Shown here piece after piece: positions 1-64,000 of a DNA stretch of 64,000 bases. Source of the stretch: Odiellus spinosus (taxonomy: Eukaryota; Arthropoda; Arachnida; Opiliones; Phalangiidae). Positions within the stretch are counted from its first letter, which is position 1. Each line of letters opens with the position of its first letter. The notes beneath the pieces were generated by a model. That model had not been told where the DNA came from. It was given only the letters and a program-made list of their open reading frames with translations, and ran no database searches. The DNA lies in NCBI GenBank assembly GCA_963920705.1, contig OY987228.1, forward strand, positions 12,817,187-12,881,186, written 5' to 3'. The position numbers and the translations under genes are program-made.

Positions 1-3000
1 CCATGAATCCAGCTAAGCCTATTTTCCGGGTAAGTTTCAAATTGATTTCTAGTTTAGTATTTGTTTGTAGAATTTTTACCGGTGGATTAGGCATACTTAA
101 AAAAAGGATTCAATAAAAAAAAACACTTGATATTTTGCATTCTCTCTTTAAACTCTGAATTCGGGCTTTATTTCGGATAAGTTTTCTTTAAGCCAGTAAA
201 TAAATGTTTTCACGTTATTTATCAAAAAGGCTGACAGTAAATGAAGGTTCGATCGGCGAAGCAAACGGCTTGGGCATAAAAATGGAATAGCGATTTTCAA
301 TATTTTTCCCTAGCGAACTATCCAAAGTTAAAGCTATAACAATTCAGTTGGAAATTTCAGGGTGTTATAAAACAAAACTAACCCTAGATGGCTCTGTGAC
401 GAAGTTCCTAGTAAATGAACTTAAACCTAGCTTTATACGTATTGAAAACGGCGTAAAATACCATTGGATCTATATTTCCAATCATTCACGGCGCTGAATT
501 GGAAAGTCATGCCGTGCAGGGAAGGCCCGTTCTTTTGGCGCAACGTTGGCCCAGAGCCAGCAGATTTGCCAGATTGAAAATCAAGCTACGAACGATATAT
601 AGATTTCTTAGCGCGGTAATAAATGGCGGAACCTGCCACCAAATCTGGGTCGAATTGAAACTTAATCAAAAAACTTTTCGGGAATTTTATACGGAAGAAA
701 GAAAAAAAGATGTGAAAGCCAAGAAAGAGTTATCGGAAAAAGTTAGGGAGGAGTGCGATGATCAGAGAAAATAGTATTTCAAAAATGAGATTCTAATATT
801 TTTACATTTTTAGAATTATTTCAGTTGTTCCGAATAATAAACACGCTCTAAATATAGTCTAGAGAAAAATAATTTACTACTTAAATCTAACCAGAAATTC
901 ACATATAAATATTATTTAAACTAGTTATTTTTTCATTTCCCGATAATTTAATCTAGCGAATCAATTTTGTTTTTTAAATAGTAAACTTTATCACTGTAGT
1001 ATAAAGGAACAGGCATTGTTAAATAGTAAAATAACTAGTAAAATACACTCATAAACCTCATAAATATATGCAAAAAACTTAAATTCGTGCAATGCACTTG
1101 TAAAACACAAAATCAATTTTAAGCATGCGTAGAAAATTCCAGTAGGTTTTTTTCTTATAAAATAATCTTGGAACCAACCAAAAGAGAAGTTAAGAAAAAC
1201 CTGTTTCTGTGTAAAACGTTGCATTTTTCAAGGTTGATACAAAGTATAAGATTATATATATTTTTCCCAACTTTAGAACCAATAAAATAGCCGTTAAATA
1301 GAACTGGTTTCTAAGGAAAATGCAGCCTTTTTTCAACATTGGGACGAAGTGAAATTTTGTTATACTAACTAAATTCGTTACAAAAAACTCTACCATAAAC
1401 TGAAACCCTAAAATAAATAAACTAAAAAACCACAATATCTTTGAGTAATTTCAAAGTGAAACCAAATCCCATGTAAAATATTATCGATAATTACATCGAT
1501 TAAATCTACGAAACAGTGTTCAGATTTCAAATTAGATTTTTGATCAAATTCCCCGAACTTGTAATTAGTTTTTTCGGTTAACTCTAAACATTATCTATCT
1601 ATATACTCGATATATTTTTAGCTGGAGGGGTTTCTAAATAATCTTTAGAACCAAGGTAGGGTCGAATGTTTAATACATTGCAAACACTACATCCCTAACT
1701 CAGTATATAGCTAAACTCAAAAATCTACAGCCTTTTGATGACCCGTCTACCCAAATCATAAGGTATTACCGCCACGTTCTCAAGCGAGAAAAAAAGGTAT
1801 GGGGGTTGAATGTTGAGAAGAATTTTGCGTGCCCAAGTGAAAGAGGCTATTTTTGTCGACAAAAACGAATATATAGAGGTAGTTCTTCAAGAGAATGTTA
1901 GAAGAGATTCAACCAACCCTATTCTGGTATGGGAGGGTATAAAGAACAAGTCTGATGATGCGAAAAGACGGTCGAGTTTATGTCTAAGTTTGCAATGACG
2001 CATTCCGGAGCATAGGCATCCATAGAATATAGATTAAGGGGTAGCCTACCGGAATCTTCAGTATTCGTCACTGAACGATATAATATTTACACCAATATTA
2101 CCAATAGAATCCGAGTTATACGAAATAAGGCGAATATGATTGAAACTATTCTTCTGTTCGAGGAGAGGTTGGCCCACACTACTTTTTCTCAATGAGGTTT
2201 AACATTGTTTACAAATTCACCTCAACTTTTCATATTACTCAACCCATCTTGAGTCCAAATAAATACTCCAATATCAAGGGAAGATGTTCTGACTACTTTT
2301 ATCTGATAATTTCTATATTGTTTATCACTCAGCCTCAATCTTAAGCTTCAACTCAGTTTTCTTGAGTAAAATTTCTTCGAAATTAATTTAGGCTTAGCCA
2401 GTCTAGTCTGCGACTTTGTTAATTACCTATAAATTAAAGCGAACCCGTGTGTAAGTTTTGATACATTTTCTACCAATATTTTAACAGACGAAATCGATTA
2501 AAATTAACTTATCAGAATATAGTATCCCTTTAACTAGTTAAAAACATCATTAAAATGCATAGAAAATATTTCATCAGACTACTCCTTTAATATTTAAGAG
2601 GAGGGGTTTCATGGGGGCCTAGTCACGGAAGATCAAGGCCGCAAGGTAACGTGGCATCGAAAGAAAAATAAAAAAAATTCGCCGGTTGATAGGCAAGTAC
2701 CTTATAACGTTTCGTGCGCGCCTTAGGATTCATTTTTTAAACCTAACCACTCATGGGGAGGAAAGGAAAGGAAAAAAAAGTTTGGGAAAAAATTTACAAA
2801 TTAAAACCAGATTTTTTTCTTCTCTCTCTCTCTCGGTAACCAGTGAAAAAAATACCTCCGGAGCTTGGAGAGGAAGGAGGGGTTGGAAAAAAAAAGAAAT
2901 ATTCGGTTAAAAATATGCGTGTATAGGAGTGGAATGAGACGCTAAAATAAGTACGGTCGGCGACTAAGAAAAATTGCTTTCGGAACCGAGCCATTGCATT

Positions 3001-3120
3001 AGCGAAAATGAAGAGGAAAAACTAAATTAATGTGATTACGGGTTCGGGCCATGGGCCTAAATCTGCACGCGCTCATTCTACATGCCTTCCAGCTATAGTA
3101 TAAATCATCTTCAGTTGACT
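1..3120. other. Unassigned AT-rich DNA, no gene seen
   Basis: There is no recognisable gene, RNA or bounded repeat here. A 91-codon plus-strand frame at 499-774 has a Lys/Glu-rich C-terminus but no recognised domain. Another of 62 codons at 1810-1998 is also unrecognised. AT-rich minus-strand frames at 991-1435 read as Phe/Leu/Ile runs and look spurious. A short (TC)n run lies near 2819-2833. Intronic or intergenic origin cannot be told apart. Confidence 0.6.
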
Positions 3121-3333
3121 ACACGTACGAAGCTAAGCTCCCTTTATCTCTAAAGTAACAAGGAATCAAAGAGAAAACGGGTAGCGTGAATTTGCTCGTG
3201 ATATACCAACTAATAATGGAATAAATTGCAGTTAAACTTCACCTTGAGTTGGCAGTACACCCGAATTTAGACTATATTTATTTATAAGTAAACAAATCAG
3301 AGCTAACATGGTAACGTAACTTTGCACGCGCAA
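3121..3333 (-). mobile_element. Family A MITE-like element, copy 1 (both ends present)
   Basis: The left end holds CACGTACGAAGCTAAG followed by a CTCCCTTTATCTCT-like block. The right end (about 3285-3333) is a diverged inverted version of it. The centre, read on the minus strand, carries TACTGCCAACTCAAGGTG. The same order (end, central motif, inverted end) recurs near 38.7 kb, and parts of it recur at 3.7, 23.4, 42.5, 42.7 and 55.1 kb. I infer a short non-autonomous DNA transposon. It encodes no protein, and I cannot fix its target duplication, so the limits are approximate. Confidence 0.5.
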
Positions 3334-3689
3334 CAAAATCAAGATCGAAAATTTTTATAGTTAAAATTCAGAAGAGTTTTGCAGCCTTACTAAAACCTAG
3401 GCGGAATAATACTCAATTTTAAACCTCATAAAAACAAAAGTAGTTTTTGTAAACTGACACTGAACAGGAGTATAGTATAGTATATTTTTACCCTCCCAAC
3501 TTTACCCAGTCCAGCAACGGCTAAAAAATAACTAAGATAAGGGGATAAAGCTTGAAAAGGTTGTCTATTCTACAACCAAAATCAGTTTGAGATTACACCA
3601 CGATAAACTAAAGTTACTCTTCATTCCCAGTAATTTTTTTTCGGGAGTAATAGAAGTTAACTACTCATAAAACTCATTGTAATCCCCGA
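3334..3689. other. Unassigned AT-rich spacer
   Basis: I see no gene or bounded element between family A copies 1 and 2. A short TATAG-rich run lies at about 3470-3487. Confidence 0.5.
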
Positions 3690-3850
3690 CTGTACGTTCA
3701 GAGTTAGATTGGAAATGACCAAAATAAGGTTCAAGCTGTAATACAAATAATTTTAAATTTTCAGTACTATCAAAGCTCGGGTTAACATTTTGATTTAATT
3801 TTACATATGAGATAAAGAGGAGTGTAGGCTCGTACGCGGTGCAAACTGAA
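3690..3850 (+). mobile_element. Family A MITE-like element, copy 2 (partial)
   Basis: The right end (about 3808-3846) reads GAGATAAAGAGGAGTGTAGG followed by CTCGTACGCGGTGCAAAC, matching the outward end of the copies near 38.84 and 42.63 kb. The interior resembles copy 3: an AAGGTTCAAGCTGTAATAC string parallels AAGGTGGAATTGATTGTAAT at 23.5 kb. The left end is too diverged to place. Confidence 0.4.
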
Positions 3851-4539
3851 TCCGAATGCGAGGGTAGAGAACAAGTTAGGCCTTGGTTTCATGGTCTAGG
3901 ATAAAATAAGATGGTTAGATGAGAAGAGGAGAGTGAGGAGGGGGTCAGAGAGATCGGTTCCGAGGTAATTACAGCTCTGCTCCTTCAATTTTAATGACCT
4001 TTTCTGTTGGGAAGATTATAGCGAGAATTCTACGCTGCTCGATCTAACCAAAGCCGAGCTGATAAATTACTAAGCCCGCTACGCAGAGATGTATACTATG
4101 TTATTAAAAAAACATACCTATATTGCGTGCATATATATGAACTGAGTTATATATAAATTAAAAAGTGATACTCAAACGCTCCAACAACATTAATTTTATC
4201 AAATTATTTGGAATTCTCACAAAATTATTTTTTTCTTATTATTTAAGTTATGATTATTTAAAGTTTTATAAATTTACATGGCTGTCTCTGTACACGTCTT
4301 GCGGCCCATGGAGCTTTTCATATTGGGGTTCCCACTATGGAGGATTGTTTTTATCTATCCAAACACACCCATGCGCCAAGACAGTTACTGAAAATCATAT
4401 CTCATGATGTATTTAAATTCCACATGTGACCTAATATTTTTACTGGTGGTTAAATTTGAAAAATCATTTGTTTTTTAAGCTATTTTCACAGTTTAAGATC
4501 ACTAAGTGTCATGAGATTCTTCACCATCGTGGGCGAAGT
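3851..4539. other. Unassigned spacer with a weak hairpin
   Basis: There is no gene. GTCTTG...CATGG near 4291-4312 can pair imperfectly with CCATGCGCCAAGAC at about 4368-4381, a weak hairpin that may be a decayed fold-back element. The rest is AT-rich. Confidence 0.4.
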
Positions 4540-4690
4540 TGCACGCAGTCCCTCTTGGGTAAGAATAGAAATGTCAACAGGCAACTCCAGGTGGGACTAT
4601 GGGTGCCCTGTCTAGCTAGAGGTTTAGGGCACCACCTGGAATTAGCTGTTAACGTTTCTATTCTTACTCAAGATGGAGGGCATGCCCATT
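4540..4690. repeat. Imperfect inverted repeat (fold-back, ~65-bp arms)
   Basis: The left arm (about 4541-4610) contains GGGTAAGAATAGAAATGTCA and AACTCCAGGTGG. The right arm (about 4626-4690), read on the minus strand, contains GAGTAAGAATAGAAACGTTA and AATTCCAGGTGG. Both arms end at a GTGCCCT/AGGGCAC pair around a short loop. This fits an old MITE or fold-back element. No target duplication could be assigned. It lies just left of a better-preserved element at 4746-5036. Confidence 0.6.
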
Positions 4691-4738
4691 CGAGTTTCTC
4701 TGTGTGAATTTATGAATCTGTATATAGCACGAAACTTA

Positions 4739-5043
4739 TCATAACCAAGAAGGATCAGACAAGGAGAGGAAAAGTGGGGACGGCGCAGTTCCTACTGCGT
4801 CGGCCTAAACTCCCACTCTGGGAGAACGCGGGTAGAGATGTTTCGTGGTAAAATGTTGTCACGTGGGTAAAACGGATCCTTTATCAGCTTCGTAGTAGCC
4901 AACGACGCTAGAGACCACGTGACAACAGTTTACCTCGAGAATTTCCTATCCCCCTTTCCACCCGAGTGGGAGGTTGGCTCTTCTCTCTCTAACTCAACGC
5001 AGCCCTACTTTTCCTCTCCTTGTCTGATCCTTCTTGTCATAAC
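4739..5043. mobile_element. Fold-back MITE with perfect 7-bp target duplication (TCATAAC)
   Basis: The element body is 4746-5036 (291 bp). Both ends start, reading inward, with CAAGAAGGATCAGACAAGGA, and near-identical sequence continues for about 35 bp. Imperfect pairing continues to GTCACGTGG (4858-4866) against CCACGTGAC (4915-4923), so most of the element is arms around a ~48-base centre. TCATAAC is present directly outside both ends (4739-4745 and 5037-5043), which fixes the boundaries. No transposase is encoded. Open frames overlapping it are incidental. The superfamily is unassigned; two further elements in the window share the 7-bp duplication and similar end bases. Confidence 0.85.
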
Positions 5044-6566
5044 GATGCAATTCGTCATGGAATCTATAATCTCAAAATTTCAAAATAAAGATAAAACTCC
5101 AAATATTAATATTTTTGATATGAAAAGAAGATATTTGGCGAAAATGTCAATGGATTTGGTAGTTGAGCGTTTAAGTATTCCTTTAAACCTATACAACTAT
5201 AGGGATAGAAAGAGATTCGGGAAAGAGCAAAAAATATGACAAATTAATCGTTAAATTACTTTTCCAATTTGAATATTTTTGGCCCACGATATACATCAGT
5301 TAAACTATATATTGTATAATAACAGTATTTTGTGCGGATAAATTTTGATGAAATATGTATTTGGGTCAGATGGAAAAAAATTAATATATCATTTGCAACT
5401 AAAGCTCATCATTGTTGTTATTATTATTTTTGAACTGCGCCTATGTTTTTATGAAAACTAAATAAGGAATGATAATCAAATGTTTACCAAATATTACGAG
5501 TGATTTGTGTTTTTGAATTAATTTACAGAAATAATGAAATAAATTATTCTAAACAAACGTATCTAAATTAGAGCCAGAATTTAAAGGGGCGGTATATAGT
5601 AGCACAATCTACCTTTTCGCCGGTAAAACTAAATGGAACCTCCTTATTTGTTTTACGTATAACAGCCATGGGGTTTAAACCTCCCAGAGCTAATAAATTT
5701 GCTTTAATTCAACGATGTCATTAAATCGACTCATTAAGAATTATGTACCTCGATCTAGAAAATCTAATTATTACAATATGGTGTCGAAAATAAAAAAGGA
5801 CTAAATAAAGTTATATATAAGGTTTCACTTCACTCATCTGCAGGATTAATTTATAAATGTATCCCACGCGTATAATTTCAAATATACCTACAACCAGTTT
5901 GGTAAGATTCGTGTTTCTATAAGTAAGCCATCAATTTTGAGGTTAGAGTCAGGTTACCGAAGTCACGTTGGGTCATGTTATTACTTTACACGTAAATACA
6001 ACAGGATGATGTTAAGCGTATGGTTACGATTTATACGCTTTTATTATCTTTCAGATTTATCACGAAGGGAAGAAAGAATTAAATCCGTGGTGGTTCAAAG
6101 GTCATCGAAGAAGAATATCATTCTTTTCTGGTCTATAGGTTCGGCGCCCTTACAAATGAAGACAAAGGGGTAAGGTGTACTCAAAGATCGCGACGTAGAC
6201 GCTATTATACACCAAATATATAAGGGGGAACGCCAGCCAAGAGAAGAAGCAGCTCCTTTCCAAGAGACACGACAATTAGTCTTGATCTAATAAAGATTGG
6301 CTGCTTGCGAGCACCTTCGTGAATCCATTAACACGTCGCCAAGCGCCTTCCCCCCTCAACCTAATCCTTCCTCGTTCTTATCGAAGAGCTATATCCTAGC
6401 CTAAAGACACCTTTCTCCTTCTCTTGCAAAAACAGATTGTATGTGCATGCCATGCAGAAAGAATTTCAACCATCAAACCATATGGCCCATGTATACTATG
6501 ACGGAATAACTTGACACTAAATTGGGGTTCTTAAATTAAGATAGAATAACCTGGTGGTAGATTTTG
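5044..6566. other. Unassigned DNA, no gene seen
   Basis: The stretch is AT-rich. A 106-codon frame that starts inside the preceding fold-back element runs out at 5239 and has no recognised domain. A weak inverted match, GGGGGAACGCC near 6224 with GGCGCCTTCCCCCC near 6341, is too short to call. Confidence 0.5.
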
Positions 6567-6640
6567 GAGGGTTTAGGAGCAACGACGTGCGCGGGGGTTT
6601 TCGGGGAACGACGTGCGCGGGGGTTTTCGGGGAACGACGT
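6567..6640. repeat. Left edge of the 26-bp satellite (degenerate unit plus two perfect units)
   Basis: 6567-6588 aligns at about 17 of 22 positions with the end of a unit, sharing AACGACGT. Two exact 26-bp units follow (6589-6614 and 6615-6640). A decayed unit at an array edge next to perfect units is the pattern expected from unequal exchange homogenising the interior. The array is then cut by a 161-bp insertion and resumes in phase. Confidence 0.85.
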
Positions 6641-6641
6641 G

Positions 6642-6802
6642 AATGAATGAATGTTTATTAACTCTCCATTTACTACATAAATGGATCCCTTTTAAATCAG
6701 GGAGGAACAATGGTTCGCGAGTTTATATCCATGCCGTAACTAAAGTTACGCGTTACATTTAAGAATATATACGATTAAACAAAGATAAGAAAACAAATTA
6801 AA
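6642..6802 (-). mobile_element. Truncated retroelement 3' tail (LINE/SINE-like) inserted in the satellite
   Basis: Read on the minus strand, the 161-bp insert ends with AATAAACATTCATTCATT, a polyadenylation-like signal followed by a CATT microsatellite. This is the usual 3' end of several non-LTR retrotransposon and SINE families. GTG flanks both sides (6639-6641 and 6803-6805), a possible 3-bp duplication. Removing one copy restores the 26-bp register exactly. There is no coding capacity. The family is not identified; a 5'-truncated LINE or a SINE fragment are the main options. Confidence 0.6.
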
Positions 6803-9442
6803 GTGCGCGGGGGTTTTCGGGGAACGACGTGCGCGGGGGTTTTCGGGGAACGACGTGCGCGGGGGTTTTCGGGGAACGACGTGCGCGGGGGTTTTCGGGG
6901 AACGACGTGCGCGGGGGTTTTCGGGGAACGACGTGCGCGGGGGTTTTCGGGGAACGACGTGCGCGGGGGTTTTCGGGGAACGACGTGCGCGGGGGTTTTC
7001 GGGGAACGACGTGCGCGGGGGTTTTCGGGGAACGACGTGCGCGGGGGTTTTCGGGGAACGACGTGCGCGGGGGTTTTCGGGGAACGACGTGCGCGGGGGT
7101 TTTCGGGGAACGACGTGCGCGGGGGTTTTCGGGGAACGACGTGCGCGGGGGTTTTCGGGGAACGACGTGCGCGGGGGTTTTCGGGGAACGACGTGCGCGG
7201 GGGTTTTCGGGGAACGACGTGCGCGGGGGTTTTCGGGGAACGACGTGCGCGGGGGTTTTCGGGGAACGACGTGCGCGGGGGTTTTCGGGGAACGACGTGC
7301 GCGGGGGTTTTCGGGGAACGACGTGCGCGGGGGTTTTCGGGGAACGACGTGCGCGGGGGTTTTCGGGGAACGACGTGCGCGGGGGTTTTCGGGGAACGAC
7401 GTGCGCGGGGGTTTTCGGGGAACGACGTGCGCGGGGGTTTTCGGGGAACGACGTGCGCGGGGGTTTTCGGGGAACGACGTGCGCGGGGGTTTTCGGGGAA
7501 CGACGTGCGCGGGGGTTTTCGGGGAACGACGTGCGCGGGGGTTTTCGGGGAACGACGTGCGCGGGGGTTTTCGGGGAACGACGTGCGCGGGGGTTTTCGG
7601 GGAACGACGTGCGCGGGGGTTTTCGGGGAACGACGTGCGCGGGGGTTTTCGGGGAACGACGTGCGCGGGGGTTTTCGGGGAACGACGTGCGCGGGGGTTT
7701 TCGGGGAACGACGTGCGCGGGGGTTTTCGGGGAACGACGTGCGCGGGGGTTTTCGGGGAACGACGTGCGCGGGGGTTTTCGGGGAACGACGTGCGCGGGG
7801 GTTTTCGGGGAACGACGTGCGCGGGGGTTTTCGGGGAACGACGTGCGCGGGGGTTTTCGGGGAACGACGTGCGCGGGGGTTTTCGGGGAACGACGTGCGC
7901 GGGGGTTTTCGGGGAACGACGTGCGCGGGGGTTTTCGGGGAACGACGTGCGCGGGGGTTTTCGGGGAACGACGTGCGCGGGGGTTTTCGGGGAACGACGT
8001 GCGCGGGGGTTTTCGGGGAACGACGTGCGCGGGGGTTTTCGGGGAACGACGTGCGCGGGGGTTTTCGGGGAACGACGTGCGCGGGGGTTTTCGGGGAACG
8101 ACGTGCGCGGGGGTTTTCGGGGAACGACGTGCGCGGGGGTTTTCGGGGAACGACGTGCGCGGGGGTTTTCGGGGAACGACGTGCGCGGGGGTTTTCGGGG
8201 AACGACGTGCGCGGGGGTTTTCGGGGAACGACGTGCGCGGGGGTTTTCGGGGAACGACGTGCGCGGGGGTTTTCGGGGAACGACGTGCGCGGGGGTTTTC
8301 GGGGAACGACGTGCGCGGGGGTTTTCGGGGAACGACGTGCGCGGGGGTTTTCGGGGAACGACGTGCGCGGGGGTTTTCGGGGAACGACGTGCGCGGGGGT
8401 TTTCGGGGAACGACGTGCGCGGGGGTTTTCGGGGAACGACGTGCGCGGGGGTTTTCGGGGAACGACGTGCGCGGGGGTTTTCGGGGAACGACGTGCGCGG
8501 GGGTTTTCGGGGAACGACGTGCGCGGGGGTTTTCGGGGAACGACGTGCGCGGGGGTTTTCGGGGAACGACGTGCGCGGGGGTTTTCGGGGAACGACGTGC
8601 GCGGGGGTTTTCGGGGAACGACGTGCGCGGGGGTTTTCGGGGAACGACGTGCGCGGGGGTTTTCGGGGAACGACGTGCGCGGGGGTTTTCGGGGAACGAC
8701 GTGCGCGGGGGTTTTCGGGGAACGACGTGCGCGGGGGTTTTCGGGGAACGACGTGCGCGGGGGTTTTCGGGGAACGACGTGCGCGGGGGTTTTCGGGGAA
8801 CGACGTGCGCGGGGGTTTTCGGGGAACGACGTGCGCGGGGGTTTTCGGGGAACGACGTGCGCGGGGGTTTTCGGGGAACGACGTGCGCGGGGGTTTTCGG
8901 GGAACGACGTGCGCGGGGGTTTTCGGGGAACGACGTGCGCGGGGGTTTTCGGGGAACGACGTGCGCGGGGGTTTTCGGGGAACGACGTGCGCGGGGGTTT
9001 TCGGGGAACGACGTGCGCGGGGGTTTTCGGGGAACGACGTGCGCGGGGGTTTTCGGGGAACGACGTGCGCGGGGGTTTTCGGGGAACGACGTGCGCGGGG
9101 GTTTTCGGGGAACGACGTGCGCGGGGGTTTTCGGGGAACGACGTGCGCGGGGGTTTTCGGGGAACGACGTGCGCGGGGGTTTTCGGGGAACGACGTGCGC
9201 GGGGGTTTTCGGGGAACGACGTGCGCGGGGGTTTTCGGGGAACGACGTGCGCGGGGGTTTTCGGGGAACGACGTGCGCGGGGGTTTTCGGGGAACGACGT
9301 GCGCGGGGGTTTTCGGGGAACGACGTGCGCGGGGGTTTTCGGGGAACGACGTGCGCGGGGGTTTTCGGGGAACGACGTGCGCGGGGGTTTTCGGGGAACG
9401 ACGTGCGCGGGGGTTTTCGGGGAACGACGTGCGCGGGGGTTT
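6803..9442. repeat. 26-bp GC-rich satellite, ~101.5 identical tandem units
   Basis: From 6805 to 9442 the sequence is an uninterrupted array of one 26-bp unit. It begins GCGCGGGGGTTTTCGGGG and closes with AACGACGT. 2638 bases equal 101 units plus 12 bases, so no indel is present and I saw no substitution. The unit is 18/26 G+C with five CpGs, against AT-rich surroundings. It has no stop codon in any of the six frames, and 26 is not divisible by 3. Frames of ~870-900 codons therefore appear in all three plus frames and on the minus strand, with a 26-residue period, and should not be called genes. The last unit breaks off at GGGGGTTT before AAGAGG. Confidence 0.98.
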
Positions 9443-11156
9443 AAGAGGTTTATTTCGCATGGTTTAAAATCAAAGTTCGTAGGTTAGCATGCCAAAGTAC
9501 ACTCCATGCATTTTTGCTAAATTCAAGCTCTCATGTTTGATCATGTTAAACCAATTTCGATCAAACAAGGTAAGAAATTTTCTCTGCACACTATGACATT
9601 AATATGGGACCCAAAAAAAAAATGCCTATATATTTTTCAGCCTCGCAGCTCGCTTAATATTCATTAATCTAGCTGGTAGCAACGATAAAAACAAAGATAA
9701 GATTTTTTTGGTTGGTTACATGGATGAGGGAAACGAAAACCGCTTAAGAGTGATGAGGTGCTATGGCAACCGCGCGTTTTATAATATATATGGAACAATA
9801 GTAGCGGCTCTGGTTATTCCATCTATCGGAGAATTTCGCAAACATTTACGGCTCGCAAATAAGCGTGACGGATTGCGTGAGGCCCTGGCGCTTACATATA
9901 CTTCTCGTTTCGAGGCTCGTTACTTCGCAAAAAATAAAATAAAGAAACGCAATGAAAAGTAGCACGTATAAGCGTCTATATTATATAACCCTCTAATGGG
10001 AATGTAACCAGAATCACTTAGTGTTTGCATCGCGTACAAAGTTAGCCCTCTCATTCATGTATAAGAAACTGAATCATAGATATAAAGGTTAACTTAATTT
10101 TACACCCGCTTCAATTTATGTCTGGTTCTGATTATATTCGTAACCAAGATCAGTTAAAATGAACTAATTTTATACTTATTGGAGTTAGCATCGAGTATTA
10201 ATACGCCTCAACTTTCAGTTTATTGCAGACTGAAATGGGAACGTCGTATAAAAGCTATTTTGTGATACATCCGACTGGGGCTTCCGCTGCCGAAAATTAA
10301 AGCCGAAAAACTAAGGGCGATTCAGTGTGGCACGACTTGGTACCGGAATAATTGGAAAGCACGCTGCGTATTACAATATATAACGAATCAATCAGAGACC
10401 TCCGTACGAACAAATATAACCCCTCCCCTTTAGTTATGTAACCAAATTAAAGAGATTTCAGAGTTTCCCTGGTTTGTCGCGTTGTTGAATACACCGATCG
10501 TTTCTGGACTTTCATATACGGATTTACGCGACAAAAATGTTTAATGATTATTTATGCTAGGAGTAATTATAAGTAGCTCGACGACGAGAAATACGCGTGT
10601 TATATACGTGCTATAATATTTAAATTATGTAATGTTTCCCCGCAAGAATGATTTTAAATAACACTTTCATAAAAAGGTGTTCAGCCCCATTTTAAAATTA
10701 TAAAGTTTGAAAAGCTTACAAATATAAGTATATATAATAAATATACATATTTAGAAAGTGGAGCTCCGTTTAACATCATAATTACACAGAAAAAGTCCTA
10801 TATTATTAAAATATTATAAATTAAATTGAATACCTAAACGTATATTTTCCCAGAAGGATGATTTTATAAAACATTACTAAAAAGGTGTTATTATTATTAA
10901 CATGTTTAATAACCAGGAAAACATACCAAGCGATATTTGACTTATTGCTTAAAGAGCCCCACCCCTCAACGCGTGACAAAACTATATTGATTCTCTTGAA
11001 TTGACGTTGCTGATGGTAACATATTTAATTATTGCCCTTGTTACGATCCGGTTTTGTCTAAGGAAAATAAGACCCGCCTTCTCCTTCATACCCCCTCCCA
11101 TCAAGGTTAAATATTCCTAAATATTAAAATTTGAAAAAGCCATGGAACAGATGAAT
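9443..11156. other. Unassigned AT-rich DNA with a diverged direct repeat
   Basis: There is no gene. An 84-codon frame at 9708-9962 is unrecognised. Two related segments, about 10636-10682 and 10847-10891, share AAGAATGATTTTA/AAGGATGATTTTA and end AAAAAGGTGTT, suggesting an old ~210-bp duplication. A family B copy at 10161-10218 is listed separately. Confidence 0.5.
10161..10218 (+). repeat. Short dispersed repeat, family B, copy 1
   Basis: The core GTTAGCATCGAGTATTAATA is followed by CGCCTCAACTTT. The same block, in the same orientation, recurs near 28.07, 35.83 and 37.60 kb with T-rich sequence upstream and a CAGTTTT-like segment downstream. The outer limits are uncertain. Confidence 0.5.
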
Positions 11157-11425
11157 AATTAAAATCATATAAGGAAGATACACATGGCAAAGAAATCTAA
11201 AAACTTTTTAATAAAGTTTAGTTAATACATAGTGGGATGTAAAGGATCCCGACCCAGTGAGAGCTTTCGGTTACGTATAACCTTTATTCGATTGATAAAG
11301 GTTATACGTAACCGAAAGCTCTCACTGGGTCGGGATCCTTTACATCCCACTATGTATTAACTAAACTTTATTAAAAAGTTTTTAGATTTCTTTGCCATGT
11401 GTATCTTCCTTATATGATTTTAATT
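11157..11425. repeat. Perfect palindrome: 131-bp arms, 7-base loop
   Basis: 11157-11287 and 11295-11425 are exact reverse complements by base-by-base comparison, separated by TCGATTG. The arms begin AATTAAAATCATATAAGG. No target duplication touches the ends, though a 12-bp direct repeat GTTAAATATTCC lies outside at 11106-11117 and 11426-11437. It could be a fold-back transposon, a template-switch inverted duplication, or an assembly or library hairpin artefact. No known family recognised. Confidence 0.95.
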
Positions 11426-13568
11426 GTTAAATATTCCATCTAGAAGTCTTTTTGCGGATGGGCGTGTCTTCCCCCCTCCCTCTTTTCGTGCGAGGAATAA
11501 TTTCTCTACACGGTTTAAAACTAGAAAAAGTGAGACACGTCACGAAAGTCACCTTTATCTAATTGGTTGGGAGGTCTACCATATTCGGCAAAAAGTTTAT
11601 ATTTATATTTAATTCATGTATTAGAATGTTATATTTTCATAATAAGGAGGTCAGTTTCACTTTCAATTTTTTTACTATAAAATAAATATCTAAACACATT
11701 GAGAATCAAAGTACAAGTGCTCAAATTCTAAAATTAAAGTGTTATTTGGCAATGCTATTGGTTATGATGACAGAACAGAGGTCATGAGTAGAAAGTGTTG
11801 TCAGTGAACAACAATGTATCTTTATATTTATGCAATTAATTTAAACTAAACAATAATGCGTGATGAAATTTAAATTTATCTCTTAAAATTTCTGCTTTGT
11901 AATTTAAATAAAATTTTATAAAATTGCGTCTCATATTATTCAAAACATGAACATAATCGGAAACATGAAATCTTCAACTCAACCTTTCAATTAAGTTAAT
12001 AAAAATCATTTCTACAGTAATTTAAGCCAGAAATTTAAGCAAATTTAGAAATATTATTTGATCATCTTATTTTAAAGGTCGAATTTCGTAAGGCAATTGG
12101 ACGAAAATCAAAATTAAGCTCGGGCTTACCAATAAATTGACATAGTGTTTGTTTTTTTTTTTTTCCTATAAAAGCCGTTAGAACGGCCGTAAAATGATGA
12201 TGGTACTGTAATATGAGTGTGCCATGGAACTATATGGTGATTATAAAATAGCGACTGACCAATAGGGGTTAGATCTCAGGGGTACGATGTCGAGAAACCT
12301 TTCTAACGCAGTACATCCAAAAAATATTCTTTAATCGAATAGGTTTCGACGCATGCGGTAAATTAAACCTATCCCTTATTGCTTAACTTCTTCGGTTAAA
12401 AAAAAAAAATAACGGTTTATTGAAACGCTTCAAGAATTTTAATAAACTACCCACCAACACATAATACGTATATACAAAAAGAGGGGAACTTTCCTTACAT
12501 ATAGAAAGAGCTAGCCTATCGCGTATAAAATATTGCACACAAAAAAGTTTTGCAAAAAATAACTCGCGCATATTCAATTTTCTAGGCCTTATATCCTTAC
12601 CCCTCGTTCGAATGAGCCACATTATTTAAGTTGGTTTAATGCGGCCGATTTTTCAATTTCGTGGGAGCCAAGAAGAAGAAAAAAACTGCGGGGCATCTAG
12701 AGTCTAAGGGGGCTTAAGCTTATTCGAGTTTCTTACTCGTTATAATACCCGTTTATCATTAATGCTACGTGGAAGAAAACTTTTTAAAGAAAAAAATTCT
12801 GAAGCAATTTACCCTTTTTGCCTACAGAATGCTAGTTTAACTTTTTCGGAAGCTGTGCCTTGGTTCTTCTAAAGAAAAAAAAAAAATAGTTGAAACGCCA
12901 TTATGGTGTTTGTTTCACTCACAGATTTCAAATAGAGCAACCCTAATATTTGTAAAATATAGGGAAAGATAGTTCAGTATGCGCAGAATTTTCAAACCTA
13001 TTCTAACCATAATACTTCCCCCAAATAAAAAAAGTTTTCTTTTGGAAGCTAGCTTGTTTAGTTACGGACCATCAGGCATATTGCTCTTTTCGTGAGGCGT
13101 AGGGGCTCGGGCACTATAGCGATAACCTAAAAACCCTACGACGCGGGAATTTTGTATTGAATTCTAACAGGCGACATTAAAAAACCATATCACGCGGGTG
13201 TAGGAGAACAATTTTGATACGATATGACTATACTGCAGGAGGGGGTAAAGGGGAAAAGACCCCATCTTCTGGTATACGGGAGGAGAAGTTGAGGGGTGAA
13301 CCCCTCAGGTCCCATTAGAAAACAAAAGGCACCCTGGCACCGATGGACGTTTCTACATGTATAAAACCTCTGCTACACGCGTAATACGCGGAGAAAACAC
13401 ACGATTTCCCCAACAGCAATCTTCCCCACCTTTTCATGATTGCATATTTGTCCCTAAGTGCCGTTTTAGAGCAAAGGAAGAAGAAAAAAACGCGCCACCA
13501 GTGGTGGAAACACGTGTTGTTAAACGTAAGTGTGGGGATATCTTAGGAGTTCACCTCCTACCATCATT
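11426..13568. other. Unassigned AT-rich DNA
   Basis: There is no gene. A 62-codon frame at 11424-11612 and a 78-codon frame at 13357-13593 are unrecognised. Small self-complementary spots include GAGGGGTGAACCCCTC at about 13292 and a homopolymer T tract near 12150. Confidence 0.5.
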
Positions 13569-13797
13569 TTGTTCAAGAGACGAGGCTGAATGAAGGGAAT
13601 AGGAGAGAAACGGTGTAAAATGACATTTAATATCCATTTCTCGTGCCTTTAGTTTTATACAAACATAATCCATGGATGGACCATGGTATGTTCAAGAAAC
13701 AAAGTTGAATGAAGGTATGTTATAGACGAGGAAGAAACGTCGGCAGTAAACCACATAGACAACAACAAGTTGTATCATCACCTTCATTCAACTTTGT
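13569..13797. repeat. Repeated GTTCAAG...TGAATGAAGG motif: two direct, one inverted copy
   Basis: GTTCAAGAGACGAGGCTGAA followed by TGAAGG (about 13571) and GTTCAAGAAACAAAGTTGAA followed by TGAAGG (about 13690) are direct copies ~120 bp apart. CCTTCATTCAACTTTGT (13781-13797) is the inverted form of the second. The latter two could fold into a hairpin of about 18 bp with a ~65-base loop. The function and family are unknown. Confidence 0.55.
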
Positions 13798-16700
13798 CCG
13801 TTTTACGCAGACTATGAATTATGTTCATGTAGCCATCCTGAATAAAGTACTAATGCAGGTTACCAAACTTAACTATATATAGATTTCTATGGATTTCAAT
13901 CCTTCGTACTTATGATTTCATTCAGCCTTCTTAAATGTACATACTATAATATAAGAATGGTAACCGCTAGCCACCATCTTCACGCATCCCAGTGAGAGAA
14001 AAAAATACGAAATAATCTTGGAATTTGATAGCAGCCCATAGAAAGAGCACCCGTGGCAATCAAGAATTCTCTATGGCTAAACAGTGAACGTTTTTAGAGC
14101 AATTTTAGATGATGGGCCTTGGAGGGCTTTTCTACAACCTAAGTACAAAAGGTTGAATCTCAGCGCGATGCGTCGTAGAGGCTCTTGACGGGGTGATGGG
14201 AGAGGTTATTTTCCTGTTGTAATATTATTATTCCAAGTGGGGTAGACTTCCTTACATCCAATACGGTTAAGTACAAACTAGAGGGCGGTGATGGAAGACC
14301 ACCTGTTTCTTAACAGCTCAGAATATTCCGCGCCCTATACACCTAGACGCATCTGCCCCGCGCGTCTTAAACATCATTTCCCCGAAAAGTAATCTACATT
14401 AGATATAATGGTACCTTTTGCATGATTTTCTCTTCACTCGAGACCCATCAAAACTCAGCAACACTGATATTACTAATACCTCACCTCTAGAAGGTGTTTG
14501 TGGTAGAAGAAAACAGGACCAAGGTATTTTAAAATCAAAACTACAATGTCATCTTTTCTCATTCTAAGCGAATATATAGGCCTAATAATGTCTAATATTT
14601 TTCTTAAATTTATTCGCATATTAATCATCATGCTCCATATATTTTGTGTAAAGAACTTTCTATTGATTGTGAGAACTGTATCGTCGTATTCAGTGTGAAA
14701 AAGATATACGTTTTTTTAAATTGTGTCAAAAATTACCTATTTCAACTTTCTCTTATTTTACTTCAATATTTCGCGATTAATAAATCAATCTTCAATTACA
14801 AATTTAAATTTAGTTGATCAAGGACCCCAATGTCGGGTGGTTCCATCTGGTACTGCACGTACGTTTAATATAAATGAGCCAATAACTTTTGGCATCGCGT
14901 CCACGATATTTTGAAACTATAATAAATAAGCGTCGATGTCAAAGCGTTACACGCTTCAAATATCGCTCGGATCATATATTAAGTCGCCATCTATAGGGTT
15001 CGCTAGTACTTAGCCAACAAAACACGCGATGCTTGAATTTGAGAGGTATTAAACAACATCGAACCTCGAGTAATCATCATATCTCATTTTTAGTCCTCCC
15101 TTTTGGCCTCGCGAGTCTAAACTTAATAAGATAATTTATCAAATTTTCGAAAGCTAGCATGGCCATTCATACAGTAGGTAGAGAGTAAACGTGATCAGCC
15201 TCAAGCGATGTTTCGCGCGTTAAATCCAATTGTTTTGGTGTTTATATTAATTTTTACATGTGTTCAACGATAGCCTAGTCTTGTAATAATAGAAAACACT
15301 CAAATGAAGTTAGTAGATACTCATTGACACTTATAAATGTCCCGCCAAAATCTAATTATATGATATCTAAGAACGTCAGAACAATCAAAATTCACTACAA
15401 ATGTTAAAAAAAAGCTTTAAAAAATATTTTCATCTAAAAAACTTAAGTCACGTGGGAGAGAGATTATGAAGCATGCCAGAGAGTTAAAGAAACTGGCCGC
15501 ATATTGGCGCTGGATGTAATACCAAAAAAAAAAGAAAAAAAAAAGAGGTTTCTAAGAAACAGCTGAATTTTTCCGATATGAAAAGACGTGAGATAATTTC
15601 AAACTCAGGCCTGCCTTTTTATTCCCGAAGGTTTCCTTTGAAAATAAGTTTTTACCCCCATTCTAAAAAAAAGCTTGAGAAACGGCGGACAGAAACTGGC
15701 CAATACAGAAAAGGCCCCATTTTTTCCATCCCAATTTCTCATATAGATCTATATATATTTTTTTCTCCCCTTCCAAAACGTGATACATTGATGTAACCAT
15801 ACACGCGGCACAGAGGAAACTTTAGGAAAGTTCAACGAATTTAAGTCAATGTGAGAATGATAGGGGGAATTAGAGAAAAAAGGTGCGAGTAAAAAGAAAT
15901 CTATTGGTTTCGTACACATTGATTCAAAATAATTGAACGAAAAGGTATAGTTTGAGATAGACGCATTGCAGGTATCGCTTTACCATCAATACATTTCTGT
16001 CATCACCGACCCAAAACTTTTATATTATAATAATAAAAAAATTTAAAAACTTGAATATAAAAAATTATATAAGGTCCCGTAGTAGATTATATATATAAAA
16101 ATAGGGTCGGTTTAAACCACACAGTTAGGGGTTACTGACTTTAGGGGGTCTATATCGCTATTCTTACAATAATTAAAACTACATGTATCATATAACATTA
16201 CGTAATCGACCTTGGTTTTGAAAAGAAGTAAATTTTCTTAAACTATCTCCTTCCCCCCGTTTGATGCGATTTTAATGTGAATTTCATATTTCACGGGTTT
16301 TATGTTATTTTTTCCCACGTGCGTGGGAGTTTGGCACTTTTTCAAGCGTTATGCATTTTGCATAAGTGATTTTTCTTTCAAAATCTCTTATAGGTACTTA
16401 ATATACGCTTCAAAATCGTAAATTTCGGAATTTTTCGTATAAAATGTGTTTGAAAAACTATGGAAAAACTCACCGAATATCCTTAGTATTTGTAGTCAGT
16501 CATTCTCTTTATCCGTATATCTCTTTATTCGCGGGTGTAGGTCGACTAGCGCCTTCTGTCTTACGAACTTGGAACTAGTGGTATTGATTTTCATCATGTT
16601 GTATCTTTCATCAGTTATTGAATTGTCTGAAACATGATAATAAGTGTGAAATTATTAGATATGGCTCTTTTTGGATGCAAAATTGGTAATAATTTGTCAA

Positions 16701-16928
16701 AAGATGTTTTGCGAGATTTCTTATTCAAAAATATTAAATGATCTGATTAGACTTACTACGCAAATGTTTTGGAATATATTATAATATTGTAATATCAGAA
16801 ATAGATGAACCGAAATTATCAACGAGCTATTCCTCTAACGCCACAGGCAAGTTCTCCGTTTCCCCTCTCTTAGACGACAGTTGTAGCCCCCTCCCCCGCG
16901 GAATTTCGCCTAGCCGAGAAACGTTGAA

Positions 16929-16941
16929 TGCGCCACCTGGC
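16929..16941 (-). promoter_or_regulatory. CTCF-like core (GCGCCACCTGG)
   Basis: Read on the minus strand this is CCAGGTGGCGC, close to the conserved animal CTCF core. Motif only: occupancy is unknown, and similar strings also ride inside arthropod repeats. Confidence 0.35.
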
Positions 16942-17910
16942 TTGGTTTGCAGCCGTCGCTACGTGGGGCGATCAGTTTCCCAAGATCCTCCTCGGTATTT
17001 CATTGAGGCCGAGGAAGCCCATTCCCCCAGTGCTTACCCTCCCCATTCACTCCAAATAAAATGCATTTCCCAATCTAAGCTCTCGTTGATAATTTCGGTT
17101 CATCTATTTCTGGTAATATCTTAGAAATATTTACTCTTACCAATATCAGAAGCTTAAAGTGAGGCTGTCACCATGTACAGTTTAATCATACTATTAGTGT
17201 TCTTAAAAAATATCTGGATGAAGTACTTTTACGAAAAAGACCGCGCGAAAGTGATCTTATCACGTGCCACAACGTGCAAGAATCAACTGCAGGATCTACA
17301 ATAGTCACGCGATCATAGTACGATGATCTAGTAATGCGGGGAATTTTTATTTTAAAAATTTCGATAATAAAATGTGTATTTTTACAGTCGCGGTAATTGT
17401 GTCAAGACAAAAGTATTTATATCTTGAATCGTTTGTTAACGATCTTTCGGAAAATGCTACTCAATTTCCATTTGAAGTTTCTGAAAATACATGACAGCAT
17501 CACTTGATAAAATCCGCTCCAAGTTTTAGTAAACGGCTGCTAAAATTAATTATAATAAAACTAATATAAAATTGTAGACTCGCCGCGGGTGTGAATATTC
17601 CACTAAATATTAGTGTAATTTAAATAATGCAAGTCATGACAATCTAATCAGCCATTCATTTTGAAAGTTAAGCTAATAACATTTTATTCCAATACTGAAG
17701 CCTAGCTAATTAATTTAAATTTTGAAACTTATATTCGAATACACGAGCAAAAATCTGAAAATAAAATCCTCTGTATTTTTTAAATAAATCCATCCATTGG
17801 ACAAATAAAACCGCCCTGTGAATCGCCATCAAAAACCTGGTGTTGATTTTTAAGCACGGCTTCACACAGGTCTTAACACCTTAGCAGACGACACAAAATG
17901 ATCAGCGCCG

Positions 17911-17922
17911 CAGCGCCATCTA
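17911..17922 (-). promoter_or_regulatory. CTCF-like core (CAGCGCCATCTA)
   Basis: The reverse complement TAGATGGCGCTG matches the TAGATGGCGC form of the CTCF core well known from insects and vertebrates. No other element is visible around it. Confidence 0.4.
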
Positions 17923-20396
17923 AACTATTTTGGTCGCAAATAGATAAATGCGCTTAACCCTTAACCTTTACAAAAAATTCCCAGTAGCATACCTCATATC
18001 CCATCTCAAACTAATCACCACCATACACCTGCAATTTCTGATGCTTGAGCCAACTTATACATTAACATAGCGGTAATCACTTCGCCGATACGCAACCTAA
18101 ATACATTCGATATACGAACACTTGCGAGGCGAAAAAAATCCCTACTAACTTATACGTAGATAACAAACAAGTAAACGTAAGCCTCATATTCTTATCACAC
18201 AAGACCCCGTCCCCATACAACTAAACAAAAAAAAAAAAAAAAAAAAAAAAAAAGCAAAAACAGTCGCGTGGGCTGAAGCCCAGTACCCAAGTTGCTATCT
18301 CTACTTTGGGCAGTTTTTGGAAAGTTTTCCCCTTTTTTTAGCCCTAGTCCTGTATTATTTGTGCAAAAAGGGTCGATAGAGAGTTTCGATAGAGATAGAC
18401 GAGGCCCAAATGCATTTGCCTTTTTTCTTTTCCTTAGAGAGGGGAAAAAGAAAAAAGAAAAAGAAAGAAAAGACCAAGAAGAAACTTTTGATCCAAAAGT
18501 TTTTGGGGCCAAAACGTCACGTGCTTTTTATGGGAGTTGCGGATACTAGGATACAGTTGGAATTTACAGTAGATAAGAAGGATAAGGTACCCAGTTATCT
18601 CAATGCTACGTTATATCGAATAATGATATTGTAGCTTTATTTGTGCTGAAAATTAAAATCGTTTCTGACCATAGCCAAACTCCTAAGAATGCGGATGCCA
18701 CTGGAAAGCAAAAAGCGCTTTTCTTTGGGCTAAATTATAGTATCTCTTAACCTAATAGCGTATAAGAGTTACGATATTACTCCTCTTAAAAGATTTGATG
18801 GTACGCAGGGCGTTCGTGGAAACAAACCGAATGGAGTTCAATGATAGGGAGGAAAGAAACGTGGTTGGAAATGAAGTTAAAGATACACACTCTTTCTTAG
18901 CTTTAGATTCTATTCGAGGTATTAGTATGAACGTAGAAAGAGGGAGGGGGGGGGGGTATATAGGAAAGGCGACGCAATTACGGGAACGCAGATAGCGCCA
19001 AAACTCCAAAGGGAACGTAGAGCGCCGGTCCCTTCTTGCTCGGATGATGCGCCGGGAAGCGGAACTCCGCAACTCTCGGGGTTTTCTAGATGGAAAAGTG
19101 GGAGGAGGAAGACCCGGTCGGGGTGCTGCACTGCAGCAAAACTAAAAAAAGTATGAGAAGCGAGCCACCTGGGGCACTCTTAGAAGCTTCGCTATATAAT
19201 ATAGCTAGTATATACCCCAATAGTAAGAACCAATCAGAGATATCTGTAGTGCCTATCAACCTACGTTCATTCCATACCCTTTACATATATTTCTATATAA
19301 CTTAAGATACGTAAGGATGCTACTTGCGTTGTAAATTACGCCTGAATCTCAACCAACACCCGTTATATCCTAAGGGCTTTTTCACCAAGAATTGGCAGCG
19401 CGTTCAAACCTACGCTACCCGTTATCTGTATACGATTTGTTTATTTAGTTATCAAGATAGGCTAAGCATTGCCTGCGATGTCAAAAAAGTCGAAATAAAT
19501 TTTATCAACTGAATTTATTTATGTTCAATATTAGTTTGCAGTAAGAGCAAAGCTATAGACTTAAACTTCACTGTATTGTTTTGCCCTGACGACTTAGACT
19601 GATTCTCACAATACATGCATATACTCAGACTTGGAAAAGGAAACTTTTTTTCCGTAAAACTAGAGAAAAATATATATCGAAGCTTTGGAAAAAGAAAAAA
19701 GATTTTTCATTTTTATTACTGTCCGTCTTGACAGATATTACGTCTAAAGGGTTTGAAGGCTCGCATCCATGGGCAGATCACCTTTTTTAAACCATTTTAC
19801 TCGCTCCTACATATCAACTTTTTTCTTGTGACTTTTAAGTGTAAACTTATCAATCACTGGCTCGTGTTTTCTCACACATTTTCGCCCCTCCTCAATTTCT
19901 TTTCGTAGGTCCTTACGTAATACGCTTGATTTGTGGAAGTACTCGGTTCTTTTTATGTGTAGGGTATAAAGGGTTGAAGTTCGAGAGGGTAGGAGGAGAT
20001 GCAGTATAACTGAATCGAATGTTTTATATACGAGATGGTAGATTTACTTTATATTTTTACACTCGAGTGACGCGCATCGTCCTATAGTGTGATGTAAGAT
20101 AGAGCCGGAAGCAAAATGCTTGTTTAAGGGTTACGGTTATCTTTATATCTTTATCTTTATGGAGTATATCGGAGATAAAAAGAAGTGAGAAAATTGTGAA
20201 TAAAGTATAGGGTTAGAACGATGAATACACGCGTTGATGGCAGAAGTAAATTTATCGGGAGAAGTGTGAAAGATCGTGCCCCTATTTTGTATCATTTATA
20301 CTCTATAATTAAATATTTATTATAATTATATATATGAAATAACAAAACAGTATTCCCTAGTTAACAAATATGCCTATTTGAAACGTTTTTAGTGTA

Positions 20397-20815
20397 GTCA
20401 AACACCTTTTTCGAGTGGCCTAGGACGTCGCAGAGAAAAGTTCGGGCTAATTTTTATACTTTTGCTCGATTTCTGTCGAGTGGCGAAACACCTTTTTCGA
20501 GTAGTGAAACATAATTTTATGATTTTAAAATAATATATGCAAACTCTACTTTCTAATGGTGCAATCCGTTTATGCCTAGGAGCTCGCAGAGAAAAGTTAC
20601 GGCCATTTGCATTTTAATATAAGGCTCATTTTTAGATTTTTGCTCGATTTCTATCGAGTGGCGAAACACCTTTTACGAGTGGCGAAACATAATTTTATGA
20701 TTTTAAAATAATATACGGGATATCTTCTTTATAATGGTGCAATTGGTTCATGCCTAGGAGCTCGCAGAGAAAAGTTATTGGCATTTGCATGTTAATATAG
20801 GGCACATTTTTAGAC
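20397..20815. repeat. 178-bp tandem repeat, ~2.4 copies, first copy internally deleted
   Basis: TTTTGCTCGATTTCT begins at 20460 and 20638 (178 bp apart). CCTAGGAGCTCGCAGAGAAA begins at 20575 and 20753 (again 178). The leftmost copy has CCTAGG at 20419, only 156 bp before the next, because about 22 bp are missing. It also skips from AACACC to CCTAGG. CGAGTGGCGAAACA is itself repeated inside each unit, and CTCGATTTCTATCGAG forms a small hairpin. No coding capacity is seen. Confidence 0.9.
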
Positions 20816-22066
20816 TTACGCTGGCTAACGGTTTGTTAAAACAATTCGAGGATCTTTTCTCTATACAAATTATTTCTTCCATTCATTGGGAGTAAGAAAT
20901 GAATAAAAAATATATACCTTTTCATCATCCCTTAAAAACACGTTTAATCTATTATTTTTATAAAAGCGCTAAAGCGGAAATTTAGAAAATTTTAATACGA
21001 AGAATAATACCTTCTTGGCGTTCCCGCGGCGCAACGTTCGCCGCGTTATATTTCTAGCTAATATTTAATACCGGTAAATAAAGAAAGCCGTAATTGATGA
21101 CCCAAGTTCGCTAATCAAGCGTTTTATAATACAAAGTCGCTATAGAAAGGCAAAAGGGCGCGCGAGAGAGAAAATATATGTCGTCGAGTCGCCACCAGGG
21201 GTCCAACCGAAACAATGTAAACCCAGATAGGACTCGAGTTATATAGAAGAGACCAGGCAGGCCTGGGCCGCCCTCGTCGCGCAATGGAGAGAACCGATAA
21301 GGCTTCTGATGAATCGCGCCTTCAAACTTCAAGCAAAGCTACGGCAAACCTTGGCCAAGCTCTATAACACCGCGAGTTTACATAGTTCGCGTCCTCATTG
21401 TTTGTTCCCAAATTTTTAAAATAAAATAAAAGATATAAGCCTTGGCCAACACCAGCCAAAAATTCTACACACCCTTCTCCAACCCTAAACCCTCGATTCT
21501 AAGTTTGTCAAATTTATATAACACCCTATCGCTTTTCCTCACCCGGTTGGACTTCGAAAAATACATATTTCAATTCCAAAACTAAATACGTAACGCTATG
21601 ACCTATCCGATCTTCGTAATATTTTTCTACTGGATTGATTGGTCATTTGGTCTTGTTAATTTTTCGTACCGACGAAAATTACCTTTAGTTTTGAAGTTAC
21701 TTAATTTATGAGGGTTAGGATGGAGGTATCCCTCCGCGGTACCGATGCACTTATTAACATGAAAGGGTATTTTCGACAAAACTGGCCATTTCAGGGAGAG
21801 TTCGAGAAAAATCTCGATATTTTTAAGCTATAAAATGATTTAAATAGTGCCATGCCAATTAAGATGTTAGTAATATAACTATTTTCAAATTGACAATTCA
21901 GTTCGCGCCTGTAAAAGTATCCTTGCTCTAATACAAAAGCTCTCGCGGAAAAGCTTGCGCAAAGGGTGAAATAATCCTGCGCTTTTTATATTATGCCCCT
22001 GTAGAAGTGTTTCACTTACGAAGCACCGATGTTCAAGGAAAAGCTTACAATTGAAGAATCCTTTAA
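20816..22066. other. Unassigned DNA
   Basis: I see no gene. A 73-codon minus-strand frame at 21111-21332 has no recognised domain. A CG-richer spot lies at about 21018-21048. Confidence 0.5.
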
Positions 22067-22268
22067 TACATAGTTTTCAGTAAAGGGGCAAAAGAAAATT
22101 CCACCCCTCTTACCCAGCTTTGCTTTCATTCCCAGGTTGCCAGGAGCTTGTGAGTGCAGTTCAGAACAGATCAGTTTCAAAACTGAACTCTAGCCTTTCC
22201 CTCTGCACTCACAAGTGGTTGGCAACATGGGGGGAACGGCACTTATCCCCTTTAGTGAAAACTATGTA
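22067..22268. mobile_element. TA-flanked MITE (Tc1/mariner-like size and target)
   Basis: The body is 22069-22266 (198 bp). The left end, CATAGTTTTCAGTAAAGGGG, matches the reverse complement of the right end, CATAGTTTTCACTAAAGGGG. Further inside, GGTTGCCAGGAGCTTGTGAG (from 22135) pairs imperfectly with CTCACAAGTGGTTGGCAAC (about 22208-22226), extending into GTGCAG/CTGCAC. TA lies outside both ends. TA targets are typical of the Tc1/mariner superfamily, but the terminal bases alone do not prove it. It is non-autonomous; the short frame inside is incidental. Confidence 0.75.
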
Positions 22269-23418
22269 TATTATCCTGACAAAAAAGCTAAATTCCAAAA
22301 TATAAAATTAAATTATTCGTAGAGAGCAATTATTTAATATTCTTTTTGCATCTAAGGTTTTCCAAAACAAATAAAAGATAAATTACAATTTAACATCAAA
22401 ACATTCCATTAAAGTATAAATATATATTTTTAAGACAAATCTAGGTCAAATAATTTAATTAAAACTCGATTTCTCTGCAAAACAGTTAAGGAAATTATTT
22501 TCACAATTGAACTACATTACATGGGGATTCAAAGAAGCTAATGCGCTTCCGAGAAGAGGGCTCTTATCCCTCGCAACAACGTCATTAGAACCCTACGTGT
22601 ATTGGAGTTCATTGTAGATCCAATAACCCACAAGCATATTTATGTATTAGTCCAACGAATATTCGCACCCTTTTCCTTAAAGTTATCTATAAAATGACTT
22701 CATAAATGTAATTTAAAAACAAGTTTTCCTATAGAAAATAATACTAATATATCAAAATAATTTTAATAAATTAACTTAAAAAAAAAATGCTATTTTAGGA
22801 CTTTATTATTTTTAAGCTATAGCGAGCGAGTCGACACCCTCCCATCAATGTTATTACAATTCTGTTCGTCGCGTGAAAAGCCAGACTGGAAACCAATAAA
22901 TTATTCCGTAGTTTGTTCGACTTATTTAAGCGAATTCGTACAAAGGTGGATAGGGTTGGTTTTACTCATCATCCTAATGTTAAGCTTTTCTACTTGAATC
23001 TCTAGCCTATGGTTATTAGCTCTAATACGTTTAACAGAGGCGACTCATCGTGGGAGAACAACGCGGAATTGCACGGGGAAGAAATTGAGGGAGAGAGTGA
23101 GAGCCGCATGGAATACATACAGACAAGGACGGGCTACTTAGAACACGAGCGTGGAGAATTCGCATTCATCCGGGGTTTTCTGACACGCGCTACTAGACTT
23201 TTTTCCATCCAATCACCGTAACTGACTTATACACGCGTGAATTTGCTCCATTTCGGGACCCCATTTTAAAGGGAGAGTGAATGTTAAGAAGTAAAAATCA
23301 TTTATAATGGATGTCTTAAGTTATATGCCTATCAGCTTAATGGACCAATTCAAACAGAAGCTTTCCTAAACCAGAATTAGCAAAGAGTATCCATAGTAAA
23401 TCCCATCTCGATTTGATA
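22269..23418. other. Unassigned AT-rich DNA
   Basis: I see no gene or bounded repeat. A 70-codon frame at 23009-23221 is unrecognised. Confidence 0.5.
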
Positions 23419-23560
23419 ACACGTACAAATCTAGGCTCCTTCTATATCTAAGTCAAAAAATAAAAGATATAACGGGAAGACACGTTTTGAGCTTACTGCT
23501 AACTCAAGGTGGAATTGATTGTAATATAAACTATGAATATAATGAGAAAAGTTGTAGTTT
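23419..23560 (+). mobile_element. Family A MITE-like element, copy 3 (left end and centre)
   Basis: The end block ACACGTACAAATCTAGGCTC and a TATATCTAAGT string resemble the left end of copy 1. About 75 bp later the central motif TACTGCTAACTCAAGGTGG appears in the expected order. The far end is not recognisable. Confidence 0.45.
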
Positions 23561-24820
23561 TCGTTCCAGTCAAGAGATCTGAACATATTATAATATATAA
23601 GCGTTTACGTGCTAAGTAAATTTGAATTGGTTAAATAAATTTGTAAACTCCAGTTTTTTCAACAATTATAGTGGTTAACTTACTATTAGTTTTAGTTTAA
23701 ATATTGGAAAATAACTGAGAGCTCGAGTTTATATCTTATGCTAAATGATTTTTAAATAAATATACTACACGGGTACAAGACATATGATTGGTATATGGTT
23801 CTGGAAGTTGAGACATCAGAACATTCGCACAAGAGAAAAACTCTAAAACGACCGAGAAGCGCAATTCGAAATAGCTCTCTAGCGGTTGAGATTGGAACTA
23901 AGTTAATTAAGGAACTAAGTTAATTAAATTGAAATCCAAGAATTTAATTCTTATTAATATTAGACAATCAACTCCATAAATTATTATTTTACCCTTTCAA
24001 CTTCCCTTTCAGTTAAAACCAGGTCAGTATCTATCCCCCGCGCCAAGCCTAACCGTTGTCTGAACAAAAAATAGAAAACGGGGCCAGCTCGACGATTTAA
24101 ACTATATATATATAAATATATATAGAAGAGGATGGGTCGGTCGTAGATTTATCAACCCTTACAAATTACTTGTTGACTTTTTTGCTTAGCTTTGCCGTTG
24201 TGATTATTCACGCGAGTGACATGACAAAGGTATCACTCTTTCGACACCTCATTCACTATCGGATCCACGGCCCTTGGTATAGCCTCTTTTACCATTCGAA
24301 GGGGTGAATAGGGGTGACGTCCCTCTCCTCCTATCGAAGCTTTGTCTCTCGTATATGGAAGGAAAAGGGTTGAGATATAAGCGGTACGGTGGACCAGGGT
24401 GAGAAAGATTGGCCGTAATGGTCGAAAAGACCTATAGGGGGCCCATTTATTGTCGAATAGGAACCAATTCTCGCAAAACCCTTCTTCCACACCCTCGAGC
24501 TTCAACAAACTATCGCCCAGATAGGATAAGGAGGAAAAACGTCCAACGAAAAAGAATGGGAAAGTACTTCATTTAGTATGCGCATAGATAAAATCCACTT
24601 TGGCGCACTTTACCAGCAAAGTTTGAACACAAAATGTAAAAAGAAGAGAAAAAAAAAAAAAAAAAAAAAAAATGGTTTTCACGCGCGCCTTTGAATGAAA
24701 AATATATCTTCAGTTCTAACACGAGATAATACTTATTCTAAAGGTATTTGTGAAAGGAAAACCATAAAGGTGGAATAAAATTTTGGGTTAATTGTATGGG
24801 GCACAATTGTAAACTAGTAA
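23561..24820. other. Unassigned DNA with a 17-bp tandem duplication
   Basis: GGAACTAAGTTAATTAA occurs twice head to tail at 23894-23910 and 23911-23927. A 91-codon minus-strand frame at 24233-24508 has no recognised domain. An A24 run lies at 24649-24672. Confidence 0.55.
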
Positions 24821-24824
24821 ATGG

Positions 24825-24935
24825 GTCATGTAAAAAAGAGATTAAAGGGGAAAAACCTGGAAAAGTCAGGGAATTTGAAAATTTAAAAATCTGTTTATAT
24901 CCCTCTGAAAACTCATGTTACAATAAATACATGAA
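24825..24935 (+). mobile_element. Family C (hAT-like non-autonomous) fragment, copy 1
   Basis: AACCTGGAAAAGTCAGGGAA followed by TTTGAAAATTT matches the CCTGGAAA...TCAGGGAATTT texture of a repeat family whose better copies here start with CAGGGTT. The start near 24826 (GGGTCATGTAAAA) resembles the CAGGGTTCATACA end seen at 30166. The boundaries are not defined by a target duplication. Confidence 0.4.
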
Positions 24936-27900
24936 CTAATCTCACTCACACAGCCCTCAAAAACTACTTTTCATCGGATTATACATGCCCTTTGTAGAAG
25001 TAATTTTGATAATAAAAAGAATAAAAGCATGGTATTAGTGTCGAGGCCTATACACATACGTGGGAAGTGAATACAACATCTGAAATTATTCCGAGGTGTT
25101 GAGATGGGAATTTCAAACATTTCTAAGCCTTTAAGGTCCCGGGCAAGGGACGCGGTCGAAATGACTGTAGCGAAACCCCAAGCCTAACATGTAAATGAAG
25201 GCGGGGTGGGAAACGCGCGTATAGGTCCTGGTAGGGTTTTCCCGAAAATCCTACGTTCCTGAGCACCGCTTAATCCCCTATATGAGATTTCTCGCAAATA
25301 GCGAAATATGAATAATGGATATGGAAATGCGGAGAGCCTTCCGAGGAGGTTGGGGGATAGAAGCGCCCATCCTTTCCTTCAGGGGTTAAAAGGTACGTAA
25401 GGTAGAATATGAGGAGTGGGACGGGCTAAGGGGTTATCTTACTAGAAGACACGCAATTACGACGGGGGTATGAGGGGGATTTTCCTTAATTCCACCCATA
25501 ACTCGCGACAGCGATTATAAAGTCGACCTCCCAATTAAGCAAATGCCAAGACCCTATATGGCTCTCTGGTAAAGTTTCAAGCTAGCGGGATATATATTCG
25601 TCGTCACTGGCACCTAACACCGCTCGCGAAGGCTGAAGGAGACTGCCAAGTCCATCCTCGTAGTCTCGATTGACGTCGAAAGCGAACATAGCGAGGAAAA
25701 CTGTGGAAATCTAAGCCTAAATTCCAAGCATAAAGTAAGGTTGAATTCGTATATCTTATAGGGTATTGAGAAGAACTCGTTTACGAGAGTATTAACAATT
25801 ATTCGTTAACCGCCTTCCATGGCATTCAAACTTACTTCGCGTACACACTTTCGTTCGTTCAATAATCCAGATAGAATGAAGAATTGTAAGGGGACTTTGA
25901 GAAAGTACGGTAATAGTGAAATCGTAGTTTTGGGTATTGTATTCAATTCGCATTTCCCCATGGACGGACAATATGAGATATTTGGTTAAGTTATACGGAA
26001 TCTATAAGGATCCCCGACGAGTTTCGCATTCTGCAGACTTATAATATACGTTAAGGCGCGACGCTCGCGTCCGTTTCTATACAGTTCGTTAGATTAATTT
26101 GAACCAACGCTTACGAAACAGCGCGCCTAAGAGATATCTTTAAACCCTTAAGCCTACCTTCTTCGTCTACTTCCCTTAACACGACGTCATTGGTTATACT
26201 ATTTTAGTCGTCCGAGCAGTCCGGCTCGCGTATTAATGGGTGGGAATGTCGCGAGACGCCTAGAATCCTCCCAATGTATAGAGCTATAAGGCTCAGGATA
26301 CGTAATAGAAAGGCGTAAATTAGATCTGACCGTCTGCGCATCTTATTACACGTTTTGGCAACAAGGGACTGTACGCTAGGCTATATATTCGTCCTCCCTC
26401 GAACTAATTCCACTCCCAACACCCTTACTATATCTCATAGCTTTCGTATATATAAGTTCCTAAGATCCTCGAATTTGACAAGCTAGATAGCCTTCGAGCG
26501 AAGCCTTGGGGGTGAGACGTTTAGGCGTACAACTTCCCTAATACGCCTGGAAAGCTAATTCCACGGGATATATTCGGGAATTTCAGAGACGCTCTAGCTA
26601 TATACTCCTAAACTCTCGGATACGTTTAGCCAATAGGCGAGCGTTCCTGCAAGGTTATATCTCCTGGCAGCCCCGAGGCACGCGGGAGAAGATTCTCTCC
26701 TCCTAAGATGTTTATGGTCAATGCTTGAAATAACTTCGCGACCGAACGGGAATAAATAAGATACTAAATAAAAAAATCTCTGGCATAGTTTGGCCAAGTT
26801 TCTTCCCCGCTATCGTCCGCTTCGAAACAATCTTTAATTGATAACGTTTAAGTCGAATAGCTGAAATAGTTTCGCGATTTTCATTAAGGACACGCCGCCG
26901 CGAGAAGGAAAGGCAACTATGTTTAAGATTCTCCTATTCGCGAGAATAAGACCATTAAGGATAAAATCTATTTTTAGTATACCTAAATTATTTGCGCAAG
27001 GTTAACACAATGCGATTTCAAAATTAAGTTTTACTAAAATTAAATATTTAGTACCCCGGTACGAGAATAAGGAAAACAACTTATTTTAGATGATTCCAAA
27101 GTGTCTAGTTTTTGTATCTATGAATTTGAAACGAGATATCGGCCGATATCTTGACATATTATATTATTTGCGATATTAGGAACCAAACTATTAATTTTTA
27201 CACTTATATGTAATACCGCCTCTTCAGACGAGGTTTAATCAGGTTTATCCGAGGTTTATTGAACTAAACCTCCGTTAAATCTGATTAAATCACGGCTAAT
27301 TTAATTAGCCAATTTTTGATTAACTAAGATATAGTGAAATATGTAAATTAAAGATAATCTAACAGCCAAACTCATTTTTTGCTACGCATTTCTTCATTGG
27401 AATTTTAAATATCATATATATATAGATATTATATTCAGATTCACGGCAGCAAACCCATTTTCTAAATATAATCCCAGCTAAAACATAAATGAGGTATATA
27501 GAACACTATAAAAGCAAAGGGAAAAAAAATCTATTTATTTTACGTATGAATTTTTTTTAGAGTGTATATGGAAAAGGGAAGCATTTTATCCTCATCCCAG
27601 TCACACTCCCGCATTTCCGCAGACGCGGAATAAAAAAAAAAAAAAAAATCCCAAAAATCCTTTTTCATCGTTAATGGCAAAGTTCGTATCAAAGGAAAAA
27701 ACGTACCAATCCTCTCCCCTCGTCCCTCCAAAGCCCAGAAGTATAAGTCCAGAAGCTCGAGATGCAATGCGAAAACATAACATACACGTATAAAGAGAAG
27801 AAAACCTACAGGATATAAGCTAGAATGAAGAACTTTTCTTAAGAGTTGGTGTTATATTTTGGCCGAGGATTTTGGCAGCTAACTTCTATAAAAGAATCAG

Positions 27901-28042
27901 TCTGAATTAAGCGCGAGTACAATTCTATGGTCCCCACTCCATCTCTAAGTGATTCCTACAATAGATCCTGGAGTCCAGTGTTTCTAGCTATTGAATTCTC
28001 AGAGTAATTATCATTATATAATCGCGTTCAATAGGAATTGGC
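24936..28042. other. Unassigned DNA; CpG-richer segment at ~25.1-26.95 kb
   Basis: No gene recognised. Between about 25130 and 26950 the sequence is visibly richer in CG dinucleotides and GC than its flanks, yet holds no long frame and no obvious repeat. From 27 kb it returns to AT-rich DNA. A GAGGTTTA...TAAACCTC hairpin lies near 27252-27272 and an A17 tract near 27632. Confidence 0.5.
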
Positions 28043-28103
28043 AAATACTATTTTTTTTCCCGTTATGTTTGGCATCGAGTATCAATCCGCGCCAGTTTTG
28101 ACT
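28043..28103 (+). repeat. Short dispersed repeat, family B, copy 2
   Basis: An AAATACTATTTTTTTTCCCG lead is followed by GGCATCGAGTATCAATCCGC and CAGTTTTGAC. It aligns without large gaps to the copies near 35.8 and 37.6 kb and shares its core with 10.18 kb. Confidence 0.55.
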
Positions 28104-29897
28104 CTGTGTAAACTCATATTAAACGTAATTATATAAGAACTGATATTTCAACGCATAAAAAGCATTCAAATATATATATATATGATCATACAATGAGTTG
28201 AATCAGGCCTATAGCTGTGTAGGAATTGAATTCCGAGACTATTTTTGACTCTATATAGCGAAGAAAAAAGGATGGTGCAACCGAGGGGTGTGCTATAAGG
28301 GTTCTTTCTGCCTACGACTTGAAGAACGGTCTCATTTTTCAGATGTCCAAAGATATTAAAGTTCGATTTTAGAATGAAGCCCGGCGCCTCGTACTTTGTC
28401 TTATACTATTTTTCTTTTTTCCATCTCTCGCTCTTTTTCCTTGATTCTTTCCTCTTTTTCTCTACAGTTACGTTCAACCTTACTCAGTTAATAAAGTAAC
28501 ATAAGGGGAAGGAGAAAAAAACCCTCAGGAAGGTGTTTTAAAAACAGATCCGTTCAGGTTAGCAAGTATTAACTGAAACACATCGAATAGTCTTTCAGTA
28601 GTCCACACTAGGACTTATCCTTCTCTTTTTTCCCCGCTCAGAAAGTAGAAACTTCGACAGAAAAAATGAGGGGGGAAGGAAACGTAGGGGAAAAGGCGCT
28701 TCTCTGGTTCGTCGACGCGAGATGCAGCGGAAAAAAAATCGGAAAAAAAATCCGCACGAGGGACCTAGGCTTGTGAGCATGGGGGTGGGGGGACTCAGAG
28801 CTCCCTGCGCAGGAAAAATCGCTGCACTAGTGCGTGAAATGGCTTACACGGTACATCGAGGATGGAAGAAAGAGGGGAGAGAAGGCAAAGGAAGAAATTC
28901 TAAGGGGGGTGGAGCACGTTCCGATTGGGGGTCTCAAAACGAAGGGCTGAAAAAAAAGCGGAGTTCGGAAACTTTACTTTTTTTCTTTTTCCGCTATAGA
29001 AGAATTATTTGAAAAAAGAGCTAGAGAAATAGCAGGATTTTTTTGCAAGCTTCTCCTTTTCTATTCTTTTCTTACTGGGGGTCGAATTTCTTAAGGGGGT
29101 TCTCTTAGAACTTAATGACCATTCTACCTCCTACTATCCACCTTAGAATTTCTTTTTCTTTTCGTTGCTTTTTTTCTCAACTTTTAGCCATTGTTTCACC
29201 TACAATCAATCTCTTTTAGAGTTCGGGACCCGAAAAAACTTTTCGATCAGGAATTCCTTCCTCAACCTCGCCTCTCTTCCGATTTTTCACTGAATTTTTC
29301 TGCCTTATTCCTCAAGGGGAAACTTTTACTCTTATTTTTTTTTTTTTTCTTTTCTTCCCATTTCATTCCCAGTGCCAGTCTTAGAAATTAAATAGGGTAG
29401 GAGAGACAGAGGGAAACTAAAAATTTATAGACTTTAAAATAATCGAAATCGTGGTATTACAAACTGGAATATTTTTTCCATGAATAGATTCGGAAAGTTC
29501 GGGTTTAGTTTTAGGGTATATAAAGTTTCTTCAATGCATAAACGGAGGTTTGCGTGTTAAGTTAGTATCTTCTCCCCACATCCCCTTTTCGGTTGCGAAA
29601 TACAAAAGTCGTTTCGCTTTTCAACATCACGCACGCAATTGAGTTTTATATTTGCTTAATTTAATATGAAATTATTTATAACAAAAACTATTTGTCTTTA
29701 TAACAAAGCATTTCGCGTGAAGCTTATTGATATTGATACTGAAACAAAAAACCATTTCCGAACAAATATACGCTACTACTAATATTCTTAGTAAGGGATT
29801 TTTAATTAAGACTTATTCCTACTTTGGTTAATTCCAATTAGTGAATGTTTTTCCCCATGTGGTGATTGGAAAATGGTTCCTACATTTCTAGTCTTAA
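28104..29897. other. Unassigned DNA with purine-to-pyrimidine strand switch
   Basis: From about 28660 to 28990 the plus strand is dominated by purine runs. From about 29040 to 29360 it is dominated by pyrimidine runs. CGGAAAAAAAAT is tandemly doubled at 28728-28751 and flanked by GCGGA/TCCGC. No gene is recognised; a 96-codon frame at 28722-29012 is low-complexity. Confidence 0.55.
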
Positions 29898-30166
29898 CAG
29901 AATCATAAAAACCTGGGATACTCTGAAATATCAGAGAATAATACTGTTGTAAAAGAAGTCGGGAAAATATCAGGGAAACTCTTATAAACTTGGGATAAAT
30001 CAGGGAAATTTAAGCAAATGCACACTGTCGGTATATACGGCCTAAATCAGTTAAATTCAGTGTAGTTATTATGATTTTTAAAATCTGAAATATCAGGGAA
30101 AATTGAAAGGTAGAGTCTGCAAAAAAATCAGGGAAAATAGTTTTTTCAAAATTTGTATGAACCCTG
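29898..30166 (-). mobile_element. Family C hAT-like non-autonomous element, copy 2
   Basis: Read on the minus strand the element starts CAGGGTTCATACAAATTTTG and continues into TATTTTCCCTGA. CAGGG is the classic hAT terminus. The interior repeats ATCAGGGAAA at least four times. The opposite end is probably CAGAATCATAAAAACCTGGG at 29898. I found no clean 8-bp target duplication, so the insertion is old or that end is misplaced. It encodes no transposase. Confidence 0.6.
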
Positions 30167-31096
30167 CTAAATATCATCTTACGTCTATTCAAAGATCGTC
30201 TTACGGGCGAACGCGATGGGGAATGAAGGAGTCCGGGGGTAATTTGAAAGTTCTTAAGGTGATAGATGAATCTCGGAAACTTTAGAAACATAGTTGCCAT
30301 AATAAACAAAGATAGATAGTTTCCGGCTTGTTTCCCCACTCTCTTCTTCTCTCTCTCTTTCTCTCTCCCCAATTTTCCTTTGGCGTTTTCTAAATCGATG
30401 CCTGTCTATATGGAACTTCCATTACGTTAAGAGCGAGAGCGTTCGCCCCGTCGAATCCGCGTGCTGGGCGCTCGCGCCTCCTTCGATGGCCAAGTACAAC
30501 CAGAGTCAGCCAAGGCTTAGAGCAAAATCCCCCTCCCATCTTGGTCCTCTTGTCTCAAGATCCCTACCCCACTCTATAAAAGAGTATATAACGTTCAAGT
30601 ATATACGTTTTAGAGGAAAAATAGTGGGGTCTTATATTCTCCAAACACCCCACCCTCCTTCTTATAACCCCCTGATCGCCCTCCCCTCGCTCCATCCTAT
30701 TTTAAAACGTTATAAAGAGAAAAGAGAAGCGAACGATCCTCTTTTTACGGAAGGTTACGTCTCACTTTAAAGGGATCAGCCTAGAGTTCGTTTTCCTAAC
30801 GTTGGCCGAAGTGTAAGCGTGCCATTTTCATTTTTGTGTCTAGCAGCGCGTTCCAGTGTTCCCTAGAAGAGTAGTAGGGCATCGATGTGGTAGTGGGAGA
30901 ATATAAAAAAGTGCTCTAAATCCAAATATCATTTTCCACCGAGTTATTATACGAGGGTTAATAAATCAAGGAAATACTATATATAAATTCAAACGTCAAC
31001 ACATACATACGCAATATAGAAAGATAGGCAATATAGGGGTTTAAAGCAAAATATTTGGACTTCATGTTTTTGTTACTAGGATATGGAATAACCTAG
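30167..31096. other. Unassigned DNA with a TC microsatellite and small CG-rich patch
   Basis: A (TC)n-rich tract lies at about 30337-30369. A CG-rich patch at 30425-30485 (GCGAGAGCGTTCGCCCC near one end, GGGCGCTCGCGCC near the other) can fold back weakly. It precedes a 94-codon frame at 30486-30770 with no recognised domain. Confidence 0.5.
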
Positions 31097-31320
31097 GACT
31101 ATTAACAATGGATACCTATCTTAATAGATAAAGATGAATAACGAAACTTCGAGTTCATAAGCATCCTCTAACGGCAAACAGTAACAAAACCTCGTGCGTT
31201 GTTACTATGGATAAAGAATAGGCAGACGCGCACGTGGTTTTGTTAGTTACTATTTTTGCCACTGTTTGCCGTTAGAGGATGCTTATGAACGCCAGGGTTT
31301 GTTATTAAACAATAGTAAAT
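31097..31320. mobile_element. Family D inverted-repeat element, copy 1
   Basis: The left arm (31137-31198) contains GTTCATAAGCATCCTCTAAC then GGCAAACAGT. The right arm (31228-31306) contains the exact complement of that block (GTTAGAGGATGCTTATGAAC) and extra bases absent from the left arm. Both arms also pair at CTCGTGCG/CGCACGTG and AATAAC/GTTATT. The flank ACTATTAACAATGG through AAAGATGAATAAC recurs at 50.58 kb, so this is a dispersed element rather than a one-off hairpin. The target duplication is not identified. Confidence 0.7.
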
Positions 31321-34300
31321 ATATATGCGTTAAAATTTCAATCCATGGCCCGAAATACATTAAAAAAAAAATAAAATTATTAAGAACTCCGACTACATTG
31401 GCGAAATATTAACAATAAGGGTTCATCAAAATAATGTAAACTTAAAAAAAAATTAACTGACCATAATGCCCATATTTTAAACACTCCGTGGATCCTCGAT
31501 AAGCCTTCTTTCCAAGTCCAAAAAAAATTCAAATTTAATATATATTTTTTTAATTAGGCCTAAATGAATAAGGAATCAATAAAATTACTTGCTGTCAAGT
31601 TTAATTCTCCCTTTGAAGTTTAAAAAATAAATTTGACTATCTTGAAGATGGAATCTCAAGGAAAAGACTAGGTCTCAGTCACAAAAACAAGAAATATGAA
31701 TTTACTCAAAAATAAGTTTATATAAAAAAATTGTTATAATTGTAAAAAAATTGAGACATTCATATATTCATTGCTAACCCAATTAATCATAAACAAATAT
31801 ACCACGATACGGATACTTTCTACATTAAATTAATCGAGTTTCCACTACAACAACTATGTTCACGACTTATTTTAAAAACATAAATCAAAATAAAATTATC
31901 TTATGATTTTATGATTATGTCTAGAAAACGCCTCCTATTTCTTCTCTATATACCTTCCTCCGATGAATAAAAAAAAAAAGTGAAATTTTGTGTTCTTAGT
32001 TAGCGGGGGATTCTTGTATCAAGGGGGATACCTCGTGAATAATCACGGGAGGGTTCAGAGGGTGTTCCATTAGATTTTTCCGCCTTCTCCCTTATTCTTT
32101 TCTACACCACGTTCTAAAACCTCCTCTTCCCTACATAGCTAGCAGCTCTTCTCTAGCGTATACTCCTCTCTCGAGAGACTTAAGAAGCGGAACGTCTCCA
32201 TAAATTCCACTTATTTTAAAATTTCACGGTTGTCCGCAGTTAATTTCAATAAGAGTAAAACCTGAGAAAAGAGAACTTGGCACGCGCGTCCCCACCCAAA
32301 AGAATTAATTTTAATTTTTTTTTCACACGGTTGGGTTTTAGGTGTATTTGTTACAGAGACGCTACTATAACTCCAGACATCCCAAACTACGATAAATATA
32401 CGGTATAAATTTACATTTTGCATGGGGACACGAAATAGGACTTAAAGTCGAGAATAAATGTGGTTACAGAGGTTTTTTTTTGGTTAAATATAGGTTTAGT
32501 TTCGAGACTAATAATATTAATTTATGAACAAGTAGGGATTTTAAAATTAAAGGAATAGCATCACGTGACTCTAGGCCTTTTTATTTTAACTTGTAGGGGA
32601 CTTTATAGAGTTCTAAAAGCTACCTATTTTTAAAAATTGCTAATTACGCGCTAGTTTATCGGTATTCGCAAACTAATTTCTATTTGAATTTATTTTAAAG
32701 GCTCAATTCATTTTTTAAACGCTTAAAAATTCTGAATTCTGACTAAACAATTACACCTACACTGTTTTTAATGATACTATAGACAATTTGAGTTTGCATT
32801 GAAAACTTATTTAACTACAAATGTAACTTCAGACACGAGTCATGTTTATAAATCCACAAACAAAATTTTATCCATAACTATCCAAATTTGTAGAATTTAC
32901 CATTTGCATTTGGGGACTTAAAAACATCGTCTCGTATGCAGGGTACATAAAAACGTTCTTTAAATTTAATCTAGCTGGCCCTGACTATATGTTGAATGTG
33001 CAGTTCTAATTCGCAACACGAAAAACTACGCTCATGTTCATTTTAGAGTAAACCAAATCAGCATATAGATAAACCCTCGTAAGTAGACTTAGTACGAAAT
33101 GCAAACTTAAACCACACTAAATTATGCAACTCTCTGGAGTTATATCTAATATAAAAACAAGGAGAGTTAGGAAGAAAAACTGAACAAAAATAGAACCTTA
33201 GTAATAATTCAAATTTTCAATATTCCCGAAAAACCCGAGTAGATTCGGGTGGGTGGACGATCAAAAAAAAACCTAGACTGATATATTAAATTTCAGGCTT
33301 GGAAAGGATACAAAACCTAATAGGAAACGCGAGGTTTTTGCTACAAAATTACGTTTCTTTTAGAGTTGTAAGATAGTGTATTTTAGCAAAACGTAAAGGT
33401 GCGTGGAATGTTTCCAATATTAATATTCTTTCCATATGAGAAGGGGCCGGAGATCTCATTGGGGAACCATAAATGCCACGACTTCACCTAGCGGCTTGAA
33501 ACTGAGATAGGATGGGGCTACCGTTTACAAAGGGAGGAATAGAAACACGCGGAAGAGAGAAGAAAAAAAAAAAACCTTTGGATAATTTATGAAGCCGGTA
33601 TAAGAGTAAAAGATAAGGAATTTCTGTAGGCAAAGTATAATGGCCCCTAAGTGGTCCCTGGAGTGTTACCCATCTGCATGTTACTTCCCTCAAGTTCCTT
33701 CCAATCCCCTCGCACTCAGACGAGAGAGATCCGATCCTTCCCTCGAACTCTCCCAGCACTCTTTCCCTATTTTCAGATATATTCGAGAGATGAGCAATAT
33801 CTTCTCACACCTCGACATTTCACCGTTTAATACGAAGGGGGTGTAAATTATAGTATTAGGGTTACCTTACATCATTGCCAAGGCTTAGAAGACCCTTTCT
33901 TTACTACCGTTATCGAAAACTATTCGAGTTTCGCTCTTAGGCCGTTGTATATATGCCTGATTTCGTTGTTAACTTGTTACTTAAAGACCATGTTTTGCAA
34001 CAAAGGCTTAGTACAGACCTTATACCGTTAGGTTCTACTGTAAAATCGTGTATTTTAGTACCAGGGTATCTTATACCATTGCCAATTAAGCGTAGGACTT
34101 TAGGGAAAATATCACGATAAACGGTAGTGCATGAAATTCGCAATTTCGCCTGGTTTCTATAGTTCTCACTTAATTCTGTATTCAAAATTATTTCTTGTAT
34201 GAAAACGGAGTCTGATCGATTTATTTCAGAATTTAATGAAATAATATAATGAAAGATGAAGGAAGTTTAATTTAAATCACGAACTTAACATAAGTTTTTA

Positions 34301-34816
34301 TCTATATTATAATCTATCTTTATTGGCTGAAATACGTTGAACAGACTGATAAATATCAAAGTAAGATTACTTGTAAAGCAAGCTTCCTCGTTATTCAAGT
34401 TTTTTTTAGAAACGTTCTACCAATTAAAGGTTACATGTATCAGTACTGTAACTTCGGGTTGATTTTTAGACTATTATTTTAAGAAGCGAAGCATGAACAT
34501 ATACGCTGTAGGTATGAAATATACAGGGTAAGCGTGACTATTATAGGGTTTTGCAACTCCCTGTAGTGTTAAGAGCTAACGAAGAAAACTTCCACACTCC
34601 ATTAGCCACGCTACCGTTTTAAATTTTTTAATATTATCGCCAAAAACTAGCCACTTTTGAGGGCTTAAGCTTTAAGTGTATATAACCTTTTTGAAAGCTC
34701 GTTCTATATAAAAACGTGACGCGAATTTTTAATAAGTGTTTTTATAAGAGAAAAAAGGGGGCTGGCATTTAATAAAAAGTTGCCAGGTTTTTCCTCCTAA
34801 GGAGTTATTTGTTGGA
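31321..34816. other. Unassigned AT-rich DNA
   Basis: No gene was recognised in 3.5 kb. Frames of 91 codons (minus, 33484-33759) and 82 codons (minus, 33937-34185) have no recognised domain. A possible decayed family A end lies near 33050-33110. Nothing else is bounded. Confidence 0.5.
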
Positions 34817-35146
34817 GTTATACCAAGAATTCATTCAGGTTCCATAAGAATATGGGAGGGCCGCGATTCCATAACCATCCTCCCAAACTTTGTAGCAAAA
34901 GTTCGTCTGCTTCGAATCGATTTTTCAAGTAAATCGCTCTGATATTATATTATTAACCCGCGCCACTAACGACCTGGACATATTATTTTGGGTAATAAAA
35001 ATGGAGCCGACCGAAAAAAGATCTAAGCGTACAAATGTTGCGAAAATTGCAGACGAACTTTTGTTACAAAGTTTGGGAGGATGGTACCAGAGGCTAAAGC
35101 TATGCTGCCATATTCTTATGGAACCTGAATGGATTCTTGGTTATAC
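34817..35146. mobile_element. Fold-back MITE with perfect 7-bp target duplication (GTTATAC)
   Basis: The body is 34824-35139 (316 bp). The ends read inward CAAGAATTCATTCAGGTTCC (left) and CAAGAATCCATTCAGGTTCC (right, minus strand). Each is followed by ATAAGAATATGG. Pairing resumes further in at CATCCTCCCAAACTTTGTAG against the complement, up to TTCGTCTGC. GTTATAC flanks both sides (34817-34823 and 35140-35146). A reading with CCAAG ends and a 5-bp TTATA duplication is also possible. No transposase. It matches the elements at 4.75 and 53.35 kb in size and duplication length. Confidence 0.85.
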
Positions 35147-36513
35147 ATAATAAACCACGTTCATTAATTGGGCGATAAAATTAGTTTCATATAACCTTTC
35201 TGTCCTGTCAAATAAATACAATAAAATATTTCTTCCAATATATTAATCAGTTTCAAATACTAAAAACAGCTAATTCCATCATTAATAAATTTAAAATTAT
35301 ATCTTCATACACCACAAAGTAGATTTAAGCGAGCGAAAGAATTATATTCATTAATTTACTAGATAAAGATGTTTGTTAATTGACTGGAGTAATTTCAGCA
35401 GGAGTGCATATATACGCGTGAGAAGCGATGCAAAACCTTTTAGGAGGAATACCTCTAACTCTTTCGTCTAAAGAGAGGCGAAAGTAAAAGTATATATATA
35501 GGGAAAATAAAAACAAACAAATTAAGATAACACCTAGGCTCTCGAAAGAGGAAACCGTCAATCCCCGAGGCAAACCCCCTCTTTTCCCCTTATAAACCCC
35601 TTCAAGAAACCCATGACTATTTTCTTCGTTAATGCGAGTAAATTGGCTTTTCTCTCTCGAGAGGGTTACGTAAGAAGACCTATTAAGACAATAAATAAAT
35701 GCCTTAGACGAGGAAATCTACTCAAAGGAAAATTCAAAGCCACTCAAAAAAGAGCCAACCGCCGCTTACCACACGGGTATACGTATACTGGACGTCGAGA
35801 TAAGTTAGTAAAGACTATTTTTTTATCTACGGGATTTAACATCGCGTATCAATCCACTTAAGCCTTGGTCAGTTTAGTAAATTCCTCTACGTATATATAA
35901 AGAGTATAGAAAAGTTATTTCGAGTGGTATGGGCCTTGGAGTGGGAGAGGGGGAGGTGAAGGTTTAAGTGCCTAGTTGCTAGCGAGTGTTTAGAAAATAC
36001 CTTTTCTTCTGGCTACACTTACAGCGTGTGGATAGAGTTATACGGCTTCTTAGGGTACAGTATAAAGACGTGGTAGTTCATTTAAAGAGAAGTTGCGAAG
36101 GAAACTGGGAAAGAAGCGATATACAGAAAGCAAGAAAGCTCATTTGGGAGTCGAGAATTGCATTCTTAACCACTATAGCATCTATATAGAGACTGTATAT
36201 GCGCTCAAAGAGCTAGGCCAATCTAAAAAGCTCTTAATGATAGCTATATAGTAGTAACATTGTATACCGTACTATATCGTACCCTCCCTAGTCGAAAAGC
36301 ATGGAATCTTTACACCATCGCCGTCATTGAAATGGCACACGTTTTAGAGTTAAATTGGTTCAAATGAAAATTGAGAACGGTCTCTCATTGGCATTAACAT
36401 TTTGATTTTACAAACAAGATTTTCAGTATTTATCCCGCGTTTCAGCCAATAAAGGAAGGAGTCTCGATGACGAGATAAAATGACGAGACGAATGACGTCA
36501 CTCAAGCAAGTTT
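35147..36513. other. Unassigned DNA
   Basis: There is no gene. An 82-codon frame at 35613-35861 is unrecognised and overlaps family B copy 3. Just left of the minisatellite, GACGAGATAAAATGACGAGA contains a short doubled GACGAGA motif (about 36469-36488). Confidence 0.5.
35810..35876 (+). repeat. Short dispersed repeat, family B, copy 3
   Basis: AAAGACTATTTTTTTATCTA then GGGATTTAACATCGCGTATC and AATCCAC align with copies 2 and 4. This is the copy in which the upstream T-rich part and core are both clear. Confidence 0.55.
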
Positions 36514-37519
36514 GATTATTTAAATGAGCAAATGAAATTATTCGTATTAATTGAGCAAATGAAATTATTCGTATTAAATGAGCAAATGAAATTATTCGTA
36601 TTAAATGAGCAAATGAAATTATTCGTATTAAATGAGCAAATGAAATTATTCGTATTTAATGAGCAAATGAAATTATTCGTATTAAATGAGCAAATGAAAT
36701 TATTCGTATTAAATGAGCAAATGAAATTATTCGTATTAAATGAGCAAATGAAATTATTCGTATTAAATGAGCAAATGAAATTATTCGTATTAAATGAGCA
36801 AATGAAATTATTCGTATTAAATGAGCAAATGAAATTATTCGTTTTAAATGAGCAAATGAAATTATTCGTTTTAAATGAGCAAATGAAATTATTCGTATTA
36901 AATGAGCAAATGAAATTATTCGTATTAAATGAGCAAATGAAATTATTCGTATTAAATGAGCAAATGAAATTATTCGTATTAAATGAGCAAATGAAATTAT
37001 TCGTATTAAATGAGCAAATGAAATTATTCGTATTAAATGAGCAAATGAAATTATTCGTATTAAATGAGCAAATGAAATTATTCGTATTAAATGAGCAAAT
37101 GAAATTATTCGTATTAAATGAGCAAATGAAATTATTCGTATTAAATGAGCAAATGAAATTATTCGTATTAAATGAGCAAATGAAATTATTCGTATTAAAT
37201 GAGCAAATGAAATTATTCGTATTAAATGAGCAAATGAAATTATTCGTATTAAATGAGCAAATGAAATTATTCGTATTAAATGAGCAAATGAAATTACTCG
37301 TATTAAATGAGCAAATGAAATTACTCGTATTAAATGAGCAAATGAAATTACTCGTATTAAATGAGCAAATGAAATTACTCGTATTAAATGAGCAAATGAA
37401 ATTACTCGTATTAAATGAGCAAATGAAATTACTCGTATTAAATGAGCAAATGAAATTACTCGTATTAAATGAGCGAATGAAATTACTCGTATTAAATGAG
37501 CGAATCAAATTATTTCGAT
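36514..37519. repeat. 27-bp minisatellite, 36 full units, polar variants
   Basis: Units of 27 bp run from 36532 to 37503 (972 bases, exactly 36) with partial or decayed units at each edge. The unit contains GAGCAAATGAAATTATTCG followed by TATTAAAT. Variants are grouped: T for A (GTTTTAAAT) in two adjacent units at 36829-36882; ATTACTCG instead of ATTATTCG in the last eight units (37288-37503); GAGCGAATG near the end. Because 27 is 9 codons and the unit lacks stops, both strands stay open for 345 codons (plus strand MKLFVLNEQ repeated). No non-repetitive coding flank supports a real gene. Confidence 0.97.
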
Positions 37520-37577
37520 TTGCTAAACTAAACTTAAACCTGATGGTTACCATTATTAAATGGGTATAGCAGTTTTA

Positions 37578-37634
37578 AAAAACTATTTTATTCTCTAAGA
37601 GATTTAACATAATATATCATTCCACCTCAGTTTT
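37578..37634 (+). repeat. Short dispersed repeat, family B, copy 4
   Basis: AAAACTATTTTATTCTCTAA, GAGATTTAACATAATATATC and ATTCCACCTCAGTTTT align with copies 2 and 3. It sits about 60 bp beyond the minisatellite edge. Confidence 0.5.
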
Positions 37635-38674
37635 CTCTACTTTGCAAATTACTTTGGAATCCAAGTACCAATAAACTAAATTTTTTCGGTGGGTATAGCT
37701 TGATTTGGTTGGTAGAAAAGTAGAAACGTAGAAACTAGCCGTATCCTACCAAAAAAGAGTTGAGTTAGCTTCATCCAAAGGGGTTGAACGGGAGAAACCA
37801 GAAGAAAAAAATAGATGGGGGGTTGAGAGTCTAGGGTTATAAGGGTTAGACTTCAGGCTCTATACTATAAGTATAAATGTACCCCTTTCCCCTCCTATTT
37901 CTTCATTCCTCCATGGCGAGGCTCTCTTTGGATAAGAGTATATATATAGCTATGGCTTATATCGGGCTTAAACCCGTAAAAACGAAAAAGCATGAGATTC
38001 AAAGGGGAAAGGGGGTGAAAAGGGGGGAAAGAAGTCATCACGACTAGGAAAAAAAAACCTTCCGGAAACCACCGGTAGGTGGGGAATGAAGCCATTTCCC
38101 TAAGATAACTTCGGCTGCTAGAGTGGTAGAATTAATCACGCGAAACTTTGGCGCCTGTATATAAGCGAGGCCCAAACCTTCCCGTGGTCCTAAACTAGGG
38201 GGTCAATGTTACCTCGGACTAGTAGATGAGAAATATAATGGTCTCTGTACCATTGGCAATGGTGTTAAGTAACTTTAGAACACCGTCGCATTTACGGAAA
38301 GCTTCCAGGCTCTTTTATATATTGGGGATTGCGCGGGAAAAAAAATACTATAGAAAAAATCCTCAGCCAGATTCTAGAAAAAAAATCTGAGATAGAAAAC
38401 GCTAGGGTGAGGGTAGGTGCAGCCGCATATAGGGGTAAGATGAAAAGATATTGCAAAAGGGGTGACCGTATAACTTATAGTTCCTGGGCTTTTTCTATAC
38501 AACTAAGCTTGGATGAGTTGGCAGTTTTCTACTAGTAAAGCTTTATAAACTCGCTTTAATCTCTAAAAGTTTGTTTCTTAGAAATAGATGAGGGTCTAGG
38601 TTTCTTTTCAGTGTAAACTTAAACTTATTCATAATATCGGTATATATAGTTCATTTCAATTTGAATTGACAATC
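37635..38674. other. Unassigned DNA
   Basis: I see no gene. Short frames at 37895-38095 (minus) and 38329-38535 (plus) are unrecognised. Confidence 0.5.
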
Positions 38675-38852
38675 CAAGTTGAAGCTAAGGACATATTTGT
38701 TTATTTAGATATTTGTTTATTTAGCGGTTGACAAGTCAAGGTAGAATATACTCAATTTTAATTCCAATCCGTATTAGCGCTAAAGTTTTAAGCTTTAAAT
38801 CTAAGTAAACAAATAACAGAGATAGAGGGTAGTTTAGCTTCGTACACGTTGT
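38675..38852 (+). mobile_element. Family A MITE-like element, copy 4 (both ends present)
   Basis: The left end AAGTTGAAGCTAAGG runs into ATATTTGTTTATTTAG, which is tandemly doubled (38693-38708, 38709-38724). The centre has TTGACAAGTCAAGGTAGAAT. The right end reads CTAAGTAAACAAATAACAGA, GATAGAGGGTAGTTTAGC, TTCGTACACG. The end-centre-inverted-end order is that of copy 1 in opposite orientation, which supports a true element with inverted ends. Confidence 0.5.
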
Positions 38853-41800
38853 TAAATAAAGGTGAAATAAACTATAGCAAAAGCGAGTAAAAGAGTTTTT
38901 CATCGAGTAAAGGAAACTAAAGGCATTTCCTAATGAGGGCACGCGCCGCGACTGGGATTTCGATGGACCAATCACGAATCACTTTGAATGGGGTGGGTGT
39001 CGGTTATTGTATTGTCCGTGGCTGTGTGATGATGGAGATGTGGAAAAACTTAAATCTATAAATCTGAAAAAAGGGGTCAACTTCCCACGAAAAACTAAAT
39101 TTATAAATTCTCAGAATAATCAGAATTGTTTCTCTAGGTGTGTCATCCTTTACGGAACTACCCATCTTGTTTTTATTGGGGTATGGATCGAGGCCGGTGA
39201 GTTTTTTTTAGGGGAAAGGGGATAAGATTAACGATATGGGTAGGTTAATTACTTTTTCACTAGCTGACAATGACGCGCGCCTTTTAGATTGAATTTCAAC
39301 TTGGGTTCTATATTAACTTTGTTTAATGGTTATGGAACAAACTTTAGAGGGTATCGGGTTTAACTTTTTTCTCTCCTTTTGATTATTGGGTCTGATTGTA
39401 TTTTAAGGATGGTTATAAAGAAATATAAGACTTATTTAAAATTGTGATGAGGTTTCAAGAGGGTAGAAATTTCTCTATCGTGTGCAATTTGAAATTTAAA
39501 AAATAAGGATCAGTTTGGATAATGATGAAGATAAAAATTGAGACAATTGAGGTGTGAATTATTGGAAAATGCCATTTTATATTTTAAAATCTATGTTAAT
39601 TTTTTTCAGCTAAGATTAAATCAATTTAATTACTTTACATAGATTATATTTCCATCCCATAATCGGCCAGGGGCAGGTAAAGATTAGGGGGCACGTGATC
39701 GTAAGAGGTTTAAAAAGTTAATAGGTATAAGCTTTACAATTTTGGGAAACAGCATAAGGGCTAAATTTTATAATATGTAAGTCTACTTTAAAATCACCCA
39801 AGAATGATTAAATTATCAATAAAATGCTAGTTGGAAATCCCGAAAAATCACTAATACCTTTTCAGATGCTCCTAATTTGTCGATTTAAAACTTCTAAACC
39901 GAGGTTTACGTATTGCATTTTCAGTTCTTTAAAAATAAATTATTTTCTGTCTGAAAAGGGTACCAAGAAAACTAATTTAGCTGTTTTCAAATTGTCAAAG
40001 GAAAGGTTTTTAAATATAAAAAAAATTCCATTTTAATTACTTTTCAATATATTTCTAAAATTAAAACTATTAATCTCTAAAACTCTGTAACATTTCGCGT
40101 ATTTCCCATAAAAATACCTTATCTCTTTCGGAATTTATGTACATTCTAAACATATTATCCAATGTTTAGTAAAACATTAAAGGAAGCATCCTGACCAAGA
40201 ACCTTCGGATGAAAGAGAAAGTATCGACAAAATTCCAAATTTTAAACTCTCCTACGCATTCCCTCTCGATTTCTCCTCTCTTTCTTCCTTTCCGCGAGTT
40301 TACATCAGCATCTCAAACACCATCGCATTCTGTTCATCCCCCACTAAAGAATTCATGACATTCTAAAGCTTTAATATATGAGAGAAACAAGTTTGGAGGG
40401 AGAAAAGGGACAAGATACAAAGCCAGTCTCCAAAACTTGTATCTCCTTTGGGTATAGAAAATTTCCGCGCAGAATGGAATTTTAATTTAACCAGTAACCA
40501 GCCTGCGAGGCCTTAGTATATGCCTCCCATTGGAATGAAAAGATCCCACCACCAGCCCAGCCGCGTACCGAAGGAGCTTTATAAGAGAACGCTAAGCCTC
40601 GGCCACACACTGCGGAATTAATCGGTTGTCAGCCCCTTGTCTCGCGTTACTCCTATACACGTTCTATACCTACAACCACGCGGCAAGGCTTTTTTTCACC
40701 GATATGTCATCCCTCTAGGGGACAAAAAAAACTACCAAAGACAATGCGAGATATCCTATTGCCTCTGGAAAAGTGAACCCAAAGAAGAAAAAACGTTAGG
40801 CCTTGGCTATAGGAGGATGTGGATAAAAAAACCTTCTAGAAGATGGAGAGTTTCATTTACAAAGGCTTCCCGCATCCTCCCCCGTCTTCTACAGAAAGTA
40901 CCACGCGACTTAGATTAATGACGTCAGATGTAAGCTCGCGCGACCGAGCGAAGATTAATATTGGGAACGAAACAAAGAGTATAAGACAGCTTCCCGACAC
41001 GTAATCAGTTTCTACGCGAGCCCCTTTTCATAAGGACATTTTTTTCCCGCCATTTCTTTCTTTCGGGTTTTAGACAATACCCGCAGCCATTCCGGGCATA
41101 CCATCGTGTCTTGTCTTGGCCACCTCGTATCGCCATGCAAAGGACATCACCCAGCGAGTCTTAAGACCGCCTTTATACCAGACACGCAATGGGGACGGTA
41201 CAAATTCCACAAGACTCAAAGGTTTTATTTTTAAGAATGTTTCGTCTACATTCGACGAAAAGTTTTCTTACTGAATTTGACGCACCGTTACGGGTGTAGA
41301 GTCAAATAACATTAATTTGAGATTAATTAAAAAGAATGGAATGGGAATTTCTGTCGCGTTTCTCTTTTGGATTTTTTTCTTAAAGGCTATTACGTGTCAA
41401 CCAATTAACAACCAGAGATTTTTTTGTATCTGCCCATAGTGTAGGAGGAGTTACAACTAAAGCTAAGACTGATAAAATATTTTAGATTATTATATGGAAT
41501 GTAGTCTCATTAGAAATTTATTCAGACTTAAATTTCGATAATTTGAAGCTTGCTCTTAATTTATCTTAAACAATACTGAAACGAAGAACTTTAGATGATA
41601 TAGTAATTACTTTTACAGTGGCCATTGCGAAACTATAGTTTTGATTGGTCTAAAACATAACCAACCTGCATGCTGCTCCTCCTTTTATGTTAATTTATAA
41701 ATAAAGGCTGTTCCATGATACAATATACCAAATATTATATGGTATAAGAATAAAAAGAACATAAATATCATACCTTAATGTTTTTAAATCTACAAAATAA

Positions 41801-42004
41801 TATGTCTAATTAGAAGTCTTCAATAACATTAAATGCCAATGAGGCTGCATATTTCAACAAAACGTTATCATATTCATAGTGAAACGATTCTAAATATCTA
41901 AAAAATATTAACATAACTTATATGGTATCAAGATTTAACTCAATTTAAATGCCGAACAATTAAATGATTAATTAAACCTTGATTAAAAATCGTATATAAA
42001 TTTC
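38853..42004. other. Unassigned DNA; one E2F-like site at 41049
   Basis: No gene recognised in 3.1 kb. A 93-codon frame at 40637-40918 has no known domain. GGAGGATGTGG (about 40813) can pair with CCGCATCCTCC (about 40870). TTTTTCCCGCCATTTC at about 41041-41056 contains the E2F consensus TTTCCCGC overlapping a YY1-like CCGCCATTT, without a CpG island. Confidence 0.5.
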
Positions 42005-42205
42005 AACGATCAAATTAAAAACAGATCTTTAAAAACTGTTTAAAATTGAGAATGAATTTACAAAATTAGATAAAATTCCATTTCAAATTAAATTAAATTA
42101 AATATTCGAGGCCAGTATTTAAATTCAAAAAGTTTAAAAACTATTTAAATTTAAGAAGAGTTTACAAATAACTTAGTGCAGTTGTTAGATAAAATTCTAT
42201 TCTAC
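42005..42205. repeat. Diverged ~104-bp tandem duplication
   Basis: CTTTAAAAACTGTTTAAAAT (from about 42029) and GTTTAAAAACTATTTAAATT (from about 42133) both lead, with small indels, to TTTACAAA and TTAGATAAAATTC. The two halves are AT-rich and diverged. Confidence 0.5.
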
Positions 42206-42499
42206 TACTCATTACTTGAAAATCGAAAATGAAAAAAAGTCAAAGCGAAGCTAACAATACTTCTCTCTATATAAGCATCTACTTAGATCTTTGAAAATCC
42301 CCTTTTCTAAATTGAAGTTTTTGGGATATAAATAAGATTGACCAGAACTCACTCTAATTCAATCTATGGCCACGAAAAAAAAAAAAAAAAAAAACAAAAA
42401 CACCAGAGCACGTTGCCTGATCCTTAGATCTACTTTCACTCGGGCAAAGTATATATTTATATATATCTAGAGAGAGAGAGTACTTCGTAAAAGTTTTAT
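42206..42499. other. Unassigned AT-rich DNA with A20 and GA tracts
   Basis: A20 lies at 42375-42394 and a short (GA)n near 42470-42480. No gene is seen. Confidence 0.55.
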
Positions 42500-42656
42500 T
42501 CAACTTGAATTTCGAGCAAAACCCTCAAAGTTTATAGGATATAGACAGATCAAGTTAAGTTTACAACAGGCATGAAATCAAGATTTCCTTTTAACCGATA
42601 CGATTTAAGTTACAAAGAGATAGAATGAGGGTTTAGATTTGTACGTGGTACAAACT
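42500..42656 (+). mobile_element. Family A MITE-like element, copy 5 (right end clear)
   Basis: The right end reads TTACAAAGAGATAGAATGAG, GGTTTAGATTTGTACGTGG and TACAAACT, matching copies 2 and 4. The interior ATCAAGTTAAGTTTACAACA parallels the centre of copy 1. The left end is not distinct. Confidence 0.4.
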
Positions 42657-42719
42657 AAAGGTAATTTTTACCATATATAAAATAGTATAGTAATTCTTTA
42701 CCCACGGGATTGTATATTT

Positions 42720-42856
42720 ATTATTGAGAGTATATATTGGAAAAGTAAGATCAAAAGCAGGTTGAAATTTCATCATGAACCCGAAGACTGTATTGGTAAA
42801 TAGAGCGTAGAAGTAGAGGAGTGATTAGATCCGTGTATAATGCAATTTAGGTATGT
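42720..42856 (+). mobile_element. Family A MITE-like element, copy 6 (probable)
   Basis: GTAGAGGAGTGATTAGATCC then GTGTATAATGCAATTTAGG (about 42813-42851) aligns with the right end of copy 2. The upstream limit is a guess. The copy lies ~65 bp from copy 5. Confidence 0.3.
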
Positions 42857-45800
42857 TTCCCTCGAATACTTGAGAGTGCACATGGCACGATATTGGGTGG
42901 GAGAGAATATATATAGCAAAATACATTAAGGGGATAAGATTGTCTAGTCTTTGTATATGCATGTATGTGAAACTCGTTAATAAAGAAAAACGAACTGCTG
43001 ATCAAATATTTACTTAAAAAGAGGAATAAAAAAACTATAACTCGACCAATCGAATTCGAAAGTTTTTCATTCAGATTTGATTAATTATTTATGGTATTTG
43101 TTACTTTTTTAGACTTGATGGTAAGATTCGATTGGCTGGAAGTATGAACGGGTGATTTAATTTTAAATGTCTGTCACGCAATTTGAATCAATGAATGTTT
43201 TAATTATTTTGTTACTGTTTCACGGTATCTCAGTTTCATAATGAGAAATGTTTATTCTAGATGCTAGGCAATTAAAATGTTAGTTTTGAACTATTTTAGT
43301 AAGCCCTCCCATTGCGAGAAAACAAAAAGGAATAGATATTAAACAAAATTTACTTCTGGAAACTGAAAATATCCAGTTATTGTCAAATTCGCAAATATTG
43401 CTAATCAATATTAAAAGGAGGGTGAAGGGCCAAACTGAAGAGTTTTAATTATTAGTTCTGCTTCTAAAAGTATTGTATATTATATTTGTGTTTTAAAACA
43501 GCCAGAAAATTCTCTTAATTGTAATAAAGCTCGTTTTCAATCGAGATTTTGCGTCGAATCAAACTTTTCGCTTAACCCACGTTAACAGACTTCAAGTGAG
43601 GGCAGAAAATGGATTTCGTATAACCTTTTCTTGGTCAAGAGAAGGCAGAAGCTTGAAAAACTTGATTGAAAACGAGGCTTAATAAAAATTTGAATTTTTG
43701 TTAAATATATGACAAAAAACTTTCTGTTTAGAAATAATGCTAAAATATTACTTTGAGACAAAAAAGAACAGTCGGTCTAAAATGAAATAAAAATTACTTT
43801 TCGAGAACTTTTGCCAAAAACTTTGGGGTTATAATTTTTTTTTTTTTTCAAGTTTAAAAGTATGAAAAGAAGAGGGGGGAGGGGGGGTTGCGTGGATTTA
43901 AATAACAGCGTTCCATTGTAATTTTTCAAGAAAGACAAAAAGGGGACAAACTTTTGTCGTATGAAAAGGAAAAGTGGGCGGATATGCCACGCGAGAAAAT
44001 CTAAGAGAACTGCGAAAGGAGAGCGAATTTTGATCAAAAAAAGCACTAAGGCGAAATGCTCGGAGTCCTAGCTATAGCGAGCGAGCGGTACTCTCGTAGC
44101 CCATACGTCATAAATGGAAAAGCCCCGAGGAACATAGATTCTCTAAATATTCAAACTCGCGAGCAAAAGTTTGCAATATATTTTAAAAAGAAGGAAAAAT
44201 GTGAGAGCTCAAGAAGGGAGTGGGAGCGGCAGGGGTAAAATATATAACCGAGTGGTCTCTGAGAAAAGATGAGCAGTCGGCAGCGGTGCCTTTATATATT
44301 ACACAGTTAAAATAGAGGGCGAATACTGTCAAACACGTGAAGGGGCATTTTACCATCTCGACTATCTTTCCTCTCTCCCGAAACACCCTTAATTCGGTCT
44401 TGTTCCGTGGACGAATTATTCAGACTGTTCACTCATCAAACCCGAATTGAGTGTAAAGCACGTGGGACAAATATCTGAGGGAAATATCTTCAACATATCT
44501 CCTCAGTTAAATTTAAATGTAAAATAAAAAAAAACAATCCTAAAATGGTTTTTAATTTCATTTTTAATTGATATCACAATTAGATGTACGCAATATACCT
44601 TAGTAGTCAAGTCTAATTATCATATTACTCTAACAATTAGGCTTCAACATGATTTAATGGTGTTTGTTTGAAATTAAGAAAGATCAGTGATTGGTTGATG
44701 GTAACTAAAAGAAACTAAGTAACTGACCGTGCGATCCAATTTGTACCTAAATTAACTTTATCCTTTTCAAGCTCACTTTTAACATCTCCGTATTCGTTCT
44801 TGCTTAGTGAACTAACTGCAATATTTTGGGCAAAAGGCTGAGCAATGGGAAGCTGAGGAGTACGTCGAGGGAAAAACGCGCGGGATGGGATGGGGGCTTA
44901 GACCCCCAAGTCTTTTGAGTTACGGGCTGTCTTCGGGACGGGCACAAAAGGGGCCTTACTCCATACATCATCAACAATGAGAAATGAGAGAATCTAAATC
45001 TCGCTTTCGGGTTATACCCTTGGTTTCGGCGGCTGAACTAGGAAGCCCGGGTATTTGGGAAGGGGGGGCGCTTTATACTATAAAGATTTTAGCTGGCCAT
45101 GGAGTATAGGGGGTCGTGAGGAGTCGAAAGTCGAAATAGAACGGTTTGTGTCGAAGAAAAAGCTAGAGGCTCGCTGCGCTGAGAGTTATGGCCAACTTAG
45201 ACAATCCGAGACTACATTTTATTCCGCGTCCGAAGCTTATATGAGTTATAATCGCGAATAAAAGCGTTTTCGACTAAAATATAACCTTACATTTTGAACA
45301 ACGGAAGGAAGTGAAAGGATCTATTGTTAAATTAAATGTCACGGAGTCCGAAGCTGTATATAAGTCTTAATTTGAATACAGGCTCTATAAATAACAGAAG
45401 CTTGCGGAAATACTCCAAAAATAGTTATCATATGCACGCTAAAAACGGGTCAACTGATGTACTTCTTTGCTGTTACTGAAGCTCAAAAATATTTAAATCC
45501 TATCAAAATTAATTCGAATTATTTAGACATAACGGAGATATTAATCAATTAGACTTTACAGTAATTATTAAAAGCCGAGACTTTAATGTGGATAAGGCGC
45601 TTAGTTAGTTTGCAACAGCGGCTACAGCGCCACCGCGTGGCTAATATTGAAACCACTTCCAAATACCCGACTAAATAATTAACTTTGAATCTAAAAGTTA
45701 TCCAACTCTTTCGGTATTACACGTGATGGCATTTCAAGAATGAAGTATTAAGCTTATTTTAATGTTTTTAATAGTCTTCGATTGAATTGACCATCGGCCT

Positions 45801-48559
45801 AACATTTAACTTTATAGATATTTCTTCATCCGGAGAATATTATTCCGAAGCAAATACATTATAGTTTTATTTAATTTTACAATTTATTATTTACGCAATT
45901 TTAAATTGGCAATCCATTATAAACTATCTGATGGGTGATCGCAGATGCCCTCGCGACTTTTAAAAGTGTCACAAATTTTAAAATCGGGCGGATAAAGAGA
46001 GATTAAGCTATAGGGGAAAGAGAGAGAGTTAGTGTTAGAGATTAAACCTTTGGGCAAAGTCTGGGAAAACTCTGAGAGCGAATCTAAAAGGGGATTCGAG
46101 TCATATAGTATCAATGGTATTTATTAAAATCGGAAGAGACGGTGTAAATGAGGCATTGAAGAGTCATTGTCAACACAACGGGAACTAGTATACAGTTAGT
46201 TCACGTCGAGGCATCTGGTAACGCGTCATTGGTTTCGGGCCTATCGCTCGCTTCGCTTCGTTCCCGGGACTTATAACACGCTTCATTCTCTCGATTTCCA
46301 CTCATTTATATCGAGTTTATACATTCCTACTATCTATATACGGTAGCCTCTTCCTTCCGCTCGCGTGCGGCCAACTCTCCAAACCAACCAATGATACGGC
46401 TGGAAGCGAACGTGGCAAAATATCTAATACACGCGCCCTTCCAATAAAATTCAGATTTGATTAGATTCGGAAAGTAGAAAATTCTGAATTCCGCAGATGG
46501 TCGGCCACAGTATATATATACGTTATACCACGCAGGAACCAGCATCCTATACTGTTTGTCTAAAATATAGGCCTACATATACGTCACAACGGGGGAGTAA
46601 ATTTTGATAAAGGTTTGATGAAATGGAAAATTTCAGTAAAAGGATTTTTAAGTCTGCGCCTGTAGAAAAGTTTAGCCACCGTACACTGGTGCTCACGGAA
46701 AAACAATCATTTATTTTAAAGGGGCTATATGACAAAATTCCCACTTTTATAAGTCTGACGTGTTCCCAACGTACTGTTCATTCAAGGATTTGAGTCATTG
46801 TTAGAAGGGTAAATAGGGTCACGTGGGCTCTAATATAGTGACATATGAGGTCAAATTAGCTTCTTGAAAGCGATAGGATAACTACTTGAGTGCAAAGAGT
46901 AAGAAATGATAATAACTAGAAAGTATGTCCAGCCGGTTACATGAAAGGAAGAAAAAAAGCCTTAGTATATTTGCAAATAGTGTTATTATTATAATTTTAT
47001 TTTAAAATGAAGTTAGTAATTTTAAGCCCAAAGCTAGGCTTCTTTCATTTCTGAATCGAATTTAAATCTTTGAGGTAATGGATAAAAAATATATGCGGAT
47101 AACTTAAGATGGAATTAACTATTTGGGAAATTATAGGATAATTAAGGACACTGTCGACCAACGCGTTTTCACCGTACCTTTATAGCTAAAAAAGCCCGCA
47201 ATCAGAACGTCGTCCCAGCAATAAAGCGGGAATTACAGGGGGGTGAGGATCAATTCAGTTTTAAAAGGGCAGTTCTTCGGCGCCCCATCACGCACCCTAT
47301 ATACTATTGGCTCAATTTCCGATTTAAGGCTCACACTGCACTGTCCCCCACCCGTTATTGTCTATTTCGAGGGTCTTCCCTACAAATCCTATATGTATAT
47401 AGCATAAATGTGTGTATGGCGAAAATTTCCAAAAAATCAGTATCTATAACGTCTATAAAGCTCAATTTTGCTCGCTGCTATGCTGGGAAAGTTACGGGGA
47501 TTACCAGTAAAGTGTCACGGAGAAATCTTCGTGACATTTGGCTGGCCAGGGGGACATTAGGAATCACTCGGAGTATTCTACGCGTACAAAGATAGATAAC
47601 TCGGATTCTATAAGTCTTTCGTTCACTAGAGATAGTAAAGAGTCTAGTTTCGTACAAGTTTGAATTCTCAAAGAGATATTGACCCTCGGTTGTAAGATAA
47701 AACAATCCCCTTTTCAACCTTTATCGATAATCGAGGCTATATACTTTTGGATTCGATACAGCCAAAAACAAGTTGCTTAAGGACAGAGTTAAAGTTTCCT
47801 AAACTTGATATAGATAGTTGAGTTATGTTAGAACCAAGTTTCTTTGCAGATTAACAGAATATATATTTTGAATTTTAAATTCTAATAACTCTTCGAACAA
47901 ATCCTTCAATTTCAAAATTGCCAATAAAGTAGTTAATTAAGCCAGAAGTGCCCACAAGAAAGCCTAATTATTTCTCAGCGTTGACACTTAAATTGAAGAG
48001 TGTTTTATTTGAATATTTATAAATTAACGGAAATCTAACATTTTGTGGAAATTGGGTCAAATTTAATTTATTAAAAACGTTGTAAGTCGAGTTGCAGTCA
48101 TTTCGCGTTCAACTAACGAACGATAAGTTATCGAATATACGCGTCAACACCATTCAGATTTAAGCGGGCGGTACTCGAAGTTTCTAGAGATAACAGCTGG
48201 AGTAAGAGTCCATCAAAGTCATTATACGAATCGTTAATAATGATACACTTGATAGGCCTTATCGTTAGACGTTTTGACTTTGGATTCAATCTCTATTAAA
48301 CATTATCTGTGTCTATAGGAAACAGCCATTGAAAACGATAAAGGCGTGAAAGATAATATTTTGTTTAACTTGATTCTTTCTAATTATTTCTTAAAATTAA
48401 AAAAGGCGTGTTCACACTATATACTTGGAAACCGTTTGAAATCTTTTTGAAATGGTGCGATTTTACAACCTTTGATCAAGATTCATAAAATGCAAGTATT
48501 TTTAATTTATAAAACTTCAAGCTATGGTAGTTCGGGCTATTCAGGGTCGTAGAGATGGA
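42857..48559. other. Unassigned DNA, no gene seen
   Basis: 5.7 kb without a recognisable gene. GGGGGCTTAGACCCCC near 44893 is self-complementary. AAGTGTCACG/CGTGACATT near 47507-47543 forms a small hairpin. Frames of 60-90 codons, including one of 89 codons (minus, 43777-44046), show no known domain. A CTCF-like core at 45625 is listed separately. Confidence 0.5.
45625..45640 (-). promoter_or_regulatory. CTCF-like site (CAGCGCCACCGCGTGG)
   Basis: The reverse complement CCACGCGGTGGCGCTG matches the animal CTCF core, including the flanking CCAC and GCTG bases. It is the longest match of the seven noted in this window. Motif evidence only. Confidence 0.45.
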
Positions 48560-48680
48560 CAGATTCTTGGCGTTTTTCTTTGAACTGCTTCGAATGTCCC
48601 AGGAGAACTCCGAAAGCCATTCATACACTGTATTTTGGAGTGCTCCGGGAGCAGCCCAAAGAAAAACTCCTTAAGTCAAA
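48560..48680. repeat. Imperfect inverted repeat (~45-bp arms)
   Basis: GGCGTTTTTCTTTGAACTGC (from 48569) through AGGAGAACTCC (ending 48611) pairs with the complement of GGAGTGCTCC...GCAGCCCAAAGAAAAACTCC (48636-48669). The loop is about 24 bases. It could be a small MITE; no target duplication was identified. Confidence 0.6.
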
Positions 48681-49731
48681 TAGTCTGTAAGCTTTATCAT
48701 AATACGGTGGCGACATCCATGAGAATTCGCACGCCGATCAAGCGTCGACTATCTTGAGGTAAAATGGAGGCCAGAATGAAAATAAAGTTTAATTTTCCCT
48801 GATTAAAATCGTAACTCTTAAGAGAATTTTTTACCGACTCAACAACAACTACGGATCAGACAATAAACTATAATCCCAAAGATTCTAAACCGATCACCAT
48901 ATACCGAGAACAAAAATAAAAATCAAACAAGGGTGGGACATTATGGGGCTGAACAATTTTACGGCAAGACACGTGATTTGTTTTCCGATGGTACAACGTA
49001 TACCATTCAGTATCAGTATACCAAATAAAAGTTGGCTCCCATGCAGAACGTCAAGAGATTCCCCAACCACCTTATGGACGAGTATATTCATATATAGGCA
49101 AGGCAAAACCGTGAAAACTCTGCCGATAGAAAGGATGTGAAAAAGACGAAAAAAAAGCTCCCTCCCCTCGTCGGTATACCGTCCCCAAAAGCCTGTCGTT
49201 GTTCGCTGTCACCTCGAATTGAGGAAAATAATGATTTATAAGACCCGGGTAAAAGAGGAAAAAGAAGTTTCACCGTCCATTCGTTATCCCGCGAAGTAAA
49301 ATCTCTAGGCCTATGGAAGTAATACTAGTTCCTTCAAGACTACACCGCTTGGTATACGGACATGTAGAAAAATAAGTAGCTCACCGTTCAGGAAAAAAAA
49401 GGGGGTAGAGAAGGAAAAAGGCCTTGATTAGGACGAATTCGTCGCGAGGGAGCACGCGTAGCTATAGGAAGGTGGGAGGAGCGTTAGGGTTACTCTTTCG
49501 GCACCCATAGCGCCAAATGTATACGGATCCGGGAGATTAGATAATGATACAACCATAGCTTTCAACACTAACCAAGAAACTTACTCTTCAATCTCGAGTC
49601 TAACTTCTTAAAGCCCTACTCACACCATACACTGGAATTACTAAATTTGAATTAACAAAATTATACTTTTTGATCTAAATTTAAGGGACATATAGCTTCT
49701 CCAGCGTACAAAATATGTAAATATCTTGAAT
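48681..49731. other. Unassigned DNA
   Basis: I see no gene. Overlapping opposite-strand frames at 48894-49273 are short and unrecognised. Confidence 0.5.
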
Positions 49732-49921
49732 TACCTCCTGGTACAGAAGACAAAATTTTAGGGAGAGCTCTTGGTACAAAAATTGACTAAACGAAAATGT
49801 TCTAAGGCGAAGAACCGCTAAAATGTGGATCTTCTGTACAAGAACTAAGACTTAAATTCAATGCGCAACCTCATATTGTTCTCCAACTCGGAATTTATGG
49901 TACAACCTTTGTACCAGGAGA
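49732..49921. repeat. Inverted-repeat segment with five GTAC-centred motifs
   Basis: CTCCTGGTACAGAAG (49736-49750) is inverted at 49907-49921 (TTTGTACCAGGAG region). GGTACA or TGTAC also recurs inside at about 49773, 49834 and 49899. This may be a decayed inverted-repeat element with internal repeats. The ends are approximate. Confidence 0.4.
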
Positions 49922-50574
49922 GCACTTTAGTAGAAACTTCGGCCTATATATTTTAATCGTAACAATAGCTTAAAAAATTTCAATTATTTTAAAATTGGGG
50001 GAAAATAGTTTCTTTGAAAATCTGCTTCAAGTTATCTTGAATAAAAATTGATGGTGCGAATAGGGCTTTAGAGATTGATACGAGCGTGTTTAGAATCAAA
50101 TCTGTTGATTTTTCCGAATGATTCGGTGTCCATGGCTAGTGTTAAAGGTTGGACTCTGGTTGACATTAATCAGGATCACCAAGTTCTCTCAGAGGGAAAA
50201 AGTATATATAGGTATATTAAAGGCTACTGGCGCGCTTTAGCTACCTGGTTGATATATCTGGGTCTTAAGGTTTACTTTGATTGTAATAAATCTCGGGGCG
50301 GCATCGTTCTCTCGCTTCTCCTTGATTACAATCGAGTAACCCTCCCACACTCGCTCTCTCTATCCTCGTTGGAAAAAAGGGGACAACGCTTTTAATCCCG
50401 GGGACAATGGCTATACGACTGATTAGAAGGAACTAAAAATAAATGTTAGGTTTCTCACTCTCTCTCTGCTCAGTGCAGGATATGAGATTTCTTACTTTCT
50501 TATATTGTTAGATCGAGTTTCCATTTCGCAGAACTTACAAAAGGAGATCTTATGTTTGATTTCACGAGGACCAC
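49922..50574. other. Unassigned DNA
   Basis: A 106-codon plus-strand frame (50075-50395) is the longest ordinary frame nearby but has no recognised domain. A (TC)n tract lies near 50456-50468. Confidence 0.5.
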
Positions 50575-50672
50575 ATATAGGGCTATTAACAATAATCACC
50601 TGTCTTAATACAGATAAAGATGAATAACAAAATTATGGGCCAACCTTTCATAAGCGTTCTATAATTAATGTA
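50575..50672. mobile_element. Family D element, copy 2 (left part)
   Basis: GCTATTAACAATAATCACCT, CTTAATACAGATAAAGATGA then ATAACAAAATT and CATAAGCGTTCT align with 31097-31165. The right arm seen in copy 1 is missing, so the copy is truncated. Confidence 0.6.
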
Positions 50673-51490
50673 TATTTAAATTGGAAGCCGAAATAAAAGT
50701 AGTCAGTTGACTCACGCGGCAAGACTATAGAACTGTAGGAGTTAATTAAAATTACTCTATAAAAACAAATGGTTATGGGTGTAAAAAACAATTAGGCTTA
50801 ACGAAATAAGTTTCTCACTAAAAATCCCACTTCAACCACCCATGATTTTTACGGACTATTATATAAACAGTATCTACGCGTCATCCACTTTAAAAAATGA
50901 TAGCTCAACACTCTTTAAACATCTCACTGAGCTAGTAAGGTTTCTATAATAATTCACATAATCTGGTGTTCTAGAGAATATTAGAAAACCAAAATGTCAC
51001 CATAAATCTGAGGACGCGAGGATTGGAGGGGAAAAAAAAAGGTTCTTTACTCGTATACTTTAAAAGGTTTTTGGCGACACCTTAAGGCTAGACACTTTTA
51101 TAAGTTTTGATAAATCTAAAAACAGCGTGATTCGCGTTCCTCCATCCCCTTAAAAACTTACAGAATCAGTTGCAGTTTTCAACAAGAGAAAAGCTAGAGT
51201 TTTCTCTATCTCTACTACAGAAGAAATATGATTTCAAAAGGGCACTAGGCTTTCTAAACGCTGTAAACTCTACCTTTAATAACGACTATAAATTCGAGGT
51301 TAGGCAACGCGAGTTGCAATAAAGCCCCGCGTATTTAAACGGGACGTGCTGAGATTCTTCTCCAAGATTAATTCCAAAAGAGACACCCCAACATGCCACT
51401 CGTTTTTATACGCTATATGCTTAGTAAATATATTGTCTCCACAAACTACAGGACAGTATATATATTAGAAGCACGGTATCCAATTGATTT
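50673..51490. other. Unassigned AT-rich DNA
   Basis: I see no gene or bounded repeat. Confidence 0.5.
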
Positions 51491-51756
51491 ATAACGAATT
51501 CAAAATTTCGCTTCAAATTAACGAATTAATTCAAAATTTTCGTTTTAATTCGCTAATTTGAAACGAAAGTTTTGAATTAATTCGCTAATTAATTCAAAAC
51601 TTTCGTTTGCAATTTGGTAATTACAAACGAAAGTTTTGAATTAACTAATTCAAAACTTTCGCTTCAAATTAGCGGATTAATTCAAAACTTTCGTTTCAAC
51701 GTAACGAATTAATTCAAAACTTTCGTTTCAAACTAATGAATTAATTTGAAAATTTG
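51491..51756. repeat. Alternating inverted-repeat thicket of an AATTCAAAACTTTCG motif
   Basis: AATTCAAAACTTTCGTTT, or a near variant, occurs at least five times on the plus strand, and its complement (AAACGAAAGTTTTGAATT) at least twice, within 265 bp. They are joined by TTCGCTAATTTG- and AATTAGCGGA-like linkers. Neighbouring copies in opposite orientation can form several alternative hairpins. It is AT-rich and non-coding. Confidence 0.8.
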
Positions 51757-53339
51757 GTTATAAAATAAGTGGTATAAATGATTAGCTTTATTAATAGGGG
51801 CATATTATAATTACGTATTATTCTCCCCCCCCCCCTTTTTGTTTATAACTTAATAAAAGATATCAGAAAATGATTACTGTATTTATACTAAAAGGATGCT
51901 GTAGCATTGTACGTGCTTAAACTTTTAAACTTATATAAAACATAAATGTTAGGATAAAACTCTCAGGTAGAGACATAGTTGGTTATATACGTGAATAAGC
52001 TTGATCCTAGATTGTACGGGATTGGTGGAAGTTTTAAGGTTTAGATTGGTTCTCTCACTCTCTCTTTGGAGAGTAGGGCTAGCAGCCGGCTTTGGATGGC
52101 ACTGAGTAATGTCTGTTTCCGAGTTTCCCGAAGAGTTTTAAGAGATCCTCCCCTGTTTTCTATACATGGCAAAAACTTTTCTTTTTTTTATTCCCAACTT
52201 CCCAAAAGCTGGATGGTTTCGCTATCTACGCTGCTTCAGCGAAATCTTCCTTTTCTAGGGGATTTCTCTAAGTGCTCCGTAGAAATCCCTTTGGCAGGGA
52301 TAAATCGTTTCCGAGAGGAGATGGATATGGTGGATAAAGAAGATAGGGGGTAAAATGCATCGCTTGCCCCGTTCTCCTTATTTCTTTAAAAAATCTTCGC
52401 TAAGGTTTTTTATCCTATGAGATTAGTCTACAATTCCTTATCTCTTCTATACAGTAAAAAATAGTTCTTGTCGGTGGAGGGATACGCGCATTATATCAAT
52501 TGAGAAGCGTACAGGTACGGGGAAACTTGTACAGAAATAATTATGTCATCATTTTAAGCGTTCCAACTCAGTGAAAAAATTAATTGCGGAAAATACGGTA
52601 TTTCAATAAGTACATCTGGTACTTCTATAGGCCAATATAATAAGCCAATCAAATCTCGTCTTTATAGCTAACTATTAAGCCAACATTATACAAACCCCCA
52701 AAAAGGTGGCGCCACATCTTCCAATAAAAAATCTAAATTCTTTTAATCCTTTTAATCGCGTCAAATTAATCTAACTTCACGATTACGAAAGAATTGAATA
52801 ATCAAATCCAATTTTACTTGTCAGTATCTACTATACTCTCTCTACTTACATGGATACTTTTTTTAGGGTTAGTAGTTAATTTTTACCATTAATCAAATTA
52901 TTTCGTAATATAAACAAAATTTATTTTTATATCCTATAATACGAGGTAATTGCCCTAATGAAGTGTATTTTTATTTTTAAGTGATGGCCATCTTTAGAAC
53001 GTAAAACTTCCTATTGATAAATTAAGTTTACTATTCCAAAAGAGAGGTTATAAAGTAGATGTTTTTTCTAAATCGTTAAGATCATTAATTTCAGTGTTAA
53101 AATTATCTTTCTAACTGACTAAGGTGTTCTTTACACCTAATTAATTATACGATTAATAACAACAAACTAACTAAATGTCATGTGTACTTTAAGAACATCT
53201 TTAGAATATTTTCAACACTCGTTAACCTTAATTAGTTATTTCAACTTTTTTCCTTGACACTTTGGACCAGATTACTAATTTCTTAACCTTTCCATGACTC
53301 TATAGACGAATTTTAAAATTATTTGAACTGCTCATAAAA
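51757..53339. other. Unassigned DNA with a CTCF-like core
   Basis: C11 lies at 51825-51835. A 95-codon frame at 52066-52353 has no known domain. AGGTGGCGCCAC at 52704-52715 is a CTCF-like core. Two CCAAT strings occur nearby (about 52631 and 52645), but no gene start is visible. Confidence 0.5.
52704..52715 (+). promoter_or_regulatory. CTCF-like core (AGGTGGCGCCAC)
   Basis: It contains AGGTGGCGC, the central CTCF bases, and is partly palindromic. Motif evidence only. Confidence 0.3.
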
Positions 53340-53674
53340 GTTTAGACAGAAGCCGATGAAACCCTCCTTTGTAGTCTATTACTCCCGGGTCTTGTCTACC
53401 CCTCTCTGTATGGGTTAGTTTCAAAAAGCGCGATTCGTACGCCTTTTCGGAGCGGGAGTTCGTCGAGCGAATATCTCTAGCAGCCTTGGAGTTCGTCAAA
53501 AAAACGTCGTTGTTTGATGAGAGAGAGAATTTCCAATTTTCCGTAGACAGGGGGTATGAAGTAGGACCCCTCCGATCTCGTAAAATTAGGAATTTTACCA
53601 TACAGAGAGGAGCGCTATATGGAGCATTAGAGTAGTAGACTTCAAAGGAGGGTTTCATCGGCTTCTGGTTTAGA
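53340..53674. mobile_element. Fold-back MITE with perfect 7-bp target duplication (GTTTAGA)
   Basis: The body is 53347-53667 (321 bp). Both ends read inward CAGAAGCCGATGAAACCCTC followed by CTTTG(T/A)AGTCTA. A second paired block further in is CCTCTCTGTATGG (left, from about 53400) against its complement (about 53598-53610). GTTTAGA lies directly outside each end (53340-53346, 53668-53674). A 108-codon minus-strand frame covers most of it but has no transposase features and is incidental. The length and 7-bp duplication match the elements at 4.75 and 34.82 kb. Confidence 0.85.
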
Positions 53675-55516
53675 TAAAATTTAAAACCCTATATATAATC
53701 TAACCAAGACATGAGAAAACCCCAGAAGGCATAATTCAACCTGACATTAAACTCTAACAATGCACCAAATTTGACCCCTACTTGACCTTGATTAATCAAA
53801 ACTTAAAAAAAGTTTGATCTTGAATGTAACAGATATATAAAAATAGGAACTAAAGAATTTTTTTTTTTTTTCAAGTTTCGTCACTTCCAATATTTCTTTC
53901 TAGCGTAAAAAGTCTCATCCGAAACAAGTTTCAGAGTTCTTTTTGTACGAGTTTTGGACAGATTCCCTGGTACTATATATATACTATGGTTGCTGGGAGA
54001 CTAGGGGAATCTTTCTCTATCTATTGTCAGAAAAGTAGCCAGTAGCCAACAGAAATAGAAGAGGAGAAAAGAGAGAGCTCAAAACGGAAATGTTCCGAGA
54101 CGGAAAACGGCTTCTACTTCAAATGTTCCGAAATATTTTCAAAAGTGAAGGAAAAATAAAGATTTTTTCGACAAACGGGAAGATGCGGATGAAAAAAAAA
54201 ATCTATAGAAAAATCTGATGGGAAACAAACACAAAAGGAAACTTTTATCAAAGTCTGATAAAAAGTTTATATTTCCCATGACTAACTGGCCACTTTTGAT
54301 AAGATTTCAGGATTTTGTTCGATTTATTTGCTTCGAATTAAAATTTAGAGAAACTAAATAGGATTTTACAATAGGTGTTGGAAATTTATTATAAAAAATT
54401 AATTGTTGTTTTAGAAGATTCAATATTAATCGTTAATTTCCGCACGGTTTCTTAATATTGTAAAATAATATTATTATATATGGAATTAGTTCTAAATGTG
54501 CGTGCACTAATTGTACAAAACATTGCTAAAGATTCAGATTTGGCATAGAATTAAACTAATTAACTTAAAATTAGAACAGTTTTGTTCAGAGTGCAGTTAC
54601 GGGGCATACTTGTGCGTGTAATTAGCATCTACAATTCATTGATCACGTGACAAGATTTGTCCAATTTAAGGTTGTTAATGACGTTATATTTGGTTCTCAA
54701 AGTGTCAAGTACGAACTTGGCTAACTAAAATTAATATTTTAGAATAATATCGGTTATAACTTCAAAAAGCCTAATTTTAGCTTAAGAATTAATAACACTA
54801 ATCCTACTTAATAATTATCTAAAAGACCCCAAAATTTAATTTTTAGAAAAATCTATATATAACAGCACACTTTCCACGAACTGAAAAATTCAATATCCCG
54901 GTAAGACCTAGTGCGCCATCTACCCTCAACTTCGGTAAAAAAAATATTAAAAGATAAGATAAAAAAGTTTTACAACGTTTATTTAATATCAGGTTTCCAG
55001 AAGATAAATTATCTCGTATATAATTAACTATCATTATATTCAGCTAGAGTTTTCTATATTTTATAAGCGAGAAGACGACAAGGAGTAGATTAGACGGTAG
55101 AGCAAACTCCGAATGGTTTCAATCATAGGGCATAGACAGGTCATAAATTAGGGCTCCCAAATATTTATATATTATTAAAAATACGTCACACGGGTCGGAA
55201 ATTGGGAAAGGAGAGAATAAATCTGGAAATAGTTAAGGTTCCCAAAGTCGTAGATCATACAACGCGAGCAATTTATTCACGCCTAACGCCAAAATTATAA
55301 AAGTTCCAGTTTCCTAAACTCATTTTTCACTAGTTTCCTTTTACACGTATCCATCCGTGTATAAGTATGCTCACCCCGAGATAAATTAGCCCAAAAGGTT
55401 CCGGGGGAAGGGGGTTAGCCCCCCACATCAACCAGGCATATATACCCCTTTCCCTACTTCAAAGAGTTAGTTGCTTTGTATTTTAAAATACTATTTATAT
55501 TATTGCCATATTTTTA
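53675..55516. other. Unassigned AT-rich DNA with a hairpin and CTCF-like core
   Basis: GAAACTTTTATCA (54238-54250) pairs with TGATAAAAAGTTT (54256-54268) inside an outer GATGGGAAA/TTTCCCATG pair. A CTCF-like GTGCGCCATCTAC lies at 54911. AGGAGTAGATTAGACGG and GCAAACTCCGAATGG near 55080-55120 look like a decayed family A end. No gene recognised. Confidence 0.5.
54911..54923 (-). promoter_or_regulatory. CTCF-like core (GTGCGCCATCTAC)
   Basis: The reverse complement GTAGATGGCGCAC carries the TAGATGGCGC core. A weaker relative, GGTGCCATCTAC, lies 2 kb away at 56912. Confidence 0.35.
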
Positions 55517-55885
55517 AACAAGGTTCGTATATAACATTGAAAGTTAATTTCCCTGACCATTTCTAAATAATTTCCCTAACCAATTTTTATATTTTTTCAC
55601 GAATTTCTTATGGGCGAGTTCTTGGCAATTCCCACATTTTATTTGACAGTTTAACAATCAGGGTCGATATATTTTACTAAGAATATGAGAAAACATTTTA
55701 ATCTGTAGGCAAATAGTTTCAATTAATGATAATTATTGAACAAATAATTTGTCAACCAATTATAAACAGTTCCTAAAAGTGTACAAGAATGTTTAACTTC
55801 TCTGACCATTTGGGGCTTATTATCAATTTCCCTGCCCTTTTGGGCCAATTTCCAAATTCCCAGACTTTTTGAAGTTATAATAACG
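55517..55885. mobile_element. Family C hAT-like non-autonomous element, copy 3
   Basis: The start AAGGTTCGTATATAACATTG resembles the CAGGGTTCATACA end. It runs into TAATTTCCCTGACCATTTCT, and TTTCCCT(G/A)ACC-type motifs recur through to CCCAGACTTTTTGAAG near 55875. AT-rich DNA separates them. Neither end has the exact CAGGG, so the copy is diverged. It has no coding capacity. Confidence 0.5.
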
Positions 55886-58800
55886 ATTTAAACGGAAACT
55901 ATGAACTAAAAATGGGACAGCTTTTGATTTAATTTTAGGAATCGGCACCAACAATTATGAATAATATTTCTAACCACTTTTAAGCAACAATCTAGTGCTT
56001 AATTTAAATTCTGAAGACGACAAGGGTTTGAATTTGGTTTAAAATAAATACATTTTTGTATGAACCTTGATTTAACTAAAATATAATTTAAAAGTTTAAG
56101 GTATTCCGAAATAAAAATATGATGTTAATAACCCCTTTAACCTATAGGTTATATTATATCCTGGTACGACCCAGGTTAGTGTACACTATCCATACTCCGG
56201 GTCTATTACCCTTCTCTCCAGATTCTCTCGGTACGTATTACACAATAAACAGTGTGCGGTATTGAAATATACGAGTGTCAGATTAAACTGAACCCACTAA
56301 AACACACATTATCCTCTGATGAATGTTCAGTCAACGAAAAGGGGGTATACGTAGCACACCGAAACATTTTTCAACAGCCTGAGATAAAGCTTCCTTCTCC
56401 CCTCCCCCGACTTCTCTGGTACCGAAATGAGACAAGGACTTCTAACGGAGATAAAACAGTAGATGGGGTGAGGGGGGAACTATATACGAATGGGGTTTAA
56501 AGGGGGGACAAGGGGGCTTTAGATGAAACCTAAAGCTTGATCAATAACCTAGGATCTATTCGCAGTTACGTTTTACCCCCAAAAACTAAAATAAAAAGAA
56601 AGGTATACATAAATGATGATTTTTAAAGGTATTTAATCTTAATTAAGTTAAGAACTATATAATAGGGTTGATATACAACAATTAGAAAACCAATTTCGCT
56701 AAATTTTTCAGGTTTAAAAACAGTTCACACAAACTATAAATTTTTACCAAATTCGCCGATTTTAAGTTTGTGTCAACTATAGGGTTATTGTAGTTTAGGC
56801 TTAAGTACTCGTTTTTCCATAAATTTTGGGCAATTCAGAATTTGTTTAGAAGTAATTTAAGCTTATTAGCATATTTGACACCCTAACCTTAAAATTATTG
56901 AACTACGTAGTGGTGCCATCTACCCACTCAAGGAGATAACAAAACCCAACTAATCACAATTAAGATAAAATTCGTAACTAATACATTTTTGAAACCAAAT
57001 TTAATTATTATTATCACCAATAACCGAAATAAGGAAACGCAATTATCTTAATTAACAACATTATACGGGTCTTGCTTCGATTAGTCTATTACACCCATAA
57101 TTATGCAACGAAAAAAAACCATTGAACCATGTATATCCCCCAAAATAATTGTTAGTCTAAAACCATAAATTAAAATCAGTTTCAGATTTCAGAACGCACA
57201 AAGCTATATCAATTATATTCTCTTCGTAAAGAATAATAGCATAACCAAATCTGGGGCGTAGAGATACATAATATTACACCTGATGCGGGAAAAAGTAGTA
57301 AAAAAACATATGAAAATGTCTTCTTAAATATCTCAATGTTTTCAATAATTTTGTCAAGTGTTTAAATAATTAAAACAAATTCATCCGAAAAATTAAGAGA
57401 TCGTAGAACGTTTGTAATTTTTCTACGATTCAAGAGTCACGTGACATGATTTGCTCCGTAAAAGTTAGCTATCGATTTATCGAGGACTTTTAGATCAGAT
57501 CGAACACTGACCCGCTGAAAACCCAGTGTGAAATTATCCAAAATTCGAACTAGTCTAAATTTTCAAAACATTCGTTTCTAGACTAACCATTAACTCAAAG
57601 AAACGAATAATATAAAACATAGCTTATAGCGATTTGTACGCGCTGAAATCTAAGCCTGATTCGAACAATATCAGTAAAGTTTTGGCAAAGGCCTACCTTT
57701 AGAAGCATGACATGCAAAGGATCCAAGCAAGCCAGTAGAAAAGGCGTATTTTGGTAGGGGGGTTCGATCTGGGCTGGGTTCTCGCTAACATCTCCCGCTC
57801 TTTTCTCATGCACGGGCAAAGGCAGGACAACTGGGTTCACGCAGAGACGGGCTCCTCCTATAGGCAAACGGAGGCATTAATTATACAAAAGCTATATAGC
57901 CCAAAGGAAAAATACTACACCGCCCTTCATATAGTTTGGTATACAATAACTACAATCTTTGAAGGTGTAAAATTTTCTAAAAAAAAACCTGTTTCTCTAT
58001 ATGAATTTCCCTTCATTTCTAGCCAGTAACTGACACTATTTTAACTTCAAAATAACTTTTAAACAACTTTCTTTCAAAACCTTTTGTATCTATAATGGAA
58101 GGACTAATTTAAAGATTTCAGAAACCAATTCGTCTTTGTCCTGCGGGTGTCAAAATAAAGTTAACACCTTAGAAACTTAATTTAGCTGTTGAGAATTTAA
58201 GAAAGAGAGAGAGAGAGTGGGTTGTAAAAGTTTCGAGGGATATTACCTGCCGAATGTTAAAATTAATGGGAATTTTTTAGGCCTATAAGATCTTCAGAAG
58301 ATACTAGTTAGTACCATAAATTTATTTAGCTATTTTATATATCATAATAGGGGGGGGGGGGGGGGCAAGAATTTAATCACTCCATGAATATTAATTATAC
58401 AATGAAATTAGGTTAATGCAGTATTATATATATGAATAAATATTAAATATGATCAGACCTGATCAAGCATTACGTTACGCCTCTATTTAATAATTAAGAT
58501 CATATGATAAAAGCATGCAGGGAGAGAAATGACCTTTGCTAATTTTTTGTCTTTAGATTTTTCTTATTTTATTAATTGTCCCTTCAACTTAATTGTAATA
58601 TTCAGTGAAATTTCCCTCGTGATACATTATTAACGAAAACAAAACCCTCCCATCAACTAAAACAAATCTTCATTCAAAAATCAAAACGAACTAAAAAAAC
58701 TGAAACTAAAAAAATACACCCTTTCATATATCCGTTCATGATTTTTAAATAACCACAATTAAAAGCATGCAAAACACACATAATTAAATAAAAACCCTGA

Positions 58801-59800
58801 TGCTGGTGTGGTCAAATAAACAAATATTCAAATTCAAAAACTCACGCGTAACGCCTAAACCGTGTACTTATAGCTCCAGAGAGCGCATGTTGGGGAGTGG
58901 GGGTTGTAATTACTAGATAATTAGGCCCAAAACTCGTCAGGTATACAATCTTTATAGAGTATATATAAGCAAAGAAGGGGTGGGTAAAACGGGGGAGGAA
59001 ACTCTTAATATAAAAGCCTTATTTAGGAGTTCTTTTTAGAAATAGACGCGCCAGTGAACACGAGGCTCGCAGTGCACCACAGCTTTTCCAATCTTCTAAC
59101 AATCGCATTAAAACTTGCTCTAGACTCTTAGGAGTAAAATCACTCTGAAATTTCAGTTAGTAAAAACCACCTATCTACTTGTTTTTTCCCAAGTTTCACG
59201 TTTCAAATATATAGCAAAGAGCTTAGGTTTGGGTGTTACGAGTTCAAAACCTGTTTCTATACGTCGAGTATAGTTTCAGAAATTCCAGAGTACACTAAGG
59301 CCTGAACGGGCCTAAGGCTCAGCTAGAATCCTCAGAGCCTAGCCTGAGAGAAAATTCATTTCGCGCTTGAGTGAAGCGAGTCGACTGGGACCCCAAAACC
59401 AAAGGCTATTCGTAGAGAACTATACGAGAGAGTTTTGGGGGTCTTATAAGGCTAAGCTTTCAGGCGAAATGAGAAGGTTGGAAAGGTAAGGTTGCGTAGA
59501 ATGTACGACCCGACGCCATTTTTAGAGGGCTCCCAAGAGAAAGGGCCAGCAAAAGCTATTACCAAACGAGATACTAGCGGCTATGTAGAAGAGACTATAT
59601 ATATGCTTAAATACTTTGATGGTTCAAATGTAGTTTGCGTAACACAGAAAGATATAGCGGATTAATACGTAATATTGAAATTTTAAAATATATAAAATTC
59701 CATAGTTATTTTTGAAAGGAGGGTGAAAACGAAATTAAACTAATTTATTGGTTTGATTATTTGATTCAATAAAATTAAACATGCCTGACATTAATTATTA
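55886..59800. other. Unassigned DNA, no gene seen
   Basis: Contents noted: CCTATAGG palindrome region near 56145; GTAGAAC/TTCTAC hairpin near 57404-57425; (GA)n at 58205-58217; G16 at 58350-58365; GACCCCAAAAC/GTTTTGGGGGTC hairpin between about 59390 and 59442. Frames of 82-92 codons near 56252 and 57595-58029 have no recognised domain. Confidence 0.5.
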
Positions 59801-60030
59801 CAGGGCAGGGTTACCAGTACATATGGTTTTAACATTTCCCTGACGTTTAAGGTTTTCCTTAATCATTTTATAGCATTCGCCCTGAGCAAACGACAAATTA
59901 AATCTCCCTTTCTTTTGTGACATCATTAGGTACACAATTGCCTGACCTTTTACAAAATTTGTAATTTCCCTGATTATTTGCCCAATTTTTAAATTATCTA
60001 GCTTTTCCCTGATCTGTATATTACATAAAT
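59801..60030 (+). mobile_element. Family C hAT-like non-autonomous element, copy 4
   Basis: CAGGGTTACCAGTACATATG begins at 59806 and leads to AACATTTCCCTGACG. TTTCCCTGA-type motifs recur to about 60012 (CTTTTCCCTGATCTG). The left terminus is a good hAT-type end. The right terminus with ACCCTG is missing, so the element is truncated or decayed there. Confidence 0.55.
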
Positions 60031-60619
60031 AATTAAAAATAGGATTAACTTCAATTTAAGCAGCAGTTTAATACTAATAATTACTGTATTAAACTTGTTA
60101 AATTTCAAACTCAGCTAAGCCAAACTCTCGAATAAGGGTTTATAATCAATTAAATTCAAGAATTGGATCCATTTCGTGTTAATTCAGGTTTCAAGAGGCG
60201 TTTTAAACGATTTGTTCTCTAGGGAATTTTCAATCTCCGCTAAGCCTAACTATACGCAGATAAAGTCCAATACTTCGACCCATATAAGCATGCATGATCG
60301 CTCTTCTAACATATTTTCGTATTACAAATACACGCCAAGCTAATATCATTAAAAAAAAAATCCATATCTTTTCACCACCCCTTTAAATTTAAAGATTTTG
60401 AACTCCTGACCCTCATACCCACCGGTTTGATATACTATAAGGTCGACATCTAGATATAACAGGTACCTTTCCATTTGGTATAAAACAGAACGCAAATCAT
60501 TTAATACAAGAAAAGGCTAAAAGCGAGCTAAAAGTATATATATAGTTTGGAATTTCATTTAGCAGCTAAGGATACATTTCTAGTAGTTGCAGTATACGTG
60601 GGAAAAGAAAACTGAATTT
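60031..60619. other. Unassigned AT-rich DNA
   Basis: I see no gene. A minus-strand stretch near 60385-60450 weakly resembles a tRNA T-arm and A-box but does not make a convincing tRNA or SINE. Confidence 0.5.
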
Positions 60620-60736
60620 ATTATACACCTTGTTTTTAAAAAGAGGTGGGGAGTTTAAATGATGGCCCAATTTGAGAAGAGTCTAATGCATTAATAAATT
60701 TAAACATATATTTTTAAAAACAAAAATGGGGTGTAA
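60620..60736. repeat. Short inverted repeat (~25-bp arms)
   Basis: TTATACACCTTGTTTTTAAA (60620) pairs, with a 7-base gap, with the complement of TTTTTAAAAACAAAAATGGG followed by GTGTAA (60711-60736). A GTTTAAAT/ATTTAAAC pair extends the stem inward. This fits a small AT-rich MITE; no target duplication was found. Confidence 0.5.
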
Positions 60737-61061
60737 GGTATAGCACTCTACACAAGGGGTTGTTTATGTTGATTTAAAAGTGTCCTTTTTTACTTGTTGG
60801 TGTAAACGTTTCTCTGGTTAAATTTGAAAGTTATATCGATGAAGAGTATAACGTGTTATTTTTAATCATTATGAGCGTAAAATATTCATAAAAACATTAA
60901 TAAATTCACCAAAGGTTCCAAGATTAACTTACAGTTTGAACTCTGCACTATAACAAAGCTGAGTTCATAATAATTTAACTAAATTTACTGTCAAAGCTGA
61001 ATTCTCTTGAAATTCGGTGTACATGGACCGAATTGAAGAATGCCTGTCCCATTGGCTTTGC

Positions 61062-61230
61062 TGGAGGTCGGTGTTTGGACAAGATATTTATCTTTAATCT
61101 TAATTTGAAATTATCCACTGGAAGTCTATGATAAATCCAATGTAATCAAAATATTTAACTGATTATTATTAATTATTAACAGATTAACCAAATATTTGTG
61201 GATTATCTTGTCCAAACCACGACCTCGGGG
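61062..61230. mobile_element. Probable MITE with GAGGTCG(T)G(T)TTTGGACAAGATA ends
   Basis: GGAGGTCGGTGTTTGGACAA (61062) pairs with the complement of TTGTCCAAACCACGACCTCG (61208-61227), continuing into GATA/TATC. The ~120-bp centre is AT-rich. GGCTTTGC before and GGCTTAGC after may be a worn 8-9-bp target duplication. Confidence 0.6.
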
Positions 61231-61979
61231 CTTAGCATTTGGCAAATAAGGTTTTTCTGCATATTTTAACGCTCATACTAGATTAAAAATATATTACTTT
61301 CATTATACCTTTAAATATATTAATATACTAGAAATAGACTATTATTCTTACAAAAATTCTAATAATAATGTTCAAAATCATGCAGTTGTAATTTTAAAAA
61401 CAATTAAAATAACTCCTAGCCCCAACAAAAACAATATTATTTTCCAAAAAAGCCTTTAAACCAGCAAAATTTGTTATAAAATCAATATTACTAGACTATA
61501 TTTAAATATAAACCAGTATACACAGTTAATTAATTAGTTTAAATAATTTTGCCAAAATCTTACGGTTAATAAAAATATTTTATAGCTTATAATTTTGCTG
61601 GCTCAAAACTTTAATTAATAAATAACAGTTATTTGTAATAAACCAATAACGTCATTAGAACAAATTAATAGTCACGTGATTATCATACACTGATATTTTA
61701 ACAATGCCTTGTTAAACCATCAGCTTAAAAATAAAGGTAAAGAGCATTGTATCCCAAATGACGCAAACATGACTAATTAATTTGTCCCTTTTTTTGGTTC
61801 AAGGCTTAGTACTAAATCTTCAAAATCCCACAAGCATTCAAAGAAATTTAAAAATATTACCATTCTTTCGAGTTGAGATTAAATAAATTCAATCACCGTA
61901 ACTAAACGCTTAATTTAAATCGAAATTCAGGGAAAAAAATCATCGCCCATTGTATTAAATCAACACGAAGCCAACCCAG
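61231..61979. other. Unassigned AT-rich DNA
   Basis: No gene, frame of note or repeat was seen. Confidence 0.5.
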
Positions 61980-62739
61980 GCCTACTACCGCCAAAGCGTA
62001 GCGTTTAAAATTTCCGAGCCTACTATTGGCTGACGCAACGTTGGGAGGGATGAAACGTCACATCTTCATGTACGGGAAAATAATGGCGGCCAAAGCCTCA
62101 AAAACTCGCCTAAATTTATGATATAACGAAAATTACATCGTGTCTCTATGGTGGCGTTTGCGGAGGTACGACTGCATTTTTTAAATAAATATTCTAGATG
62201 AAACGTTTCATTTTTAAAACAAATCAAAATAAAGCCCTTAATTTGTTAGCTTCGAGTACGTGGCGGCATGAAATTAAATATTAATTTACGTTGGCCTAAC
62301 AACAACACCGCTTGTGTTGTTGTAGAAGATGAGAAAGCGCCATTTTTATCTCTTAAATAGGGCCTTAAACGACGGCTACCAATTTAATACGCCGAGCCCA
62401 ATTCCAATTTAAAAACGCTAGGCCTAATCGAAAATAAAGCTAGAAATGGCGCTTCCCCGGCGAAATAAGGAAACCAAAATATTACGGGGAACAAAACGCA
62501 CAGTTATATTGACAAATTAAAAACCAAATTTCAACAAATTAACATAATGAAATGCGGACAATTTCACTAACCTACATTCTTCTTCATTTTTGTAGCAGTG
62601 TTCGTAAAACATTACGCTTTTTTTATACATAGTCTTTTGTTGTCTTTGATGTTAAAGTTCCGTCAGTCCTAACGTCGGCGTGTCACTTATTTTATTTTTT
62701 TACTTTTTGCTATTTTGTTTGTCTGGCGAGAAGGAGCTG
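61980..62739. promoter_or_regulatory. Candidate upstream regulatory region (CCAAT and YY1-like motifs)
   Basis: ATTGG (inverted CCAAT) lies at 62025-62029, followed by TGACGCAACG. AATAATGGCGGC, a good YY1/Pho-type match, is at 62079-62090. Related cores are AAGCGCCATTTTT near 62335 and AGAAATGGCGCTT near 62442, roughly inverted relative to each other. CpG and GGC content rise compared with the DNA to the left. The assignment is by motif density only. Confidence 0.4.
62572..62587 (-). CDS. Possible first coding exon end (MKKNV, then splice donor), hypothetical
   Basis: On the minus strand ACAAAAATGAAGAAGAATGT is followed by AG and then GTTAGT. This gives a favourable invertebrate-style start context (ACAAAAATG), five codons (Met-Lys-Lys-Asn-Val) plus one base, and a plausible donor. 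It lies about 150 bp downstream, in that direction, of the CpG-dense E2F block at 62740-62925, the right place for a first exon. No second exon with recognisable protein was found to the left, so this is a weak lead. The same bases read on the plus strand as CTTCTTCATTTTTGTAG, an equally good splice acceptor. Confidence 0.18.
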
Positions 62740-62925
62740 CCGATTTTGCGCGTAAACTTGTCGGGAGCGACCGGCGGTCGTCACTCGCGAATAGCGGCGC
62801 GGGAAAAATCTTTTTTGGCGCGAAACTCCGGGCGCGCGACGTTGAACGGCGCCCCGGAATGCGCTGCCTTAAAACGAAAGCCGACGCGCCCGCGAGGATG
62901 ACTCATTTCCCGCCAAAATGCCGTA
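62740..62925. promoter_or_regulatory. CpG-dense candidate promoter with three E2F sites and AP-1
   Basis: This is the densest non-satellite CpG block in the window, with roughly thirty CpGs in under 190 bp. Exact E2F consensus (TTTSSCGC) occurs as GCGGGAAA at 62799-62806, as the palindrome TTTGGCGCGAAA at 62814-62825, and as TTTCCCGC at 62906-62913. The AP-1 consensus TGACTCA (62899-62905) directly abuts the third. E2F palindromes of this kind are typical of S-phase and DNA-replication gene promoters across animals. Which gene it would serve, and in which direction, is not visible. Confidence 0.55.
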
Positions 62926-64000
62926 CGGTCTGAGCCTCCACGATTAATTAGACCAAAAATATTTAGAGGCAATCACAAAATGGCCACTTTTTTTTTCTCT
63001 CGATTTTTGCAGGTTGAAATTTTTTAAACTAACGCACCCGCGTAGAATTTATCATTAATTCATAAAAAAAACCATAAAACTGCACCAATTTTTCTCGTAA
63101 AAACACAAGTAGTGAACATATTTTTTTAGCGTAAAATTAATTCATATTTCACATATTATCTTTTTCAATTTTTTTTCGCGGCAAATTTAAATTATTTACC
63201 GGGAAAATTTCGCGACATTTGTATTTAGTATACACAACACACTTTGAAACTTATTACCGAACCTCTGGCTGGGATTTTTAGACGCGTATTAGAGAACGAT
63301 TGGGGTTTAAACCCCCTAGGTTTTTTTGCTTTTGCTTTTACAATAGAAAAGGTTATTCCGTATACCTTTTTAAGAGCTCTAAACCTTTCGCTTGACCGAT
63401 TTTTAAGCCCCCAGTCAGGGAATAAGTTATAAAAGCCAACCCCATCAGCTTTTTAAAGAAGAAAATACTAACCTATCCCAGAATCACGAGATTGGGGGGT
63501 TTGGCCCGAGAGATATTTCACCAACAAACAAATTTTTGGGTGTTAGTTTAAAATCGTTATTAAAAAAAAAAAAAAAAAGAAAACTACTTTAAGAAGGAAC
63601 AAAGGGAGCGGATATTTTCAATTTTCGACCTTTTCGCGGGGTTTTGAACAAAATTGTAATTCTGAAAACTATCCTAACTATAGGCTTGGCTAGGCTGGGG
63701 GAGTCTGTGATTTTTGCAAGGGCCAAAACATAAAAAAACAAAAAATATCCAATCGCCCTCCAGTGATGAGGTTCCCCTATAGTACCAACCAAAAACGTTT
63801 TTCGCACACATCGTAATTCTTATTTTTTTTTACTATCCCCCTAACCAAACCCCGAAAAAGCAGCAAAAACTAAAACATTGAAGACTGATTTATGGGACGT
63901 TGAATTTAGGAGAAATGGCAACCAGTATTAATTTTCTATTGGCTATAATATTGTTTAAAACAGTGGTACTGCTAGATGTCTGCAAACTGTATAATGGTCT
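62926..64000. other. Unassigned flank of the CpG block
   Basis: AAAATGGCCACTT at about 62977 is another YY1-like core. TTTTTTTCTCTCGATTTTTG followed by CAG at 62990-63012 is a good plus-strand splice-acceptor-like tract, but the sequence after it closes quickly in one frame and shows no recognised protein in the others. An A-rich tract lies at about 63561-63579. Frames at 63244-63432 and 63589-63807 (minus) are unrecognised. Confidence 0.45.

Follow-up and report, generated by a model that had tools for sequence, protein, structure and literature searches.

Fold-back elements with 7-bp target duplications in Odiellus spinosus: probable P-superfamily MITEs and their likely excision scars

Fold-back elements of about 300 bp, each flanked by a perfect 7-bp direct repeat, occur in this stretch of the Odiellus spinosus genome, and they raise the question as to which kind of enzyme moves them. 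An earlier note on this DNA described three such elements, regarded the 7-bp duplication as unusual and proposed that they form one non-autonomous group mobilised by the same, possibly undescribed, transposase. The window, by which we mean the whole stretch of 64,000 nucleotides under analysis, lies on contig C4; the genome comprises 443 Mb in 286 contigs.

Fold-back elements of the window and their genomic copies

When the window was scanned for inverted ends with flanking direct repeats, 7-bp cases came up at the elements termed A, C and D, while element B was seen only in a shifted 5-bp register, since the exact repeat at its outer edge spans 7 nt and the search seed one nucleotide more. 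In 30 dinucleotide-preserving shuffles of the window, duplications of 6 bp or more never arose, and those of 5 bp arose in ten cases. The elements and their flanking duplications are as follows.

4739..4745, no strand: left 7-bp target duplication of element A, TCATAAC
4746..5036, + strand: element A, 291-bp fold-back MITE, terminal repeats CAAGAAGGATCAGACAAGG...
5037..5043, no strand: right 7-bp target duplication of element A, TCATAAC
16789..16795, no strand: left 7-bp target duplication of element D, GTAATAT
16796..17112, + strand: element D, 317-bp fold-back element, terminal repeats CAGAAATAGATGAACCGA... (31 nt exact)
17113..17119, no strand: right 7-bp target duplication of element D, GTAATAT
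34817..34823, no strand: left 7-bp target duplication of element B, GTTATAC
34824..35139, + strand: element B, 316-bp fold-back MITE, terminal repeats CAAGAATYCATTCAGGTTCCAT...
35140..35146, no strand: right 7-bp target duplication of element B, GTTATAC
53340..53346, no strand: left 7-bp target duplication of element C, GTTTAGA
53347..53667, + strand: element C, 321-bp fold-back MITE, terminal repeats CAGAAGCCGATGAAACCCTCC...
53668..53674, no strand: right 7-bp target duplication of element C, GTTTAGA

The three elements noted earlier (A, B and C) are therefore real, with the sizes and duplications originally read for them, but the set was incomplete, the fourth (D) having been missed. All four have CA...TG ends, and their arms measure approximately 30-90 bp; those of A pair over 34 nt (97%), and the ends of D read CAGAAATAGATGAACC.

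Other repeats lie in the same window. A near-perfect palindrome at 11154-11428 has 134-nt arms (99% complementary) and a 7-nt spacer, without a 7-bp duplication, and two more fold-back stretches, at 4534-4692 and 31137-31306 (arms of 61 and 53 nt), have no detectable duplication. The ends of an inverted-repeat element at 22066-22269 can be read as TA-flanked, and it is possibly a Tc1/mariner-type MITE. Two tandem arrays were also observed: one at 6803-9442, of a 26-bp GC-rich unit (GTGCGCGGGGGTTTTCGGGGAACGAC; 101.5 copies, 100% match) in AT-rich surroundings and with open frames of approximately 870-900 aa, and one at 36520-37514, of a 27-bp unit (36.9 copies, 98% match) that is open on both strands.

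Element A has near-identical copies at 40 or more genomic places, the best 40 of 1762 candidates matching approximately its full 291 bp at 99-100% identity, and its exact 19-nt end gave 842 + 862 genome matches, with none for the control. Families B and C are also high-copy: among the best 40 of 2021 candidates scored for B the top copies reach 97-98%, and among the best 40 of 625 scored for C they reach 91-93%. Since the best-scoring copies were taken, those that were read are biased towards young ones. With lengths taken directly outside the aligned element (in some copies, adjacent bases agree by chance, so that another register would give a longer repeat), an exact 7-bp duplication flanks 28 of 30 copies of family A, the window copy included, and in none of the 28 does it extend to 8 bp; of the two exceptions, L004 differs at one base and L030 has an indel at the element end. 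The duplication is likewise exact in seven of ten copies of B (one mismatch in L090 and L093, no duplication in L098) and in nine of ten copies of C (one mismatch in L100). Hence, the constancy of the 7-bp duplication that had been claimed from single copies is borne out within three families, every exact case in this tabulation being of 7 bp.

This length bears on the superfamily. hAT duplications are of 8 bp, a length not found in any exact case of A, B or C, and the 9-11 bp of Mutator and Foldback elements were not found in them either. A constant duplication of 7 or 8 bp, the pattern of the P superfamily, was found in all three families.

P-superfamily transposases and the search for an autonomous partner

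The P-superfamily transposase domain PF21787 is abundant in this genome: the best 150 of 386 candidate places all score above the curated cut-off, and the domain was found in none of 14 control genomes. By eye, and among the places scored, P-transposase places cluster on C1 at approximately 3-8 Mb, on C2 at approximately 29-32 Mb, and on C45 and C8. For two P families the ends were set by comparison of copies. The first (L064/L065) is 5670 bp long, with copies 99.95% identical, ends CATAGACTAAGAACGGG and duplications GTCTGTC and ATATTAT; the second (L066/L067) is 3777 bp long, with copies 100% identical, ends CGGTGCCTCCGAGATCC and duplications TTTGAAG and ATTATAC. Thus all four copies have exact 7-bp duplications, although in L065 a 9-bp repeat, its register shifted by one base, can also be read. 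The ORFs of the two families (856 and 801 aa) contain THAP, TNP-like_RNaseH_N and TNP-like_GBD domains, the GTP-binding insertion domain being present in both, and they match the structure of the Drosophila P transposase (6p5a) with E values of 5.4e-19 and 3.3e-21. For a third P family, with a 626-aa ORF, the ends were searched for and not found. Since two P families carry 7-bp duplications, P-type elements have transposed with a 7-bp stagger in this genome, and since their ends are unrelated, the genome holds several P transposases.

A longer copy with the ends of A, B or C and a transposase gene, the partner that the earlier note had proposed to look for, did not turn up among the matches listed. 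Exact matches to the A end, compared by eye with the P-transposase places of C1, gave none closer than 5 kb among the matches listed, which lie nearly all on C1, and no A, B or C end was found around 30 P loci searched with 1.5-kb flanks. Patterns that exclude the MITE's own continuation gave 134 matches for A, 249 for C and 78 for B (100, 100 and 78 of them listed); by eye, the matches listed contain no facing pair at 1.5-10 kb, and they represent short-deletion copies, scars and unrelated repeats. The non-autonomous nature of the elements, as originally proposed, is supported.

Several candidates were rejected in the course of this search. A facing pair 5.4 kb apart (C1:7977381/7982816; L061) consists of separate MITE copies and is no autonomous element, and an A-like stretch in L034 is a chance resemblance. 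The sequence CAAGAAGGATCAGACACTTTAAAAGGG is not an element end, since the flank upstream of it is conserved too (L068/L069), which places it inside another repeat; the candidate ends L070/L071, with a conserved upstream flank, likewise lie inside another repeat.

Joined-end sites of families A and B

Palindromes made of two A ends first surfaced with the pattern that excludes the MITE's continuation. A genome search with the pattern CAAGAAGGATC N0-26 GATCCTTCTTG returned 48 sites of 23-35 bp that consist of two A ends in head-to-head orientation, and the reversed-pattern control returned none. The majority, 33, are 23 bp long; one is of 27 bp, five of 28, one of 29 and four of 30 bp, with one each of 31, 32, 33 and 35 bp. 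The flanks of all 48 were read, and 42 of them show an exact 7-bp duplication, three a duplication with one mismatch, and the remaining three have two, three and six mismatches. Three of the sites (L075, L162 and L076) are one duplicated locus, and leaving out L076 and L162 gives 40 exact duplications in 46 scars.

Shorter A sites, of 18-22 bp, number 37 and include 29 copies of the 18-mer CAAGAAGGATCCTTCTTG. This 18-mer was searched for on the prediction that GATC would anneal, two tandem 18-mers having already been seen, so that the search was not fully blind. Twenty of the 37 short sites were read, and among the 19 18-mers the duplication is exact in 11, has one mismatch in five and four or five mismatches in three; a 20-mer (L189) was rejected as a scar, as it belongs to a larger palindrome. 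In those of the 48 sites of 23-35 bp whose duplication has one mismatch or none, 14 or 11 nt of the A end usually remain on each side, and 18 nt is the maximum. Two local arrangements may be mentioned here. At L169 (G000 C5:16248790-16248900), two 18-bp A scars stand in tandem, 29 bp apart, within a local duplication, and four identical 22-bp joined ends (CAAGAAGGATCAGACCTTCTTG) occur at C2:29082412, 30769543 and 31463499 and at C113:795614 (G000); the three on C2 lie within 2.4 Mb, and the four are perhaps one scar that was segmentally duplicated.

Family B provides 24 joined-end sites, with none in its control, of which 15 have exact duplications, three have one mismatch and six have two to five. 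The remnant per side reaches 22-24 nt, 10 of the 24 sites being 42-44 bp long; 22-23 nt is the safer figure for B, since bases of microhomology are counted on both sides. An exact duplication is thus missing from 6 of 48 A scars, 8 of 19 18-mers and 9 of 24 B scars, and these inexact cases include three A scars with two or more mismatches, and three 18-mers and five B scars with three or more.

It could be argued that the short head-to-head sites are MITE copies with big internal deletions, which were inserted in that form or decayed in place. Deletion copies do exist in family A: a 139-bp copy and a rearranged one are known (L063 and L062), and there is a copy of 62 bp. Random internal deletion, however, would be expected to yield a broad range of lengths, whereas beside the 48 A sites of 23-35 bp there are none of 36-48 bp and only two of 49-79 bp, these being the 62-bp copy and a pair of tandem 18-mers. 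Furthermore, the A remnant ends at 18 nt per side, and the commonest forms match microhomology within the terminal 14-18 nt, namely GATC in the 18-mer and GA in the 23-mer. We therefore regard deletion as a quite improbable origin of these sites as a group, though it may account for single ones, and read them as scars of excision. Among the open-licence papers surveyed, we found no catalogue of natural P-type scars.

The probable mobilising enzyme and its proposed cut positions

The combined observations make it very probable that A, B and C, and probably D, are P-superfamily MITEs mobilised in trans by P-type transposases. What can be read directly from the DNA is the 7-bp duplications, the CA...TG ends, the duplication-flanked scars and the genomic P transposases with their own 7-bp duplications; a P-type enzyme acting on A, B and C, with the cut positions proposed below, is the most likely reading of these. 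A, B and C are new families of a known kind.

The appeal to an undescribed transposase has become unneeded, since 7-bp duplications are made by two P families of the same genome and are also reported for Galileo, a member of the P superfamily (PMC2775673, PMC4168063). That some other or undescribed superfamily moves the elements (hAT, Mutator or a Foldback lineage with a 7-bp stagger) now seems very unlikely. It would accord with the finding that the matches listed contain no autonomous P element with A, B or C ends, and a 936-bp inverted-repeat element of Meloidogyne, its class left unstated in the text concerned, has 7-bp duplications (PMC3169594). Duplications of 8 bp, as described for Drosophila P, zebrafish Pdre2 and the Anopheles P-MITEs, also count against assigning 7-bp elements to the P superfamily, as do the third P family, for which no ends were found, the B remnants longer than 17 nt and the scars that have no exact duplication. 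Two P families of this genome, however, produce duplications of exactly 7 bp, and the long terminal remnants at the donor site, read in the scars of A, B and C, are the P pattern. Scars of hAT and Mutator elements are not known to retain long terminal remnants. Fold-back elements with 7-bp duplications are, in consequence, no longer evidence for an unknown class of transposase. The proposal that one transposase serves A, B, C and D as a single group fares little better, and we consider it unlikely. The four are alike in duplication length, in their CA...TG ends and in size (291-321 bp), but the matches between A, B and C are short (8-18 nt) and scattered, for which reason mobilisation by several P-type enzymes is no less likely. 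Their scar remnants also differ (18 nt in A against 22-24 nt in B), their target motifs differ somewhat, and the unrelated ends of the two P families already imply more than one P transposase in the genome.

Under mobilisation by P-type transposases, the enzyme would cut precisely at each 3' end of the element and, on the other strand, far inside the terminal repeat, so that the donor site would retain a long 3' single-stranded piece of both element ends. Insertion at positions staggered by 7 bp would give the 7-bp duplication, and end joining of the donor break would leave a scar made of the duplication and 11-18 nt (A) or 10-24 nt (B) of each end. The three main forms of A fit particular repair routes: the palindromic GATC of both tails would anneal in the 18-mer, a 2-bp GA overlap would be used in the 23-mer, and a direct join at nucleotide 14 would produce the 28-mer.

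In Drosophila, the P transposase is reported to cut the other strand 17 nt within the terminal repeat (PMC7776569), and in P repair products the 8-bp duplication remains together with as many as 17 nt from each end, which meet at a microhomology or at filler sequence (PMC2895639). The scars described here have the layout of the D. melanogaster excision products (duplication, remnant, junction, remnant, duplication; PMC2895639), but differ from the 17-nt tails and 8 bp of that system in their 7-bp duplications and in remnants of up to 18 nt (A) and 22-24 nt (B). Galileo resembles the present elements in being Foldback-like, in its 7-bp duplications and in the frequency of non-autonomous copies (PMC2775673, PMC4168063); compared by description, it differs in the terminal repeats of its described copies, which run to hundreds of bp, where the whole elements here are of some 300 bp. 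Three Galileo copies of D. willistoni are reported with 8-bp duplications (PMC4168063). The Anopheles gambiae P-MITEs are also P-superfamily MITEs found alongside P transposases, but they have 8-bp duplications and subterminal similarity to known autonomous P elements (PMC1562414), unlike the elements here, which have 7 bp and for which no autonomous partner was found among the matches listed. Tm1 of Meloidogyne has a 9-bp duplication (PMC3169594).

The target motifs give a mixed picture. After symmetrising of the strands, which gives each consensus its palindromic shape, family C yields GTANTAC (10 sites), family B RTANTAY (22 sites, the window copy left out) and family A RTTNAAY (81 sites, scars included). 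1360/Hoppel/ProtoP makes 7-bp duplications. It is a member of the P superfamily, named beside Galileo and P, and the target consensus of Galileo is given as GTANTAC (PMC4168063). C matches this consensus and B is close to it, while the A motif (GTTNAAC/ATTNAAT) differs, a point against the P-superfamily reading.

The 17-nt stagger of the P transposase, studied in Drosophila, is regarded as unusual among cut-and-paste transposons. The family B remnants of up to 22-24 nt suggest a longer stagger than that of Drosophila P; as they exceed 17 nt, either the stagger would be longer or limited synthesis would precede joining. It is a tentative proposal, and one we hold with somewhat less than even confidence, that the P-type stagger is not fixed at 17 nt, approximately 18 nt being left in A and 22-23 nt in B. 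If the stagger does vary by family in this manner, the cut positions of so far unstudied P-superfamily transposases could be read from natural MITE scars. With more than 100 natural joined-end sites of P-type MITEs (48 + 37 of A, 24 of B), many with the duplication intact, the genome offers a natural data set on the cut sites of such enzymes and on the germline repair of long 3' tails, in which differences in stagger between families can be tested.

For family C, two scars were recognised by eye among the matches listed (L163 and L164), with exact duplications AAAACAT and CCAATCG. Finally, on C7 (G000 C7:18637910-18637934) a C-type end, CAGAAGCCGATGAAA, abuts CAAGAAGGAT, the start of A; this junction is possibly an A element inserted into a C end or scar.
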